From the NCBI RefSeq assembly GCF_900120175.1, contig NZ_FQLF01000002.1, positions 372,001-436,000 on the forward strand: 64,000 bases of DNA. Reading direction: 5' to 3'. A program made the translations under genes and the position numbers. This document shows, one piece after another, positions 1-64,000 of this stretch (positions are counted from its first letter, which is position 1; every line of letters starts with the position of its first letter). This DNA comes from Oceanicoccus sp. KOV_DT_Chl. Lineage in GTDB: Bacteria > Pseudomonadota > Gammaproteobacteria > Pseudomonadales > Dasaniaceae. Below the pieces are notes generated by a model that saw only the letters and a list, made by a program, of their open reading frames with translations, ran no database searches and had not been told where the DNA came from.

Positions 1-300
1 ACCCAGTCCATCATCATTATCGTTGGCACGCATCACCATGGCGAGCGCATTCCATCGAATCAATGAACGAATACGGCGCTCCATAAATAAATCACCAGGC
101 ATACGACGTTCATCCGTAGGCTTGATGGTATTGCGAAAGGGAGTAGTGATTGCAGAGGGAACCTGGCTACCGGACTGAGCTACCTCCTCCGCCATGGTCT
201 TTAACAAGAATGTTGCCCGCTCGGGACCACCATCCTGACCAAGCACATCGGAAAGTGCTTCCAACCATTCTGCTGTTTCGATTGGATCATTGTCTTGCAT
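1..300 (-). CDS. aceE: Pyruvate dehydrogenase E1 component, N-terminal part (cut by window edge)
   Basis: Translating the reverse complement from the ATG at 298-300 gives about 100 residues with no stop. They match the N-terminus of the homodimeric pyruvate dehydrogenase E1 family: an ETAEWLEAL segment, GPERATFLL, then PGDLFMERRIRSLIRWNALA. The enzyme is the thiamine-diphosphate decarboxylase that feeds acetyl groups to AceF in the pyruvate dehydrogenase complex in the cytoplasm. A GGGGAG ribosome site lies six bases before the ATG, which supports this start. Only the amino-terminal tenth is inside the window; the rest, and probably aceF, lies to the left. The 282 bases upstream (301-582) hold its promoter region, where I see no clear sigma-70 boxes. 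Confidence 0.85.
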   Translation of the reverse strand, partial: MQDNDPIETAEWLEALSDVLGQDGGPERATFLLKTMAEEVAQSGSQVPSAITTPFRNTIKPTDERRMPGDLFMERRIRSLIRWNALAMVMRANDNDDGLG

Positions 301-582
301 AAAACTCCCCTAAAATACATGTATAAGCCAATGCCGTGCGGCTGCAGACACCGGGCTACGAATAAAGATAGAACACCGGATTAATCAACAGCGTTAGCCA
401 AAAACCACTATTTCATTACCGGAGACAGGATTTTTGAACAGCCAAACTACCTGCACGACGTAAAAACCGGCACATCGTAGCACATTTTTTAAATAAATAC
501 TGGGAATAACTCAAGAAAATATAGCTCTATCTCACTGTATTTAATGGATAAATCTCTAAAATCGGGCCAAAAATGCCACTCA

Positions 583-1734
583 TTAATCTGACAACAACAC
601 AAATTTGACCCGGTTATTTTTCAGCGCAACAGCATTCCAGTCCCCGCTGGTATTACCTCTTAAATCATCAGGGTAGGGAAATAGAGGGTTTGAGGCACCG
701 AACGGAAGCATTTCGAGACGGATATCTTTGGTTATCGCGGCTAGATCCTGAACATACTCCGAAAACTCATCACTTTGCTCAATGGATGCCGCCAATGCTT
801 GCGCTGTAGACAAACCTATCACATCGCACTCTAGTAACGGTAGGTCTGCGGCCGGCAACATAAACACCTCGGAGCCATCACCTAAGGCCAATAGCGACAA
901 ACAGAAATCCCCCACATAACCCTCCATTCGAATCACACCTTTAAAACCTGCCACCTGCAAGCGCTCAACCACGCCTTTGAGCAACACCAAGCGATCTCCC
1001 GCCAATGGCAACTCGCCATAATCATACCCTGGCTGCTGATTAAGCAACCACTCGATCGACTCAACAAAATACCCCTGTTGCCGCTCAAACTGCTGTATTT
1101 CTTGCTGCTGTTCAAAATAAAGATTTAACAACCAAAGAATAGGCATTAACCAAATAACAACTACCAACCACTGACGCACAGAGCCCCAAAAAGAAGTCCC
1201 AACAACCATCGGCTCGGGCTCTACGTCGACTGCTTGCGGAGCCGCTAACGGCCTGTCGAATGATTGGGTCACTATGGGAATGCCACCCGTGAGCGCCATT
1301 GGGTCTATCGGCAAATTCTGATCGACAAGATTTAACTCATTCTGGCTTATCTCCTGATTAGCGGCGCCTGCATCGCTATTAACCCTATCCAATACCGCCA
1401 GTAAATCCTGATCTTTGGCTGGCTTGGCCAAGATATCAATAGCGCCTAGCGCTTTAGCCTGCCCCAAATAAATATCACCCTGCTTAGTGGTATGCATCAC
1501 GATGGGAATGTTAGCCGTGACAGGATTAGATTTGATAGCTTTTACTGCACTAAAACCATCCATACCCGGCATCATATGATCCATAAAAATTACATCGGGC
1601 TGATGTTGCTGCAGATAGTCCAGCGCCTCCTGTCCAGATTCAACCATTGCCACTTCAATGCGATGCTTATCCAGCATTTTACGTAGCATAAAACGTGCAG
1701 TTTTAGAATCGTCAACAATTAAAGCCAGTTGCAC
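583..1734 (-). CDS. Response regulator receiver domain fused to a membrane-anchored C-terminal domain
   Basis: The protein has 383 residues. Residues 1-118 form a canonical receiver domain: acidic pair D8-D9 (VDDSK), phospho-acceptor D52 (FMDHMMPG), T82/T83, and lysine K104 in LAKPA. A linker of about 70 residues leads to one hydrophobic segment at about 187-207 (WLVVVIWLMPILWLLNLYF). A glutamine/glutamate-rich stretch follows, then about 170 residues I do not recognise. There is no DNA-binding or GGDEF output domain. The receiver must be cytoplasmic, so the C-terminal domain would be periplasmic if the single helix spans the membrane. This is an unusual layout for a response regulator. No sensor kinase gene is adjacent. 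The function is unknown beyond two-component signalling. Confidence 0.8.
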   Translation of the reverse strand: MQLALIVDDSKTARFMLRKMLDKHRIEVAMVESGQEALDYLQQHQPDVIFMDHMMPGMDGFSAVKAIKSNPVTANIPIVMHTTKQGDIYLGQAKALGAIDILAKPAKDQDLLAVLDRVNSDAGAANQEISQNELNLVDQNLPIDPMALTGGIPIVTQSFDRPLAAPQAVDVEPEPMVVGTSFWGSVRQWLVVVIWLMPILWLLNLYFEQQQEIQQFERQQGYFVESIEWLLNQQPGYDYGELPLAGDRLVLLKGVVERLQVAGFKGVIRMEGYVGDFCLSLLALGDGSEVFMLPAADLPLLECDVIGLSTAQALAASIEQSDEFSEYVQDLAAITKDIRLEMLPFGASNPLFPYPDDLRGNTSGDWNAVALKNNRVKFVLLSD

Positions 1735-1891
1735 AGTGTAGTATTCCCATAAAGTTATCAGCCGCAGCTACTACCAGACCCCCGTACCTTTCACTGATTT
1801 ATTAGCGAGCAGCGGCAGTCCGAACCTCTTCATAGGATAGCTGGAATAACATAATTTTCACTATTCCAGCACGGATATGAGCGATAAAGTT

Positions 1892-4750
1892 TTATTGAAA
1901 GGAATAACTGGGTAACGACTCTTTAAACGCTTCAACATCGACAACGGGCTGACCAGAAACCTCTCCCGCCTCCACAAACTGACCTTCAGAGAAAATGACC
2001 ATCCTGCGAGGGTTTTCAATGACATCATTTACAAAATAATCACGCCACTGCTGAAAGGTCAGACTTTTCATCGCGGCAATTAATTGCGCTCGAAAATCAA
2101 ATTGTTCATAATTTTGGCTAATATCACGCCAATACAACTCAGACTGATCTAATAAATTTTGTGGCGCTTCTGATAAGCGCGACAATACTGCTTTGCGCTG
2201 AGTTTCAAACTCGGCAACAGTTACACCCTCTAATGTCTGTAGACGATCCTTTAAAAATCGGTCGATCGCTCCCTGCAATTGAACCGGCCCCGCCACCGGC
2301 GACTGTACCAGGAAAAAAATTCCAGGCACATCGATTTGCGGATAGGCACCTGAGCTAACAATATATCCAAGCTGCTGCTCTGTTCTTAGCTTGGTATAAA
2401 AGTCTGCCCGCAGAACTTGGGCAGATACGCCCATGGCCGCACGACTCAGCTTATCGGTAGATGCTGACTGTATGTAGAGCGCATAAGAAGAATCCGCGTA
2501 ATCACTTTCGAGTTTTCGAGAAAATTTTTGTTCAGCTAACTGCGCTATCAACACCGGTGGAGCTGCTATATTTTTATCCAGTAACGCTATTGCTACTTGC
2601 TTCGCATATTGCTCAGCTTGAGCCTGCTGATAATTTCCGTGAACCAACATATCAATTTGGCCTTTTGAAAATAGCCGCTGTTGGAAAGCCTTAATATCCT
2701 CAAGAGTGATATTACGGTATACATCCAGCTGCTGCTCAGCTGTCCATGTTTGGTGATAAAGTAACTCTGGCAACGCAGCCATCACTAAATGATAAGGCTG
2801 TAGTTTATTTCTGTTCTCTAACGACCGGACGTGTTCGCGCTTTATATTTGCAAAGCGCTCAGCATCAAACTGCGGCTGGGACAAAACCTGCAAAACTTTT
2901 TTCAGCAATAAAGGCTGTTTATCACTAAAGCCATTAACTTTAATCGATAGTCCCCGCATATGCGGCTGTAATGAATAATTTAATCCAGCCAAAGTAGCTG
3001 CATAGGAAAATTCATTTAACTCATCTGCCAACACGTCAACCAGTAAAGTCAAAGCGACTTTGTGCTCAATCGTATCAGCCGCAAACGGAGAACGATAACT
3101 GACAAAAACGCTACCTTTTGGTGTATTAAATTGCCGATCTTGCCGATACCACAAGCTTACACCCTCTACCGTCGAGAGCTTACGAGGAATATCACTTTGA
3201 GAATCCCCAGTTACTATCTCCAAACGTTCTGCAATAAAAGCATTTTTCTCAGGCAGAGTAATAGCTTGATTAATTCCAACAGCTGACCAGCGCTGCAACC
3301 TTTTGTTATCGACCTTAGCCACACTGTAATCTGTTTGATAGAAATAACTGGTTCGGTCAACCTTTGCCGAGGGAGCAGTGAAGGTGATAACGGCATTTTC
3401 CGGCGTCAAATAACTTATAAAACGCTCCACCAGCAACGCGTTGTAGCTCTTCATCAAATAATCACCCCGCAGTACATCTTCAAGCGGGTAGTAATGCATA
3501 TTAGAGGCCAACGAAACCGCATAATGTGCCGATGCCTGTTTTTCCTGATAACGAAAATGCTGTTCAGCAATGGCTTTTTGCTCGGCAAACAACCACGCCT
3601 TATTAGGCGAATTTTTAATACGATTAATCGCCTGGAATACCGCTTCAATCACTTTATCGCGATCTTTCGCCCCTGAATCAGTCAACTTTATTGAAATATT
3701 AAAGCTGCCACCACCACGATACTTTATGCCTTGACCAGCACTAAGTCCTTCAGCCCACCCCTGCTGCTTTAAATAAGACAATAAGCTGCCCTTACCCTCA
3801 TGCCCCAAGATATTACCCAGATAATGTAACGGCTTTTCAGCATAAAAGGCCGACGTATCTTCGGTAAGAAATGCCAGTGACAACGTACGCATCGACTTTT
3901 CAGGTTTAACTTCAATCAATAACGGTAGACGCTGCGACTCTATTAGCGGCGCTGAAATATCGGCAATGTTAGTCTTATTATTTTTAATTGCTGAAAACCG
4001 GCTGCGGGCCATTTGTTCTAACTGATCGAGCGACTCACTACCAATCAGGACCAAAGTCATTAAATTCGAAGAGTAATACTGCTGATAAAAATCCAACAGC
4101 TGCGCCCTTAAACTGGCCTGAGTTTCTTCATTGACAGTCAAGGTCTCCAAATTACCCACACTTAATTTTGCAAAAGGATGCTGAGGGTTGATTACTTGCT
4201 TAAATACATCTATCCCTCTGCGCTGCTCATCTTTAATTTTCGACGTATACTCAGAATGCACAGCATTTTTTTCGCGCTCTACATATGCTTCATCGAACAA
4301 GGGAGCAATGAAAAACTGTGCAAACCGATCCAAGCCCTGCTCAAAATACTCCGGGGAAATATCGAAAAAATAATTGGTATGCTCAAAGGAAGTATAGGCG
4401 TTATGGCTGCCACCATGTGCACTGATGTATTGCTGATAATCACCTGCTTGAGGATATTTTTCGGTACCCAGGAACAGCATATGCTCCAAAAAATGCGCCA
4501 AGCCCTGAGCATCTATTGGATCCTGCTGACTTCCCACATGCACATCCAGCGAGGCAGCCGACTTTTCAACATTCACATCTGAAACTATCAGCACCTTTAA
4601 TTGATTTGGCAACTCTATATATCTATATTCCCTGGTATCATTATCACTTTTAATAATCTGCTGCGCAGAGTTATCTAAGGGGAGAACACCACAAGCGGCC
4701 GCCAGGAAAAATGAAAATAATAAACACCAACCAAACCAACGTTTAGCCAT
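1892..4750 (-). CDS. M16 family zinc metalloprotease, pitrilysin/insulinase-like lipoprotein
   Basis: The restarted protein has 952 residues, close to E. coli pitrilysin (protease III). The inverted zinc motif HFLEH is at residues 86-90, and the distal glutamate is in NAVHSEYT at about 167. This spacing equals that of pitrilysin. The N-terminus has a hydrophobic stretch ending in LAAAC, a lipobox with Cys20, so the enzyme is probably lipid-anchored, whereas E. coli Ptr is soluble in the periplasm. The expected role is degradation of small peptides in the envelope. I prefer the ATG at 4750 over an in-frame TTG at 4759. An AGG ribosome site lies nine bases before the ATG but only one base from the TTG. 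No operon partner is evident. Confidence 0.9.
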   Translation of the reverse strand: MAKRWFGWCLLFSFFLAAACGVLPLDNSAQQIIKSDNDTREYRYIELPNQLKVLIVSDVNVEKSAASLDVHVGSQQDPIDAQGLAHFLEHMLFLGTEKYPQAGDYQQYISAHGGSHNAYTSFEHTNYFFDISPEYFEQGLDRFAQFFIAPLFDEAYVEREKNAVHSEYTSKIKDEQRRGIDVFKQVINPQHPFAKLSVGNLETLTVNEETQASLRAQLLDFYQQYYSSNLMTLVLIGSESLDQLEQMARSRFSAIKNNKTNIADISAPLIESQRLPLLIEVKPEKSMRTLSLAFLTEDTSAFYAEKPLHYLGNILGHEGKGSLLSYLKQQGWAEGLSAGQGIKYRGGGSFNISIKLTDSGAKDRDKVIEAVFQAINRIKNSPNKAWLFAEQKAIAEQHFRYQEKQASAHYAVSLASNMHYYPLEDVLRGDYLMKSYNALLVERFISYLTPENAVITFTAPSAKVDRTSYFYQTDYSVAKVDNKRLQRWSAVGINQAITLPEKNAFIAERLEIVTGDSQSDIPRKLSTVEGVSLWYRQDRQFNTPKGSVFVSYRSPFAADTIEHKVALTLLVDVLADELNEFSYAATLAGLNYSLQPHMRGLSIKVNGFSDKQPLLLKKVLQVLSQPQFDAERFANIKREHVRSLENRNKLQPYHLVMAALPELLYHQTWTAEQQLDVYRNITLEDIKAFQQRLFSKGQIDMLVHGNYQQAQAEQYAKQVAIALLDKNIAAPPVLIAQLAEQKFSRKLESDYADSSYALYIQSASTDKLSRAAMGVSAQVLRADFYTKLRTEQQLGYIVSSGAYPQIDVPGIFFLVQSPVAGPVQLQGAIDRFLKDRLQTLEGVTVAEFETQRKAVLSRLSEAPQNLLDQSELYWRDISQNYEQFDFRAQLIAAMKSLTFQQWRDYFVNDVIENPRRMVIFSEGQFVEAGEVSGQPVVDVEAFKESLPSYSFQ

Positions 4751-4809
4751 AATAAACAACCTGTAAAATTAAACTGCGGACTTAAAGTAGAGAAATAGAG
4801 CAAACATCG

Positions 4810-5875
4810 CTATGTATGGATATTTAATGGCTCGGATTTTGGCCACGCATTCAACACAGCCTTGATTAAGGTGGCTAAAGGAATTGCAAAAAACACCCCC
4901 ACAGCCCCCAGAACCCACCAAAAACCAGCACAGCAAGAATAATGGCTACCGGATGTAAATTTACCGCTTCAGAAAATAATAGCGGCACCAATACGTTACC
5001 ATCCAATGCCTGAATCACAGAATAGACAATAAATAAGGTCAAAAAATCCGCCCCCCAGCCCCACTGAAAGTAACCAATTAATAAAACCGGCAAGGTAACC
5101 ACTGCCGCGCCAATATAAGGAATCACTACAGACAAGCCTACTAGCAAGCCGAGTAGCGCCGCATAATTTAACCCCAGCGCTACAAAGGACAAATAACTAA
5201 CTGAGCCAACAATAAGAATTTCAATCGCCTTACCCCTGACATAATTGGCTACCTGCTCATTCATTTCCTGCCATATTTTACTCAGCATAGGGCGTTCAGC
5301 AGGCAAAAAAGACTTTAGCCATAACAGCAATATCTGCTTATCCTTAAGAAAAAAGAACACCAAAATGGGAACTAGCACCAGGTAAATTAACAACCCGAAG
5401 ACATTAAGAAGATTTGCTATAGAAAAGGATACTAGCAGCTGCCCTAACTGCCCCAATTCAGCACGTGCCAGCTTCATCCACTCTTGAATTTGAGCCTCAG
5501 AAAAAATATCAGGATACCGCTCTGTCAACACTAGCAATAGCTGCTGCCACTGCAACAACATACGCGGCAGCTCATTAAACAAGTTAGTCATCTGGTTCCA
5601 CGCCAAGGGCAAAACCACAAACAAAATGACGAAAAAACTCCCCACAAAAATCAAGAATGCAATACTGACAGCCATCCACTGCGGCACATTTCGCGCTATT
5701 AGTTGCGCAATTAAACCCTGCATCAAAAAAGCCAAAATAATACTGGTAATAACCGGAGCCAACACCCCCCCATCGTCATCAACAGCACTAAACTGGCCAC
5801 AATTAACAACAGCAGAATAATGGATTCCTCTTCAGCAAATATCTGGTCTAACCACTTTTTGATAACTTTAAACAT
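4810..5875 (-). CDS. AI-2E family (PerM-type) permease, two frameshifts as sequenced
   Basis: The longest uninterrupted frame (4875-5765) encodes the middle of an AI-2E/PerM permease with several membrane helices. Both ends continue in other frames. At the 5' end the ATG at 5875 (GCGGAA ribosome site) starts MFKVIKKWLDQIF and a first helix, then the frame is lost at a C7 run (5765-5771). At the 3' end one missing base at the C5 run 4896-4900 diverts the family's typical ending; restored, it reads GLWGVFFAIPLATLIKAVL and stops at 4810. Adding one base at each run gives 355 residues, a normal family length. Family members are inner-membrane exporters or permeases with poorly defined substrates. 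The TusA-like gene lies 10 bases upstream. I read the two breaks as likely sequence error, not a real pseudogene. Confidence 0.75.
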
Positions 5876-5885
5876 AAAAATTCCG

Positions 5886-6152
5886 CTAATTAGCTGAGCC
5901 GGAACGGCAACAACTGTAAAAATTATTTTTCTGTAGCAAATAACGATAGATACCATTATCGAGCTGCCGATCCAGCAACAGATGACCACTTTGTTCGGCA
6001 AACACCTGAAAATCTCGCCACGAACCCTGATCAGTTGCGCTCACCTGCAACTGTTCCCCGCTATTCATTCGATTCAGCGCTTGCTTGGCTTTTAATAAGG
6101 GCATTGGACAGCTTAAACCACAGGTATCGAGCTGATGGATAGTTGCAACCAT
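5886..6152 (-). CDS. TusA-family sulfur-carrier protein
   Basis: The protein has 88 residues with the TusA/SirA/YeeD fold signature: LDTCGLSCPMPLLKAKQAL near the N-terminus, where the first Cys of the CPxP motif would carry a persulfide. TusA-like proteins pass sulfur in tRNA thiolation or molybdenum-cofactor related pathways. This member is one of several paralogous groups, so it need not be TusA itself. From memory, a similar nadA-bepA-TusA-like order occurs in Pseudomonas, where the TusA-like protein has been linked to molybdoenzyme function. The gene is followed within 10 bases by the permease gene, so the two are probably cotranscribed. No strong ribosome site is visible before the ATG. 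Confidence 0.82.
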   Translation of the reverse strand: MVATIHQLDTCGLSCPMPLLKAKQALNRMNSGEQLQVSATDQGSWRDFQVFAEQSGHLLLDRQLDNGIYRYLLQKNNFYSCCRSGSAN

Positions 6153-6380
6153 GGTTAGTTAATTTCTGAGACCGTATTTACATTATAAGGTTCGCATTAT
6201 ATCCCCAGCCAAGCCTATACCCAAGATTTTAGTGACAAACAAACCGGATGGAATTTTTTTCGGGTTACTGCATCCAATACTTTTTGAAAGCCTCATAACC
6301 CCCCCGGGGTCGATAGCATAAAGTGACATAAACAGGTAAAGTTTGAACAAATCGTCAGCTATCTTACTGATTATTACACC

Positions 6381-7865
6381 ATGCAATCTAAAGCAGAGCC
6401 TCGATCATTGAATATTTTTACAAAAACAAAACAGCTGGCTCTTTTTTTAACATTGGCCTCCGCCATACCCGCTCTGTCACAAACCCAGCCCGAAATAGAG
6501 CTTCCTGACCTTGGCGACTCTAGCTCTGGCACTATTTCACTGGCTCAGGAATACCAGCTCGGCAGGATTTGGCTAAAATCTTTTCGCAGCCGGGTGGATA
6601 TCGTCTCAGACCCACTGCTGCAGGATTACGTCGAGGAATTCACCTACAAACTCGCTACCTATAGCGAGCTTGATGACCGCAGGCTAGACCTAATTGTCGT
6701 TAACAACCGTACTATCAATGCTTTTGCTGTACCCGGGGGGGTGATTGGCATCCATAGCGGGCTCATTCTTCAAGCGGAAACAGAAGCACAATTTGCATCC
6801 GTTATGTCACACGAATTAGCCCACCTCAGCCAACGCCATTTTGCCCGCGGCGTAGAAGCGCAAAAACGTAACGCTATACCGAACATGGCCGGACTACTAG
6901 CCGGTATCATTCTCGCGGCAACAGCCGGGGGCGACTCCGGCATGGCAGCCATCGCAGCCACCCAAGCGGCTAGCCTGCAAAATCAACTCCGCTATAGCCG
7001 ACTGAATGAACAAGAAGCCGACCGTGCCGGCATGCAAACTATGGCACGGGCAAACATGGACCCAAATGGTGCCGCCGCCATGTTTGAAGTTATGCAACGC
7101 ACATATCGCTACGCCAGCAATCGACCACCAGAATTCTTGCTTACCCACCCGATAACAGAAAGCAGAATAAGTGATGCACGCAATAGAGCCAGACAATACC
7201 CAAAAAAAATGTACAGCGACAATCCCATCTACCACCTTATGCAAGCACGGGTTGCGTTGAGCTTTATTACCAACCCCAAAGAAGCCGTAAAACAGTTTCG
7301 TAGTAAACTTGCCGACAGTCGTTATCACCCTGATGCCAATCAATATGGACTGGTGCTGGCACTGACTGCAAATGGAGAATTTGAGGAAGCCCAACAGCGA
7401 TTAAATCTGCTGCTAAAAACCGCCCCCCATGAAATTAGTTATGTAGTTGCGCAAGCAGAGCTCGATATGGCAGCAGGCAAACTACAAGAAGCAATCTCGA
7501 TACTGTCTGAAAATCTGGACCTCACTCCCGGCAATCACCCGCTAACCATGACCATGGCTAAAGCGTTACTAGCAGCCAATCAAGCACATAAAGCGGAAGC
7601 ATTGCTGCTGACACATTCCAGACGTAAACCTAATGACCCATCAGTATGGTATTTATTAGCAGAGACTCACGGCTTAGCTGGAAATATTGTTGGTGTACAT
7701 CGGGCTCGGGCCGAATACTTTATTTTAAATGGCGCGCTAGACATGGCGGCCAAACAATTAAACTATGCGCTACCACTGGTTAGCCAGGACAACTTAACCA
7801 CGGCTAAAATCCAGGAGCGCATTATTCAAATCAAGAAGATGGAAGCACAAATGAGGAATCTATAG
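6381..7865 (+). CDS. bepA: Periplasmic M48 metalloprotease/chaperone BepA with TPR domain
   Basis: The protein has 494 residues. A signal peptide ends near ALSQ (residue about 33). The M48 peptidase domain has HELAH at 144-148 (SHELAHLSQRHF) and a third zinc ligand in NEQEADRAGM. The carboxy-terminal half is alpha-helical with tetratricopeptide-type repeats (for example LLAANQAHKAEALLL). This is the architecture of BepA (YfgC), which helps LptD assembly and removes misassembled outer-membrane proteins at the BAM complex. It is convergent with nadA, leaving only 26 bases between the stops. No clear Shine-Dalgarno precedes the ATG, so the exact start is less sure than the identity. Confidence 0.9.
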   Translation: MQSKAEPRSLNIFTKTKQLALFLTLASAIPALSQTQPEIELPDLGDSSSGTISLAQEYQLGRIWLKSFRSRVDIVSDPLLQDYVEEFTYKLATYSELDDRRLDLIVVNNRTINAFAVPGGVIGIHSGLILQAETEAQFASVMSHELAHLSQRHFARGVEAQKRNAIPNMAGLLAGIILAATAGGDSGMAAIAATQAASLQNQLRYSRLNEQEADRAGMQTMARANMDPNGAAAMFEVMQRTYRYASNRPPEFLLTHPITESRISDARNRARQYPKKMYSDNPIYHLMQARVALSFITNPKEAVKQFRSKLADSRYHPDANQYGLVLALTANGEFEEAQQRLNLLLKTAPHEISYVVAQAELDMAAGKLQEAISILSENLDLTPGNHPLTMTMAKALLAANQAHKAEALLLTHSRRKPNDPSVWYLLAETHGLAGNIVGVHRARAEYFILNGALDMAAKQLNYALPLVSQDNLTTAKIQERIIQIKKMEAQMRNL

Positions 7866-7891
7866 GGCGACTTTTCCCGCCCTTCTAGCCT

Positions 7892-8956
7892 CTAATGATT
7901 CTTAACTACCAGTAGAAAATTTAGCATCCGGGTCAGCGGTTTCATCGCCTGCTCACCCAAGGTAACATCGACTAACACTTCATTTGAGCCTTGCTCTAAG
8001 GACTCCAATAAATTATCCAGCGCATTCATCCCCATCCAGGGGCAGCTGGCACAGCTGCGACAAGTCGCACCACTGCCAGCAGTTGGCGCCACAATAAGTT
8101 CCTTATCGGGAACCTGTTGCTGCATCTTATAAAAAATACCCTGATCGGTAGCGACAATAAATTGCTTATTAGGCATAGTCACTGCGGCATTAATAATCTG
8201 TGAAGTAGAGCCCACATGATCGGCCAGTTCAACCACCGATTGTGGTGATTCCGGGTGCACTAAAATCGCAGCATCAGGATAGACCGCTTTTAAATCCAAC
8301 AATGCTTTCGCTTTAAATTCTTCATGAACAATGCAAGCACCATCCCACATCAACACATCGGCACCGGTCTCACGCTGCACGTAACTACCCAAATGTTTAT
8401 CCGGCGCCCACAAAATCTTTTCACCCTGAGCATCCAGATGCTCAACCACCTTCAATGCAATACTGGACGTGACCACCCAATCCGCTCTGGCCTTAACAGC
8501 CGCCGAAGTATTAGCATACACCACCACCGTGCGATCAGGGTGCTGGTCACAGAAGGCCGCGAATTCATCCGCAGGGCAACCAATATCCAGTGAACAAGTC
8601 GCCTCTAGCGTAGGCATCAATACTCTTTTTTCCGGTGATAAAATCTTAGCGGTCTCGCCCATGAACTTAACGCCGGCCACGACCAAGGTCGTGGCCGGAT
8701 TGTCACGCCCAAAACGAGCCATCTCCAAAGAATCCGACACACAGCCACCGGTCTCCTCTGCCAGCTCCTGAATTACTGGATCAGTATAGTAATGCGCTAC
8801 CAATACCGCATTTTCCCGCAGCAACAAGGCTTTAATGCGCTGCTTTAATTCAGCTTGCTGCTGCGGAGAAACCTCGTCATGCGCAGGGATTCGGTTTATA
8901 TAATCACGAACCAACTGCTGATCAGCTGCATCGTGGGACATAATGGCATCTGCCAT
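7892..8956 (-). CDS. nadA: Quinolinate synthase A
   Basis: The protein has 354 residues and matches NadA along its length. It condenses iminoaspartate with dihydroxyacetone phosphate to quinolinate in NAD biosynthesis, using a [4Fe-4S] cluster. Visible family features are [20 protein letters not shown], the cysteine in [10 protein letters not shown], the [10 protein letters not shown] segment and the C-terminal [13 protein letters not shown] cluster region. The ATG at 8956 has an AGGT site ten bases upstream. It is monocistronic as far as can be seen; the gap to rpoS contains the rpoS terminator. Confidence 0.95.
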
Positions 8957-9075
8957 AGGGGAATTTACCTCAAATAACGGAACATCAATAATGCGGGGAT
9001 TTTAACAGATATCACGGCCAAAATACTGCCCATTGGCAGCCAAAATTCACTCAAAAGGCAGAAAATAGCAGACAT

Positions 9076-9100
9076 AAAAAAGGCGACCAACGCCGCCTTT
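9076..9100 (-). terminator. Rho-independent terminator of rpoS
   Basis: Read on the minus strand, just after the rpoS stop, AAAGGCG pairs with CGCCTTT around an 8-base loop and is followed by a run of T. It sits between the rpoS stop (9123) and the nadA start region. Confidence 0.75.
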
Positions 9101-9122
9101 AAACAAATTACTCTAGACTAAA

Positions 9123-10140
9123 TCAACTGAAAACAGATTCGCTACTTAAACCCTGCTTTTCCAAAATATCACGCAGGCGCTTCAACGCTTCAACCTGAAT
9201 CTGACGAACTCGCTCGCGGGTTAGACCAATCTCACGCCCCACTTCTTCCAAAGTACTGGTTTCATAGCCCCTGAGGCCGAAACGGCGCGCTACAACCTCG
9301 CACTGCTTTTCACTAAGCTCACCCAACCATTCACCAATACTGGCACGCATATCGTCATCCTGAAGCATCTCAGCAGGATCTGAAACATGAATATCAGGAA
9401 TAGTGTCCAATAAGGATTTTTCGGAATCCGGGCCCAACGGGGTATCAACCGAAGTGACTCGCTCATTCAAACCAAGCATACGCTTGACATCATCAACCGG
9501 CTTATCAAGCAGATCTGCAATTTCTTCTGCTGACGGTTCATGATCTAGCTTTTGAGTCAATTCACGCGCCGCACGCAAATAAACATTTAATTCTTTAACC
9601 ACGTGAATCGGCAACCGAATGGTACGCGTCTGATTCATAATGGCCCGTTCAATGGTCTGACGTATCCACCAGGTAGCGTAAGTAGAAAATCGGAAGCCGC
9701 GCTCAGGATCAAATTTTTCAACCGCACGAATCAGACCTAAATTACCTTCTTCAATTAAATCCAGTAGTGAAAGACCTCGATTCACATAGCGACGTGAAAT
9801 TTTCACCACTAAACGCAAGTTACTTTCGATCATGCGTTTGCGACCCGCTTCTTCACCACGCATAGCCATACGTGCGTAATAAACTTCTTCCTCTGGACTT
9901 AGTAGCGGTGAAAAACCAATTTCATTGAGATAAAGCTGCGTAGCATCAAGTGTTTTTTGAAAACGATCGGCTGTTACTTTTGGCTTTGCCGCCGCGGCCT
10001 TTTTCTTAGCGGGGGATTTTTTCTTTTGCCTTGACCGGCTCACTCTCAGCATCATCAGTCATTGCATCAAAATCAATGTCAGCAGCTAACAGATTATCAA
10101 TCTCAGTCGCTTTTGTCTTTTCTTCAGCATGAACTTCCAT
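9123..10140 (-). CDS. rpoS: Stationary-phase sigma factor RpoS (one-base frameshift near the N-terminus)
   Basis: The main frame (from 10055) contains all sigma-70 regions: 1.2 ([17 protein letters not shown]), 2 ([40 protein letters not shown]), 3, and 4 with the helix-turn-helix [35 protein letters not shown] is characteristic of RpoS. The probable true start is the ATG at 10140, with an AAAGG site eight bases upstream. It begins [18 protein letters not shown] and runs to a T6 run (A6 on the coding strand, 10017-10022), where removing one base joins it to the main frame and gives 338 residues. The start at 10055 has no ribosome site. It lies downstream of nlpD, as in other gammaproteobacteria, where the rpoS promoter is often inside nlpD. 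The extra base is either a sequence error or a genuine rpoS mutation. Confidence 0.92.
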
Positions 10141-10285
10141 AGGTCTAACCTTTATTTTTGTCGGAAGACTCAGTCATCTCTCATTAAAAAGCGATGACAA
10201 CCCAGCATCAACGATTTACTGCTCAATTCCATAATTAGTCTATAGGGATATTTACTTAGCACCTAACGACTAATACTTACCCCAA

Positions 10286-11080
10286 TTATTTTGGCAATAA
10301 ACCTAACGGGTTAATTGGCTTACCATCGCGACGAATTTCAAAATGAAGCTTCACTTTATCCGTCCCGGTGTCACCAAACTTGGCAATTTGTTGCCCCACT
10401 TTGATCAGACTTCCCTCTTTGACCAACAACTGACTGTTGTGGCCATAAGCACTCAGATAATGATCATCATGTTTAATGATTAACAACTTACCGTAACCCA
10501 CCAAACCACTTCCAGCGTAAACAACTTTTCCGCTGTTGGCAGCATGTACAGGCTCTCCCAATTTGCCATGAATATCAATACCTTTATGAACATTGCTTGA
10601 GTGACTGTAAGCGCGCACTACTTTACCCCGCGCAGGCCAGCGCCAAACAAATGGATAGTCTTTTTTACTTAAGCCGGTAAGGTCAGATGATACTTTCGTC
10701 GTTGTTGTTTTTTCTATTAACGGAGCGGACTTGGCTGACATATTTTGCGACTTAGCTGAAGTGTTAGTCGCGGCAACAGAGTTTACTGCGGAGGTGGATT
10801 TTACGGCGCGGGGAGTATCCGCCAGAAGAATTTTTTGACCGGGATAAATAGTATAGGGCGAACTCACACCGTTAGTACTCGCTAACCCCCTAAAGTCCAA
10901 GTTATAACGCCAAGCAAGAGAATATAGGGTCTCACCACGAGAGACTATATGCGTCTCAACCTCTGGCTTAGGGCGGTCTTGCGCCTCAACCACAGGCGCA
11001 TACTGCCCGCCGCCCGTACAACCCGCAAACACCAGACTGATTAAAATCAGCAGTAAAAATTGTAGATCCCGACCTTTCAA
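10286..11080 (-). CDS. nlpD: NlpD-like lipoprotein, LysM plus LytM/M23 domain
   Basis: The protein has 264 residues. A lipoprotein signal ends at LVFAGC (Cys21). A LysM peptidoglycan-binding domain spans about 44-87 (HIVSRGETLYSLAWRY). After a Ser/Thr/Lys-rich linker comes an M23 domain (about 145-262). H165 and D169 (HKGID) and H247 of the usual zinc site are present, but the first His of the HxH pair is Lys245 (KLHFEI). This fits an amidase activator of the NlpD type better than an active endopeptidase. The gene precedes rpoS. The start is a TTG without a clear ribosome site. The 220 bases upstream (11081-11300) are very AT-rich and include a tandem TATTCTAAAA repeat, and probably hold the promoter. 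Confidence 0.88.
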   Translation of the reverse strand: MKGRDLQFLLLILISLVFAGCTGGGQYAPVVEAQDRPKPEVETHIVSRGETLYSLAWRYNLDFRGLASTNGVSSPYTIYPGQKILLADTPRAVKSTSAVNSVAATNTSAKSQNMSAKSAPLIEKTTTTKVSSDLTGLSKKDYPFVWRWPARGKVVRAYSHSSNVHKGIDIHGKLGEPVHAANSGKVVYAGSGLVGYGKLLIIKHDDHYLSAYGHNSQLLVKEGSLIKVGQQIAKFGDTGTDKVKLHFEIRRDGKPINPLGLLPK

Positions 11081-11300
11081 AAAGTGATCACTCTATAACC
11101 AATTGGACTATGCAAGATAGCGATGAAAAATCATTCTCTTTATTAAGTTTTGGTCTTAATAGCATGATTTTATTCAAAAAAACCATAATAGCAGAGAATC
11201 AAAATAATGCGGAAAGCAGTCGTTTTAATATATAAAAATGAATTAAAACATTATTATATATTCTAAAATATTCTAAAAAATATACGTTTATTTTCTTGCT

Positions 11301-12245
11301 CTAGGCCTTGGCTGCGAGCGAATCACCCCATTTCTCTAGCAAAATCACCAAAAGCAGCCCCACCAACATCAACATAAAGCAATAAACTCCCTGTGCGGGC
11401 ACACCCACTAACTCAGAATAATGCCACGGCAATACGTTTTGCTGAGTCAATGCCAGACTCTCACCTTTGCTATTTTGATAGTAACTCAAGGTTTGTTTCC
11501 AGGGCCAAACCAGATTGAGGGAGCCAATCAAAAAACCCGTTAGCAAAGCCAATGTCAGATCGTGGAAGCGCCGAAATAACCAGGAGAGGAAATGAGCAAA
11601 GCTGAGCAAGCCAATGCCACACCCAGCAGCAAAAACCATTAAGGTAAGCCAATCAAAGCTCTTCACAGCAGCTAACACATGTTGGTACATCCCCATCAGC
11701 ACCAAAATAAAACTGCCAGAAATACCAGGCAGAATCATCGCACAGATAGCAATCGCACCCGCCAAAAAATAAAGCAGCAAGCTCGGGGTTAACTCCGACG
11801 GTTTAATCTCGGTGATAAAACAGGCAATCAATCCTCCAAGCAGTAATACCCCCACCGTTAGCGGTTGCCACTGCTTAATCTGCCGCCCCATATGTAAAGA
11901 AGACGCCGCTATCAACCCAAAGAAAAAAGCCCACAATAACAAGGGCTGATGATCTAATAAGTAACTGATCACTCTGGCCAAAGAAACAATACTGGTGAAA
12001 ACACCCAATAGCAGGGCTAGCAGAAAACCACCATTTATATAATGCCAGCACGCTTTTGGGCCTTGCTTAACCAACACCATCAGTGCCGTCGGGTTGATGG
12101 ACTTAATGGCATCAAGTAGCTGTTCATAGATGCCAGTAATAAACGCAACTGTACCTCCAGACACCCCCGGCACCACATCAGCAGCCCCCATGGCAACACC
12201 GCGGATGAACACGCCAAATGCGGAGGGTTTTTCTGCACTACTCAT
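11301..12245 (-). CDS. DUF368 membrane protein, predicted undecaprenyl-phosphate translocase (PopT family)
   Basis: The protein has 314 residues and is very hydrophobic, with about eight or more membrane helices. The N-terminal DUF368 signature GAADVVPGVSGGTVAFITG recurs in part in the second half as AMILPGISGSFILVLMGMY, the inverted-repeat signature of the family. DUF368 proteins have been assigned as flippases that return undecaprenyl phosphate to the cytoplasmic leaflet (PopT). The gene sits between pcm and nlpD, an uncommon place for it. It is 56 bases after pcm and probably ends the ftsB-ispD-ispF-truD-pcm transcript. Family identity is firm; transport activity is by homology. Confidence 0.85.
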   Translation of the reverse strand: MSSAEKPSAFGVFIRGVAMGAADVVPGVSGGTVAFITGIYEQLLDAIKSINPTALMVLVKQGPKACWHYINGGFLLALLLGVFTSIVSLARVISYLLDHQPLLLWAFFFGLIAASSLHMGRQIKQWQPLTVGVLLLGGLIACFITEIKPSELTPSLLLYFLAGAIAICAMILPGISGSFILVLMGMYQHVLAAVKSFDWLTLMVFAAGCGIGLLSFAHFLSWLFRRFHDLTLALLTGFLIGSLNLVWPWKQTLSYYQNSKGESLALTQQNVLPWHYSELVGVPAQGVYCFMLMLVGLLLVILLEKWGDSLAAKA

Positions 12246-12301
12246 AGTTACTCCAAATCGCGGTTTCAGGCCGTCTTATTTAAAACGTGACCACTTAACC
12301 G

Positions 12302-12967
12302 CTAACTTATAACCCCGGACTTCAGTGGCACAAAGAAAGCTGGCTCTACTACGGTCGTAGTTACGCCTTCTTCTGTTTTAACCACTAACATTAATTGTTG
12401 TTTGAGATGATCGCCAACGGGAATAACCAAGCGTCCACCGACAGCAAGCTGAGCGATCAACTCTTCAGGCACTCGCTCTGGTGCGGCGGTAGAAATAATG
12501 CCATCGAAAGGGCCTTTGTCCGGCCAACCAAAGCCACCATCGGCATGTTTTAGGTGCACATTACGAGCGCCTAAAGTGCGCAATCGCTGTCGCGCCTTCT
12601 CTTGTAACGGCTTAATTCGTTCAACGCTGTAAACCCGCTCTACTAATTGCGCCAATACGGTGGTCTGGTAACCTGAGCCAGTGCCAACTTCTAACACACG
12701 CTTTAAGGGGGCGTCAGCCAATAACAACTCGGTCATTCTGGCGACAGTATAGGGTTGCGAGAGTGTTTGCTGAAAACCTATCGGTAAAGCGTCATCTTCA
12801 TAGGCTCTATGGGCTAGCGCTTCATCAAGAAAAATATGGCGAGGCGTAGTGCGCATAACATCCAGCACTTCAAAATTGCTTATACCCTGGTTACACAGAC
12901 GCTGAACCAGACGATCACGGGTTCGCTGCGAGGTCATGCCAATCCCAGCGAGATTTAACTTAGTCAC
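12302..12967 (-). CDS. pcm: Protein-L-isoaspartate O-methyltransferase
   Basis: The protein has 221 residues and is a class I SAM-dependent methyltransferase. It shows the Pcm motifs [32 protein letters not shown] (SAM loop) and [20 protein letters not shown]. It repairs isoaspartyl residues in aged proteins. In many gammaproteobacteria pcm is preceded by surE and followed by nlpD; here it follows truD directly, with a gap of about 34 bases, and is followed by the DUF368 gene. Confidence 0.94.
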
Positions 12968-13001
12968 CCATAACTCCTAACATTATTATTGTGTATCAAG
13001 C

Positions 13002-14072
13002 TCAGGCTTCCCTACCTGCTACTTGATAGTTTAGCAATTCTCGCATAACAGCAGTAGCGAAACAGCCACTTGTTAGCGAAAAACGACACTCTAAAACATC
13101 AGCATCCAGTTGGTATTCAAAATTTTCAGGTATTAATCGCAGGGCGCGGCGCTCAGCTTTCAAGCCCGCTTTTTCCAAACCGGCAAGTAGCTGCGGATAG
13201 CTATCAAATAAAGCTTGTTCCAACACCGCCACTTGTTGCTGGCAATGCTTATTACCCTGCCCAGGCTTACCATATAGCGGACCTGTTAGATGAATATCCC
13301 CATCTAACAACCGTTGCGCAAGTTCAGGATCATCATCTTGCGGAAAGACACTATGGCTACCCGCTAGCATTAACAATTCACCCCCAAGCAACTTATTCCA
13401 CTGTTGATTAGCAACCCGCTGCGATAACAACTGATTAAATAACCATGAGCGAGCTGCTGATAAATAAATACCTTGCTGGTGCCGCTTAGGTTTGAACTCA
13501 CCCGCAAACCACTGCTGTGCTTTGCGTAAATTAGCACCATCAAAACCAAAGCGCTGCTCACCAAAGTAGTTAGGTACACCAGTGCCTGTAATGGCAGCAA
13601 TACGCTGTGTGAGTGAATCCGTAGCGCCCTGTAAATTTCTGGCGGTAATTACAAAACGATTACCCCGATGAACACCACGACGTAATTTCCTTAAATGCCT
13701 GGTCGATGTTAACAATTTAATTTGGGGAGAATTAATCGCCTGCCAATCTATATTATCTGCACCAGGTAAATGTACGCTAAACCACTGCCGCGTGATTGCA
13801 TTTTTATCTTTCATACCGGAGAAGCTGACTTGTCTGGCAGCTACATTTGCCAATTTAGCTAAAGCATCGGCAACTTGCTGGGTATTCAAAGCGGTTTTTT
13901 CTACCCACAGAAAAACATGTTCACCTTCACCTTCAGGCTCAAATCCCAAAATTTCTTCTACCCGAAAGTCTGCCGGCTGCTGACGAATAATCGCCATTAG
14001 CTCCGGCCGTCCATTGGCATAGGCCAGCGGCGTCAGAGATAAGTGTTCCGCAGGATAATTTAGCTCAGTCAC
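13002..14072 (-). CDS. truD: tRNA pseudouridine(13) synthase TruD
   Basis: The protein has 356 residues. The catalytic motif [18 protein letters not shown] is at about 83-100, with the TruD-type aspartate in [12 protein letters not shown] and GPLYG family motifs follow. It makes pseudouridine 13 in tRNA. Its ATG overlaps the ispF stop by four bases, which indicates translational coupling. Confidence 0.94.
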
Positions 14073-14554
14073 AAATTTTTAGCTTCTAATAACACCACCG
14101 CATAAACTGCAATGCCTTCCTTACGACCAGCAAAGCCCATGTATTCAGTAGTGGTCGCTTTCACATTCACCTGCTCAATATCAACAGCTAAATCTGCCGC
14201 TATATTAGTCCGCATTGCAACTATATGCGGCGCCATTTTCGGGGCTTGGGCAACAATAGTGATATCAGTATTACCCAAACAATAACCTTTTTCCTGCACT
14301 AATCGATAAACATGTTGTAGTAGTTCACGACTATTGGCCCCTGCATAGGTCGGATCAGTATCAGGGAAATGCTGACCAATATCCCCCAAAGCACATGCAC
14401 CAAGTAAGGCATCAGCCAGAGCATGTAATGCCACATCGCCGTCCGAGTGCGCCACCAATCCCTGTGCATAGGGAATCGCCACGCCGGCCATCATGACATG
14501 ATCGCCTTCACCGAAACGATGAACATCGTATCCATGCCCGATCCGTAAACTCAT
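14069..14554 (-). CDS. ispF: 2-C-methyl-D-erythritol 2,4-cyclodiphosphate synthase
   Basis: The protein has 161 residues, the standard IspF length. The metal-binding motif GHGYDVHRF is at the N-terminus. [19 protein letters not shown] and the terminal [18 protein letters not shown] are typical. It forms the cyclic diphosphate in the MEP isoprenoid pathway and acts right after IspD and IspE. The start overlaps the ispD stop by four bases. Confidence 0.96.
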
Positions 14555-15267
14555 ACTATTGCCCCCCGCTGTAAATAAAATTCCGCCAAAGCTAAATCGT
14601 TAGGGCGGGTAATTTTGGGATTGGGATAAAGTGCTTCTACAACTTTGCCACTTAGGCCGGCCATTTCAATTGCCGAAGCCTCATCGGTTATTAACAAACC
14701 TTGCTGCACAGCATCGACCAAAGCATCTAATAGTAATTGATAGCGGAACATCTGTGGTGTTTGTGCCTGCCAAATTGCCTGCCTATCAATAGTATGGCTT
14801 ACCTCAGCCTGCCCATTCACTTTTTTTAGTGTGTCACTAGCTGGCACCGCAAGGATACCACCCACAGGATCTTCACTTAAATGATCAATAAGACGAGAAA
14901 TATCTGTAACTGAGAGACAAGGACGAGCAACATCATGAACTAACACCCAATCCTGCGCCGAACAAACCTGTGCTAAACTTTGCAGCCCACTAAGTACTGA
15001 ATCGCTCCGTTCAGCTCCACCAACAACAACACTAATACGAGGATGTTTTAAAATTTCGAGAGTTGGCCAAAGTGTGTCTTGAGCAGCAACCGCCACCACA
15101 ATTTGCCGCAAGCGCGGCTCCGCCAGCAAGCGACTTAAGGTATGTTCAATGACTAATTTATCTAACAGTGGCAAATATTGTTTCGGCTGATCAGTACCCA
15201 TTCGACGACCGACACCCGCAGCTGGCACCACCGCATAAAAAACATTGCTGGTTGATTTTACGGTCAC
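14551..15267 (-). CDS. ispD: 2-C-methyl-D-erythritol 4-phosphate cytidylyltransferase
   Basis: The protein has 238 residues. The nucleotidyltransferase signature [11 protein letters not shown]...PKQYLPLL is near the N-terminus and [10 protein letters not shown] in the middle. It makes CDP-methylerythritol in the MEP pathway. It overlaps ftsB and ispF by four bases at each side, so the group is one transcript. Confidence 0.95.
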
Positions 15268-15551
15268 TGGATAGATTTCTCTTTATCAATGATCAAGTAA
15301 AAAGTTTCGTCTTTTTTGATCAAACCCAGATCGGCCCTAGCCCGCTCTTCGACGCTATCCATACCGCTCTTTAAGTCGCGCACTTCGTTTTCCAGCACCA
15401 GGTTGCGATCACGTAACCGTTGATTTATGAGTGTTTGCTGCTCGATCTCACGCTCTAGTGAGGCGATCTGCTCCCAACTACCCTGCCCAAACCACAGCCG
15501 AAACTGTAGTCCGAATAAAAGCAGCAGTAAGACAAGTAAGATCCAGCGCAT
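15264..15551 (-). CDS. ftsB: Cell division protein FtsB
   Basis: The protein has 95 residues. It has one N-terminal membrane helix (WILLVLLLLLFGLQF), then a coiled coil of Glu/Gln/Leu heptads, then the FtsB ending (ERARADLGLIKKDETFYLI). It bridges FtsQ and FtsL in the divisome. It is the first gene of the ispD-ispF-truD group and is separated from eno by a terminator. Confidence 0.93.
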   Translation of the reverse strand: MRWILLVLLLLLFGLQFRLWFGQGSWEQIASLEREIEQQTLINQRLRDRNLVLENEVRDLKSGMDSVEERARADLGLIKKDETFYLIIDKEKSIQ

Positions 15552-15618
15552 ACAACCAGTAAGACAATATTTTTAACAAGACCAGCAAACTAGCATATTT
15601 AGCTGTACGGATAAACGA

Positions 15619-15645
15619 AAAAGGAGCGGACTAGCCACTCCTTTT
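15619..15645 (-). terminator. Terminator between eno and ftsB
   Basis: On the minus strand AAAAGGAG pairs with CTCCTTTT around an 11-base loop, ending in TTTTT. It lies 20 bases past the eno stop. Confidence 0.7.
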
Positions 15646-15665
15646 AAGATAATAATAATTAGAGC

Positions 15666-16961
<1,296 letters not shown>

Positions 16962-17032
16962 TTACTCCGTAAAATGTCGGATGTCAGTGGCCAAACGCCT
17001 GCGGATTAACGCTCACGTTCAACATAACTCCA

Positions 17033-19552
<2,520 letters not shown>

Positions 19553-19759
19553 CTACTTGTGTAACAACAATGCCTGAAAAATGATCGATGACATGGTTAT
19601 TAAGAGGGGGCTAAAAACCAAGATATTATCGGCTTTGCAGACCGCCCTGAGATGGGACGCCAGTTTAACAGGGTTACTCTGTCGGCTCAATCATTGAATA
19701 ATCTGAAGCCACTTTAAGGCAGCACATCTTCTTCCACTAGCCGAAGGGTGCGCCGATAG

Positions 19760-20083
19760 CTACTGATAATACTGCCAGCGCTTAACCCTCATGCAGAATT
19801 CCCTGCCATCCTCATGCTGCGGTTTCATTTCTGAGTGCCAATCTTCCAAAATAAACAACATGAATTTAGCTTGATCATCATCCTGTTTAGCGGCGCTGAG
19901 ATCAGCCAACAATTTCTGTTTCATTTCGGTGTAAGTTGGCAAGTCTGGCTCATCCACCAGCTGCTGATAAACATACTGGTAACGCGCGCAAAAATGTTCA
20001 TTGTCAGACTCGCAAGCCACAAGCAACAACATAACTAGCACTATAATGCTGCCCCTGAAACAACGCTTGAATATTATTGTCAA
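19760..20083 (-). CDS. Small predicted lipoprotein of unknown function
   Basis: The protein has 107 residues. A short basic N-terminus is followed by a hydrophobic stretch ending in LLLVAC, a good lipobox. The mature part is acidic and helical, with two further cysteines (FCARYQY, REFCMRVKRW) that could form a disulfide. I do not recognise a family. It is divergent from the MarR gene, with 154 bases between the starts. Confidence 0.55.
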   Translation of the reverse strand: MTIIFKRCFRGSIIVLVMLLLVACESDNEHFCARYQYVYQQLVDEPDLPTYTEMKQKLLADLSAAKQDDDQAKFMLFILEDWHSEMKPQHEDGREFCMRVKRWQYYQ

Positions 20084-20237
20084 ACACCCTCCTACTTAAA
20101 TCGACTTGCAAACACTACAATGGGTAACTGTAAAACCAGCGTCTATAATGCTCGCTAATAAAACATTGCGACTGCACTATAGGCCGGACTAGCAACTCCG
20201 CGCAAGCCATTACCCGCCCTCAATAACAGAGGATATT

Positions 20238-20711
20238 ATGAGTCATACCCCTATGGACGTTCGACAAGTAGAATACCTATACCGCAGCAACGGCGCGCGC
20301 TTACTTGACAATGTTTCCGAAGATTTCCATCGCCGCTTGCGGGATAAGTTGCTGACCAAGGGCTACCCCGGCTTGAGACTCTCTTTTGCGGCCATACTCG
20401 GTCACATGTCCTTTAGCGGGACGAGATTGATAGATATTGCCGAGTTCAATGGCATGACCAAACAAGCGATCAGCCAAATCGCCAATGAGATAGAAAGCTT
20501 AGGCTATATCAAACGAATCCCCGACCCTCACGATGGCCGAGCCAAAAATGTGGTATTCACCGAGCTGGGTATTGAAATGATTCAAGCGTCAATCGACGCG
20601 GTGAATGAAGTTACAGAGGAATATGCCGCTCTTATTGGTCACGAAAAAATGCAGCAGCTGGACAGCATATTAAGCGAACTATCCGATAAGCTAGCGCCAC
20701 AACCGATATAA
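20238..20711 (+). CDS. MarR-family transcriptional regulator
   Basis: The protein has 157 residues with a winged helix-turn-helix of MarR type: RLIDIAEFNGMTKQAISQIANEIESLGYI is the recognition region and RIPDPHDGRAKNV the wing. Helices for dimerisation flank it. A TATAAT box is visible at 20144-20149, without a good -35. A purine-rich AGAGGATATT precedes the ATG. The ligand and targets are unknown; the only divergent neighbour is the small lipoprotein gene. Confidence 0.85.
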   Translation: MSHTPMDVRQVEYLYRSNGARLLDNVSEDFHRRLRDKLLTKGYPGLRLSFAAILGHMSFSGTRLIDIAEFNGMTKQAISQIANEIESLGYIKRIPDPHDGRAKNVVFTELGIEMIQASIDAVNEVTEEYAALIGHEKMQQLDSILSELSDKLAPQPI

Positions 20712-20806
20712 ACCAAGTATTAAAAGCCACTAACGATTCCGCAGAACATAAGCAGCTGTAATCAATGGATGACGACCGATAGTTTTTTCAATTGAATAAA
20801 TAAAGA

Positions 20807-22513
20807 CTAGGCCAATAAACTCAACACAGCCTGTGGCTGGGCATTGGCTTGTGAAAGCACGGAAAAGGCTGCTTGCTGAATAATTTGGCTTTTTGCCAAC
20901 TGACCAGTTTCCTTCGCGTAATCAGCATCCAACACTCTGGAGCGACTGGAGGTCACGTTTTCAGCCGTGCTGGTTAAATTATTGATAGTACTTTGCAAAC
21001 GGTTCTGCACTGCCCCCATATCCGCCCTGGTAGTGCTTATATAAGAAATAGCGTCATCGATAATGCTAATAGCCGCATTGGCATCAGAACTGACATCGAT
21101 ATCAGCAATACCCAGCGTGTCAGCACTGGCCCCCCCAACGGAAGCGGTAATAGTCTCATTCGCTTGCGCACCGATTTGGTATTCAACTTCTGTAGCAATC
21201 AGCGTTGAGTCAGTGTTGTAATTGACCGTAACATTGTCAATTGGCTGATCCTCAAAAGCCAACACATTGGGAAGAATGGACGTTGCGGTGAGTTCGGCGC
21301 CACCGGAAGCATCCAGACCACCAATCGCACCGGTGTCGTCATTAGACAGATTCATCGCTGCAAGAAACGTTTCACCATCACCGCCACCGGCTTTAAAGTT
21401 GGTTTCAAAATCTGACAAGCCGCTATAGCTGGTTCTGTTGGCAATGGCGGTGTCCAGAGTACTACCGCCTTTGAGGTCAGTCATAATATCGATAATGCCG
21501 TTACCACCGTTATTATTGATAATATCCTCATGCATGAATGCGACGGCGACATACCCGGCTGCGTAAGTTCCAGTCACATCGTTGTCATTTAGTTTGGCCA
21601 CTAATTCGTCTCTGGTATCGCCGTCACCACTATCAGTGAGGCTGGCCAAAGCGGTGGTGACCCGCTCATCAGCACCGTGTATAAATTCAGCAGTCCCTTC
21701 TAAAAACCAGCTTCCCACACTGCCATTAAGGGTTTCTGCGCGCACACTATTGGCATCAAACTCTCGATACATCATGGCATGAACCATTTCATGAGCAATG
21801 ATCCGGTCATTATAGACCGGTCCGGTGCCGCCATCAGGTAAATTAGGTGGGGTAAAACTATCGATATTAATAGACAGGGTTTGGGACTGTAAAACACCGC
21901 TTACGGTACCACTAATGATAGCGGCCGCGTACGACTCGCCGGAAGTAAATTCAACCTCCAGATCCACACTGCTGGATGATGAATCCAGGCCATAGTAGGT
22001 ACTAACTCGCTCTGCTGCTTCCCGCAACCAGTAATTCTTCAAACCCGTCACAATCTCTTGTTGATCTTCATCGACAATCGACCCGGATACGCCAGCAAAC
22101 AGTTTTTGGCTACCAAAACTCGTCGTCTCCGCTACCCGATCAATTTCTGCTATCAGTTGGGCCACTTCCTTTTGAATATTGGCTTTATCCTGGCTTGATA
22201 AAGCACCGTCATTAGCCGCCTGAATAGAGAGCTCACGCATCCGCTGCAAGTTGTTAGTCACCTCATTAAACGCCCCTTCCGCCACCTGCAAAAACGAAAT
22301 AGCATCATTGGCATTGCGGGCCGCCTGATCAAGGCCGCGAATCTGCGAGGTAAAACGATCGGCTATAGCCAAGCCAGCTGCGTCATCTTTGGCACTATTA
22401 ATACGCAAACCAGAGCTCAACCGCTGCAAACTGGTAGCCAGCGCAGTGCTATTGCCATTCAGCTGCCGCTGGGCATTTAACGAGCTAATGTTGGTATTGA
22501 TGACTAACGCCAA
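20807..22513 (-). CDS. Flagellin with an internal zinc-metalloprotease-like domain (flagellinolysin type)
   Basis: The protein has 568 residues. Residues 1-143 form a normal flagellin N-terminal D0/D1 ([36 protein letters not shown]). About 480-568 form the normal C-terminal D1/D0 ending in [14 protein letters not shown]. Between them, the variable region carries a gluzincin-like peptidase domain of about 150-400. HEMVH is at 241-245 and WFLEGTAEF at 269-277, where E272 would be the third zinc ligand, 27 residues after H245. This is close to M9 collagenase spacing. This architecture is the flagellinolysin family, first described in Clostridium haemolyticum, whose filaments are proteolytic. 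The start is a TTG preceded by GGGGAAG at seven bases. No other flagellar gene is in the window. Confidence 0.9.
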
Positions 22514-22549
22514 GGCGCAACTTCCCCTAATCAGAGTTCTACTAGTTAT

Positions 22550-22576
22550 CTAACGGCCAAGACGGGGATAACTTTA
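22550..22576 (-). promoter_or_regulatory. Sigma-28 (FliA) promoter of the protease-flagellin gene
   Basis: On the minus strand TAAAGTTA (22569-22576) and GCCGTTAG (22550-22557) are separated by exactly 11 bases. The class III flagellar consensus is TAAAGTTT-N11-GCCGATAA, so 7 of 8 and 6 of 8 positions match. The TTG start of the flagellin lies about 36 bases further on. Confidence 0.72.
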
Positions 22577-22631
22577 ACGCGAATGAAGCCAAACGGATTA
22601 AAAAATAACAGCCAAAACAACAGCTTACGAT

Positions 22632-23252
22632 CTAGAGTTTGCTCGATAGATAAAACCAATGGATATAAAACGCTTCTTTTAACCACCGTAGCCAGTAACC
22701 AGGGGAATAATTCATTACCGGTTCCGCCGCTACCAGATGAATCCGCATAGCTAATGCACTCGCCATCAGACTCAACCTGGGCAAGTGGTAGCGATTCGAT
22801 ACCAGCACCAGCTTTTGCTCGGCAGTCACCAATGCCCGCAGCTGCCATAAATTTTCCAGGCTGTGCTTAGAGCGTTGTTCCAAAGTTATCTGTGAGGATG
22901 GCACGCCTTGTTTCTCTAACCAATTTTTCCCCGCCTGCGCCTCCGTTATGGTCGCCGCATTACGGCTACCTCCTAGCAAATAAATCTCGGCGGAATGCTG
23001 CTGCCAGAGCTGCCAACAGTGTTGTAAGCGTAAAGAGAAATCGTCATCGACTAAATCATTTTTTAATTGCTTGCCAGGCACAACATAAGCAAACTCACCA
23101 GTGATCTCGCAGCCATTTGGCGCTTGACTCGCCCGCCGCAAAGTCCACCACAACACTAAAATATAAGAAGCACCTAACGAACCAACAATTACAATAGCTG
23201 TCAGTAATAAAGTGCTAACGGGATGCGGCCCTACTCGACTCTTCGATATCAT
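22632..23252 (-). CDS. DUF218 (YdcF/SanA/ElyC-type) membrane-anchored protein
   Basis: The protein has 206 residues. One N-terminal membrane helix (STLLLTAIVIVGSLGASYILVL, about 14-35) is followed by a DUF218 fold. Recognisable are AYVVPGKQLKNDL, the sugar/nucleotide-loop segment IYLLGGSRNAATITEAQ, SKHSLENLWQL and VLVSNRYHLPRLSLMA. Members affect envelope integrity and undecaprenyl or peptidoglycan metabolism in some species, but the biochemical role is not settled. Its stop lies just upstream of the flagellin sigma-28 promoter, and the two genes need not share a transcript. Confidence 0.75.
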   Translation of the reverse strand: MISKSRVGPHPVSTLLLTAIVIVGSLGASYILVLWWTLRRASQAPNGCEITGEFAYVVPGKQLKNDLVDDDFSLRLQHCWQLWQQHSAEIYLLGGSRNAATITEAQAGKNWLEKQGVPSSQITLEQRSKHSLENLWQLRALVTAEQKLVLVSNRYHLPRLSLMASALAMRIHLVAAEPVMNYSPGYWLRWLKEAFYIHWFYLSSKL

Positions 23253-23385
23253 CGATTGTTAGTTATTATCATTTATGCGGTTAGCGGGTTAGTGGACATA
23301 GTCTAATATACACAGTATATCCCTCAGGATAACAGTGCTAGTCTATCAGCAGACCATAATCCTAAAAACTATTTGGAATTTACTC

Positions 23386-24201
23386 ATGAATAATAAAAAC
23401 CTGCTCGGTATAGGAGCAGTGGTATTAGTGCTTGCACTCATTGGTCTAGGGGCTTTTCTCTCCAAAGATAAAACCGAAAGCACCGCTGCCGCTCCCGAGA
23501 TGTCTAAGCCAGAAGCCGTAATCCGTAATTTACCAGAGCCAACTCCCGCCTATGTGCCTGAACAGGACTGGCCAAAACCAGAGCCAATGGCTGAACTCAA
23601 CCAACCTGAAATAAAAATCGTAACCCCGCCAACTGCTCTGGAAAACAGTGATCCGCAGTTTCTATTAGCCGCTGCCGATTTAGCGCCAGAATTAAGTCAA
23701 TGGCTATTACCTGACGAACAGATCCGCAAATGGGTACTGGCACTGGATCTTATGGCCGAAGGCAAATTACCTAAACGCTATCGCCCTGTCGACTACCCTA
23801 TGGACAAATTTGCAGTCGAGCCAATGGGACTGGATACCGTGGCTGCTGAGGACAACCAGCAGCGGATGACTTCACTGATTGACACAATCACTGCGATCAA
23901 GCCCGCGCAAGCCGCAAGCTATTATCGCGCATGGCTACCCATTATTGAAAAAGCCTACGATGAACAAGGTAAAAACAACAGCGTCGACCAACGCCTGCGC
24001 CAAGCTATCAGCCAAGTCCTCGCAGTTGATTCGCTAGAGCAGCCCGCCGCCCTGATTCGCCCCAGCGTACTCTATAAATTCGAGGACCCTGTACTGGAAG
24101 ATGCCAGCGATATAGAAAAGCTGCTGTGGCGCATGGGCCCTGAAAACGCTGAAAAGCTGCAAAATTTTTTGCGGGATCTACGCGCAGAATTATATCAATA
24201 G
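23386..24201 (+). CDS. DUF3014-type membrane-anchored protein
   Basis: I start the protein at the ATG at 23386 (MNNKNLLGIGAVV), which has GGAA seven bases upstream; this gives 271 residues. An earlier in-frame start at 23335 lacks a ribosome site. One N-terminal membrane helix (about 5-24) is followed by a proline-rich linker and a helical domain with segments such as QFLLAAADLAPELSQWLLP, ALDLMAEGKLPKRYRPVDYP and a terminal LLWRMGPENAEKLQNFL. This resembles the DUF3014 family of proteobacterial envelope proteins. The function is unknown. It stands alone between divergent and downstream genes. Confidence 0.7.
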   Translation: MNNKNLLGIGAVVLVLALIGLGAFLSKDKTESTAAAPEMSKPEAVIRNLPEPTPAYVPEQDWPKPEPMAELNQPEIKIVTPPTALENSDPQFLLAAADLAPELSQWLLPDEQIRKWVLALDLMAEGKLPKRYRPVDYPMDKFAVEPMGLDTVAAEDNQQRMTSLIDTITAIKPAQAASYYRAWLPIIEKAYDEQGKNNSVDQRLRQAISQVLAVDSLEQPAALIRPSVLYKFEDPVLEDASDIEKLLWRMGPENAEKLQNFLRDLRAELYQ

Positions 24202-24350
24202 GCCCATCCATCTCACTCACCGGTCACCGGCAACTGTGTCGCTGACCGAATTGCCTCCCCTTGCTCCAGACCTTGCAGAATCTTAATTTTCTGCAGCCTC
24301 TAAAAGCCATAGAATAAGCATCATCAAATACCAATAAAGATGGATTAACT

Positions 24351-25928
24351 ATGACTGCCAACGCTATTCACAACCCGCCTTTACTCGCTGACCTGATCAT
24401 CGACGGTCTAAACCGCTATGACGATAGACCCTGCTTACACCTGGGGGAAACCATAGCCAGCTATCGAGAAGTCCGTGAACAGACCAGCCGCTTTGTGCAA
24501 GTCCTCCAGTCCAAAGGCCTGGGGCCAGGCTCCCGTGTTGCCATCGTCTCTGGTAACCGTCCTGAAGTCCTTTACAACCTGGCGGCCATGCAAATAACCG
24601 GTTGCTGCGGCACCACACTGCACCCTATGGGATCATTGGATGATCACGCCTATGTCTTGGGGGACGCAGAAGTCGAAACTCTGGTCTACGACGCCAGCTT
24701 GTTTGATCAACGCGCACAGGAATTAAAAGCCCTGCTGCCAGGCTTGAAAAACCTGTTAGGTTTTGGCCCGACTGAGGCTGGCGATGATTACACCGCGCTT
24801 GCTGCCAACTATGACCCTAAACCCTTGGTTGCCCCCGCAGTAGACCCTGATGATGTTGGCGCTATTGTCTACACAGGCGGCACCACCGGCAAACCCAAGG
24901 GGATATTACAAACCTACCGGTCAGCAGCGTATATGACCATGATACAAATGCTGGAATGGGATTGGCCTGAAGAGTTGCGGATGATGATAGCGACGCCGCT
25001 CTCACATGCAGCTGCTGCCTTTTTTGTCCCCACTTTACAAAAAGGGGGATGTATCTATGTGCCAGCGGGTTTCGACCCTGAATTGATTTTCACAATGATC
25101 GAAGAACATAAAATTACCGCTACCATGCTGGTACCGGTAATGATTTATTATTTAATGGATCACCCTAGGGCAGCTACTGCTGACATGTCCAGCATGGAAA
25201 CTATTTTCTATGGCGCATCACCGATGAGCCCAGCCCGCCTCAAAGAAGCAATAGAAAAATGGGGACCTATCTTCTATCAATTTTATGGCCAATCAGAAGC
25301 CCCCATGGTGTTAGTCAATATGAAACGCGCCGACCACGATCTCAATAAACCTGGCCGTCTCAGCGCCTGTGGTAAACCCACGCCGTGGATTACTTTTGCG
25401 TTGCTGGACGACAAAGGCGAACCGGTCGCCGCCGGGGAGCCTGGTGAGATTTGTGTGCGCGGCCCACTGGTAATGAAAGAATATTACAAACTTCCCGAGC
25501 AAACAGCAGAAGCAATGACAGGAGGCTGGATGCATACCGGCGACGTTGGCCGCTTCGACGAGGATGGTTTTTTATATATCGTTGACCGCACTAAAGACAT
25601 GATCGTTACCGGCGGATTCAATGTTTTCCCAAGAGAAGTAGAAGATATCATTGCCGAGCATGAAGCAGTAGCTCAGGTTGCAGTAATCGGTGTCCCTAGC
25701 GAACAATGGGGCGAGGAAGTAAAAGCAGTAGTGGTCTTGCGGCCTGATGCGGAGGCTTCAGAGGAACTGAGTGCAAGCATCATTGCCGCAGTAAAAAACG
25801 CAAAAGGTTCAGTCCAGGCGCCTAAATCAATCGACTACGCAGCAGCTATTCCTGTCACGGCAGTAGGTAAACCTGACAAAAAAGTACTGCGGCAGCAGTA
25901 TTGGGAAGGCCATGAACGTGCTGTTTGA
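24351..25928 (+). CDS. AMP-binding acyl-CoA ligase (FadD-type)
   Basis: The protein has 525 residues and belongs to the ANL superfamily. The P-loop is AIVYTGGTTGKPKGILQTY (about 168-186), with A5-type YGQSEAP and A7-type HTGDVGRFDEDGFLYIVDR motifs. The catalytic-lysine region is AVGKPDKKVLRQQYW at the end. It activates a carboxylic acid as acyl-AMP, then acyl-CoA. The substrate cannot be read from the sequence; long-chain or ring-containing acids are both possible. It is not adjacent to the steroid cluster, which has its own ligase at 44234-45825. The stop codon lies within a hairpin-forming repeat (25924-25950). Confidence 0.88.
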   Translation: MTANAIHNPPLLADLIIDGLNRYDDRPCLHLGETIASYREVREQTSRFVQVLQSKGLGPGSRVAIVSGNRPEVLYNLAAMQITGCCGTTLHPMGSLDDHAYVLGDAEVETLVYDASLFDQRAQELKALLPGLKNLLGFGPTEAGDDYTALAANYDPKPLVAPAVDPDDVGAIVYTGGTTGKPKGILQTYRSAAYMTMIQMLEWDWPEELRMMIATPLSHAAAAFFVPTLQKGGCIYVPAGFDPELIFTMIEEHKITATMLVPVMIYYLMDHPRAATADMSSMETIFYGASPMSPARLKEAIEKWGPIFYQFYGQSEAPMVLVNMKRADHDLNKPGRLSACGKPTPWITFALLDDKGEPVAAGEPGEICVRGPLVMKEYYKLPEQTAEAMTGGWMHTGDVGRFDEDGFLYIVDRTKDMIVTGGFNVFPREVEDIIAEHEAVAQVAVIGVPSEQWGEEVKAVVVLRPDAEASEELSASIIAAVKNAKGSVQAPKSIDYAAAIPVTAVGKPDKKVLRQQYWEGHERAV

Positions 25929-25957
25929 TAGCATGGTGCTATCTATCAAAAAATGAC

Positions 25958-26006
25958 CACAGTGTAGATAGCGGTCTACCAACCGCTATCTAACAATAAC
26001 ACTGTG
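25958..26006. repeat. Imperfect 49-base palindrome downstream of the ligase
   Basis: CACAGTGT (25958-25965) pairs with ACACTGTG (25999-26006), and AGATAGCGGT (25966-25975) with ACCGCTATCT (25982-25991). The loop has six bases and there is a seven-base bulge on one side. No T run follows, so it is not a standard terminator. It could be an RNA processing or protection hairpin at the ligase 3' end. Confidence 0.6.
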
Positions 26007-26079
26007 CATTTAATCAAACCCTGCACACCAAAAACCTCGCAAAAATATTCAAACAAACTCTCAGACCGTAGGAGGATAA

Positions 26080-26115
26080 ATGTATACCTCACTATTTAAT
26101 TTTAACTTCACCTAA
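26080..26115 (+). CDS. Possible 11-residue leader peptide upstream of csrA
   Basis: AGGAGG (26070-26075) is followed four bases later by an ATG and an 11-codon frame, MYTSLFNFNFT, then TAA. This is the strongest ribosome site in the neighbourhood. The overlapping GGAGGA could equally be a CsrA-binding site. Translation is not shown and the peptide resembles nothing I know, so this is tentative. Confidence 0.3.
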   Translation: MYTSLFNFNFT

Positions 26116-26151
26116 CCCTATCAGGCTATAAGCAGATATAATGGCAATACC

Positions 26152-26175
26152 CCTGTGTATTTTTAAATACACAGG
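26152..26175. repeat. Perfect inverted repeat in the csrA upstream region
   Basis: CCTGTGTATTT and AAATACACAGG are exact complements separated by TT. The repeat lies 111 bases before the csrA ATG. It may be an operator or an RNA hairpin. The right arm ends in ACAGG followed by A, which makes an ACAGGA sequence resembling a CsrA site. Confidence 0.6.
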
Positions 26176-26285
26176 AACTAAGAAGCTACAAGTACTCTTA
26201 CTGTATAACAATTTATGTTTACGCTAATGTCATTACCGCACTTATAATTTCACGACCTAACAACTAAGCATAAGGGAGCTTATAA

Positions 26286-26477
26286 ATGTTAATTTTAACC
26301 AGAAGAATTGGTGAAACTTTGCGAGTAGGTGACGAAGTCAAAGTCACCGTTTTAGAACTCCAGGGTAATCAGGTAAGAATAGGGATCGAAGCACCACGCA
26401 GTGTTGAAGTTCATCGTGAAGAAATCTATCAGCGTATCCAGAATGAACGGCGCAACGAAAATGAGGGCAATCGTTAA
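26286..26477 (+). CDS. csrA: Carbon storage regulator CsrA (RsmA)
   Basis: The protein has 63 residues and begins [40 protein letters not shown] is the RNA-binding strand and alpha region, including the key R4-type and R44-type arginines. It is a dimeric RNA-binding protein that blocks translation at GGA motifs near ribosome sites. Its own ribosome site AAGGGAG (seven bases before the ATG) contains GGA, and the leader has several more, so autoregulation is likely. The short C-terminal tail is Asn/Glu/Arg-rich. The usual neighbours alaS and lysC are not present here. Confidence 0.96.
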
Positions 26478-26548
26478 TATCACCCTCGTCTGTAAACGCT
26501 AAATCAGTCCTACTTAATTGATAAAAAGCAGTGCCGCGGCGCAAAAAA

Positions 26549-27292
26549 TTATTGCGCCGATGTAGTCTTTAACGCATCCAGCAACTGTCGTTTAATCTCA
26601 GCACCCCATACCTGATAACCCTTGTCATTCATATGCAGCCGATCATAAGTCATCAAGCTGGCATCCGGCTCACCCGCAGCAGTAAACAATTGTTCGTTGG
26701 CATCAATAAAAGTAACTTGTGGGTCGGCCATAGCAAGCTGGGCTAAAAACCCATTAACCGCTAAAAACTTTGGCCATAAATGCCACAAGGCTGAACTGGG
26801 TTTAAGCGCAATAAAAAATATTTCTGCGCCAGGAGCGGCCCATTTCAATCGTTCAATTAATTGCTGATACAGCGGTTGTAATTGTGCGGGCGTTTTCGGT
26901 ACATTGCCGAATAAATCACTCAAATCATTACTACCGATATAGACCACAACTGCCTGTGGCTGATATGGCTCCACAATTTGACTGACATAATAACTAACAT
27001 CCATTGCTTTAGCGCCGCCAAAGCCCCGCCCAAAGACAAGCAATGGCTGCATGTCTTCTTCCAAACTATCCCAAAAACGAATACTCGAGCTACCTATAAA
27101 AACTACAGCGTTGCGAGGTGGCGGCTTGACCTTATCCTGCTCTGCAAACCCGGCAATTACCGGCTGCCAAACTCGTGGGTCTTCGCTAAAGAAACGATCA
27201 CCTTCCAATTTTATCTGTAGATATAAATACGTTAACCCCATCACCAGTATCAGTGACAAAATAATCGAAATCCGGATGGCTTTCATACTCAT
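26549..27292 (-). CDS. SGNH/GDSL-family hydrolase, membrane-anchored
   Basis: The protein has 247 residues. An N-terminal helix (ISIILSLILVMGLTYLYLQI) is an anchor or signal. SGNH blocks are visible: block I VVFIGSSSIRFW with the serine, block II glycine in FGRGFGGAK, block III VVYIGSNDLS, and block V YDRLHMNDKGYQVW with the Asp and His. It is probably an esterase or lipase-like hydrolase acting at the outer face of the membrane; the substrate is unknown. A hairpin CGGCGCAA/TTGCGCCG (26537-26559) overlaps its stop codon. Confidence 0.82.
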   Translation of the reverse strand: MSMKAIRISIILSLILVMGLTYLYLQIKLEGDRFFSEDPRVWQPVIAGFAEQDKVKPPPRNAVVFIGSSSIRFWDSLEEDMQPLLVFGRGFGGAKAMDVSYYVSQIVEPYQPQAVVVYIGSNDLSDLFGNVPKTPAQLQPLYQQLIERLKWAAPGAEIFFIALKPSSALWHLWPKFLAVNGFLAQLAMADPQVTFIDANEQLFTAAGEPDASLMTYDRLHMNDKGYQVWGAEIKRQLLDALKTTSAQ

Positions 27293-27336
27293 TTAACTGA
27301 CCCCGTAATGGCTCCCCTGCCTACTGTAGATGCTTA

Positions 27337-28536
27337 TTACTCATCATTTATAGTAACGGTATTTTTTTCCAATCGATAAAAAAGCAATCCGGAGAGTACT
27401 GCACAGGCCACTAAGCAGATTGCCAAGGGCGTAGGTTCACCTGTTAATATTAACCCTACGACTGTCGCGACCAAACCCGCCACACCCATCTGAAAAAAGC
27501 CCATCAATGCCGACGCCGTTCCTGCCATATCCGAGAATGGCGTCAACGCAACTGCCATTGCTTGTGGCACCGCAATCCCCATCGCACTGGTATAAATCGC
27601 GATTGGCAATACAATACTTAAAGGATGATAAATTTCCAACACACATAGAACGATCATTACCAGGCTCGCCACCACAGCCAAACAAGCACCACCATACATT
27701 AACCGATAACTATCAAAATGCTGCGAGAAACGTGCGGTAAATAAATTACCCAGAATGTATCCAACCACTATAAACGCAAACCAATATCCAAAGCTCTCAC
27801 TGGGCACACCCATAAACTCAATCAGGATATAGCTCGACCCCGTAACAAAAGCAAACACCCCTGCATACAAGAAAGAAGCAGCCAAGACTGCCAAACGGAA
27901 ATGCCTATTCCTTAACAGCAAGACATAATTAGCCAGCACATTTTTCAGCCGTAAGCTTTGTCGCTGCGTTAACGATTCAGGTACTTTTAAACAAAGCATT
28001 AATATAGCCACCGCCGCATAACATGCGAGAAAAGTAAAAATACTCGGCCATGACCAAACTAATAACATCCAACCGCCAATAATCGGCGCGACTACGGGTG
28101 CTAGCGCCATAATGGCATTCATTCCTGCCAGCGCACTCGGCAATTTTTTCACGCTATACATATCGCGTATTATTGATCTCGCCAAAGTAGGGCCCACACA
28201 CGCCCCTACACCTTGCATAAAACGCCAAAAAATCAGTGATTCAACCGACTGCGCATTAGAACAACCAAGACAAGACAATAAAAAAAGCAACATGCCGCCA
28301 ATCAACACAGGCTTGCGGCCGAAGCGATCCGACAAGGGGCCACACACTAAATGAAATAACGAAAACCCCAGCAGGTATATCCCCAGAGTAAGTTGTACCT
28401 CGGCTATTTCCGCATCAAGTGTCGCCACCATCAGTGGCATCGCCGGTAAATACATATCGGTTGATAGCGGCCCCAGTGCTGCGAAGGCTGCTAGCAAAAA
28501 AAGTAACTGAGGAGATTCACGCTTAAAAAATGTCAT
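27337..28536 (-). CDS. Bcr/CflA-family MFS drug exporter
   Basis: The protein has 399 residues and about 12 membrane helices. The MFS motif A region GPLSDRFGRKPVLIGG lies between helices 2 and 3. The N-terminal GPLSTDMYLPAMPLM and RFMQGVGACVGPTLARSIIRDMY are typical of the Bcr/CflA subfamily of proton-driven multidrug exporters. It follows the thiolase terminator, so it has its own promoter in the short gap upstream. Confidence 0.9.
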   Translation of the reverse strand: MTFFKRESPQLLFLLAAFAALGPLSTDMYLPAMPLMVATLDAEIAEVQLTLGIYLLGFSLFHLVCGPLSDRFGRKPVLIGGMLLFLLSCLGCSNAQSVESLIFWRFMQGVGACVGPTLARSIIRDMYSVKKLPSALAGMNAIMALAPVVAPIIGGWMLLVWSWPSIFTFLACYAAVAILMLCLKVPESLTQRQSLRLKNVLANYVLLLRNRHFRLAVLAASFLYAGVFAFVTGSSYILIEFMGVPSESFGYWFAFIVVGYILGNLFTARFSQHFDSYRLMYGGACLAVVASLVMIVLCVLEIYHPLSIVLPIAIYTSAMGIAVPQAMAVALTPFSDMAGTASALMGFFQMGVAGLVATVVGLILTGEPTPLAICLVACAVLSGLLFYRLEKNTVTINDE

Positions 28537-28560
28537 CTATACCGCTTTTTGTAAGCTAAT

Positions 28561-28587
28561 AAAAAAGGGCTAGAAAATTCCAGCCCT
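28561..28587 (-). terminator. Terminator after the thiolase gene
   Basis: On the minus strand AGGGCT pairs with AGCCCT around a 10-base loop and is followed by T6. It lies 45 bases beyond the thiolase stop. Confidence 0.72.
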
Positions 28588-28631
28588 GCACATGATGATG
28601 TTACTGAGATACTTGAACTAACCAATACTAA

Positions 28632-29834
28632 TCATGCAACTTCAAATAAACCTGCCGCCCCCATACCGCCACCGATACACATACTGATGACGACATACCT
28701 AACTCCGCGGCGCTTACCTTCGATTAATGCATGTCCGACCATCCGCGCACCTGACATACCAAAAGGATGACCAATAGAAATGGCACCGCCGTTCACATTC
28801 AAGTTTTCGTTAGGGATGCCCAGCTGGTCACGACAATATATAGCTTGGCACGCGAAAGCTTCATTTAACTCCCACAAACCGATATCCGCCATTGTTAAAC
28901 CCGTTCGCTGCAACAGTTTAGGAATCGCAAACACGGGGCCAATACCCATTTCATCCGGGCCACAACCCGCCACCGCCATACCTCGATAAATCCCCAATGG
29001 CGCCAACCCTTTCTGCTCCGCCAATTTTGAATCCATCACCACACAGGCCGAAGCACCATCAGACAGCTGGGAGGCATTACCCGCAGTAATGAACTTACCT
29101 TCCGGTACTACTTTTCCGTCTTTCCATACAGGCTCTAGCGCAGACAAACTCTCCAAAGTTGTTGAAGCACGATTGCCCTCATCTTTAGTCAGCAAAGTTT
29201 CTTCATAGCTGGTTTCTTTAGTCTCGCGATCAAACACAGATTTAGTGGTCGCCATCGCTACAATTTCATCATCAAACGCCCCCGCCTGTTGCGCGGCGGC
29301 GGTACGCTGCTGACTTTGAAAAGCAAACTCATCTTGCGCCTCACGGGAGATGCTATAACGATCCGCCACAACTTCAGCAGTTTCTATCATCTGCATATAC
29401 ATATGGGGAGAATTCGCCAACACCGATTTCGAGATGGCGCGATGGCTATTTTTATATTTGTTTTGTACCAGGGATATAGACTCTAAACCGCCTGCAACAA
29501 TAATATCCTGCTCATTCGTCATAATCGCTTTTGCCGCCAGTCCAATCGACATTAGACCTGAAGAACACATACGATCAACCTGCATCCCCGATACGGTTTC
29601 AGGCAGACCCGCAGCCATCGCACTTAATCGACCAATATTATAACCCTGAGTCCCTTGCGGAGCGGCCAGACCTAAAATCACATCATCAACTGAAGCAGGG
29701 TCTATACCTGCACGGGCTACCGCCTCCTTAACAACATGGCCACCCATGGCCGGTGCCTCAGTATCATTAAATGCTCCTCGGAAGGCCTTACCAATGGGTG
29801 TACGTGCTGTCGAAACTATCACTGCTTCTTTCAT
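28632..29834 (-). CDS. Acetyl-CoA C-acyltransferase (thiolase)
   Basis: The protein has 400 residues. The thiolase active site is complete: nucleophile Cys90 in [10 protein letters not shown], His in [16 protein letters not shown], and the second Cys in [13 protein letters not shown]. It cleaves 3-ketoacyl-CoA with CoA in beta-oxidation, or runs the reverse condensation. It differs clearly from the FadA6-like thiolase at 35931-37079. It is a single gene between its own terminator and the diguanylate cyclase gene. A role in side-chain or fatty-acid oxidation is possible but not shown. Confidence 0.9.
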
Positions 29835-29954
29835 AACTTTTCCTCTTTAATACTTGCTAAACCACTATCAACAATGAACAGAAATGCCGCAGCTAATGCG
29901 ATAAGTATTCAGAATTATGGCTACTAAAATTAGAATATTTTAAAACCCGTATTA

Positions 29955-31565
29955 TCACCGAGTGACGGGTTGAAAGACACCCTGTTTAACATGGTCTGGA
30001 TCAAAATCATAAACCACACCTTGATTTCTACCCTGCGCTTTTGCTTGGTATAGTGCTTTATCAGCAGTACGTATCATTTGCCCGATAGTCAGATTTTCTG
30101 AGGGAATCATCGTACACCCACCCAAACTCACCGTTACATGCGAGCAAATTTCAGAACCCTTGTGCTCCAGCGCCAATTCATTTATCACCTGATTACAACG
30201 AGCTATTAATGTTTCATCGACTAATACTGTTGCCGGCAATATAGCAGCAAACTCTTCGCCACCGAATCGTGCTACGACATCTCCCGAGCGAGTAAAACAG
30301 CTACGAAACGACAGCGCTACCTGCTGCAAACAAACATCACCATCGGCATGCCCATAATAATCATTATATTTCTTGAAAAAATCCACATCGCAGAGAATTA
30401 ACGATAACGGTTTTTTATCCCTCATGGCACGAAACCATTCGGCCTTCAAAGTATCATCAAAATGTCGCCGATTAGCTAATAGCGTCAACGAATCAGTACG
30501 TGACAACTTCTCTAATTTTTCATTAGCTGTTTCCAGCCTGGCCGTTTGCTCTTTTACCAAACGCTGGACAGTCGCATTACGGGTACGCAAATTGTAGATA
30601 TAGGCGGGCAGTAAAAAATTAATTATTAGCCCAATTGCTATCGCCGACTGCCAGGAGTTCGAAATAACTAACGCCATATATTGGTTTGTAGGCTCTGCCA
30701 TCACCACCCAACGTCGATCACCTGCTAACTGCATTTCCGTCACGTATTCGTATTCGCTTAGCAGCTCACTTTCATCAAAATCATCACTGAGATTTAAGAT
30801 AAATGTGCGTTTATCGGTAGTCATATCCGCAACCACTAAATCGATATGGCGATGGCGCTCATCAGATAGAAAGTTAGCCAAAAGAGGTTGGATACTAATA
30901 CCCCCTATCAGCAAACCTGTAAAATTTTGCGCACCGATCTCATTCTTTTGATAAATCGGCATGAATACCGTCAAATAATACTCAGCCTCTTCATCTTTTT
31001 TTAGCTCTTTAGAATAGTCGGGCAACATATCAACCAGATAATTCTCAGGCCCTAATTCTTCCAGTGCTGTCTTAAACCGGCCGTAGGAAAGATCCAGTCC
31101 AACACTTGAAGTGTCCTTGCTACGTGAGAGCTGATACATAACAGGCAAGTAGAAATCCTTAACCCCGGCGGTAACGAGTTGCTCACCATTCTGCTCTTTA
31201 AATTCAAATCCAGGGACCGTTTCCTGCTTGGACGCCTCGTAACGCGCCCGATCCGCATGTGCTACCAATGGCACCCAGGCCACACCTTGTAACTGTGGAT
31301 AATTATCCAAAGCCTCTTCTGCCAAACTATCAAATCCATTACGCCGAATAGTACTGACTTCCAGTAGGTTTTTTAATGTCATCAATAGCGTCAATGAACG
31401 CTCGGATTCTACTTTGATAAAACTGGCATACTTCTCAACATCACTATGAAATAGCTGCAAAGCATTGCTTAATTCTTTTTTGTACAGGTAATGTGCGGTA
31501 TAGAATGTCGCCGAAACACTGACCAGAAAAATCAGCACCGTAACTTTATCGAACCGAATACCCAT
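29955..31565 (-). CDS. CHASE-domain diguanylate cyclase
   Basis: The protein has 536 residues. A membrane helix (about 8-28) is followed by a periplasmic CHASE sensor (about 45-290, including NYPQLQGVAWVPLV and TGLLIGGISIQPLL). A second helix (about 307-326) leads through a short coiled coil to a GGDEF domain (about 355-520). The active-site motif is GGEEF at 435-439, and an inhibitory RxxD site (RSGD, 426-429) lies five residues upstream. It should make cyclic di-GMP in response to a small extracellular ligand and be product-inhibited. It sits between the thiolase gene and the 3' end of the steroid cluster, in the same direction. Confidence 0.93.
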   Translation of the reverse strand: MGIRFDKVTVLIFLVSVSATFYTAHYLYKKELSNALQLFHSDVEKYASFIKVESERSLTLLMTLKNLLEVSTIRRNGFDSLAEEALDNYPQLQGVAWVPLVAHADRARYEASKQETVPGFEFKEQNGEQLVTAGVKDFYLPVMYQLSRSKDTSSVGLDLSYGRFKTALEELGPENYLVDMLPDYSKELKKDEEAEYYLTVFMPIYQKNEIGAQNFTGLLIGGISIQPLLANFLSDERHRHIDLVVADMTTDKRTFILNLSDDFDESELLSEYEYVTEMQLAGDRRWVVMAEPTNQYMALVISNSWQSAIAIGLIINFLLPAYIYNLRTRNATVQRLVKEQTARLETANEKLEKLSRTDSLTLLANRRHFDDTLKAEWFRAMRDKKPLSLILCDVDFFKKYNDYYGHADGDVCLQQVALSFRSCFTRSGDVVARFGGEEFAAILPATVLVDETLIARCNQVINELALEHKGSEICSHVTVSLGGCTMIPSENLTIGQMIRTADKALYQAKAQGRNQGVVYDFDPDHVKQGVFQPVTR

Positions 31566-31748
31566 GTCGGACCCATATTAAAAAGTTGTAATTTAATAGT
31601 TATAGCAAAACTGGGCATTATTGCTTGAATAATCACTCAGAATTGCAAAACCCCTGACAACTAATTAACAATAAAGCAAAATTACGTTACCTAAATCAAA
31701 CGACTTTATTTAACCACTTAAGGACTCTAATCCGATATAACTACCTTG

Positions 31749-32546
31749 TTAGCTACGTTGACTGGAACAGGAAACAATCTCTCCGGTCATGTAACTGGAA
31801 TAATCAGAAGCGAGGAACATCATGACATTGGCTACCTCCCAAGCCTCAGCCGCACGACCGTAAGCTTCAGCGGCTTCCAATTCGGCCAATAATTCCTCTG
31901 ATGCCGATTTACGCAACATAGGGTGCAACACAATAGACGGTGCCACCGCATTGATTCGCACACCAAAATCTGCCGCCTCCAGTGCGGCGCAGCGTGTCAG
32001 TGCCATCACGCCAGCTTTCGCTGCGGCATAGTGCGCCTGTTCTTTTTGCGCACGCCAGCCTAACACCGATGCGTTATTAACAATCACCCCACCCTTGCCC
32101 CGCGCCTGCATGACTTTCATCATATAGCGGGTCATTCGCATAGTGCCATTCAAGGTGACATCAATAACCTTATTCCACTCAGCATCCTCCATCTCAACCA
32201 ATAACCTTGAAGTACCCAAACCAGCGTTATTAATCAAAATGTCAACGCCGTCCATTTTCTCGACGGCAAAATCAATCAGCGCTTGTACATCCTCTTCTAC
32301 CGCGACATTACCAACTTTACCGAAGACCGACTGCAAACCTGTTTCTGTTTTTAACTTTTCAACCGAGGCTTGCAAACGCCCTTCGTGGATATCGCTGATC
32401 ACAATCGCCCGACAACCTTCTTCAACCGCTTTGGTGGCTGCTGAAAAACCAATTCCAGCGCCAGCTGCCGCGGTAATTAATACCGACTTACCTTCAATCA
32501 GGTTATGACCTTTTACATATTCGGGGACTTTAATATCCATCATCAT
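31749..32546 (-). CDS. ipdF: IpdF-like short-chain dehydrogenase of HIP catabolism
   Basis: The protein has 265 residues and is a classical SDR. The cofactor loop is VLITAAAGAGIGFSAATKA, with NNAG, and the catalytic Ser/Tyr/Lys lie in NNASVLGWRAQKEQAHYAAAKAG. The stretch from NNASVLGWRAQ to AVAPSI, and the ending YSSYMTGEIVS, resemble M. tuberculosis IpdF (Rv3559c) as I remember it. IpdF handles the 5-hydroxy/oxo group of methylhexahydroindane-CoA intermediates. As in mycobacteria it lies next to fadE30, here 12 bases downstream. Three ATGs are in tandem; the third (32540) has the best spacing to AAGAG. It is the last gene of the cluster. Confidence 0.85.
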   Translation of the reverse strand: MMMDIKVPEYVKGHNLIEGKSVLITAAAGAGIGFSAATKAVEEGCRAIVISDIHEGRLQASVEKLKTETGLQSVFGKVGNVAVEEDVQALIDFAVEKMDGVDILINNAGLGTSRLLVEMEDAEWNKVIDVTLNGTMRMTRYMMKVMQARGKGGVIVNNASVLGWRAQKEQAHYAAAKAGVMALTRCAALEAADFGVRINAVAPSIVLHPMLRKSASEELLAELEAAEAYGRAAEAWEVANVMMFLASDYSSYMTGEIVSCSSQRS

Positions 32547-32557
32547 TCTCTTAGCTG

Positions 32558-33753
32558 TTACTTCATTAAAATTTTCGGTTCTTTGGGCATACCCAAACCG
32601 CGCTCAGCAATAATATTTTTTTGAATTTCGTTCGTACCGCCATAAATCGTATCGGAGCGCACAAACAAATACATCGACTGTAATCTCGTTAAATTGTAGG
32701 GGGCGCTCTCTAGCATTTCGGCTTCCGCGCCTAACACGTCCATCGCCAATTCACCCAAATCTCTATGCCAAGTAGCCCAGTACAGCTTATAGATCAGTGC
32801 TTCTTTTTGCAGGCTGCCATCAGCGCCACCCGACAGCATCCGCATACTGTTATAGCGCATAATCTTTAAACCAATATGAGCACCGGCAATACGCTGTCGA
32901 ATAACAGGATCTTTGGCAGCACCATTTTCCTTGGCGATAGCCATGATTTGATCCAATTCATTTTGAAACTGCATTTGCTGACCCAGCGTCGACACACCAC
33001 GCTCAAAACCCAGCAAGCCCATCGCCACTTTCCAGCCTTCACCGGGCGCACCTACAATATCGTCCGCCTCACATTCGGCATCATCAAAAAATACTTCGTT
33101 AAATTCTGACGTGCCAGTAAGCTGCTCGATACCACGTACCTCTATACCGGGCTGATCCATTTTCATTAAGAAAAACCCAAGCCCCTTATGCGCTACAGAA
33201 TCAGGATCCGTTCTAGCGATGACAAAAATGAAATCCGATTCATGAGCCAACGAAGTCCATACCTTTTGGCCATTAATAATCCATTTACCTTTAGTTTCAT
33301 CAAAACGGGCTTTGGTTTTAACATTAGCCAAATCAGAACCAGCACTCGGCTCCGAGTAACCCTGACACCAGAGCTCTTTACCAGCAACTATACCCGGCAG
33401 ATATTTTTGCTTTTGCGCCTCAGTACCAAACGCAATAAGTGTAGGGCCAGTCAAACCTTCACCAATATGACCAACATGACCAGGCGCACCCGCACGCGCG
33501 TATTCTTCATTGAAAATAACTTGCTGCTCAATGGAACAACCACGACCACCGTATTTCTTGGGCCAGCCCACACAGGTCCAACCGCCTTCGGCTAGTTTTT
33601 GTTCCCATTTTTTCCGTTCTTGCGGAAACATATGTTCATCGCCGGGACCACCACGAAACTTTAATTGCTCAAATTCACCGGTTAAATTGTCCTTTAACCA
33701 CGTCGCCACCTGCTCACGAAATAGTTCATCCTCGGGCTAAAACTTAATTGCAT
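32558..33753 (-). CDS. fadE30: FadE30-like acyl-CoA dehydrogenase of HIP catabolism (frameshift at 5' end)
   Basis: The main frame has the acyl-CoA dehydrogenase fold: WCQGYSEPSAGSDLANV (FAD/substrate region), GQKVWTSLAH, and the C-terminal TIYGGTNEIQKNIIAERGLGMP. The N-terminal part WLKDNLTGEF...GGPGDEH and ELWCQGYSEP...QKVWTSLAH resemble M. tuberculosis FadE30. The real start is the ATG at 33753 (GGGGAA site), reading MQLSFSP and joining the main frame after one base is restored at the G3 run 33734-33736. The result is 398 residues. The start overlaps the stop of the upstream dehydrogenase. It should desaturate the propionyl side chain of an indane-CoA intermediate. The usual YEGT Glu is Gly here. 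Confidence 0.82.
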
Positions 33754-34913
33754 TACAATTCCCCAATAATAGCGTGGCAATATTTTCCCGATGCTGGGAA
33801 CCATTACCTAAAAATAATTGTGATGATTTTGCACGCTTAAAAAATAAATGCACGTCGTATTCCCAGGTAAAACCAACACCACCATGCAACTGAATTGCAG
33901 TACCCGCATTATGATAAAACGCATCTGAACAATATGCTTTAGCAACACTGGCCGCCTCTGCCAATTCAGCCGCCAAAGGCCACCTATCATTGCCTCTTGT
34001 GCTACGCAGGCAGCATAATAAACCGCTGAGCGCGCAACTTCCGCTTGCAACATCATATCCGCTGCCTGGTGTTTTACTGCTTGAAAACCCGCAATAGGGC
34101 GACCAAACTGCACCGCTCTTTGGTGTAATCCACCGTCAAATCCAACACCTGCTGCGTGCCACCCATCTGCTCGGCACTAACCGCGACTGTTGCTAACTGA
34201 ATAATTTTTTCTAACTGTGGCCAGGCTTGACCCTCTTTCCCCATCAATGCAGAACCGGGTATAGACACATTGGATAAAACAATTTCTGCCTGCTTACGCG
34301 TCTGATCCATAGTCGGCAACCACCGACGCTGAATGCCTGCAGTGTCCGCTGGGACAGCAAACAAACTAATACCCTGTTCGCCTTGCGATCCTTGCTGACG
34401 GCCAGCGATAATTAACAAGTCCGCGGTATGGCCATCCGGCACATAGCGTAACGTACCATTTAATAAATAGTTATCACCGTCTTTTGTTACCTGCAGTTCA
34501 ACCGCATCGGTATCCCAGCATCCGCTGCAACCAGTATAAGCCAACGTTGCAGTCAAGCTGCCGTCAGCTATGCTCGGCAACAAATCATTTTTTTGTTGCT
34601 CTGTTGCAGCTATTAATAAGGCGTTGGCACCTAGGCAAACAGTAGAAAAGAACGGCGAACATAATAGATAGCGACCCATTTGTTCCAATATCGCGACCAA
34701 CTCAACATAGCCCAAGCCCATGCCACCATACTGTTCAGGAATATGGATGGCCTGCCAATACATGTCAGTACAAATGCGCTGCCAGACTTCATCTTCATAC
34801 CCCTGTTCTGTGACCATCGCCCGGCGCACTGCTTCAGAGTCAGATATTTTGGCAAGAAATGCGTCCGCGGTATCACGAATCATTTGTTGCTCTTCTGTAA
34901 AAGCGAATTCCAT
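33737..34913 (-). CDS. Acyl-CoA dehydrogenase, FadE33-like (two frameshifts as sequenced)
   Basis: Three pieces in different frames join into one dehydrogenase of 392 residues. The first frame starts at the ATG at 34913 (MEFAFTEEQQMIRD) and is lost after VDYTKER at the CC pair 34113-34114. The second frame (QFGRPIAGFQAVKHQAADMM) is lost at the GG pair 33978-33979. The third carries the ending with QLHGGVGFTWEYDVHLFFKR. One added base at each site gives an uninterrupted protein. This subtype, with HGG-GFTWE-D-H-L-KR, typically forms heteromers with a second dehydrogenase in steroid catabolism (FadE32/33-like partners in mycobacteria). Its 3' end overlaps fadE30 by 17 bases, so the two may form a complex. 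The exact paralogue name is uncertain. Confidence 0.75.
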
Positions 34914-34978
34914 TAACTCAACTCCGCTTGCGCAATAGGCCTGCTAACTGACCGAAAGCGCGATTAAATAATTTAAAA

Positions 34979-35863
34979 TCAGGCACCGTAGACCGGTTGC
35001 GCGGGCACCCCTTCAGCTATCAGTTGATCTACTGCAGCTTTTAACTCTGATGGCTGCCACTGCTCACCTTTATCCAAACCTTTGGTGGTACGCCAACCAT
35101 CAGCAATAGAAATTTTTCCGCCTTCCGACTCAAAGCAGCGACCAGTGACATGTGCCGACTCTGCCGAGCCCAAAAAAGCCAATAACACTGAAACATTTTC
35201 CGGTGCAAAATAATCAAAGCTTCCATCTTCCGGCTTTGCCATGCGGGTGGCCATTGCCTCAACCGCAGTAGTCATACCAGTACGCGCAGCCGGCGCAACA
35301 CAATTGGCAGTAATGCCATAACGCGCCAACTCAGCAGCCTGATTTAACGTTAAAGCGGCAATACCGGCTTTAGCGGCTGCATAATTAGACTGGCCAATCG
35401 AGCCCTGCAAGCCCGCACCAGAGGTGGTATTAATAATACGCGCATCGACTGCAACCCCTTCTTTCGATTGCCCACGCCAATAATGCACTGCGTGCGAGCT
35501 AATACAAAAATGCCCTTTTAAATGCACTGACATAATAGTGTCCCACTCGGCCTCGGTCATGGAGGCAAACATGCGGTCACGATTAACACCGGCGTTATTC
35601 AATACAATGTGTAAGTCACCAAAGCTATCGATAGCTGTTTTTACTGCATTGAGACTGTCATCGTAATTGGTAATATCAGACGTGTTTACCACCGCTTTGC
35701 CGCCAGCAGCAATAATGTCATCTACAACCGTTTGTGCCGCTGCCTGATTAATATCATTAACCACGACTGCACAACCTTCAGCAGCGAAAACTTTGGCATG
35801 CGCCGCCCCTAAACCGCCACCTGCACCCGTAATAATCGCCACTCTGTTATCTAAAATACCCAT
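34979..35863 (-). CDS. Short-chain dehydrogenase of the HIP cluster
   Basis: The protein has 294 residues from the ATG at 35863, which has GGAG nine bases upstream; an in-frame TTG 15 bases earlier overlaps this site and is less likely. It has the SDR cofactor motif IITGAGGGLGAAHAKV, NNAG, and catalytic residues in NTTSGAGLQGSIGQSNYAAAKAG. The extended C-terminal region (GGKISIADGW and after) is like the peroxisomal-type hydroxyacyl-CoA dehydrogenases and mycobacterial Rv3548c. It probably oxidises a 3-hydroxyacyl-CoA of the ring-opened steroid remnant, just before FadA6 thiolysis. The substrate is inferred from position. Confidence 0.82.
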   Translation of the reverse strand: MGILDNRVAIITGAGGGLGAAHAKVFAAEGCAVVVNDINQAAAQTVVDDIIAAGGKAVVNTSDITNYDDSLNAVKTAIDSFGDLHIVLNNAGVNRDRMFASMTEAEWDTIMSVHLKGHFCISSHAVHYWRGQSKEGVAVDARIINTTSGAGLQGSIGQSNYAAAKAGIAALTLNQAAELARYGITANCVAPAARTGMTTAVEAMATRMAKPEDGSFDYFAPENVSVLLAFLGSAESAHVTGRCFESEGGKISIADGWRTTKGLDKGEQWQPSELKAAVDQLIAEGVPAQPVYGA

Positions 35864-35930
35864 GGTAAAAATCTCCAAATTTTATCTAACGCTTAAATTA
35901 AGCGTTAATTACTAAACTGTTCTGCGGCAT

Positions 35931-37079
35931 TTATAACCGTTCAATAATGGTGACATTCGCCTGGCCGCCACCTTCACACATGGTTTGCAAACCATAGCGA
36001 CCACCGGTGCGCTCCAGTTCATGCAGCAATGTAGTCATCAACTTGGTGCCCGTCGCTCCCAATGGATGGCCCAACGCAATAGCGCCACCGTTAACGTTGG
36101 TTTTGGCGTGGTCGTAACCGGTATCTTTTAGCCAGGCCATCGCAACCGATGCAAAAGCTTCGTTAATTTCTACCACATCAATGTCATCCAAACTCATGCC
36201 AGCTTTTTTCATCGCGTAAGCCGTAGCAGGAATCGGAGCGGTTAACATCCAGATAGGATCTTCGGCGCGAACACTCATGTGATGAATACGCGCGCGAGGC
36301 GTTAAGTTATAACGCTTTAATGCTGCCTCAGAAACGAGCAATACTGCTGATGAGGCATCGCAGGTTTGGCTGGCAACACCGGCAGTGACTTTGTCGCAGC
36401 CAAAAATACCTTCCAACTCAGCCATTTTTTCCAGCGTACTTTGACGAGGCGTTTCATCCATCGTTACGCCTTCCAGCGGCACGATTTCGCGATCAAAACG
36501 GCCGTCGGCAATCGCCTTGAGGGCACGTGAGTGCGACTCCAAAGAATATTTTTCCAAATCCTGACGACTAAACCCCCACTTATCAGCAATCATTTGTGCG
36601 GAATTAAATTGCGTAGGTGGATTGTTTCCATAACGAGCAACCCAGCCTTTGGAACCCGTAAACGGATCAGAAAAACCCATCGGTTCGGCTGCTATCATTG
36701 CTGAGGAAATAGGAATTTGGGTCATCGTTTGCACGCCGCCCGCCACCACCACATCCATACAACCAGACATAATCGCTTGCGCGGCAAAATGCACTGCTTG
36801 CTGTGAGGAGCCACACTGACGATCGATCGTTGTACCTGGCACTTCCTCAGAAAGACCGGCACACAACCAAGCTGTGCGAGCAATGTCACCTGCCAATGGA
36901 CCAATGGTATCGACACATCCAAAAATCACATCGTCGTATTCGTTATCCGGGATGCCATTACGATCAACAATGGCTTTCAATACATGGGCACCTAAGTCGG
37001 CACCGTGTACATGAGCCAATCCACCTTTACGACGACCGGTGGGGCTGCGAATTGCATCAACGATATAGGCTTCAGCCAT
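35931..37079 (-). CDS. fadA6: FadA6-like thiolase of HIP catabolism
   Basis: The protein has 382 residues from the ATG at 37079 ([13 protein letters not shown]), with GGAG seven bases upstream; the longer frame from 37124 lacks a site. Active-site Cys is in [13 protein letters not shown], His in [14 protein letters not shown], and the second Cys in [30 protein letters not shown] and IPISSAM resemble FadA6 (Rv3556c), which cleaves a ring-opened keto-CoA after IpdAB. It lies between two dehydrogenase genes in the operon. Confidence 0.87.
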
Positions 37080-37140
37080 TTTCAATCTCCGTTTGTCAAA
37101 TGCTCCAATAATTTTTGGTAGCAATGACTTAAATTTTAAA

Positions 37141-38193
37141 TTAATTTAAAAATGTATTACCAGCACCCAGCGGCGCATTATCAGCGAAAACAAAATTCGC
37201 CACCCGCGCCTTATGAAAAGCGTCATCACCCCAGGTATTATTAAAGGCCCACGCCTTTTTCATAAAAATATGCAGGTCGACTTCCCAGGTATAACCCATA
37301 GCCCCATGCACCTGAATGCAATTTTTTGCGGCTAAATCGGCTGCTTCGCAAGCCACTAGCTTGGCATGGGAGACATTAGTGCCGGCACTAGCAAGGTTGT
37401 TGGTAATAGCATAAGCCGCCCGGTAAACAGGGGCTTTGGCATACTCCCAGCGTACGGCAATATTCGCCATATGATGCTTCACCGCTTGAAAGGAGCCAAT
37501 GGGCTTACCGAATTGATGTCGATCGGTGGTATAACTCACCGATATATCCATCATTCGCTGCGCCAGACCCAAAGCCTGAGCGGCGCAGGCCAATGCGCCA
37601 CGATTCATTGCACCTTCAATCAGCGCCTTTGCTTGCGCGCCAGTTGCTACGCAGCTATCGCTTGTCGCTGACCATTCAACCGCAAATAATTTACGCGAGG
37701 GGTCGATGGATTCGTTGTGCCGCAGGCTAACCTGATCAGCTGTCAACGCATGCAACTCATCACCTTTCTGCAAAATGAGTAAATCGGCAATATGTGCATC
37801 TTCTACCAAAAAGTTTTCTGTCAACCCAACAACCACTTTCGCTTCACCGGCGGCAATTTTAGGTAACCACTCACTTTTCATTTCAGCGCTCAAGGCATTA
37901 AGCAATGGCACTGCCACCAGCACGTTGTGCACTAAAGGTTCAGGTAAAGCAACGTAACCACACTCTTGTGCCAGCAATACAAAATCCAGCTCAGTCATAC
38001 CCAAGCCGCCAAATTCTTCTGGCACGGTTAAACCGGTCAAACCTAATTCAGTTAGTTGCGACCATAGCGCATCGCTGCGGCCAGTTTCCGCCTCCCAACC
38101 CGCGCGAATATTTTCCGGGGTAATTTCGTTTACTAAAAAATCCCGCACCGAATCCTGAAACAACAATTGATCTTCTGTAAAAGTAAAATCCAT
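37141..38193 (-). CDS. Acyl-CoA dehydrogenase, FadE32-like
   Basis: The protein has 350 residues from the ATG at 38193 (MDFTFTEDQLLFQD). AAGGAG six bases upstream rules out the 56-residue upstream extension of the frame. It has an acyl-CoA dehydrogenase N-terminal domain, then TDRHQFGKPIGSFQAVKHHMAN and QVHGAMGYTWEVDLHIFMKK. The length and motifs are those of the shorter partner subunits that form heterotetramers in steroid catabolism. The gene starts 10 bases after the dehydrogenase at 38204-39373, so those two are the likely pair. The assignment to FadE32 rather than FadE33 is tentative. Confidence 0.82.
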   Translation of the reverse strand: MDFTFTEDQLLFQDSVRDFLVNEITPENIRAGWEAETGRSDALWSQLTELGLTGLTVPEEFGGLGMTELDFVLLAQECGYVALPEPLVHNVLVAVPLLNALSAEMKSEWLPKIAAGEAKVVVGLTENFLVEDAHIADLLILQKGDELHALTADQVSLRHNESIDPSRKLFAVEWSATSDSCVATGAQAKALIEGAMNRGALACAAQALGLAQRMMDISVSYTTDRHQFGKPIGSFQAVKHHMANIAVRWEYAKAPVYRAAYAITNNLASAGTNVSHAKLVACEAADLAAKNCIQVHGAMGYTWEVDLHIFMKKAWAFNNTWGDDAFHKARVANFVFADNAPLGAGNTFLN

Positions 38194-38203
38194 CAGAGAC
38201 TCC

Positions 38204-39373
38204 TTAGCGCGGCATGCCGAGCATACGCTCAGCAATAATGTTGCGTTGAACTTCGTTGGTGCCGGCATAAATGGGGCCGGACTGGGCAAACAGCCAACCG
38301 TCCAGCCAACTACCAACGCCTTGTGCGTCTGGCGCATGAGCAAGTAATTCAGCCCGCGCACCGAGAATACTCATTGCGGTTGCGTGCATTTGCCGATCCA
38401 ATTCTGACCAGAAAATTTTATTAGTCGATGATTCCGCACCAATTTTTCCGCCCTTGATTAAACGGCAAGCGGTTTGGTAGGTAGACAGGCAATAAGACTC
38501 TGCGTCCATATAGGCTTTTAATACTGCATCGCGAATAGCGGGGTCACGATCCGCACGGGTTTGATTCTCTTTATACAACTCTACTAAGCGCCGCGCTGTT
38601 TCCTGAAAACGAGCGGGTGAACGCAGCATCAAACCACGTTCAAAGCCTGCGGTAGCCATTGCCACTTTCCAACCTTCACCTTCGCCACCCAAACGGCGAT
38701 TGACCGGTACTTTTACATTGTCGAAAAATATTTCGGCAAAACCGGGTAGACCATCTAATTGCGGAATGGGATTAACAGTGATCCCTTCCAGATTTAATGG
38801 CACTAAAATAAAGGTTAAACCGCGATGCCGCTCCGAATCCGGATCGGTTCTAAACATACCAAAACATTGATCCGCCCATACCGCCCGCGTCGACCAGGTT
38901 TTTTGACCGTTGATAATGTAATGCTGACCATCTTCAGTCAGCTCAGCCTTGGCGCGTATGGCCGCCATATCCGAACCCGCATTGGGTTCTGACCACCCCT
39001 GCGCCCACACTTCCGTGCCGTTAGCCATTTTGGGTAAGATCTCGGCTTTCTGCTCGGCGGTACCGTATTCCATCAGCGTGGGGCCTAATAAAAATATCCC
39101 GTTCTGATTAACCCTGAGCGGCGCTTTGGCTTTGTAGTATTCGTCTTCAAAAATTAACCACTGGATAAGATCAGCATCTCTGCCGCCCAATTCAGAAGGC
39201 CAGGTCACCATACCCCAGCGACCTTCGTTTAATTTGGCTTCCCATTCACGGTGTTGCTGAAACCCCTGCTCAGTATCAAACGTTTGCAACGGCTCATCGG
39301 GAACGTTAGCCGATAGCCAGCTGCGAATCTCTTCGCGAAAGGCCTTGTGTTCATCGGTATAAGCTAAATCCAT
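38204..39373 (-). CDS. Acyl-CoA dehydrogenase, FadE31-like
   Basis: The protein has 389 residues. AQGWSEPNAGSDMAAIRAKAEL, NGQKTWSTRAVWADQCF and the C-terminal GPIYAGTNEVQRNIIAERMLGMPR define a FadE-type acyl-CoA dehydrogenase using FAD. The Glu of the usual YEGT motif is Ala. In heteromeric dehydrogenases one subunit may lack the catalytic base, so a partner such as the product of 37141-38193 is likely. It is part of the ipd operon, 48 bases after echA20. Confidence 0.83.
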   Translation of the reverse strand: MDLAYTDEHKAFREEIRSWLSANVPDEPLQTFDTEQGFQQHREWEAKLNEGRWGMVTWPSELGGRDADLIQWLIFEDEYYKAKAPLRVNQNGIFLLGPTLMEYGTAEQKAEILPKMANGTEVWAQGWSEPNAGSDMAAIRAKAELTEDGQHYIINGQKTWSTRAVWADQCFGMFRTDPDSERHRGLTFILVPLNLEGITVNPIPQLDGLPGFAEIFFDNVKVPVNRRLGGEGEGWKVAMATAGFERGLMLRSPARFQETARRLVELYKENQTRADRDPAIRDAVLKAYMDAESYCLSTYQTACRLIKGGKIGAESSTNKIFWSELDRQMHATAMSILGARAELLAHAPDAQGVGSWLDGWLFAQSGPIYAGTNEVQRNIIAERMLGMPR

Positions 39374-39421
39374 AATCTTTGTCTCACAGTTATGAAGTCT
39401 ATGGTCAAATATTCAAAACCA

Positions 39422-40183
39422 TTATTTATCTGCAAAGCTGGCATCGCGTTTATCGACAAAAGCATCACGTGCTTCCTGCGAATCACCCATGGTATAAGCC
39501 TCATAGGTGAAGCCTTGCTCCCAGCGGTATTTATCTTCCAGATTGCCATCTTCAATACCGGTTAGAGATTCTTTGGCTATACGCACCATCGCTGGAGATT
39601 TGCTGGCGATAGTGGCAGCGATTTCACGGCACGTAGACAATACCTGATCACGCGGCACGACTCGCTCTATAGCACCTAGGCGATAGGCTTCCTGCGCATC
39701 GATAAACTCGCCGGTAAAGTACATATAACGAACTTTTTGTACCGGAAACATCCGCTGCAAATGCGCGCCACCGCCCATCGCGCCCCGATCAATTTCCGGC
39801 ACACCAAAACGGGTACATTCCGATGCCACCAAAATATCTGCTGCACCGCTGATACCAATACCGCCACCTAATACAAAACTATGCAGGCCGACGATAACCG
39901 GCTTGGAGTTGAGATGAATCGCCTTAAAAGTATCGAAGTTACCGCGATTTACTTTCAAAATTGCACTGCTGTCGGCGGCCAATTCCTTGATATCAACACC
40001 GGCGCAAAAACCCTTACCCTCGGCAGCAATAATAATGACACGCACATCATCGTTAGCGCCCAGAGCATTAATTTCTGCAGCGATGGCAAACCAACCAGCA
40101 CTGTCAAAAGCATTTACCGGCGGCGCATCCAAAATTATTTCGGCAATACCATCGGCAATCGTTGTACGAAACGGGGTAGACAT
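39422..40183 (-). CDS. echA20: EchA20-like crotonase, steroid ring D hydrolase
   Basis: The protein has 253 residues of the enoyl-CoA hydratase/isomerase superfamily: APPVNAF, AEGKGFCAGVDIKEL and the oxyanion region SFVLGGGIGISGAADIL. PEIDRGAMGGGAHLQRMFP and YRWEQGFTYE resemble M. tuberculosis EchA20 (Rv3550) and Comamonas ScdY. EchA20 hydrolyses the bicyclic dioxo indene-carboxyl-CoA and opens ring D. The neighbours ipdC, ipdB and ipdA upstream support this role. GAGGAAAT lies just before the ATG. Confidence 0.88.
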   Translation of the reverse strand: MSTPFRTTIADGIAEIILDAPPVNAFDSAGWFAIAAEINALGANDDVRVIIIAAEGKGFCAGVDIKELAADSSAILKVNRGNFDTFKAIHLNSKPVIVGLHSFVLGGGIGISGAADILVASECTRFGVPEIDRGAMGGGAHLQRMFPVQKVRYMYFTGEFIDAQEAYRLGAIERVVPRDQVLSTCREIAATIASKSPAMVRIAKESLTGIEDGNLEDKYRWEQGFTYEAYTMGDSQEARDAFVDKRDASFADK

Positions 40184-40203
40184 ATTATTTCCTCTCGTTA
40201 AAA

Positions 40204-41279
40204 CTAAGCTCTGTCACCAGCAGCCAACTTGGCCAATACTTGTAAACGCGCTTCAGCTTCAGCCACAATACTGTTAATAATTTCTTCACAACTTAATAGT
40301 TCATCGATAACGCCAGCGACCTGACCCGATGGCAATACCCCGACATCAGGCTCGCCATCCACCATCGACTTTTGAATAATCATTGGCGCATTGGCTGACA
40401 TAATGGCTTGCGCGGGCGTAATGTCACCGCTCTTTGACATTGCCAAGGCTGACTTCAATAAATCGAAAATACTAGCCCGGTAAACTTGCGAAACTTTAAG
40501 CCGTTGATCAGTGCAATCATTAATTTTTTCGGCGCACTGGCGCGCTCCAACTCCGCTAACATTTGATTCAATATCATTCGCTGCGGTAAACCATCCAGCG
40601 CCTTGGAAACAATAATCTCGGCAGGGTTGTGACAATCCACATAGCGACCTTTAGTGACTGCAGGTACAGGCGATTCTTTCGTCATCAGGAAGCGCGTGCC
40701 CATGGCGATACCTTCAGCGCCCCATGCTAACGCTGCCACTAAGCCGCGACCATCTTTGAAACCACCCGCAGCTACCACAGGGACTTTGCCGGCAACTGCA
40801 TCGACCACTTGTGGTATCAATAAAGAAGTAGGGATTGAACCGGTGTGACCGCCGCCCTCACCACCTTGTACGGTTACAGCGTCTGCACCCATTTCAATTG
40901 CTTTCAATGCATGCTTGGGTAAACCGATGGTTGGCATACAAACTACGCCATGATCTTTTAACCGCGCCACCATTTCTTTGCCGGGTGAACGCGAGTAACT
41001 CACCGCTTTCACTTTATGCTTTATAACCAATTCGACAATCTCTGCCGCATTGGGTTGATACATATGAAAATTGACCCCAAAATTTTTATCGGTCAGTGCT
41101 TTGGTAGCAAGAATATCCCGCTCCATTTCTTCCGGCGGAATCGTCGCCCCCGCTAAAAAACCAAAGCCGCCAGCATTGCAGGTACCTGCGGTTAACCTGG
41201 GATCTGCCACCCAACCCATCGCTGTTTGCACAATGGGGTATTGGCAACCCAGTAAGTCTGTTAGTTTGGTTTGCAACAT
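40204..41279 (-). CDS. ipdC: IpdC-like flavoprotein of HIP catabolism (one frameshift)
   Basis: The protein is of the nitronate monooxygenase/2-nitropropane dioxygenase family, flavin-binding with a TIM barrel: TKLTDLLGCQYPIVQTAMGWV, GADAVTVQGGEGGGHTG and VPVVAAGGFKDGRGL. The first frame stops early after ALINGLKF. Restoring one base near 40494-40497 continues it as KVSQVYRASIFDLLKSALAM to the stop at 40204, giving 358 residues. M. tuberculosis IpdC (Rv3553) has nearly the same length, and the order ipdA-ipdB-ipdC is the same. It is needed for a desaturation-type step on the indane-CoA. It uses flavin; nitronate is not the expected substrate. Confidence 0.82.
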
Positions 41280-41369
41280 ATCAATACTCGACTTTTTTCA
41301 CTTCCGATTTTTTAAAACCGGAATCAATGACAGCTACTGCCCCTGCTAATACAGGGGCCACTTCATCAC

Positions 41370-42170
41370 TTAGGCGCGATTACCCGGCGGGTTATCTTTC
41401 AACTGCAGCGCGCGCTGACCATGCGGATCCAGCTGGGCAATGATCGCCAATTGCTCTTCCGTAGGTGCTGCGGTCACAGGTACTTCGGCAGGAATATGAA
41501 TTTCAAAGCCGGTATTTTCCACCACCTGCTCCACATTGATTCCCGGGTGCAGAGACACTAGGCGCACCTGATGATTCGGCCCACCAAAATCCATCACACA
41601 TAGATCAGTAATAATCTGCCCGATTTCCACATCATCCAGCGAGCGCCCCTTTGGCAAACGCCCGGGATTGAAACCAATCGATGAAACAAAATCCACTTCA
41701 CCATCGACAAAAATGCGGGTGTTATGGGTTGGAATTAAAAAACTATTGCTGTGGCTGATGGAATTCCCTGGAAAACCGCGCGCACCTAACATCATGACTT
41801 TGGGAGCTTCGTAGGTGCCACCCAAAGCAGAAGTATTCGTCTGACCAAATTTATCAATTTGAGTCGGCCCCAACATCGCATGGCGCTTACCGCTCCACAC
41901 ATTATCGAAAATACGGGAGAAACCCATCCAGGTTTCATTTTTCTGAATAAAATCGGCAGGTCGCGCCCAAATAGGATTCGGCTCTGATAAAAGGAAGGCT
42001 TCAGAATCCGTCATCATCAGATCTGTATTGAACGTTTTCATGGCCAAACTTGCACCCAGGCGCGGGATCACCCCGATACCAGTGGCTAACACTTCCCCTT
42101 CATGGCGAAATGCTTCCGCGGCGGCACAAATCATTAATTCGGCCAATGTGTAGTCTGTTGCTGCAGTCAT
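41370..42170 (-). CDS. ipdB: IpdB, beta subunit of the ring C-opening CoA-transferase-like hydrolase
   Basis: The protein has 266 residues of CoA-transferase subunit type: EVLATGIGVIPRLGASLA, GPTQIDKFGQTNTSALGG, MMLGARGFPGNSISH and the ending VSLHPGINVEQVVENTGF. With IpdA it hydrolyses the cyclohexenone-CoA (COCHEA-CoA) and opens the last steroid ring; despite the fold it does not transfer CoA. It lies 20 bases after ipdA and 90 bases before ipdC. Confidence 0.88.
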   Translation of the reverse strand: MTAATDYTLAELMICAAAEAFRHEGEVLATGIGVIPRLGASLAMKTFNTDLMMTDSEAFLLSEPNPIWARPADFIQKNETWMGFSRIFDNVWSGKRHAMLGPTQIDKFGQTNTSALGGTYEAPKVMMLGARGFPGNSISHSNSFLIPTHNTRIFVDGEVDFVSSIGFNPGRLPKGRSLDDVEIGQIITDLCVMDFGGPNHQVRLVSLHPGINVEQVVENTGFEIHIPAEVPVTAAPTEEQLAIIAQLDPHGQRALQLKDNPPGNRA

Positions 42171-42190
42171 ATCTATTCTCCAGGCCTCAA

Positions 42191-43065
42191 TTAATAGGTT
42201 GGCTGTGGCAAAGCCTGGATTGCATCCAAGCCGCCCACCAATTGTTGATAGTCCGCTTCGGTTTTGCCGTTGATATATTTATCCGCGTAAGCACTGAAAC
42301 CACCGTCTTTTGCACTGGCGCTGTACTCTTTGAAATGAGGTATATCAAAACCATAAAGCGGCTGACTGGAAGACGGATGGGCACCACCAGGGATGTGCAC
42401 CACACCAGTAGTTGCACTACGCTCCCAATGCACTAAGCGCGCCTGAGCAGGATCGTTAAAGTAATCTGACTCGACCAATTCGTCACAACTGACGTAAGTT
42501 TTGTTAGCCGCGCGGGCAATCCAATCATCCAGATAGTGATCGGGGCCTGAAATCTGGCACACTCCGCGAACATCAGCATGATCTGCATGCAATAAAGCGG
42601 CATCCAATTTTAAGGCCGGCATCGCTACCCACTCTTTATCATCATAGGGACTATCGATGACTTTTAAATCGGGGTTTTTAGTAATGATGTCAGTCCCCAA
42701 ACCCACCTCGGTAGGAATAAAAGGCACGCCCCACGCTGCGGCACGCAGACCTAATAACATCATGCCTTCGTCCAATTCCATCACCTCGATTGCCCCTGCC
42801 TGACGCGAGGCCCGAAAGTAAGGCTCCAGCGGAATAAAATCCAAAGAGACAAAAGCGAACACCAGCTTTTTCACTTTACCGGCGGCACATAGCATACCTA
42901 CATCGGCACCCCGTAAGCGACTACGGTCAAATCTTTTAAATCAGAACGCAGGATTTCACGAATTAAAGCCATCGGCTTACGACGCGGTCCCCAGCCACCG
43001 ATACCAATGGTCATACCATCTTTAAGCTCGGCGACCACCTGTTGTGCGGTCATTTGCTTGTTCAT
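42191..43065 (-). CDS. ipdA: IpdA, alpha subunit of the ring C-opening hydrolase (one frameshift)
   Basis: Two frames make one 291-residue protein. The first starts at the ATG at 43065 (AGAGGA site) with KDGMTIGIGGWGPRRKPMAL and DLTVVAYG, then is lost at the C4 run 42909-42912. One base restored gives AYGGADVGMLCAAGKVKKLV and continues to 42191. GIGGWG-RRKPMAL and YGG-D-G-LC-AGKVK are characteristic of IpdA (Rv3551). It pairs with IpdB as a heterotetramer that cleaves ring C of COCHEA-CoA. It is the first gene after the regulatory gap at 43066-43206. Confidence 0.85.
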
Positions 43066-43104
43066 GCTGTTTCCTCTAGATAGCTGAGTCAATTCAGAGA
43101 AAGA

Positions 43105-43187
43105 ATTGTACTCGGATTACGCAATATTGCGATAATTCTACTAAAAACTACTTAATACCATCAATTAAAGCTTGTTAATTCTACGCA
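43105..43187 (-). promoter_or_regulatory. Putative ipdA promoter with Lrp-type operator candidates
   Basis: On the minus strand a TACAAT -10 box (43105-43110) stands about 40 bases before the ipdA ATG. The perfect palindrome CGCAATATTGCG (43120-43131) covers the -35 region, and no good -35 hexamer is present. ATTCTACGCA (43178-43187) and TACGCAATAT (43118-43127, plus-strand reading) also occur near the ligase promoter at about 45.9 kb. These shared words make it a candidate binding region for the two Lrp-type regulators. Confidence 0.5.
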
Positions 43188-43206
43188 TAGCAACTCAAGC
43201 AAACCA

Positions 43207-43671
43207 TCAAACAATGCGACTCATTCGGTAATCATGTTTGATAAAATTCACCCCCAGCGAACATTCAGTGCGCCTGACGCCCTCGATCCCACTAATAGTA
43301 CTGTGCAAAAAACTGGCTAACTGGGCATTGTTCTGCACCATGGTGATCGCCAATATATCCGAGCGCCCTAGCGTTTTAGCGACAAAACCGATCTCCGGGA
43401 TAGCGGACAATGCCTGCGCCACGTCATCGGTTTGACTACTCTTTTCTACTTCAATCCAGATGTACGCCAAGGTGGGGTTCGCTAACCGGTTAATATTACT
43501 GATTGCAGTAATACGAATTTGACCCTCATCCTCCATACGCTTGATCCGTGCCCGAACCGTACCCTCGGTGACTCCCAGCTCGATGGCAACCTTTCGATTG
43601 CTGATGCGTGCATCTTCCGACAACCATTCCAGAATACTTAAATCCAAATCATCTAATTGACGCTTAGTCAT
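43207..43671 (-). CDS. Lrp/AsnC-family transcriptional regulator (second of a tandem pair)
   Basis: The protein has 154 residues. An N-terminal winged helix-turn-helix (DLDLSILEWLSEDARISNRKVAIELGVTEGTVRARIKRME) is followed by an Asn/Lrp ligand-binding RAM domain. It overlaps the preceding regulator gene by eight bases, so the two are translated together. Its recognition helix is almost the same as in its neighbour. It lies directly before the ipdA promoter region. It probably controls the HIP genes in response to a CoA-ester or acid intermediate; the effector is unknown. Confidence 0.88.
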   Translation of the reverse strand: MTKRQLDDLDLSILEWLSEDARISNRKVAIELGVTEGTVRARIKRMEDEGQIRITAISNINRLANPTLAYIWIEVEKSSQTDDVAQALSAIPEIGFVAKTLGRSDILAITMVQNNAQLASFLHSTISGIEGVRRTECSLGVNFIKHDYRMSRIV

Positions 43672-44215
43672 CTCCAGCCTCGCTTAATGGCAAGCGCTTA
43701 GCATTGCTATCGAAGGGCACCCAGTTGGGCTGATTTTTTAATACATCCATCGCCAGTGCCGGAAAAATTCGGCGCACACCAGCAACTTTGGACAAGCGAC
43801 CCGAAAGAAATTCGCTAAGCTGCTGCTGGTCGCGCGCCACCACCAACAATTCAATATCGAGACTCCCTACCACCTGACACGCTGAAAACACCTCTTTAAA
43901 AGCAGCAAGATCCCGGGCAACTTCATCAGCGGGACGCCCCTCAACCTGCAAACCTACCGCGAGCATCAAATCAAAACCAACAGCTTCATAATCAGTCACC
44001 GCCACCACGCGCATTGTGTCGCTCTCTTCCAATCGCCTGACTCGGGCACGCACTGTTGTTTCAGTAACGCCTACCAATTTTGCCAAGGCGCGATATGGCA
44101 TACGCCCATCTTTGCGCAACAGAGCAATAATTTGATAATCAATATCATCAAGGGTAATTGCACTGTCACTGGCAATTCGCTTAGCGACCGAATCTTTAAA
44201 AGTTGACTCTGACAA
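43664..44215 (-). CDS. Lrp/AsnC-family transcriptional regulator (first of a tandem pair)
   Basis: The protein has 183 residues. The helix-turn-helix at about 21-63 has the recognition helix VTETTVRARVRRLEES, and a RAM domain follows. The N-terminal extension of about 20 residues and the C-terminal tail are longer than in its partner. It starts 18 bases after the ligase stop and overlaps the next regulator, so ligase and both regulators form one transcript. Regulation of the steroid cluster is inferred from position; actinobacteria use the TetR protein KstR2 here. Confidence 0.88.
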   Translation of the reverse strand: MSESTFKDSVAKRIASDSAITLDDIDYQIIALLRKDGRMPYRALAKLVGVTETTVRARVRRLEESDTMRVVAVTDYEAVGFDLMLAVGLQVEGRPADEVARDLAAFKEVFSACQVVGSLDIELLVVARDQQQLSEFLSGRLSKVAGVRRIFPALAMDVLKNQPNWVPFDSNAKRLPLSEAGDD

Positions 44216-44233
44216 CAGCTTATCCTTTATTAG

Positions 44234-45825
44234 TTAAACAGCTTTGCCCAGCAACTGCTGTGCTTGTTGCTTTAGCGCAGGCTTTAACACCTTACCGGAT
44301 GCATTTAATGGCAAAGCATCTACAAACTTAATATAAAAAGGCACCTTATAACGAGCTAGCTTAGCGGCACAAAAATCCTGAACTTTTGATTCATCAATCT
44401 CTGCAGACTTCGTTTTTACAATAAACGCCATACCCACCTCACCTTGCGGCTGCTTGGGAACACCGATGACAGCGACTTGCGCAACCCCCGCTAAGCCATA
44501 AAGCGTTTTTTCAACCTCTGCTGGATAGACGTTCTCACCGTTCATGATATACATGTCTTTCAGCCGATCAGTAATGCGGATATAACCACGCTCATCCATG
44601 GTGCCGATATCACCAGTACGCATCCAACCTTCTGCAGTAATAGTTTCAGCAGTCGCTTCCGGCATATCAAAATAACCCTGCATCACGTTATAACCGCGCA
44701 CCCACAGTTCGCCCTCTTCGCCACGCGGTACTTCTTCAGCAGTAGCCACATTGACGCACATCACTTCAATACCATCCAATGCGCGACCGCAGGTACCAGC
44801 AATAATGTCGGCATCATCTTCTGGCCGACAAATACTGACCATGCCGGTGGATTCCGTTAAACCGTAGGCAGTCACCACCGTTTCAAAGCCCAATTCATTG
44901 CGCATATCCTCAACCAGCTTTACTGGCACTGCAGCACCACCAGTGGTGCAAACGCGCAAACTGGAAAGATCATAATTAGCCCGCTGCGGATCATTAAGAA
45001 TCATTTCAAACATAGAGGGCACACCGGGCATAACGGTGATTTTATCGCGCTCGATCTGCGCCATAACCTGTTCGCGATCGAACGCTCGCGCCGGAATGAT
45101 TTTGCAACCTTTGATGATCGCTGCCAGCCAACCGGCCTTGTAACCGAACGAGTGAAAAAAGGGATTGATGATCAGGTAATTATCTTCCGGTCTTAAACCT
45201 ACCGTATTACCCCAAATGGTAAAGACCTGAATATTTTGTCGATGGTTACACAACACACCTTTAGGTTTACCGGTAGTACCCGAAGTAAATAACATATCCA
45301 TAATGTCATCAGGGCTAACCTGATCAATACGTTGCTGTAATTGCAGATCACTGACAACATCACCCAAGGCCAAAAAAGCCTCCCAGCTAAGCGCACGATC
45401 ATCAACATCCTGGAGTAACACTTGATGCTTTAAACTGGGCAGTTCGTGAGCGGCCAGCATCTCCAGCGGTGATCCATTTTCAAGACGAGGAAAGGTCAGT
45501 AATACACGGGCGCTGCTTCTGCGCAAAATATCTGCCGCCTCATGCCCCTGCAAACGATTGATCAACGGCACCAAAATTCCACCAATACTTTGCATACCGA
45601 TAGCGGCAATAATCCACTGATAGATATTGGGCGCCCAAATAGCTGCGCGCTCCCCATGTTGCAGGCCGCCGCCATAAACGCTTTTGCTGCAGCTCTGCCC
45701 GCCAAATGTAATTCGCTGTAGGTGATAGTGACATCACCATCCTGAATAGCGATGCGATCGGCAAAGACGCTGGCCGAAGACGCAACCAGCTGCGGCAGGG
45801 TTTGTGGCGGGGCAGAAAGCGACAT
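44234..45825 (-). CDS. fadD3: FadD3-like HIP-CoA ligase (one frameshift)
   Basis: This is an ANL-superfamily acyl-CoA ligase. The N-terminal frame from the ATG at 45825 (AGGAG site, 12 bases) runs through DRIAIQDGDVTITYSELHLAG and is lost at the CC pair 45666-45667. One base restored gives GLQHGERAAIWAPNIYQWII and joins the main frame. The P-loop is MLFTSGTTGKPKGVL, with YGLTEST, MRTGDIGTMDERGYIRITDR and the terminal catalytic-lysine region LNASGKVLKPAL. The total is 530 residues. The context with ipdABC, echA20 and fadA6 indicates FadD3 (ScdA in Comamonas), which loads CoA onto the propionate side chain of HIP. It heads the regulator operon. Confidence 0.82.
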
Positions 45826-45867
45826 TGAAACGGGATACTCCTGACGGCTGACTCCAATAGGGTGCCT

Positions 45868-45936
45868 ATACTAGAAGCTGGCGGGGTACAACGCAACCGC
45901 TTTGCGTAGATAGTTAATCAATATTCTACGCAATAT
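45868..45936 (-). promoter_or_regulatory. Putative promoter and operator of the fadD3-lrp-lrp operon
   Basis: On the minus strand TTGCGT (45891-45896) and TAGTAT (45868-45873) are 17 bases apart, a fair sigma-70 pair, about 43 bases from the ATG. Six bases upstream of the -35 is a perfect inverted repeat, TTGCGTAGA (45902-45910) and TCTACGCAA (45925-45933), with a 14-base spacer. The words ATTCTACGCA and TACGCAATAT recur upstream of ipdA. The position suits an activator or a DNA-bending Lrp octamer. Confidence 0.5.
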
Positions 45937-45986
45937 GGATATCATTTACTTATAAACCCCACCTTTCTTAGCATTTATCCATACTA

Positions 45987-46030
45987 CAGGCATAAAAAAA
46001 CCCGGCTAAGCCGGGCTATTTTTATGCCTG
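45987..46030 (-). terminator. Terminator of the PEP-CTERM gene with nested palindrome
   Basis: On the minus strand GCCCGGC, TTA, GCCGGG and T7 form a strong terminator 15-20 bases after the gene at 46045-46806. Outer arms CAGGCATAAAAA and TTTTTATGCCTG extend the palindrome to 44 bases. It may also stop transcription from the other side. Confidence 0.82.
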
Positions 46031-46044
46031 TTATAGATAGCAGG

Positions 46045-46806
46045 TCAAACAAAACGCTTGCGAGACACCCCTAAAGCGACCAACCCTAAAGCCAGCAACG
46101 CAATACTGCCCGGCTCAGTAACCGCTGCTGAAGGTATAGAATACACCCCTTCAATAACATCATTACCGCAAGTCATTACCCAGTGAAAACCAATATCATC
46201 GCCAGGAGCTAAGCCCAATAAAGCGTAATCAAACACATAGGTGTATTCATAATCCCAAATACCCGAGCTTGACGCCTGTGCGCCAGAGTAGCTAATACCA
46301 GCGCCGGTATCACTACCACCGTCCACATTAACTTCTTGCCCAAGCCGACAACATTCGCCTTCGAGGTCACTGAGAATATTGATGGTACTACCATCATCCA
46401 GTGCGACTAACGCCCCCAAATCACTATCGTATGCAAACTCCCAATCCTCACCATTGTCAGCGTTATCAAAATCATAAGCACCACCGCCGTAAGGGTTCCA
46501 ACCATTGCTGCTGATAAACAGGTCACCTGCTACATAGCCGCCAGTATTAGCTGCATCCGTGGCAATAAAATCGGTATTGATGGTCACCGACATGACGGTG
46601 CCCACAGTATCGACATTCATGCTGTAGACTTCGTAGAGCGGACCACCGATCACATCGCGAGAATACCCCAAATGCTGGGTGTAAATTGAATCAGCAGCAC
46701 CGGTATATTCATCAGCGATCAATACCGCATTAGCTGTAGCAGCCGACAAAAGAACGCCAGCAGCGATACCAGCACGAACAAAATATCCTATAGTTTTTCT
46801 TAACAT
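46045..46806 (-). CDS. PEP-CTERM sorting-domain protein
   Basis: The protein has 253 residues. An N-terminal signal peptide ends near ATANA (residue 27). The secreted part is acidic and rich in Gly, Asp and Tyr, with a cysteine pair (GECCRL) and a later single Cys. The C-terminal tripartite signal VTEPGSIALLALGLVALG, followed by SRKRFV, is a PEP-CTERM-type motif (here TEP), recognised by an exosortase. The protein would be anchored or released at the cell surface with exopolysaccharide. No exosortase gene is in the window. The secreted domain family is not recognised. Confidence 0.8.
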   Translation of the reverse strand: MLRKTIGYFVRAGIAAGVLLSAATANAVLIADEYTGAADSIYTQHLGYSRDVIGGPLYEVYSMNVDTVGTVMSVTINTDFIATDAANTGGYVAGDLFISSNGWNPYGGGAYDFDNADNGEDWEFAYDSDLGALVALDDGSTINILSDLEGECCRLGQEVNVDGGSDTGAGISYSGAQASSSGIWDYEYTYVFDYALLGLAPGDDIGFHWVMTCGNDVIEGVYSIPSAAVTEPGSIALLALGLVALGVSRKRFV

Positions 46807-46848
46807 TACAACCTCAACTGATCAGGTATTCATTACCCAATCTATATC

Positions 46849-47331
46849 TTATTTCCTGGAAACTCGAGAACCCAATAAACCTAATGCAGAAGCAAATAAC
46901 ACCAAAGCACCTGGTAATGGAACTTCACTTGACGGAGTCAAAAAGCCGCTCCACTCTTTGTTATTATAGGTAGGGGTAACCGACAGACTAAAATCAGCCG
47001 TCTGGTAACTTAAAGCAACCAGCTGACCGCTATCCCAAGTTGCCGTGGCGGGTGCAATAGCATCCGACAAATCATAAACAGAGCCACTAACATCGACCTG
47101 GATACCCACAACATCGAAGGTGCCTGATGTACCCGCAAGCCCCCAGGTAATTGCTTCAGCAACTTCTACACTACTGTTGTTCACTGGCACAAATAAAGGT
47201 GTACCGGCGCCAACTGCACCGCCATCCCATAAAAATAGATCGTAAACAACAGCATTAGCAGTAGACACTAAACCACTCAGCAGAGCACAACAAAAAGCGG
47301 CAGGGAGAACGTTTCTTTTAATTATATTCAT
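46849..47331 (-). CDS. Small secreted protein with VPLPG/PEP-CTERM-type C-terminus
   Basis: The protein has 160 residues. It has a signal peptide ending near STANA (residue 26), a short beta-rich domain with no cysteines after the signal, and a C-terminal VPLPGALVLFASALGLLG followed by SRVSRK, a variant exosortase sorting signal. It lies 42 bases upstream of the other PEP-CTERM gene in the same direction, so they are probably cotranscribed and act in the same surface system. In the 270-base gap upstream a T8G8 tract lies at about 47488-47505. Confidence 0.75.
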   Translation of the reverse strand: MNIIKRNVLPAAFCCALLSGLVSTANAVVYDLFLWDGGAVGAGTPLFVPVNNSSVEVAEAITWGLAGTSGTFDVVGIQVDVSGSVYDLSDAIAPATATWDSGQLVALSYQTADFSLSVTPTYNNKEWSGFLTPSSEVPLPGALVLFASALGLLGSRVSRK

Positions 47332-47601
47332 AACAATATTACTCTTACTTATAGTTTTAGACTTTGTATAGCAAAATTCAGGCCACTACAAAAAAACCAA
47401 TAAAATCATAAACTTAACAAAACACAAAATCAGCACTATGTAAAATAACCCGACATTTACCGGGCCTCAGGACTATGCATTCAGGTTTTTTTTGGGGGGG
47501 GTCAGATGACGCCCAAATAGAGAAACCGATTAGGCTCCAAGCTCATAATGCAAGCCCGACCAAAATACTCATGCAAATCAGCAAAAATCATGGCTGTACA
47601 C

Positions 47602-48443
47602 CTAGGCTAATGACAACCACTCATCGCCTACTTTTTTAGCAAGCCCATCTTTTTCCGATTTAATTAGATGCGCCAACAAAGAATACTCAGCAATGGGGTG
47701 TAGCGCAGGATCCACATCATCATAGACTAAAGGAGTGAGCCGCTTAACACTACTCTGGCGCTGCTTACTCAATACCGCCAGCACCTTGGCCTCCCGTCCC
47801 AAACGATGATCAATCAATCGCTGGATTTCGGCCGTTGGGTTCTCGATTAGCAGTCCATGCCCGGCCCCAACGCTGTAAGCGGATAATCCAGCAGCAATTG
47901 CAACGAGCTGATGTAATCCTTCATATCACCATGCGGAGGAATAATAACGACAGTGGAACCCTGCATAATGTGATCGCCGGTTAACAGCAAACCATCCTCT
48001 TCCACCAAATAACAAAGATGATTATCGACATGACCGGGGGTATAAATAGCGCGAATAGAGAACTCTTCAGTGGTCAGGCATTCATCATGGTCAAAACGCC
48101 TGCCAGGGCTAAAGCTTTCATCCTGAAAGCCATCATTGTCAGCCAACTTATTACCTAACACCTCAGCACCACTGGCGGCAGCTAAAGCTGCAGCTGCGGG
48201 AGAATGATCAGGATGCGTATGAGTCACTAAAATCCAGCGGAGATTGTCGCCGCAGGCCGCCAGTATTGCGGCGATGTGCGATGGATCTGCCGGCCCAGGA
48301 TCAACCACAGCAATATTGTCATCGCCCACCAAATACGTATTGGTGCCCGGCCCCGTCATCGGGCCAGGATTGGGAGCCGTAATACGTCTAACCCTATCGG
48401 ATAATTGATAGATTTGCCCGACAACAATTTCGCCCGTGGTCAT
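47602..48443 (-). CDS. Metallo-beta-lactamase fold hydrolase, LACTB2-like (one frameshift)
   Basis: The N-terminal frame has NPGPMTGPGTNTYLVG, the zinc motif THTHPDHSPAAA (HxHxDH), and TPGHVDNHLCYLVEEDGLLLTGDH. It stops at a false TAA after LGPGMDC. One base restored near 47873-47878 gives LGPGHGLLIENP and continues through DHRLGREAKVLAVL to the stop at 47602, 280 residues in all. Human LACTB2 and bacterial relatives share the PGTNTYLVG start and the PGHG motif; some act on RNA, others on thioesters. Here it follows a thioesterase and fabV, so a lipid or CoA-related substrate is possible. Confidence 0.75.
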
Positions 48444-48463
48444 TGATCTTCACCCTGCACGCG

Positions 48464-48855
48464 CTAAGCCAAAAGCTGGCGCAAAAAATCCGGAGCGGGA
48501 ATAGGCCGCCCGTCACCCTATCCACCCAGACGCAAGTCAAATCGGACTCAGTGTAGAGTGCATCATCATCGCGGCCGCGCAACTGCTGCGCCAGGGTATA
48601 ACTGGTATTACCCACTCGCTCGACCCGAGTGACAACCTTTAAGCGATTGGGATAAATCACCGGCAGATGATAAAGCGTGGTCGACTTTAACACTACCGGC
48701 CCCACCTCACCGCCAACCAGATGTGACCCCATACCCTCAAACCATTCGACCCGAGCTGACTCAAAGTAACGCAGGTACTCGGTATTGTTTACATGCCCCA
48801 GCGCATCCATTTCACCCCAACGTACATCGATGGGGTATTCATGATGATTCTGCAT
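48464..48855 (-). CDS. YbgC/4-hydroxybenzoyl-CoA thioesterase-like hotdog protein (one frameshift)
   Basis: The hotdog thioesterase has the active-site segment VRWGEMDALGHVNNTEYLRYFESAR near the N-terminus. The frame as sequenced drifts after VDRVTG and runs into the next gene. Restoring one base at the C3 run 48509-48511 gives GRPIPAPDFLRQLLA and a stop at 48464, 130 residues, which removes the overlap with the downstream gene. It probably hydrolyses an acyl-CoA. It follows fabV by 16 bases. Confidence 0.78.
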
Positions 48856-48871
48856 AATAACCAGAAACGCC

Positions 48872-50062
48872 TTACGCTAAATTGGCAATGGGTACTTCGG
48901 GGTTAACATCGGCATCATAATCCACACCGTCAATTTCAAAACCGAATAACCGCAAGAACTCTTGTTTGTAACCGGCCATATCACTGATCTCATCAAGGTT
49001 TTCATCGGTGATTTTGGCCCATAACTCACCCACCTTTGCCTGTATCTCCGGCTGCAGCTCTTTATAGTCAGCACGTAAACGACCATCCGCATCCAGCCGC
49101 GGCGAGCTACCATACAAGCTCTCGCGAAATAATAAGTCGATTTGCTCAATACAGCCCTCGTGATTACCGGCTTCTTTCATCACTTTGAATAACAAACCCA
49201 AATACAACGGCATTACCGGAATAGCCGAACTGGCTTGCGTGACTACTGCTTTCAATACTGACACCCGGGCATCTCCACCCGTCGCCGCTAACGTGTCACG
49301 AATACCCAGCACCTTTTGATCAAGATCTTTTTTCGCCTGACCGATGGTGCCATCCCAATATATGTCGTGAGTAATGCTTTCCCCGATATAGGTATAAGCA
49401 GTGGTCTTGGCTCCTGGCGCTAAAACATCAGCAGCATGCAATGCATCAATCCACATTTGCCAATCTTCGCCGCCCATCACCGCTACGGTGTTGTCGATTT
49501 CTTCCTGAGTGGCCGCTTCAATATCAAATTGTTTCAGCAGTTGTTTGTCGGTATCGATACCTGTTTGCACAACATTCTTGCCAATAGGTTTTAAGGTAGA
49601 GTTATGCACCACGCCAGTAACCGGGTGTTGACGACGTGGTGATGCCAAACTGTAAACTACGAGATCCACCTGACCCAAATCCTGCTTGATAACGTCAATG
49701 GTCTTTTGCTTAATCTCATCAGAGAACGCATCACCATTTATGCTTTTAGCGTACAAGCCTTCCGCTTCAGCGTATTTATGAAAACCCGCGGAGTTATACC
49801 AACCCGCAGTGCCTGGTTTTTTCTCTGATCCTTCTTTTTCAAAAAACAAACCCAGCGTCGCAGCGCCACTACCAAAAGCGGCGGTAATTCTAGACGCCAA
49901 CCCGTAGCCTGTAGACGCACCAATCACCAACACTTTTTTGGGACCATTCTCAATTGCACCATTGGCTTTGACATAATCAATCTGGCTTTTCACGTTGGCC
50001 TCACAACCTACTGGGTGAGTAGTTACACATAAAAAGCCACGAACACGGGGTTTGATAATCAT
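48872..50062 (-). CDS. fabV: Enoyl-ACP/enoyl-CoA reductase FabV
   Basis: The protein has 396 residues. It begins [21 protein letters not shown], with the extended NADH loop [17 protein letters not shown] and the FabV catalytic pattern (tyrosine and lysines in [25 protein letters not shown]). FabV reduces the enoyl intermediate in fatty-acid elongation and is insensitive to triclosan. The C-terminal FeeFGF-type region ([15 protein letters not shown]) is also typical. It leads a three-gene group with the thioesterase and the metallo-beta-lactamase protein. Confidence 0.95.
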
Positions 50063-50236
50063 AAAAAGTCCTTGCGCTATCTTTTTGGTATCGGAGGAAT
50101 TGGCGGCTATTATAACCAGTCTTGAAAAATGCTCCAGCTGACAAGCACATAAACCCAGTAAGTTAATCTACCGCTGATCTTGCACCACCCATTCAGCCCC
50201 TTATAATGCGCCCTCATTCAATATTCAAAGAGATTC

Positions 50237-50815
50237 ATGAGTAAAATCAAGCTAGCTTATAGCACCTCCAATGAATGGACGAAAACGGTCCTCGCTGATT
50301 TTGACGCCTTTTTGCTCGATCATGCCGCCGCTGAGAAAAAAGCCTCGGGCATGGCGGTATCCATGCTGTCCCACTATCCCAACCGGGTCGAACTAGTCGA
50401 AGCCATGGCCGAGCTGGCAGTAGAAGAAATGACCCATTACCGCGAAGTCGTCAAACTCATCCACAGTCGCGGCAATATCACCAGCAAAGATGAAAAAGAC
50501 CCCTACGTAAATCAATTTCGATTGGCATTGCGCAAAGGTAGCGACGAATATTTCCTTGACCGGCTACTGCTAGGCGGCATCATCGAAGCACGCGGTGCTG
50601 AACGCTTTGGCTTAATTGCCAAAGCACTGGAACCCGGCCAATTGAAAAACTTTTACAACTCTATAACCCGCTCTGAAGATCGGCATAAAGACCTGATGGT
50701 AGATTTAGCTCTATTGTATTTCGACCACACCATAGTCAACCAACGCCTAGCTGAACTGATTGCCATTGAAGCGGACATTGTCGAACAATTGCCCTTACGC
50801 GCAGCTTTACATTAA
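50237..50815 (+). CDS. miaE: tRNA 2-methylthio-N6-isopentenyladenosine hydroxylase MiaE
   Basis: The protein has 192 residues of ferritin-like diiron fold. The iron ligands are in EEMTHYREV, EARGAERFGLIA and SEDRHKDLMVDL. MiaE hydroxylates the isopentenyl group of ms2i6A37 in tRNA. The AAAGAG site precedes the ATG. The following glycosyltransferase frame begins nine bases after its stop. Confidence 0.93.
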   Translation: MSKIKLAYSTSNEWTKTVLADFDAFLLDHAAAEKKASGMAVSMLSHYPNRVELVEAMAELAVEEMTHYREVVKLIHSRGNITSKDEKDPYVNQFRLALRKGSDEYFLDRLLLGGIIEARGAERFGLIAKALEPGQLKNFYNSITRSEDRHKDLMVDLALLYFDHTIVNQRLAELIAIEADIVEQLPLRAALH

Positions 50816-50824
50816 AACCTACCC

Positions 50825-52182
50825 ATGACGGCATTAACAAAATACTTAAACCAATATGCCGAAACAGAAACTCTGGCCTTAGCCGAATTTCCGGCAACAT
50901 TTCAACAGGCGTAGTCATCCCTTTTTATCGTGAGAGCGCAGCAGCAATAGAAAGTTTTGTCACCTTCGCCGAGCAACACCCTGGCACCTTAATTATTGCT
51001 GTAATCAACCGCCCCATCACAGATTCCGACACACAGTGGGCCAACCAACTGCTGAACCTCGCTCATTTTCAGCAAACACCAAGCTGGCAATCAGCGGATC
51101 GCCAACTGCGATGCTATGACTTAGACGCTAGAAAAAACAGCCTCCGCAGCGCAATATTAATCGTTGATAAAGCACTTAACGGACGTTCAATACCTGACAA
51201 TCAGGGCGTAGGACTGGCCAGAAAAATCGGCGCAGATATTTTATGTCGTTTGATCACAGAAAAAAAAGTGCAATCACCATGGATCGCTAACACCGATGCG
51301 GATGTTAAATTGCCCAGCGACTATTTCGACGCACTCACCCCGCTTAGTACAACCAAAATTGCTGCCGTTATTTTTCCTTTCACCGCTTTATTATCCGACA
51401 AGCTCGCACCACTACCTACATTACTCTACGATTTCTCGCTGCATTATTACGTCGACGGCCTGGCATGGGCAGGCAGTCCCTATAGCTACCAAACCATCGG
51501 CAGCACTATAGCAGTACACTTTAACCACTATGCGCAAGTGCGCGGCTTCCCCAAGCGCGCTGCTGCAGAAGATTTTTACATACTCAATAAGCTGGCTAAA
51601 ACTGGCGAGATAAAAAAACTTAAACACCCACACATAAATATTATCGCCCGACACTCAGACCGCGTACCCTTTGGCACTGGGCCCGCTGTCAGCAAATTAG
51701 CACAAGCCGACAATCCATTAGCCATGCCGCTGTACCACCCTGATTGTTTTCTTTATTTAAAATATTTTCTACAGTTACAAACGTCACTATGTCAGGCCGA
51801 AAATTTTGCTCAGGACAATATCCAGCTACACTGCCAACGGCTATTTAACGATCAGACAAACAGCCCACAGGTAAACACGCTGTTACTAGCTGCCGAACAA
51901 TTCAAATTAGCGGCCGCACTTAGCCATTGCTTTAAACAGGGAGCAACACCAGCAGCCAGAACGCAACATTTGCAACATTGGTTTGATGGTTTTAAAACAC
52001 TAAAATTTATTCACTGGTTACGCGATCAACAGCTAGGCATGCTGAATTTTCAATACTGGCTGGAACACCAGCAAGAATATGCATTACCGATCACCGCAGC
52101 AATGCAAAGCCTGATTAAACAGATTCAATCCAGTGCAGCAGCTAAACCTGTATTTTCAAGCACTCCAACAAGCAATAACTAA
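50825..52182 (+). CDS. Putative GT2-type glycosyltransferase (one frameshift)
   Basis: The continuous frame from 51250 is only the C-terminal two-thirds. Upstream, the ATG at 50825 opens MTALTKYLNQYAETETL, which runs into a TAG at 50912. With one base restored in 50903-50909 it reads on as GVVIPFYRESAAAIESFVTF, a glycosyltransferase-2 start, through GVGLARKIGADILCRLI and SPWIANTDADVKLPSDYF, where DAD is the metal/nucleotide-sugar motif. The total is about 452 residues. Segments after 51400 (YVDGLAWAGSPYSYQTIGS, RGFPKRAAAEDFYILNKL) fit the acceptor part. The product is unknown; waaC lies just downstream past a terminator. Confidence 0.68.
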
Positions 52183-52232
52183 AAAGCTGATTGGTAACAA
52201 ATGATCAGGTATACTCTACGCCAACATCAAAA

Positions 52233-52256
52233 GGGGGCTCACCAGCCCCCTTTTTT
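52233..52256 (+). terminator. Rho-independent terminator after the glycosyltransferase
   Basis: GGGGGCT and AGCCCCC flank the loop CACC, and T6 follows; AAAA on the left can extend the stem. It separates the miaE group from waaC. Confidence 0.88.
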
Positions 52257-52303
52257 ACTATCAAACCCTATCAATTAAACATTACCAATTAAACACTGAC
52301 TTT

Positions 52304-53365
52304 ATGAGCAAACGGGTACTCCTAATCAAATTGACCTCCATGGGCGATTTAATGCATGCGCTACCCGCGCTTACCGATGCCAGCCGCGCCTTCCCTGGCA
52401 TTCAATTTGACTGGGTGATAGATGAGGCGTTTGCCGACGTTGCTAGCTGGCACCCATCAGTAAACCGGATCATCCCCAGCGCCCACCGTCGCTGGAAAAA
52501 AAATCTTCGCCAATCAATTATCAACGGTGAGTTAAAGCATTTTTATCAACAGCTAAATCAGGATGACTACGATGTCATTATTGATGGGCAAAACAATATT
52601 AAAAGTGCTACCACTATCCTATTAAGACGCGGCAAGGCCCATGGTCTCGACAAGTTCAGCATCAAAGAAAAACCGGCCAGCTGGGCTTACCACATCAAAC
52701 ACCGCGCAGATCAATCGCTGCATGCAATTAGCCGACAACGCTTACTCTTTGCCCAAGCGATAGGTTATGACCTACCTGACACCATTGCTGATTTCGGCAT
52801 AGATAAAAACCGGTTAGTGCTACCGCCGGACTTTGAGCTTCCAGAGCGCTATTTATTTTTTGTACACAATGCCAGCTGGAGCACCAAGCTTTGGCCAGAC
52901 TCACACTGGGATACACTCATCAACCAAGCCAGCAGTGCTGGCTATCAGGTACTGCTCCCCTGCGGAAACGATGAGGAATTACTGCGCGCGCAGCAGCTAG
53001 CCGCTAGCCACGACAACGCCATCAGCTTACCCAAATTACCGCTTACCCAAGTCGCGGCAATATTAAACAAAGCCGCAGGCGCCGTTTGCTGCGATACCGG
53101 GCTTTGCCATTTAGCGGCCCTGTTAGATATTCCAGCGGTAAGTTTATATGGCCCAACCGATGCCAAACTCATTGGGGCTACCGGTCTAAACCAACAGCAT
53201 CTCATAGCCAACGACACAGAGTTCCCTTGCAGCCCATGCTATAAACAGGTTTGCAGTTGGTACGATAGCGACCAGCCAATGTCAGCTTGCATGCAATCAT
53301 TGCAACCGCTAAAAGTCTGGGACAGTCTTTCAAGCTTAATCAATAACCGCGATCAACAGCATTAA
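52304..53365 (+). CDS. waaC: Lipopolysaccharide heptosyltransferase I
   Basis: The protein has 353 residues of the GT9 family. It begins RVLLIKLTSMGDLMHALPAL, with FVHNASWSTKLWPDSHWDTL in the second Rossmann domain, VCCDTGLCHLAALLDIPAVSLYGPTDA as the nucleotide-sugar site, and PCSPCYKQVC near the end. It adds the first heptose to KDO of lipid A core. With kdsA elsewhere in the window it belongs to LPS core synthesis. The 187 bases after it (53366-53552) show no gene. Confidence 0.92.
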   Translation: MSKRVLLIKLTSMGDLMHALPALTDASRAFPGIQFDWVIDEAFADVASWHPSVNRIIPSAHRRWKKNLRQSIINGELKHFYQQLNQDDYDVIIDGQNNIKSATTILLRRGKAHGLDKFSIKEKPASWAYHIKHRADQSLHAISRQRLLFAQAIGYDLPDTIADFGIDKNRLVLPPDFELPERYLFFVHNASWSTKLWPDSHWDTLINQASSAGYQVLLPCGNDEELLRAQQLAASHDNAISLPKLPLTQVAAILNKAAGAVCCDTGLCHLAALLDIPAVSLYGPTDAKLIGATGLNQQHLIANDTEFPCSPCYKQVCSWYDSDQPMSACMQSLQPLKVWDSLSSLINNRDQQH

Positions 53366-53552
53366 GTCCCAACTCAGCCAATCAGCACAAATCATCCTCG
53401 CGATACGGGATACAGACTGCTCGAAATCAATACCATGCTGATAGAAATATTTTAAGAATGAATACGAAACGATATATCAAATAAATTTTACGTAATTCGC
53501 GTCATGTTTTTTTTGGATCACTTTTTTGAAGTGGTAGGACTTCGTGCGACGA

Positions 53553-54329
53553 TCAAAACCGACCACGCTTATTAATAGTCACTTCACCATTGGCTCCGCG
53601 TCTTCCTAACCAGGCAATAGTCTCGATAACTTCAGGCGCCAATCCCTGACGTGGTATTAACGTAGCTTTGAAGGTATAGACACCTGATGGGGCAACGGAC
53701 AACAAACCGTCCAAGCCTAAAGACGCGGCAAAATCATTTAGCTGGAACTGTACATTATCTTGTTGCAAATAAATTTGCGCCATATAACTACCCAGCGGCA
53801 TATCACGATCGCCTCCCAACCAATCTACATACTCAAGGTTGAGAACACCGTCAATTGATGTCAATCGCTGTTGCTGCAATACGATTTGACCTACCACAAA
53901 AGCAATGTCGCCTTTAACCAACATCGGAATCCAGGGCTCTAACTTGCTAATCGGAAAACGCCCCTCAAGATTGTTGATTCTGACCTCACCCTGCTCATTA
54001 GCCACAACCAACGCTGACACCCGATGATCATCCGCTATCGCTTTGACTTGCAGCACAGCCAGACGATCCAGTAATGCGAAGGCATCCAACTGCCAGGACA
54101 ATTGACCTAAAGAAAAGGTAACGCCATCGAGAGTCAGTTGCGCCTGCGCACTACCCTGCCAAACCGTACCCTGGGTTTCGGCTAATAATAATCGTGGACT
54201 GTTAGGCGGTAATAACTGACGAGTTTCAATTTCAGCTAATGCCAATGGCAGCAGACTCGCTGGCGCCAACCTCACCGCTAATGCTACTACAACCACGGCA
54301 GCGATAAGTAAACCCAAAAACCATTTCAT
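53553..54329 (-). CDS. gspN: Type II secretion system protein N
   Basis: The protein has 258 residues. It has an N-terminal membrane helix (FLGLLIAAVVVVALAVRL) and then the GspN beta-rich periplasmic domain with LLLAETQGTVWQGSAQ and GLLSVAPSGVYTFKATLIPR. It is the last gene of the gsp operon, two bases after gspM. GspN is present in only some type II systems and its exact role is not clear. Confidence 0.9.
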   Translation of the reverse strand: MKWFLGLLIAAVVVVALAVRLAPASLLPLALAEIETRQLLPPNSPRLLLAETQGTVWQGSAQAQLTLDGVTFSLGQLSWQLDAFALLDRLAVLQVKAIADDHRVSALVVANEQGEVRINNLEGRFPISKLEPWIPMLVKGDIAFVVGQIVLQQQRLTSIDGVLNLEYVDWLGGDRDMPLGSYMAQIYLQQDNVQFQLNDFAASLGLDGLLSVAPSGVYTFKATLIPRQGLAPEVIETIAWLGRRGANGEVTINKRGRF

Positions 54330-54331
54330 GC

Positions 54332-54808
54332 TTATGCATCCTGCCGCAAACGCACCGACACATTGACATAACCGGAATCGGAACCAGGGGATACCGATAA
54401 ATCTTTAATCACCACGCCTTGTTCATTTTCGAGCTCATGAAGCCAGGCAACGATATTGTTAAAGGCTGCATTCTCAAAACGCACCTGCACATCACCCGAG
54501 GAAGACGGCTGAAAGCGACTCATCGCTAAACCGTTTTTCTTCACTGTGTTATCGATCAGTCGAGTCAAATTTTGGCTTTGGTTTGAAACGGCATAGCCTT
54601 TTTGCTTTAAGGCTTCATATTCAGCAGCCAGTGCAGTGACACTGTTAAGTGTTTCCGCTGCGCGCTGATTTTGCACTTCCAATTGTGCAACCGATGACGA
54701 CATAGGCTGTAGTATCAATACAAACAGTACGTAAAGTATTACTGAAGCGCCTCCACACAAAAGCAGTAATTGCTCCTGACGCGTTAGATTGTTAAACCAT
54801 TGTTGCAT
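54332..54808 (-). CDS. gspM: Type II secretion system protein M
   Basis: The protein has 158 residues. It has the short cytoplasmic segment WFNNLTRQEQLLLLCGG, one membrane helix (ASVILYVLFVLILQPM), a coiled coil, and a ferredoxin-like periplasmic domain. GspM partners GspL in the inner-membrane platform. The gap of 47 bases to gspL carries its ribosome site (GAAGGTAAGCG). Confidence 0.9.
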   Translation of the reverse strand: MQQWFNNLTRQEQLLLLCGGASVILYVLFVLILQPMSSSVAQLEVQNQRAAETLNSVTALAAEYEALKQKGYAVSNQSQNLTRLIDNTVKKNGLAMSRFQPSSSGDVQVRFENAAFNNIVAWLHELENEQGVVIKDLSVSPGSDSGYVNVSVRLRQDA

Positions 54809-54855
54809 TACGCTTACCTTCTGTTGTTTTGCTACTGCTAACCAAAGACTACCGG

Positions 54856-56085
54856 CTAAGAACGGACCTTTAATCTTGCCCGAGTTTTATCCCCTTCAGC
54901 GTTACTGCCAGTGAGTTCGGCTTTTAATCCCAGCTTTTCCAATTTAGCTCTGGCGGTTTCAACATCATTGAACCCTGCAGCCAATATCGTTAACCGTATT
55001 TCTGAATCTTTCTCTGTGTAATTCAGGCTTTGCACACTCAAGCCATCGATTGACGCTACTACTTCACCCACTTGCGCCAATAAACCAACAAAACCGGTGC
55101 CAGCACTTCCTTTCAAACTATTTACTTTACGCCGCAGTTGCTTTTCCGCATCCATGACTGCGCCGACAGGTACCGCAGATCGATAAGCGCGTTCAATTTG
55201 CGCGCGCAGCTCTACATTTCTGGATTCAAGAATGGTTTTCTGGGTGTACACCGAGGCGAACTGCAATACCGTCACCGCCAAAAACATAAACCCGGCAATA
55301 CGCCAATGCATCCACCATTTTTTCCACGGCAAACTGGGCGCAAAATCACCCTGCAATAAATTTATAGCTTTCGCTTTAAGTTGCGATTGCATGACACCAT
55401 CAGCAATGATCTGCCAGTAATCCTGAATCTGAAAGTCGGCAATACCCCTTAGCATTTCAGGCAGTTGATTTAGCACCGCCTGCTCTCTATCGGCAGCGCA
55501 ATACACGGTCAATTGCAGAGGTAATTCTTCTGCCTCATCTAATAATAATTGCAGCGCAAAACTTGCCGTCTCAGCATCCATGGCAAAACCGTGGTATGCC
55601 CCAACGCGAACCAGCCAGCGATCAGCCTCCACCATCAATGTCCAGGAATTATCTGCTACTGGCAAGTAAAAAAGCTCGGACACTAATTGGGTAATAGCTA
55701 TCTCTTGCCGCTCTAGCCCAGCTAATGACTCTTCTATAATGCGGCGTGAAACCAATGCCAACGGTACCGTGGACTCACCCACTTTACCCAGAGCAAAATG
55801 CACATTATCAACATCCTCCAGGCAATCTTCTTCCAAGGTATAGGGAATAGTTTGTCTTAACAGTTTGCGCTCGTGCTCGTCAAAAGCGACTTCTTTAATA
55901 CTAACCGCTTCCGCAGCCACTAAAAATACAGCATCCGAATTCGCGGCACAGGCTTGCGCCAAACGCTCACCATCACCCACCTGCAACTCCGCCAGCGGAT
56001 CGCCTACTATCGTTTGCTTTTGGTCGATCGACAACCACTCATAATTATCGATGCCACACGGTTTTATTAATAATGTTGACGCCAC
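54856..56085 (-). CDS. gspL: Type II secretion system protein L
   Basis: The protein has 409 residues. It has a cytoplasmic actin-like domain (about 1-240, including LLRQTIPYTLEEDCLEDVDNV), a membrane helix at about 265-282 (WRIAGFMFLAVTVLQFASVY), and a periplasmic ferredoxin-like domain at the end. It recruits the ATPase GspE to the inner membrane. The start is a GTG (GTGGCGTCA) with no strong ribosome site, so the precise beginning is uncertain. Confidence 0.92.
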   Translation of the reverse strand: MASTLLIKPCGIDNYEWLSIDQKQTIVGDPLAELQVGDGERLAQACAANSDAVFLVAAEAVSIKEVAFDEHERKLLRQTIPYTLEEDCLEDVDNVHFALGKVGESTVPLALVSRRIIEESLAGLERQEIAITQLVSELFYLPVADNSWTLMVEADRWLVRVGAYHGFAMDAETASFALQLLLDEAEELPLQLTVYCAADREQAVLNQLPEMLRGIADFQIQDYWQIIADGVMQSQLKAKAINLLQGDFAPSLPWKKWWMHWRIAGFMFLAVTVLQFASVYTQKTILESRNVELRAQIERAYRSAVPVGAVMDAEKQLRRKVNSLKGSAGTGFVGLLAQVGEVVASIDGLSVQSLNYTEKDSEIRLTILAAGFNDVETARAKLEKLGLKAELTGSNAEGDKTRARLKVRS

Positions 56086-56134
56086 TGGTTACCAACTCTT
56101 GTTATCAATTAATACAATCACAACGTATCTATCA

Positions 56135-57175
56135 CTATTCCGCTTCACACTCACCTAAACCACTCCGCGCTCTGGCAATAGTTTTTATGTCACCATCTTT
56201 ATTACGATGCAGCACACTATACAATCGTGCTTCTCTATCCAGAAAAATGGTTTCTGTTTTCAACAGAAAAAAACTACTTTCAACTGCCAGGTCAATACCC
56301 GGCAAGGCGGTAGCGGGATGGGCATCTACAAACTTTTCCACATCATCAAAACCACCGGCTTGCTGCGCGGCTAACTCTACCGACACATCGCCATCACGGT
56401 CACTCTTAATACTTTCTGCATCGCCCTCTGATAAAGGCTGCAAATCGCCATCCACATTAATGGCACGCAACAACTGTGGATCGGCAGTATTAATATTTAA
56501 CGAAACACCGGCAGGGAGTGCAACCACCAAGGGGGCCAACGCCTTGAATATGTCCGCATTGATACCCTTCACCCAGCGCAGCTCAGATACCCGATGTAAA
56601 TCCTGATTGCCCGGCCGCATCGGGACTTCTAAATCGGCATAATCGCTATTCTCAGCTCCGCTATTGATACTAATATCATCCGGATCAATCCAGTCCGTCA
56701 CCGCCTGCGTTAACTCTTTGGCCTGAAATTCATCCAACGGATTTTCTAATTCCAAGGTCTGCAGCAAGCGAATAAATATTTGCTGATCCGGGCTAAACCC
56801 GGTAGTAGCACCACGCAAATTATTCAGATTAAACCGCCCCTGCAAATCACACAAGGTGCCGGCAATTGCCCCTTGATCCATTGGAAACTCAATCCGTTGC
56901 TGCAACCAACCTTCACTGCGATGATCTTTTCCCGTCTTGGCAATATGGTCCTCCTGCAATACTTGCCTGGCGATACCCTCAGCACCCCGCAAATAGGCAA
57001 AGGCCTGTTTGCCGTGCAATTGATTTTCAACGCGCTTAAAGGTCACTAAAAAATCACTGTTTAAACTACTGGCGATCAATACCACCATCACCACAATGAC
57101 CAGCGCTAAAATTAATGCGGCGCCTTGTTGCCGCTGAGGCGCTGAACCTTTACGGTGCGGGGATGCTATATACAC
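56135..57175 (-). CDS. gspK: Type II secretion minor pseudopilin K
   Basis: I start it at the GTG at 57175, with GAGG six bases upstream, which gives 346 residues; a 32-residue upstream extension is unlikely because it runs through gspJ. The class III leader ends RQQG before AALILALVIVVMVVLIA, a prepilin cleavage site. The large domain has QLHGKQAFAYLRGAEG and LTQAVTDWIDPDD, the calcium/helical part of GspK at the tip of the pseudopilus. It overlaps gspJ by 26 bases. Confidence 0.9.
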   Translation of the reverse strand: MYIASPHRKGSAPQRQQGAALILALVIVVMVVLIASSLNSDFLVTFKRVENQLHGKQAFAYLRGAEGIARQVLQEDHIAKTGKDHRSEGWLQQRIEFPMDQGAIAGTLCDLQGRFNLNNLRGATTGFSPDQQIFIRLLQTLELENPLDEFQAKELTQAVTDWIDPDDISINSGAENSDYADLEVPMRPGNQDLHRVSELRWVKGINADIFKALAPLVVALPAGVSLNINTADPQLLRAINVDGDLQPLSEGDAESIKSDRDGDVSVELAAQQAGGFDDVEKFVDAHPATALPGIDLAVESSFFLLKTETIFLDREARLYSVLHRNKDGDIKTIARARSGLGECEAE

Positions 57176-57785
57176 GCCGCACCTCGCCAAAATTTTCCAA
57201 CTCCAATTTAATTTCGATAGCGCGAGGTAAGGTACTCGGGTTATCCCACTCGTCGACCCACTCACCACCAATCGGGCTGACTTGTGATGAACTGGAGCCG
57301 GAATCCAAAAAAGCCAGCTGTAAATTCTCTACACTTTTCAGTAATAATGTCCGCTGCTGACCATCTGCTTCCGACAAGCGATCCAACACCGACCAGCTTT
57401 CGCGCCACAGCTCATCACCCTGCAAATAATAACGCACCCGCTGCAAATCACTGCGTGGCAATTGCCGCGGATTATCCCAACCACTGCGAGTTAGTATCAA
57501 GGGATAATCATTAAACGCCCCACCTTTTAGTGGCGCTTGTGTATCTCCGTATTCATCCTTGATTGAACGGGCGACCGCATGCCTGATATCACGTTCAATC
57601 ACTGTCAACGGCAACTGGATCTCTGCAATTTGCCGGGCTTGCTTTTCATGTACCTCGGCAGCATTAATGGAGGTACTTAAACCACTGTAAGCCAACAAGG
57701 CAATTAACGAGGTAATCACCATCGCCAATAATACTTCGACTAAAGTAAAGCCGTGCGACGCATTGAACAACTTAAGTTGCGACAT
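57150..57785 (-). CDS. gspJ: Type II secretion minor pseudopilin J
   Basis: The protein has 211 residues. The prepilin signal SHG is followed by FTLVEVLLAMVITSLIALLAYSG, with Glu at +5. ERDIRHAVAR and LRRVRYYLQGDELWRE-like segments are GspJ hallmarks. It forms the pseudopilus tip with GspI, GspK and GspH. The start overlaps the gspI stop as TGATG. Confidence 0.91.
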   Translation of the reverse strand: MSQLKLFNASHGFTLVEVLLAMVITSLIALLAYSGLSTSINAAEVHEKQARQIAEIQLPLTVIERDIRHAVARSIKDEYGDTQAPLKGGAFNDYPLILTRSGWDNPRQLPRSDLQRVRYYLQGDELWRESWSVLDRLSEADGQQRTLLLKSVENLQLAFLDSGSSSSQVSPIGGEWVDEWDNPSTLPRAIEIKLELENFGEVRRVYSIPAP

Positions 57786-58240
57786 CAGTTGCCACCCAGC
57801 CGGTGGTACTGATCCAGTACTATCCGCAAGCTGACAACATTGGATGTATCTTCTTCCTTTTCCCTTACCGTGATTTCTATTTGTTGAAAATTATTATTTT
57901 CTGTGACAATTTCCAACGGCTTGGCTCGCCAAAACCATTCCCTTCCTGCCATCTCTTCTTTGCCACTACGCTCCGTACGCAGAATACGGTTGGTATGTTC
58001 ATTCTCTAAAAACAATAATTCCTGTTGATTTAACGCCACCCAATGGGCAATGGTTTTATCGCGCAAATAAGCGGTGTTATCGATGGTGCTCATCATTTGA
58101 AACAATAGCGATGAAATAGCCACAGCTACAATTAACATCGCCACCATCACTTCTACCAGCGTAAAACCCTTTGCCGACAAACGCCCGCGATGCTGCGACC
58201 GCTCTGTTATTGATGTCAGTAACAAACGCTTACTCGTCAT
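57785..58240 (-). CDS. gspI: Type II secretion minor pseudopilin I
   Basis: The protein has 151 residues from the ATG at 58240, which has GGTGA five bases upstream; a GTG at 58249 would add three residues. The leader ends SAKG before FTLVEVMVAMLIVAVAISSLL. WVALNQQELLFLENEHTNR matches GspI. Its start overlaps the end of gspH by 11 bases. Confidence 0.9.
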   Translation of the reverse strand: MTSKRLLLTSITERSQHRGRLSAKGFTLVEVMVAMLIVAVAISSLLFQMMSTIDNTAYLRDKTIAHWVALNQQELLFLENEHTNRILRTERSGKEEMAGREWFWRAKPLEIVTENNNFQQIEITVREKEEDTSNVVSLRIVLDQYHRLGGN

Positions 58241-58904
58241 CGTTATCACCGGGAAGCTTTAACGCGATCCGACCTAATTCATCACCGACTACCGTAACCT
58301 TGTTATCAGGGTCATCGATAATATACAGCTCCATCGAAAAGGCGCTCATTTCGCCACTGGACAGCAACCACAGCGCGGGTTCAATAGGCTCACGCTGATT
58401 GCCCTGCTCTAATTGCTCAACGACTGATGGCCTCTCTTCGTCTTTAGGCTGGGCCTGCAGCATGGGCTTTATTGTTTCAATATCACGTTTATTCGGTATC
58501 TCAATAGGTTGATCTGCCCCCTCCAACGATATGCGCAAACCAATAAAGGGGGAAAATACAAAATCAACCGGTCGATGACTATCCACGGCTAACTGCCAGT
58601 CGCCATCATCATTGCGAATTAACCAGCGATAACCTAACTGTTCAATCCCCTCTTCAAGCTGCCGGTAGATATCAACGCCCCATTGCCGGTTACTAAGCAC
58701 CGCCTCTTCGGCGATCAAGCTGGTATTGTTAGCAAATTGTCTGGCTTCAACCTGTAACTGCTGGCCATCACTGCTGCCAACATTAACGCTAACCAAACTA
58801 AATCCTAAACCGATAATCAACAGCACTACTAACAACTCGACCAAACTAAAGCCGCGGCGCTTACCGCGAAAAGTTTGCTTTGATAACACGAGCTGGTTAC
58901 GCAC
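58230..58904 (-). CDS. gspH: Type II secretion minor pseudopilin H
   Basis: The protein has 224 residues. The prepilin leader GKRRG is followed by FSLVELLVVLLIIGLGFSLVS. The region QLQVEARQFANNTSLIAEEAVLSNRQWGVD is the GspH signature. An insertion of about 30 residues rich in Gln, Glu and Pro (about 145-180) makes it longer than the usual 170-190. It starts three bases before the gspG stop region. Confidence 0.9.
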   Translation of the reverse strand: MRNQLVLSKQTFRGKRRGFSLVELLVVLLIIGLGFSLVSVNVGSSDGQQLQVEARQFANNTSLIAEEAVLSNRQWGVDIYRQLEEGIEQLGYRWLIRNDDGDWQLAVDSHRPVDFVFSPFIGLRISLEGADQPIEIPNKRDIETIKPMLQAQPKDEERPSVVEQLEQGNQREPIEPALWLLSSGEMSAFSMELYIIDDPDNKVTVVGDELGRIALKLPGDNDDE

Positions 58905-58907
58905 TAA

Positions 58908-59378
58908 TTACTCTTTTTCTCCAGCTTTCATCCAGCTGCCAATATCCGCGTTTTGATCTTCACCACCAGTGACTCCATCAGCACCCAGGCTATAAATATC
59001 GTATTCACCCTCACCAAATTCTGACGGGCTTAAATATAAATAAGTACGCCCCCAGGGATCCAACGGTAGATCTTCCAGGTAGCCATTCTTTTTCCAGTTA
59101 CCAGGAATAGGATCAATCGTTGGCTTGTCCACCAAGGCCTCCAGGCCCTGCTCACTGGTCGGGTAATTATAATTATCCAAACGATACATTTTTAGCGAAG
59201 TAGCAATCGCCGCAAAATCGGCCTGTACTTTTTGCACCCGCGCCTCATCGGCACGATCCAATACATTGGGAGCAACAATACTCACCAACAGTCCGATAAT
59301 AACCAACACCACCATAATCTCGATCAAACTAAAACCCGACTGTTTGATGCCCTGTATTTTGTTTAGCTGCAGTTTCAT
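58908..59378 (-). CDS. gspG: Type II secretion major pseudopilin G
   Basis: The protein has 156 residues. The leader ends IKQSG before FSLIEIMVVLVIIGLLVSIV. LKMYRLDNYNYPTSEQGLEALV and WGRTYLYLSPSEFGEGEYDIYSLGADGVTGGEDQNADIGSW are the calcium-binding GspG features. It is the main subunit of the pseudopilus. Confidence 0.95.
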   Translation of the reverse strand: MKLQLNKIQGIKQSGFSLIEIMVVLVIIGLLVSIVAPNVLDRADEARVQKVQADFAAIATSLKMYRLDNYNYPTSEQGLEALVDKPTIDPIPGNWKKNGYLEDLPLDPWGRTYLYLSPSEFGEGEYDIYSLGADGVTGGEDQNADIGSWMKAGEKE

Positions 59379-59390
59379 TTATTTTTCCAA

Positions 59391-60623
59391 CTAGGTAATT
59401 AAATTATTCATTTCAATAATCGGCAGTAATATCGCAAACACAATGGTACAGACTATCACCGCCATCACAACAATCATTAATGGCTCCAAAATAGCCATTA
59501 AGTTCCCCAAGGTCATTTCCAACTCACGTTGCTGATTGGTCGCGGAACGGGTCAGCATGGTTTCTAATTCTCCACTGGCTTCACCGCTTGCCACCATGTG
59601 CACCATCATTGGTGGAAATACTTCCGCCTGCTCCAGCGCCCGGTGCAAGCTACCGCCCTCCTGGACCGAAATTGCGACCGACTTACTGGCCTCGCGCAGA
59701 CGTAAATTACTTAATACCTGCCCAGCGATACGTAAGCCGTCTAACAGAGGCACACCACTGGAAGTTAAAATACTCAGCGTAGAGGCAAACCTCGCGGTAT
59801 CCATCGACGTCACAAGACCGGAAATAAACGGCATTTTTAATAACAAGCCATGCCACACTTTACGTCGCGCAGGACTCTTCAGGAATTGCTGCGCACTGAT
59901 CACCAAGGCAAACATAAAGACAATAACCAGCCACCATTTTTCGGTAAAAAAATCACTGGTGGCGATCACCATTTGCGTCAATACGGGTAACTTCTGGTTA
60001 GTATGCTTAAACATACCCACCAAATCCGGCACCACAAACACCATCAAAATGCCGATCACCCCGACCGACAATACTACGAGAATAATCGGGTAAATCATCG
60101 CGCCTTTCAATTTTTGCTGGGTGTATTGACTGCTCTCGGTATAATCGGCCAACTGTTCCAATACCGTACCCAAAAAGCCTGCATGCTCACCGGCTTTTAC
60201 CATTGAGCAATACATCTCGTTAAACACCAGCGGAAAATCACCGAGGCCATAAGCCAAGCTATGCCCCTCCAGCACACGGGCTCGCACCTGCAAAATCAAA
60301 CTTTTTATTCGGGGTTTGCGCGCCTGCTGGGCAGTCGCGGTTAAGGCTTCATCCAGCGGCATATTGGATTGTACTAGCGTCGCCAGCTGCCGGGTGACCA
60401 GGGCTAAATCCGATTGACTGATGCGCGGCTTAAACCAATTAGCGTAAAAAGGCGTATTTTTATCGTTCGCTTTTGCCGACTTTTCATTGGACTCAGTAAC
60501 TGAAACCGGTTTCAACTGACGCGAACGCAACTGACTTCGCACTTGCCGCTCTGAATCACCTTCCAGCAAGCCTTTGACCATTTTGCCCTTGGCATCGAGT
60601 GCTTTGTAACTAAATGCTGACAT
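59391..60623 (-). CDS. gspF: Type II secretion inner-membrane platform protein F
   Basis: The protein has 410 residues. It begins MSAFSYKALDAKGKMVKGLLEGDSE and has two GspF domains (RQLATLVQSNMPLDEAL... and RFASTLSILTSSGVPLLDGL...) and three membrane helices. MVASGEASGELETML and the ending IVFAILLPIIEMNNLI are typical. It links the ATPase to pseudopilus assembly. Confidence 0.95.
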   Translation of the reverse strand: MSAFSYKALDAKGKMVKGLLEGDSERQVRSQLRSRQLKPVSVTESNEKSAKANDKNTPFYANWFKPRISQSDLALVTRQLATLVQSNMPLDEALTATAQQARKPRIKSLILQVRARVLEGHSLAYGLGDFPLVFNEMYCSMVKAGEHAGFLGTVLEQLADYTESSQYTQQKLKGAMIYPIILVVLSVGVIGILMVFVVPDLVGMFKHTNQKLPVLTQMVIATSDFFTEKWWLVIVFMFALVISAQQFLKSPARRKVWHGLLLKMPFISGLVTSMDTARFASTLSILTSSGVPLLDGLRIAGQVLSNLRLREASKSVAISVQEGGSLHRALEQAEVFPPMMVHMVASGEASGELETMLTRSATNQQRELEMTLGNLMAILEPLMIVVMAVIVCTIVFAILLPIIEMNNLIT

Positions 60624-60640
60624 CGTTTAACACTCCAGCA

Positions 60641-62212
60641 TCAGGCTGCGGTAACCCGCAGCACTTCTTCGACTGTGGTCTCCCCTGCCAACACCCGACG
60701 ACGACCATCATCCAAAATGCCCCCGGACTTTTTACGTGCTTGTTCCAGCATCTGCTGTTCGCTAGCGCCTTCATGAATCATGGAACGCAAGGCATCATCT
60801 ATCATGATCATTTCATAAATACCGGTACGACCTTTATAGCCCGTGTGATTACACTGATCGCAACCGCCAGCACGACAGATAGTCACTTCACTGGCGTCAT
60901 CAGTAATCGCTAACAATAAACGTTCAGCCTCACTGGCAACATGATTCTCTTTACACTGTGGACACAGCACCCGCACCAACCGTTGCGCCATCACCGCAAT
61001 CAAGCTTGATGATAATAAAAACGGCTCGACACCCATATCCTGCAACCGGGTAATAGCACCGACGGCGGTATTGGTGTGCAAAGTGGAAAGTACCAAGTGA
61101 CCAGTCAAACTGGCCTGTACTGCAATTTCTGCGGTTTCTGTATCGCGGATTTCACCCACCATCACCACATCGGGATCCTGGCGTAAAATAGCACGCAAAC
61201 CACGGGCAAACGTCATCTCTACTTTGGCATTAACCTGGGTTTGACCAATGCCGGGTAATAAATATTCCACCGGATCTTCAATGGTTAATATATTTCTGCT
61301 GGTCTCGTTTATTTCTGTAAGACCGGCATAGAGCGTGGTTGTTTTACCGGAACCCGTTGGCCCGGTCACCAGAATAATCCCATGAGGAGTAGACAGCGCT
61401 TTTTTATACGCGGTATTGGCCTGCTCATTCATTTTCAGCTGGCGCAACTCTAATTGCCCGGCTTGTTTATCTAACAAACGCAGTACCACGCGCTCGCCAT
61501 GGGCAGAAGGAATAGTGGATACCCGGATATCCACCGCATGCCCCGCCAATCGAATGGAGATACGACCATCCTGCGGCACTCTTTTCTCGGCGATATCAAG
61601 CTTGGCCATCACCTTTAACCGCGAAACCAGCAACGGTGCTAACAAGCGTTTGGGGGATAGCACTTCAGTTAACACACCATCAATACGAAAACGTACAGTC
61701 AGGCGATCTTCAAAGGTTTCTACATGAATATCCGAGGCCTGCTCTCTTACGGCCTGTGACAACACTGCGTTAATTAAACGAATGACCGGCGCGTCATCCT
61801 CCGCATCCATCAAGTCGGCAGTATCGGGAATATCATCGGCCAGGCGACTTAAATCAAAGTCGGAACCCATATCTTCTGCGACTTGTATCGCTTCATTATT
61901 ATCTTTTTGGTAGACCTTGGTTAAGCGCGTCTGAAATAGTTTGTCACTGATTTCTTCAGTCGTTAGCGCGACATCGAGCACCCGACGCAACTCAATCAGT
62001 GTGGCTACGCGCAAACCACTACGGTAGTAAATTTTCGGCTGATCCTGCTCGTATTCCAGCAACACACCGTGAGTCTGGGCGAAAGTAAACGGCAACCTTT
62101 TTAGCGGGCCATCACCTATCTCATCTTCACCAATAGCATCAAGGTTAACGTCTAGCGGCGGGGCCAGATCAGCTTCCAATTCCACCATAGCTTTGTCAGT
62201 ACTTTCGCTCAT
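60641..62212 (-). CDS. gspE: Type II secretion ATPase E
   Basis: The protein has 523 residues. The Walker A is VTGPTGSGKTTTLYAGL and the Walker B region DPDVVMVGEIRDTETAEIA. The tetracysteine zinc motif lies in VLCPQCKENH and AGGCDQCNHTGYKGRTGIYE. It hexamerises at the inner membrane and powers pseudopilus extension. It lies 17 bases upstream of gspF. Confidence 0.96.
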   Translation of the reverse strand: MSESTDKAMVELEADLAPPLDVNLDAIGEDEIGDGPLKRLPFTFAQTHGVLLEYEQDQPKIYYRSGLRVATLIELRRVLDVALTTEEISDKLFQTRLTKVYQKDNNEAIQVAEDMGSDFDLSRLADDIPDTADLMDAEDDAPVIRLINAVLSQAVREQASDIHVETFEDRLTVRFRIDGVLTEVLSPKRLLAPLLVSRLKVMAKLDIAEKRVPQDGRISIRLAGHAVDIRVSTIPSAHGERVVLRLLDKQAGQLELRQLKMNEQANTAYKKALSTPHGIILVTGPTGSGKTTTLYAGLTEINETSRNILTIEDPVEYLLPGIGQTQVNAKVEMTFARGLRAILRQDPDVVMVGEIRDTETAEIAVQASLTGHLVLSTLHTNTAVGAITRLQDMGVEPFLLSSSLIAVMAQRLVRVLCPQCKENHVASEAERLLLAITDDASEVTICRAGGCDQCNHTGYKGRTGIYEMIMIDDALRSMIHEGASEQQMLEQARKKSGGILDDGRRRVLAGETTVEEVLRVTAA

Positions 62213-62220
62213 TATTCAGC

Positions 62221-64000
62221 TCACAAGCTACTGTTAGAATCTTTGACATTCACTTCAACGGCATTGGGAGCAGCGTCCTCTCTGATCACCTCTAATGCTT
62301 CTAATTGCTGCTGCCACTCGGGTAACAAAGGCAAGTTTTTATCGTCAAGTAAATCCACGCCCTCGTCAATTTCTTCAAGCTGCTTTTCTCGAATCAATCG
62401 GTATTTTCCCGCAGTCACATCATCCATTTGTTTTTTATCGCGGACGATAGTTGGGCGAAGAAAAATGAGTAAATGTTTTTTCCCATGGGTAGTAGAGGTA
62501 CTTCTGAACAAAGAACCAATGATCGGGATATCACCTAACACAGGCACTTTTTGCACCCTCTCGCTGATGTTATCCTCGATCAAACCACCCAGCACAATAG
62601 TTTGACCGTTATCTGCCAGTATTTTGGTATCAATTTTTCGTTCACTGGTAATGGGATTGCTATTTAATACGGCACTGGTCCCCACCACATTGGAAACTTC
62701 TTGTGAAATAGCCAATATCAGCGAATCACCCTCATTAATTTGCGGCGTTACTTTGAGAGTGATACCGACATTTTCACGCTCTACCGTTTGAAACGGATTA
62801 TCCGGGTTAGATGAGCTAGTACCCGTAGCGGTATAAGAGCCAGTAACAAAGGGAATACTTTGACCCACGACAATAGAGGCTTCCTCGTTATCCAGCGTCA
62901 TTAATGACGGCGTGGATAAAATATTTGCTTCGGTATTTTGTTGTAATGCGTTAATAACCACATTAAAACTTAGGTCATCGGCTAACCGCCCTATTCCTAA
63001 CACTTGCCCTGTGGCGCTACCAACCACACCAGCAATACTAGCGCGTGTATCTACAGGGTCACCATTATCATCGGTTTCAAAACCGGCAGCCGCGATAGCA
63101 CCACCCAGCCCAGAATTATTAGAGCCACCATATGCACCGCTATCGTTAATAAATAACCACTCAATACCCAAATCACGGCCATTATCATCTGTCATTTCAA
63201 CAATAATCGCTTCAACCAGCACCTGCGCCCGACGAATATCCAAACGCTGAACCACCGACAATAGCGACTGCATGGTGTCGGCTTCAGCGGTGATAATTAA
63301 GGAATTGGTACCCTCGTCTGCCTCAATGGTCGACGTATGCTTTTTAGCCGCATTGGCAGATTTATCCTGAGAATTCATCTGCTCGATATTCTGCACCACC
63401 TTACTTAACACCTCAGATAAATCTTTGGCTTCGGCGTACTCCAAATAAACGACTTTGACGTTGCCACTTTGTGCAAGAGGAGTATCCAGATAATCAATCA
63501 GCGTTTTTACTCGCTGCCGCTCTAATTCATCACCGGTCACTAACACACTATTAGTCCGCTTATCCGCGACCAACACTAGTTTTTTGGTCTCCGCCTGAGC
63601 TTTACCACCACTATCTTTTGCCAGCTGCTCTAACATGCGAACCACTTCTTCCGCCGCCGCATGCTCAAGGGTGACTACATCGGTTTTTTGAATAGCCGAT
63701 AAATCGATACTGTTAATGACTTGTTTGATACGGGCAATATTGGCTGCGGTATCGGAAATAATAATGGCGTTGCTGGGCGCATAAGCCGCCATGTGTGCTT
63801 GCTGCGGAGCCAATGGTCGCAACACAGGAATTAATTTTGCTGCAGAAATATTCTCTAACTGAATCACCTGGGTGATAATTTCGCTGTTCGCCGCAACATC
63901 ATTCGTAACCACTTGCACCGGAGCGGTTCGTGCGTCTTTCATTGGAATAACACGCACCACCTCACCTGACTCTACAGCGGCAAACCCCTGTATTTCCAGA
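62221..64000 (-). CDS. gspD: Type II secretion secretin D (N-terminus beyond the window)
   Basis: The visible 593 residues cover most of the outer-membrane secretin. The frame continues past 63960 to the window end (LEIQGFAAVESGEVVRVIP), so the signal peptide and first part of N0 are missing. Repeated N1-N3 domains are visible (NAIIISDTAANIARIKQ, NSVLVTGDELERQRVKTLI, NSLIITAEADTMQSLLSVV), then the secretin core VLVEAIIVEMTDDNGRDLGI and VPVLGDIPIIGSLFRST. An S-domain-like C-terminal tail follows. It forms the exit channel for folded exoproteins. gspC, if present, lies to the right of the window. Confidence 0.94.
   Translation of the reverse strand, partial: LEIQGFAAVESGEVVRVIPMKDARTAPVQVVTNDVAANSEIITQVIQLENISAAKLIPVLRPLAPQQAHMAAYAPSNAIIISDTAANIARIKQVINSIDLSAIQKTDVVTLEHAAAEEVVRMLEQLAKDSGGKAQAETKKLVLVADKRTNSVLVTGDELERQRVKTLIDYLDTPLAQSGNVKVVYLEYAEAKDLSEVLSKVVQNIEQMNSQDKSANAAKKHTSTIEADEGTNSLIITAEADTMQSLLSVVQRLDIRRAQVLVEAIIVEMTDDNGRDLGIEWLFINDSGAYGGSNNSGLGGAIAAAGFETDDNGDPVDTRASIAGVVGSATGQVLGIGRLADDLSFNVVINALQQNTEANILSTPSLMTLDNEEASIVVGQSIPFVTGSYTATGTSSSNPDNPFQTVERENVGITLKVTPQINEGDSLILAISQEVSNVVGTSAVLNSNPITSERKIDTKILADNGQTIVLGGLIEDNISERVQKVPVLGDIPIIGSLFRSTSTTHGKKHLLIFLRPTIVRDKKQMDDVTAGKYRLIREKQLEEIDEGVDLLDDKNLPLLPEWQQQLEALEVIREDAAPNAVEVNVKDSNSSL

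Follow-up and report, generated by a model that had tools for sequence, protein, structure and literature searches.

What does a flagellin that carries a zinc-protease motif in its variable region make of the filament, and how would its gene be switched on when it lies apart from the flagellar genes? The question is raised by an open reading frame in the 64,000-nucleotide stretch of Oceanicoccus sp. KOV_DT_Chl analysed here (referred to below as the window). A sequence-only reading had placed the gene at 20807..22513 and described its product as a flagellinolysin. These coordinates are exact: in the list of open reading frames the gene lies on the minus strand, begins with TTG and encodes 568 amino acids.

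Domain layout and predicted fold

The protein was compared with NF033876, the curated NCBIfam equivalog model for flagellinolysin, which has a cut-off of 205 bits. The match scores 384.8 bits and covers the whole model with an E-value of 5.9e-115, and the architecture is therefore not due to chance. The same model matches all 44 full-length proteins in our alignment A4, the window protein included, and phmmer aligns the solved chain 9n59 over nearly the entire window protein. Along the open reading frame, Pfam identifies Flagellin_N, Peptidase_M9 and Flagellin_C, in that order. The flagellin N-terminal helical region spans residues 5–142 (22088..22501, minus strand; PF00669, 152.2 bits) and the C-terminal helical region residues 482–567 (20813..21070, minus strand; PF00700, 86.5 bits). 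The matches extend over model positions 1–137 of 139 and 1–86 of 86, respectively, so that both flagellin ends are complete, as the earlier reading had proposed.

The inserted gluzincin metallopeptidase domain was modelled as residues 143–432 (21218..22087, minus strand), with a pLDDT of 89.1 and a pTM of 0.90. In the structural comparison made with VIA, six of the top seven rows are bacterial collagenases and one is lugdulysin, an M30 enzyme; the rows that follow are mostly M1 aminopeptidases. The predicted structure and this comparison together indicate a gluzincin-like fold. Foldseek by itself left the fold undecided, and VIA performed better; profile matches to solved structures were too weak for stand-alone use. 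Structure prediction had been suggested as a check on the sequence-only reading, and the model contains the gluzincin core.

The nearest structural neighbours are thus collagenases, and the Pfam Peptidase_M9 match (PF01752, residues 240–329) lies marginally above its gathering threshold, at 27.7 bits against 26. Both observations could be taken to mean that the insert is an M9 collagenase that happens to ride on flagella. M9 collagenases are known as secreted multidomain enzymes, characterised by collagenase activator and collagen-binding domains. A Pfam scan of the open reading frame at E 0.001 found neither of these, nor any other domain beyond the three named above. Moreover, the window domain, which is a flagellin insert, has only 14–16% identity to the peptidase domains of the clostridial M9 collagenases (4ar1, 7z5u, 4ar8). 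According to the main text of PMC5595980, the related Clostridium haemolyticum enzyme could not be shown to cleave type I collagen, which also disfavours a role on tissue collagen. We consider the collagenase explanation scarcely credible. The family model, the conservation of the motifs and the predicted fold instead agree on the flagellinolysin architecture, and we are highly confident that the window protein is a new member of this already known kind of protein.

Catalytic residues and their conservation

Both zinc motifs carry the residue numbers given by the sequence-only reading. HEMVH, at residues 241–245 (21779..21793, minus strand), is predicted to provide two zinc-ligand histidines and the general-base glutamate, and WFLEGTAEF, at residues 269–277 (21683..21709, minus strand), the third zinc ligand E272 and the basement residue A275, the roles being assigned from the C. 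haemolyticum enzyme. The 27 residues of the earlier reading are the distance from H245 to E272, after which A275 follows.

Residues D236, H241, E242, H245, W269, E272, G273, E276, G280, Y317 and D393 are identical in the best open reading frame of each of 91 loci. Eighty of these loci were found by peptide patterns (the best 80 of 181 stretches encoding a relative) and 11 by the HMM. Since the patterns overlap both zinc motifs, the complete conservation partly reflects how the loci were collected. Five of the HMM-found loci duplicate pattern-found ones at the protein level, leaving 86 distinct proteins, six of them from the HMM alone. These six, which include one broken copy (L010) and one protein that is not a flagellin (L126), keep the conserved residues too. 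The comparison of motif positions kept 76 of the 91 loci and dropped 15; a further comparison, restricted to the pattern-fetched loci, used 76 of 80, or 64 after removal of near-duplicates.

Residue 216 (21866–21868) is Asn in the window protein; among the 91 relatives it is Asp in 65 and Asn in 21. It is possibly the counterpart of the calcium ligand Asp206 of the C. haemolyticum enzyme, a tentative assignment made by spacing only. An Asn at such a position might indicate that the protease is catalytically dead and that the domain serves only as a surface domain of the filament. However, Asn is shared with the relatives just counted, and all the catalytic residues are kept both here and in the orthologue from a same-genus genome (G005), despite 57% identity in the protease domain (72% overall). 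Between these two genes pN is 0.19 and pS 0.77, and within the domain the values are 0.27 and 0.79. We give only pN and pS because synonymous change relative to G005 is saturated outside the N-terminal part. The gene is under purifying selection, and we regard a dead protease as quite unlikely.

Promoter, neighbourhood and distribution

The flagellinolysin gene is an orphan: FliS, FliC, FlaG, FliD, FlgK and a flagellin-family FlgL candidate are encoded on another contig. The sigma-28 consensus is TAAAGTTT-N11-GCCGATAA, and upstream of the gene there is a predicted promoter of this type, TAAAGTTA-N11-GCCGTTAG (22550..22576, minus strand), which matches 13 of the 16 consensus positions and begins 63 nt before the start codon. 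A ribosome-binding-site-like AGGGGA, read by eye, lies 9 nt before the TTG (22523..22528, minus strand). A strict sigma-28 pattern, written after the window site had been read, matches only twice in the 4.8 Mb genome, before this gene and directly before flgM, the gene for the anti-sigma-28 factor; the backward control gave one match. The genome has a gene for FliA, which scores 268.5 bits where the cut-off is 189.6, and the resident fliC also has a 13/16 sigma-28-like site. Scans of 20600–22800 for sigma-70-type promoters and terminators stayed within about one standard deviation of shuffled sequences.

The relatives were scored in the same way. Within 250 nt upstream, 28 of 55 non-redundant relatives reach at least 12/16 for the sigma-28 consensus (the 55 being what is left of 75 relatives, window excluded, after removal of those at least 90% identical), whereas 100 permuted consensuses gave 1.25 on average and never more than 6. 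The spacer is 11 nt in 23 of the 28. At this threshold the rule is not universal, because 27 of the 55 fall short. In an earlier count on the redundant set, window included, the figures were 31 of 63 for the flagellinolysin genes and 26 of 1043 for control open reading frames; it scored 63 of 90 loci, the others having no start or no open reading frame by the patterns of the script. A looser second consensus (TCAAG type) gave 37 of 55, which we do not count as evidence because it had no permuted control.

The gene thus seems to be expressed together with the flagellar genes, though it lies far from them, and its predicted promoter points to transcription by FliA (in C. haemolyticum the flagellin itself carries the name fliA(H); PMC5595980). 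This is the fresh point of the analysis: a literature search at the level of main texts turned up no published mention of sigma-28 control for a flagellinolysin, and the word "promoter" is absent from the main texts of PMC5595980 and PMC7643111.

The convergent neighbour of the gene is a MarR gene (20238–20711). In Hylemonella gracilis, too, a MarR gene lies near flaMP, as described in PMC7643111. Neither blastp nor phmmer matched the window MarR at E ≤1 to any of the 3171 open reading frames of the 91 loci; we therefore rejected a functional link and treat the resemblance as a coincidence. Elsewhere in the window, the type II secretion genes gspF, gspE and gspD adjoin each other at 59391–63960. 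The sequence-only reading had also called the organism a steroid degrader, with which a thiolase above the PRK07801 cut-off (35931–37124) and a FadD3-like ligase below its own cut-off (44234–45595) are compatible, as a hint rather than proof.

Two of the seven same-genus genomes, our own included, contain the gene above the cut-off. In the order as a whole, the HMM search found matches above the cut-off in 12 of 390 genomes; these include our own, a broken copy in G046 and an RTX-like protein in G304, which leaves 10 of 390 with an apparently whole flagellinolysin. In G005 the gene has the same location as in the window, flanked by the genes for CTP synthase and DUF3014. The interval between these two is continuous on one contig in G002 and G006 and lacks the gene, while G001 and G004 are uninformative, with the flanks on different contigs. 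In the protease-domain tree (83 of 92 rows), the window protein, G005 and Motiliproteus sediminis form one clade (100/94) apart from Pseudomonas, with the window and Motiliproteus flagged as long branches. The Spongiibacteraceae protein L085 and two others from its order, L119 and L125, nest among Nitrosomonas, which suggests transfer between Gamma- and Betaproteobacteria. Such nesting is expected, given that lateral transfer of flagellinolysins was described in 2017 (main text of PMC5595980).

Several further relatives were observed. The G046 copy (L010) is in pieces, with transposase-looking open reading frames on both sides by eye. The G304 protein (L126), from the same order, is not a flagellin: its protease domain of the flagellinolysin type (positions 55–338, scoring 219.9 bits with NF033876) lies in an open frame of 4415 aa whose readable parts resemble RTX repeats by eye, the locus being partly N. 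Plasmid relatives of the protease domain (H1–H6 set) occur in three records of Bacillus velezensis, at about 32% identity, and in three of Vagococcus fluvialis, annotated as flagellin and covering 55% of the query.

Filament assembly and known flagellinolysins

Residues 1–140 are 72% identical to the FliC of the same genome, which ranks third by score among 93 sequences, where only the orthologue from the same genus and the protein from Motiliproteus score higher. Residues 479–568 are 65% identical to it (second by score among the 93), and the protease part has no comparable likeness to FliC. The similarity of the ends favours mixing into the resident filament, without proving it. Alternatively, the protein could be a free protease that is secreted via the flagellar export apparatus, or could release its domain by self-cleavage; the H. 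gracilis enzyme cleaves itself, and release was proposed by its authors (main text of PMC7643111). Against this, the flagellin ends are complete, conserved and close to the resident FliC, and the C. haemolyticum flagellinolysin is located in filaments (PMC5595980). The display of many protease copies on the filament, which the sequence-only reading had expected of an active enzyme, is thus documented in print for a relative and would be predicted for the window protein. We judge a free protease to be improbable. The genome also encodes a third flagellin, an orphan of 286 aa (L003:1102–1962). Its variable region is almost absent, none of its sigma-28-like sites exceeds 10/16, and its C-terminal part matches the flagellinolysin model weakly.

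We therefore return to a filament-embedded protease, driven by sigma-28 and exported, which as a whole we consider very probable. FliA would transcribe the gene once the hook is complete, and the protein would be secreted through the flagellar export apparatus. Its D0/D1 ends would co-polymerise with the resident FliC, as a minor subunit, and the gluzincin domain would project from the filament. By analogy with the relatives, we infer that H241, H245 and E272 hold zinc and that E242 activates water, so that extracellular peptides and proteins would be cut. The likeliest benefit, and the least certain step, would be digestion of protein near the swimming cell, whether as nutrients, matrix or the flagella of other cells; feeding, which the sequence-only reading had suggested might be on particles or host tissue, is one of several roles already listed by the authors of PMC7643111.

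Enzyme-bearing filaments are a known trait that has been little studied; the 2020 paper styles itself the second characterisation (PMC7643111). The window gene adds a member of a separate branch that also holds Motiliproteus and one genome of the same genus. It further makes a modest regulatory addition, a simple rule open to test, by which the flagellar sigma factor would read orphan flagellinolysin genes. Such an arrangement would allow the physiological role to be tested by deleting one gene with the flagellar cluster untouched. More generally, we lean slightly towards the view that flagellinolysins are a horizontally spread module which often keeps its sigma-28 promoter outside flagellar clusters. 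On this view many free-living Proteobacteria would have proteolysis on the filament as an intrinsic late-flagellar trait; the domain itself also occurs in at least one giant RTX-like protein.

Two flagellinolysins are described in PMC5595980 and PMC7643111, and proteolysis by these related enzymes depends on zinc and calcium. In the 2020 paper substrate preference is broad, with large hydrophobic P1' residues, and both casein and a foreign flagellin served as substrates for the H. gracilis domain (PMC7643111). H. gracilis HgrFlaMP has the same architecture, with HExxH and Glu, and is likewise an orphan outside the flagellar cluster (PMC7643111). It (locus L090) has 39% identity to the window protease domain over query residues 4–270, although it belongs to a different subclade of the protease-domain tree. 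C. haemolyticum FliA(H), compared by the description in its paper, shares the architecture and catalytic motifs, but its gene lies inside a flagellar cluster whereas the window gene lies outside one, and the spacing from histidine to glutamate is 25 residues (H237 to E262) rather than the 27 of the window protein (PMC5595980).
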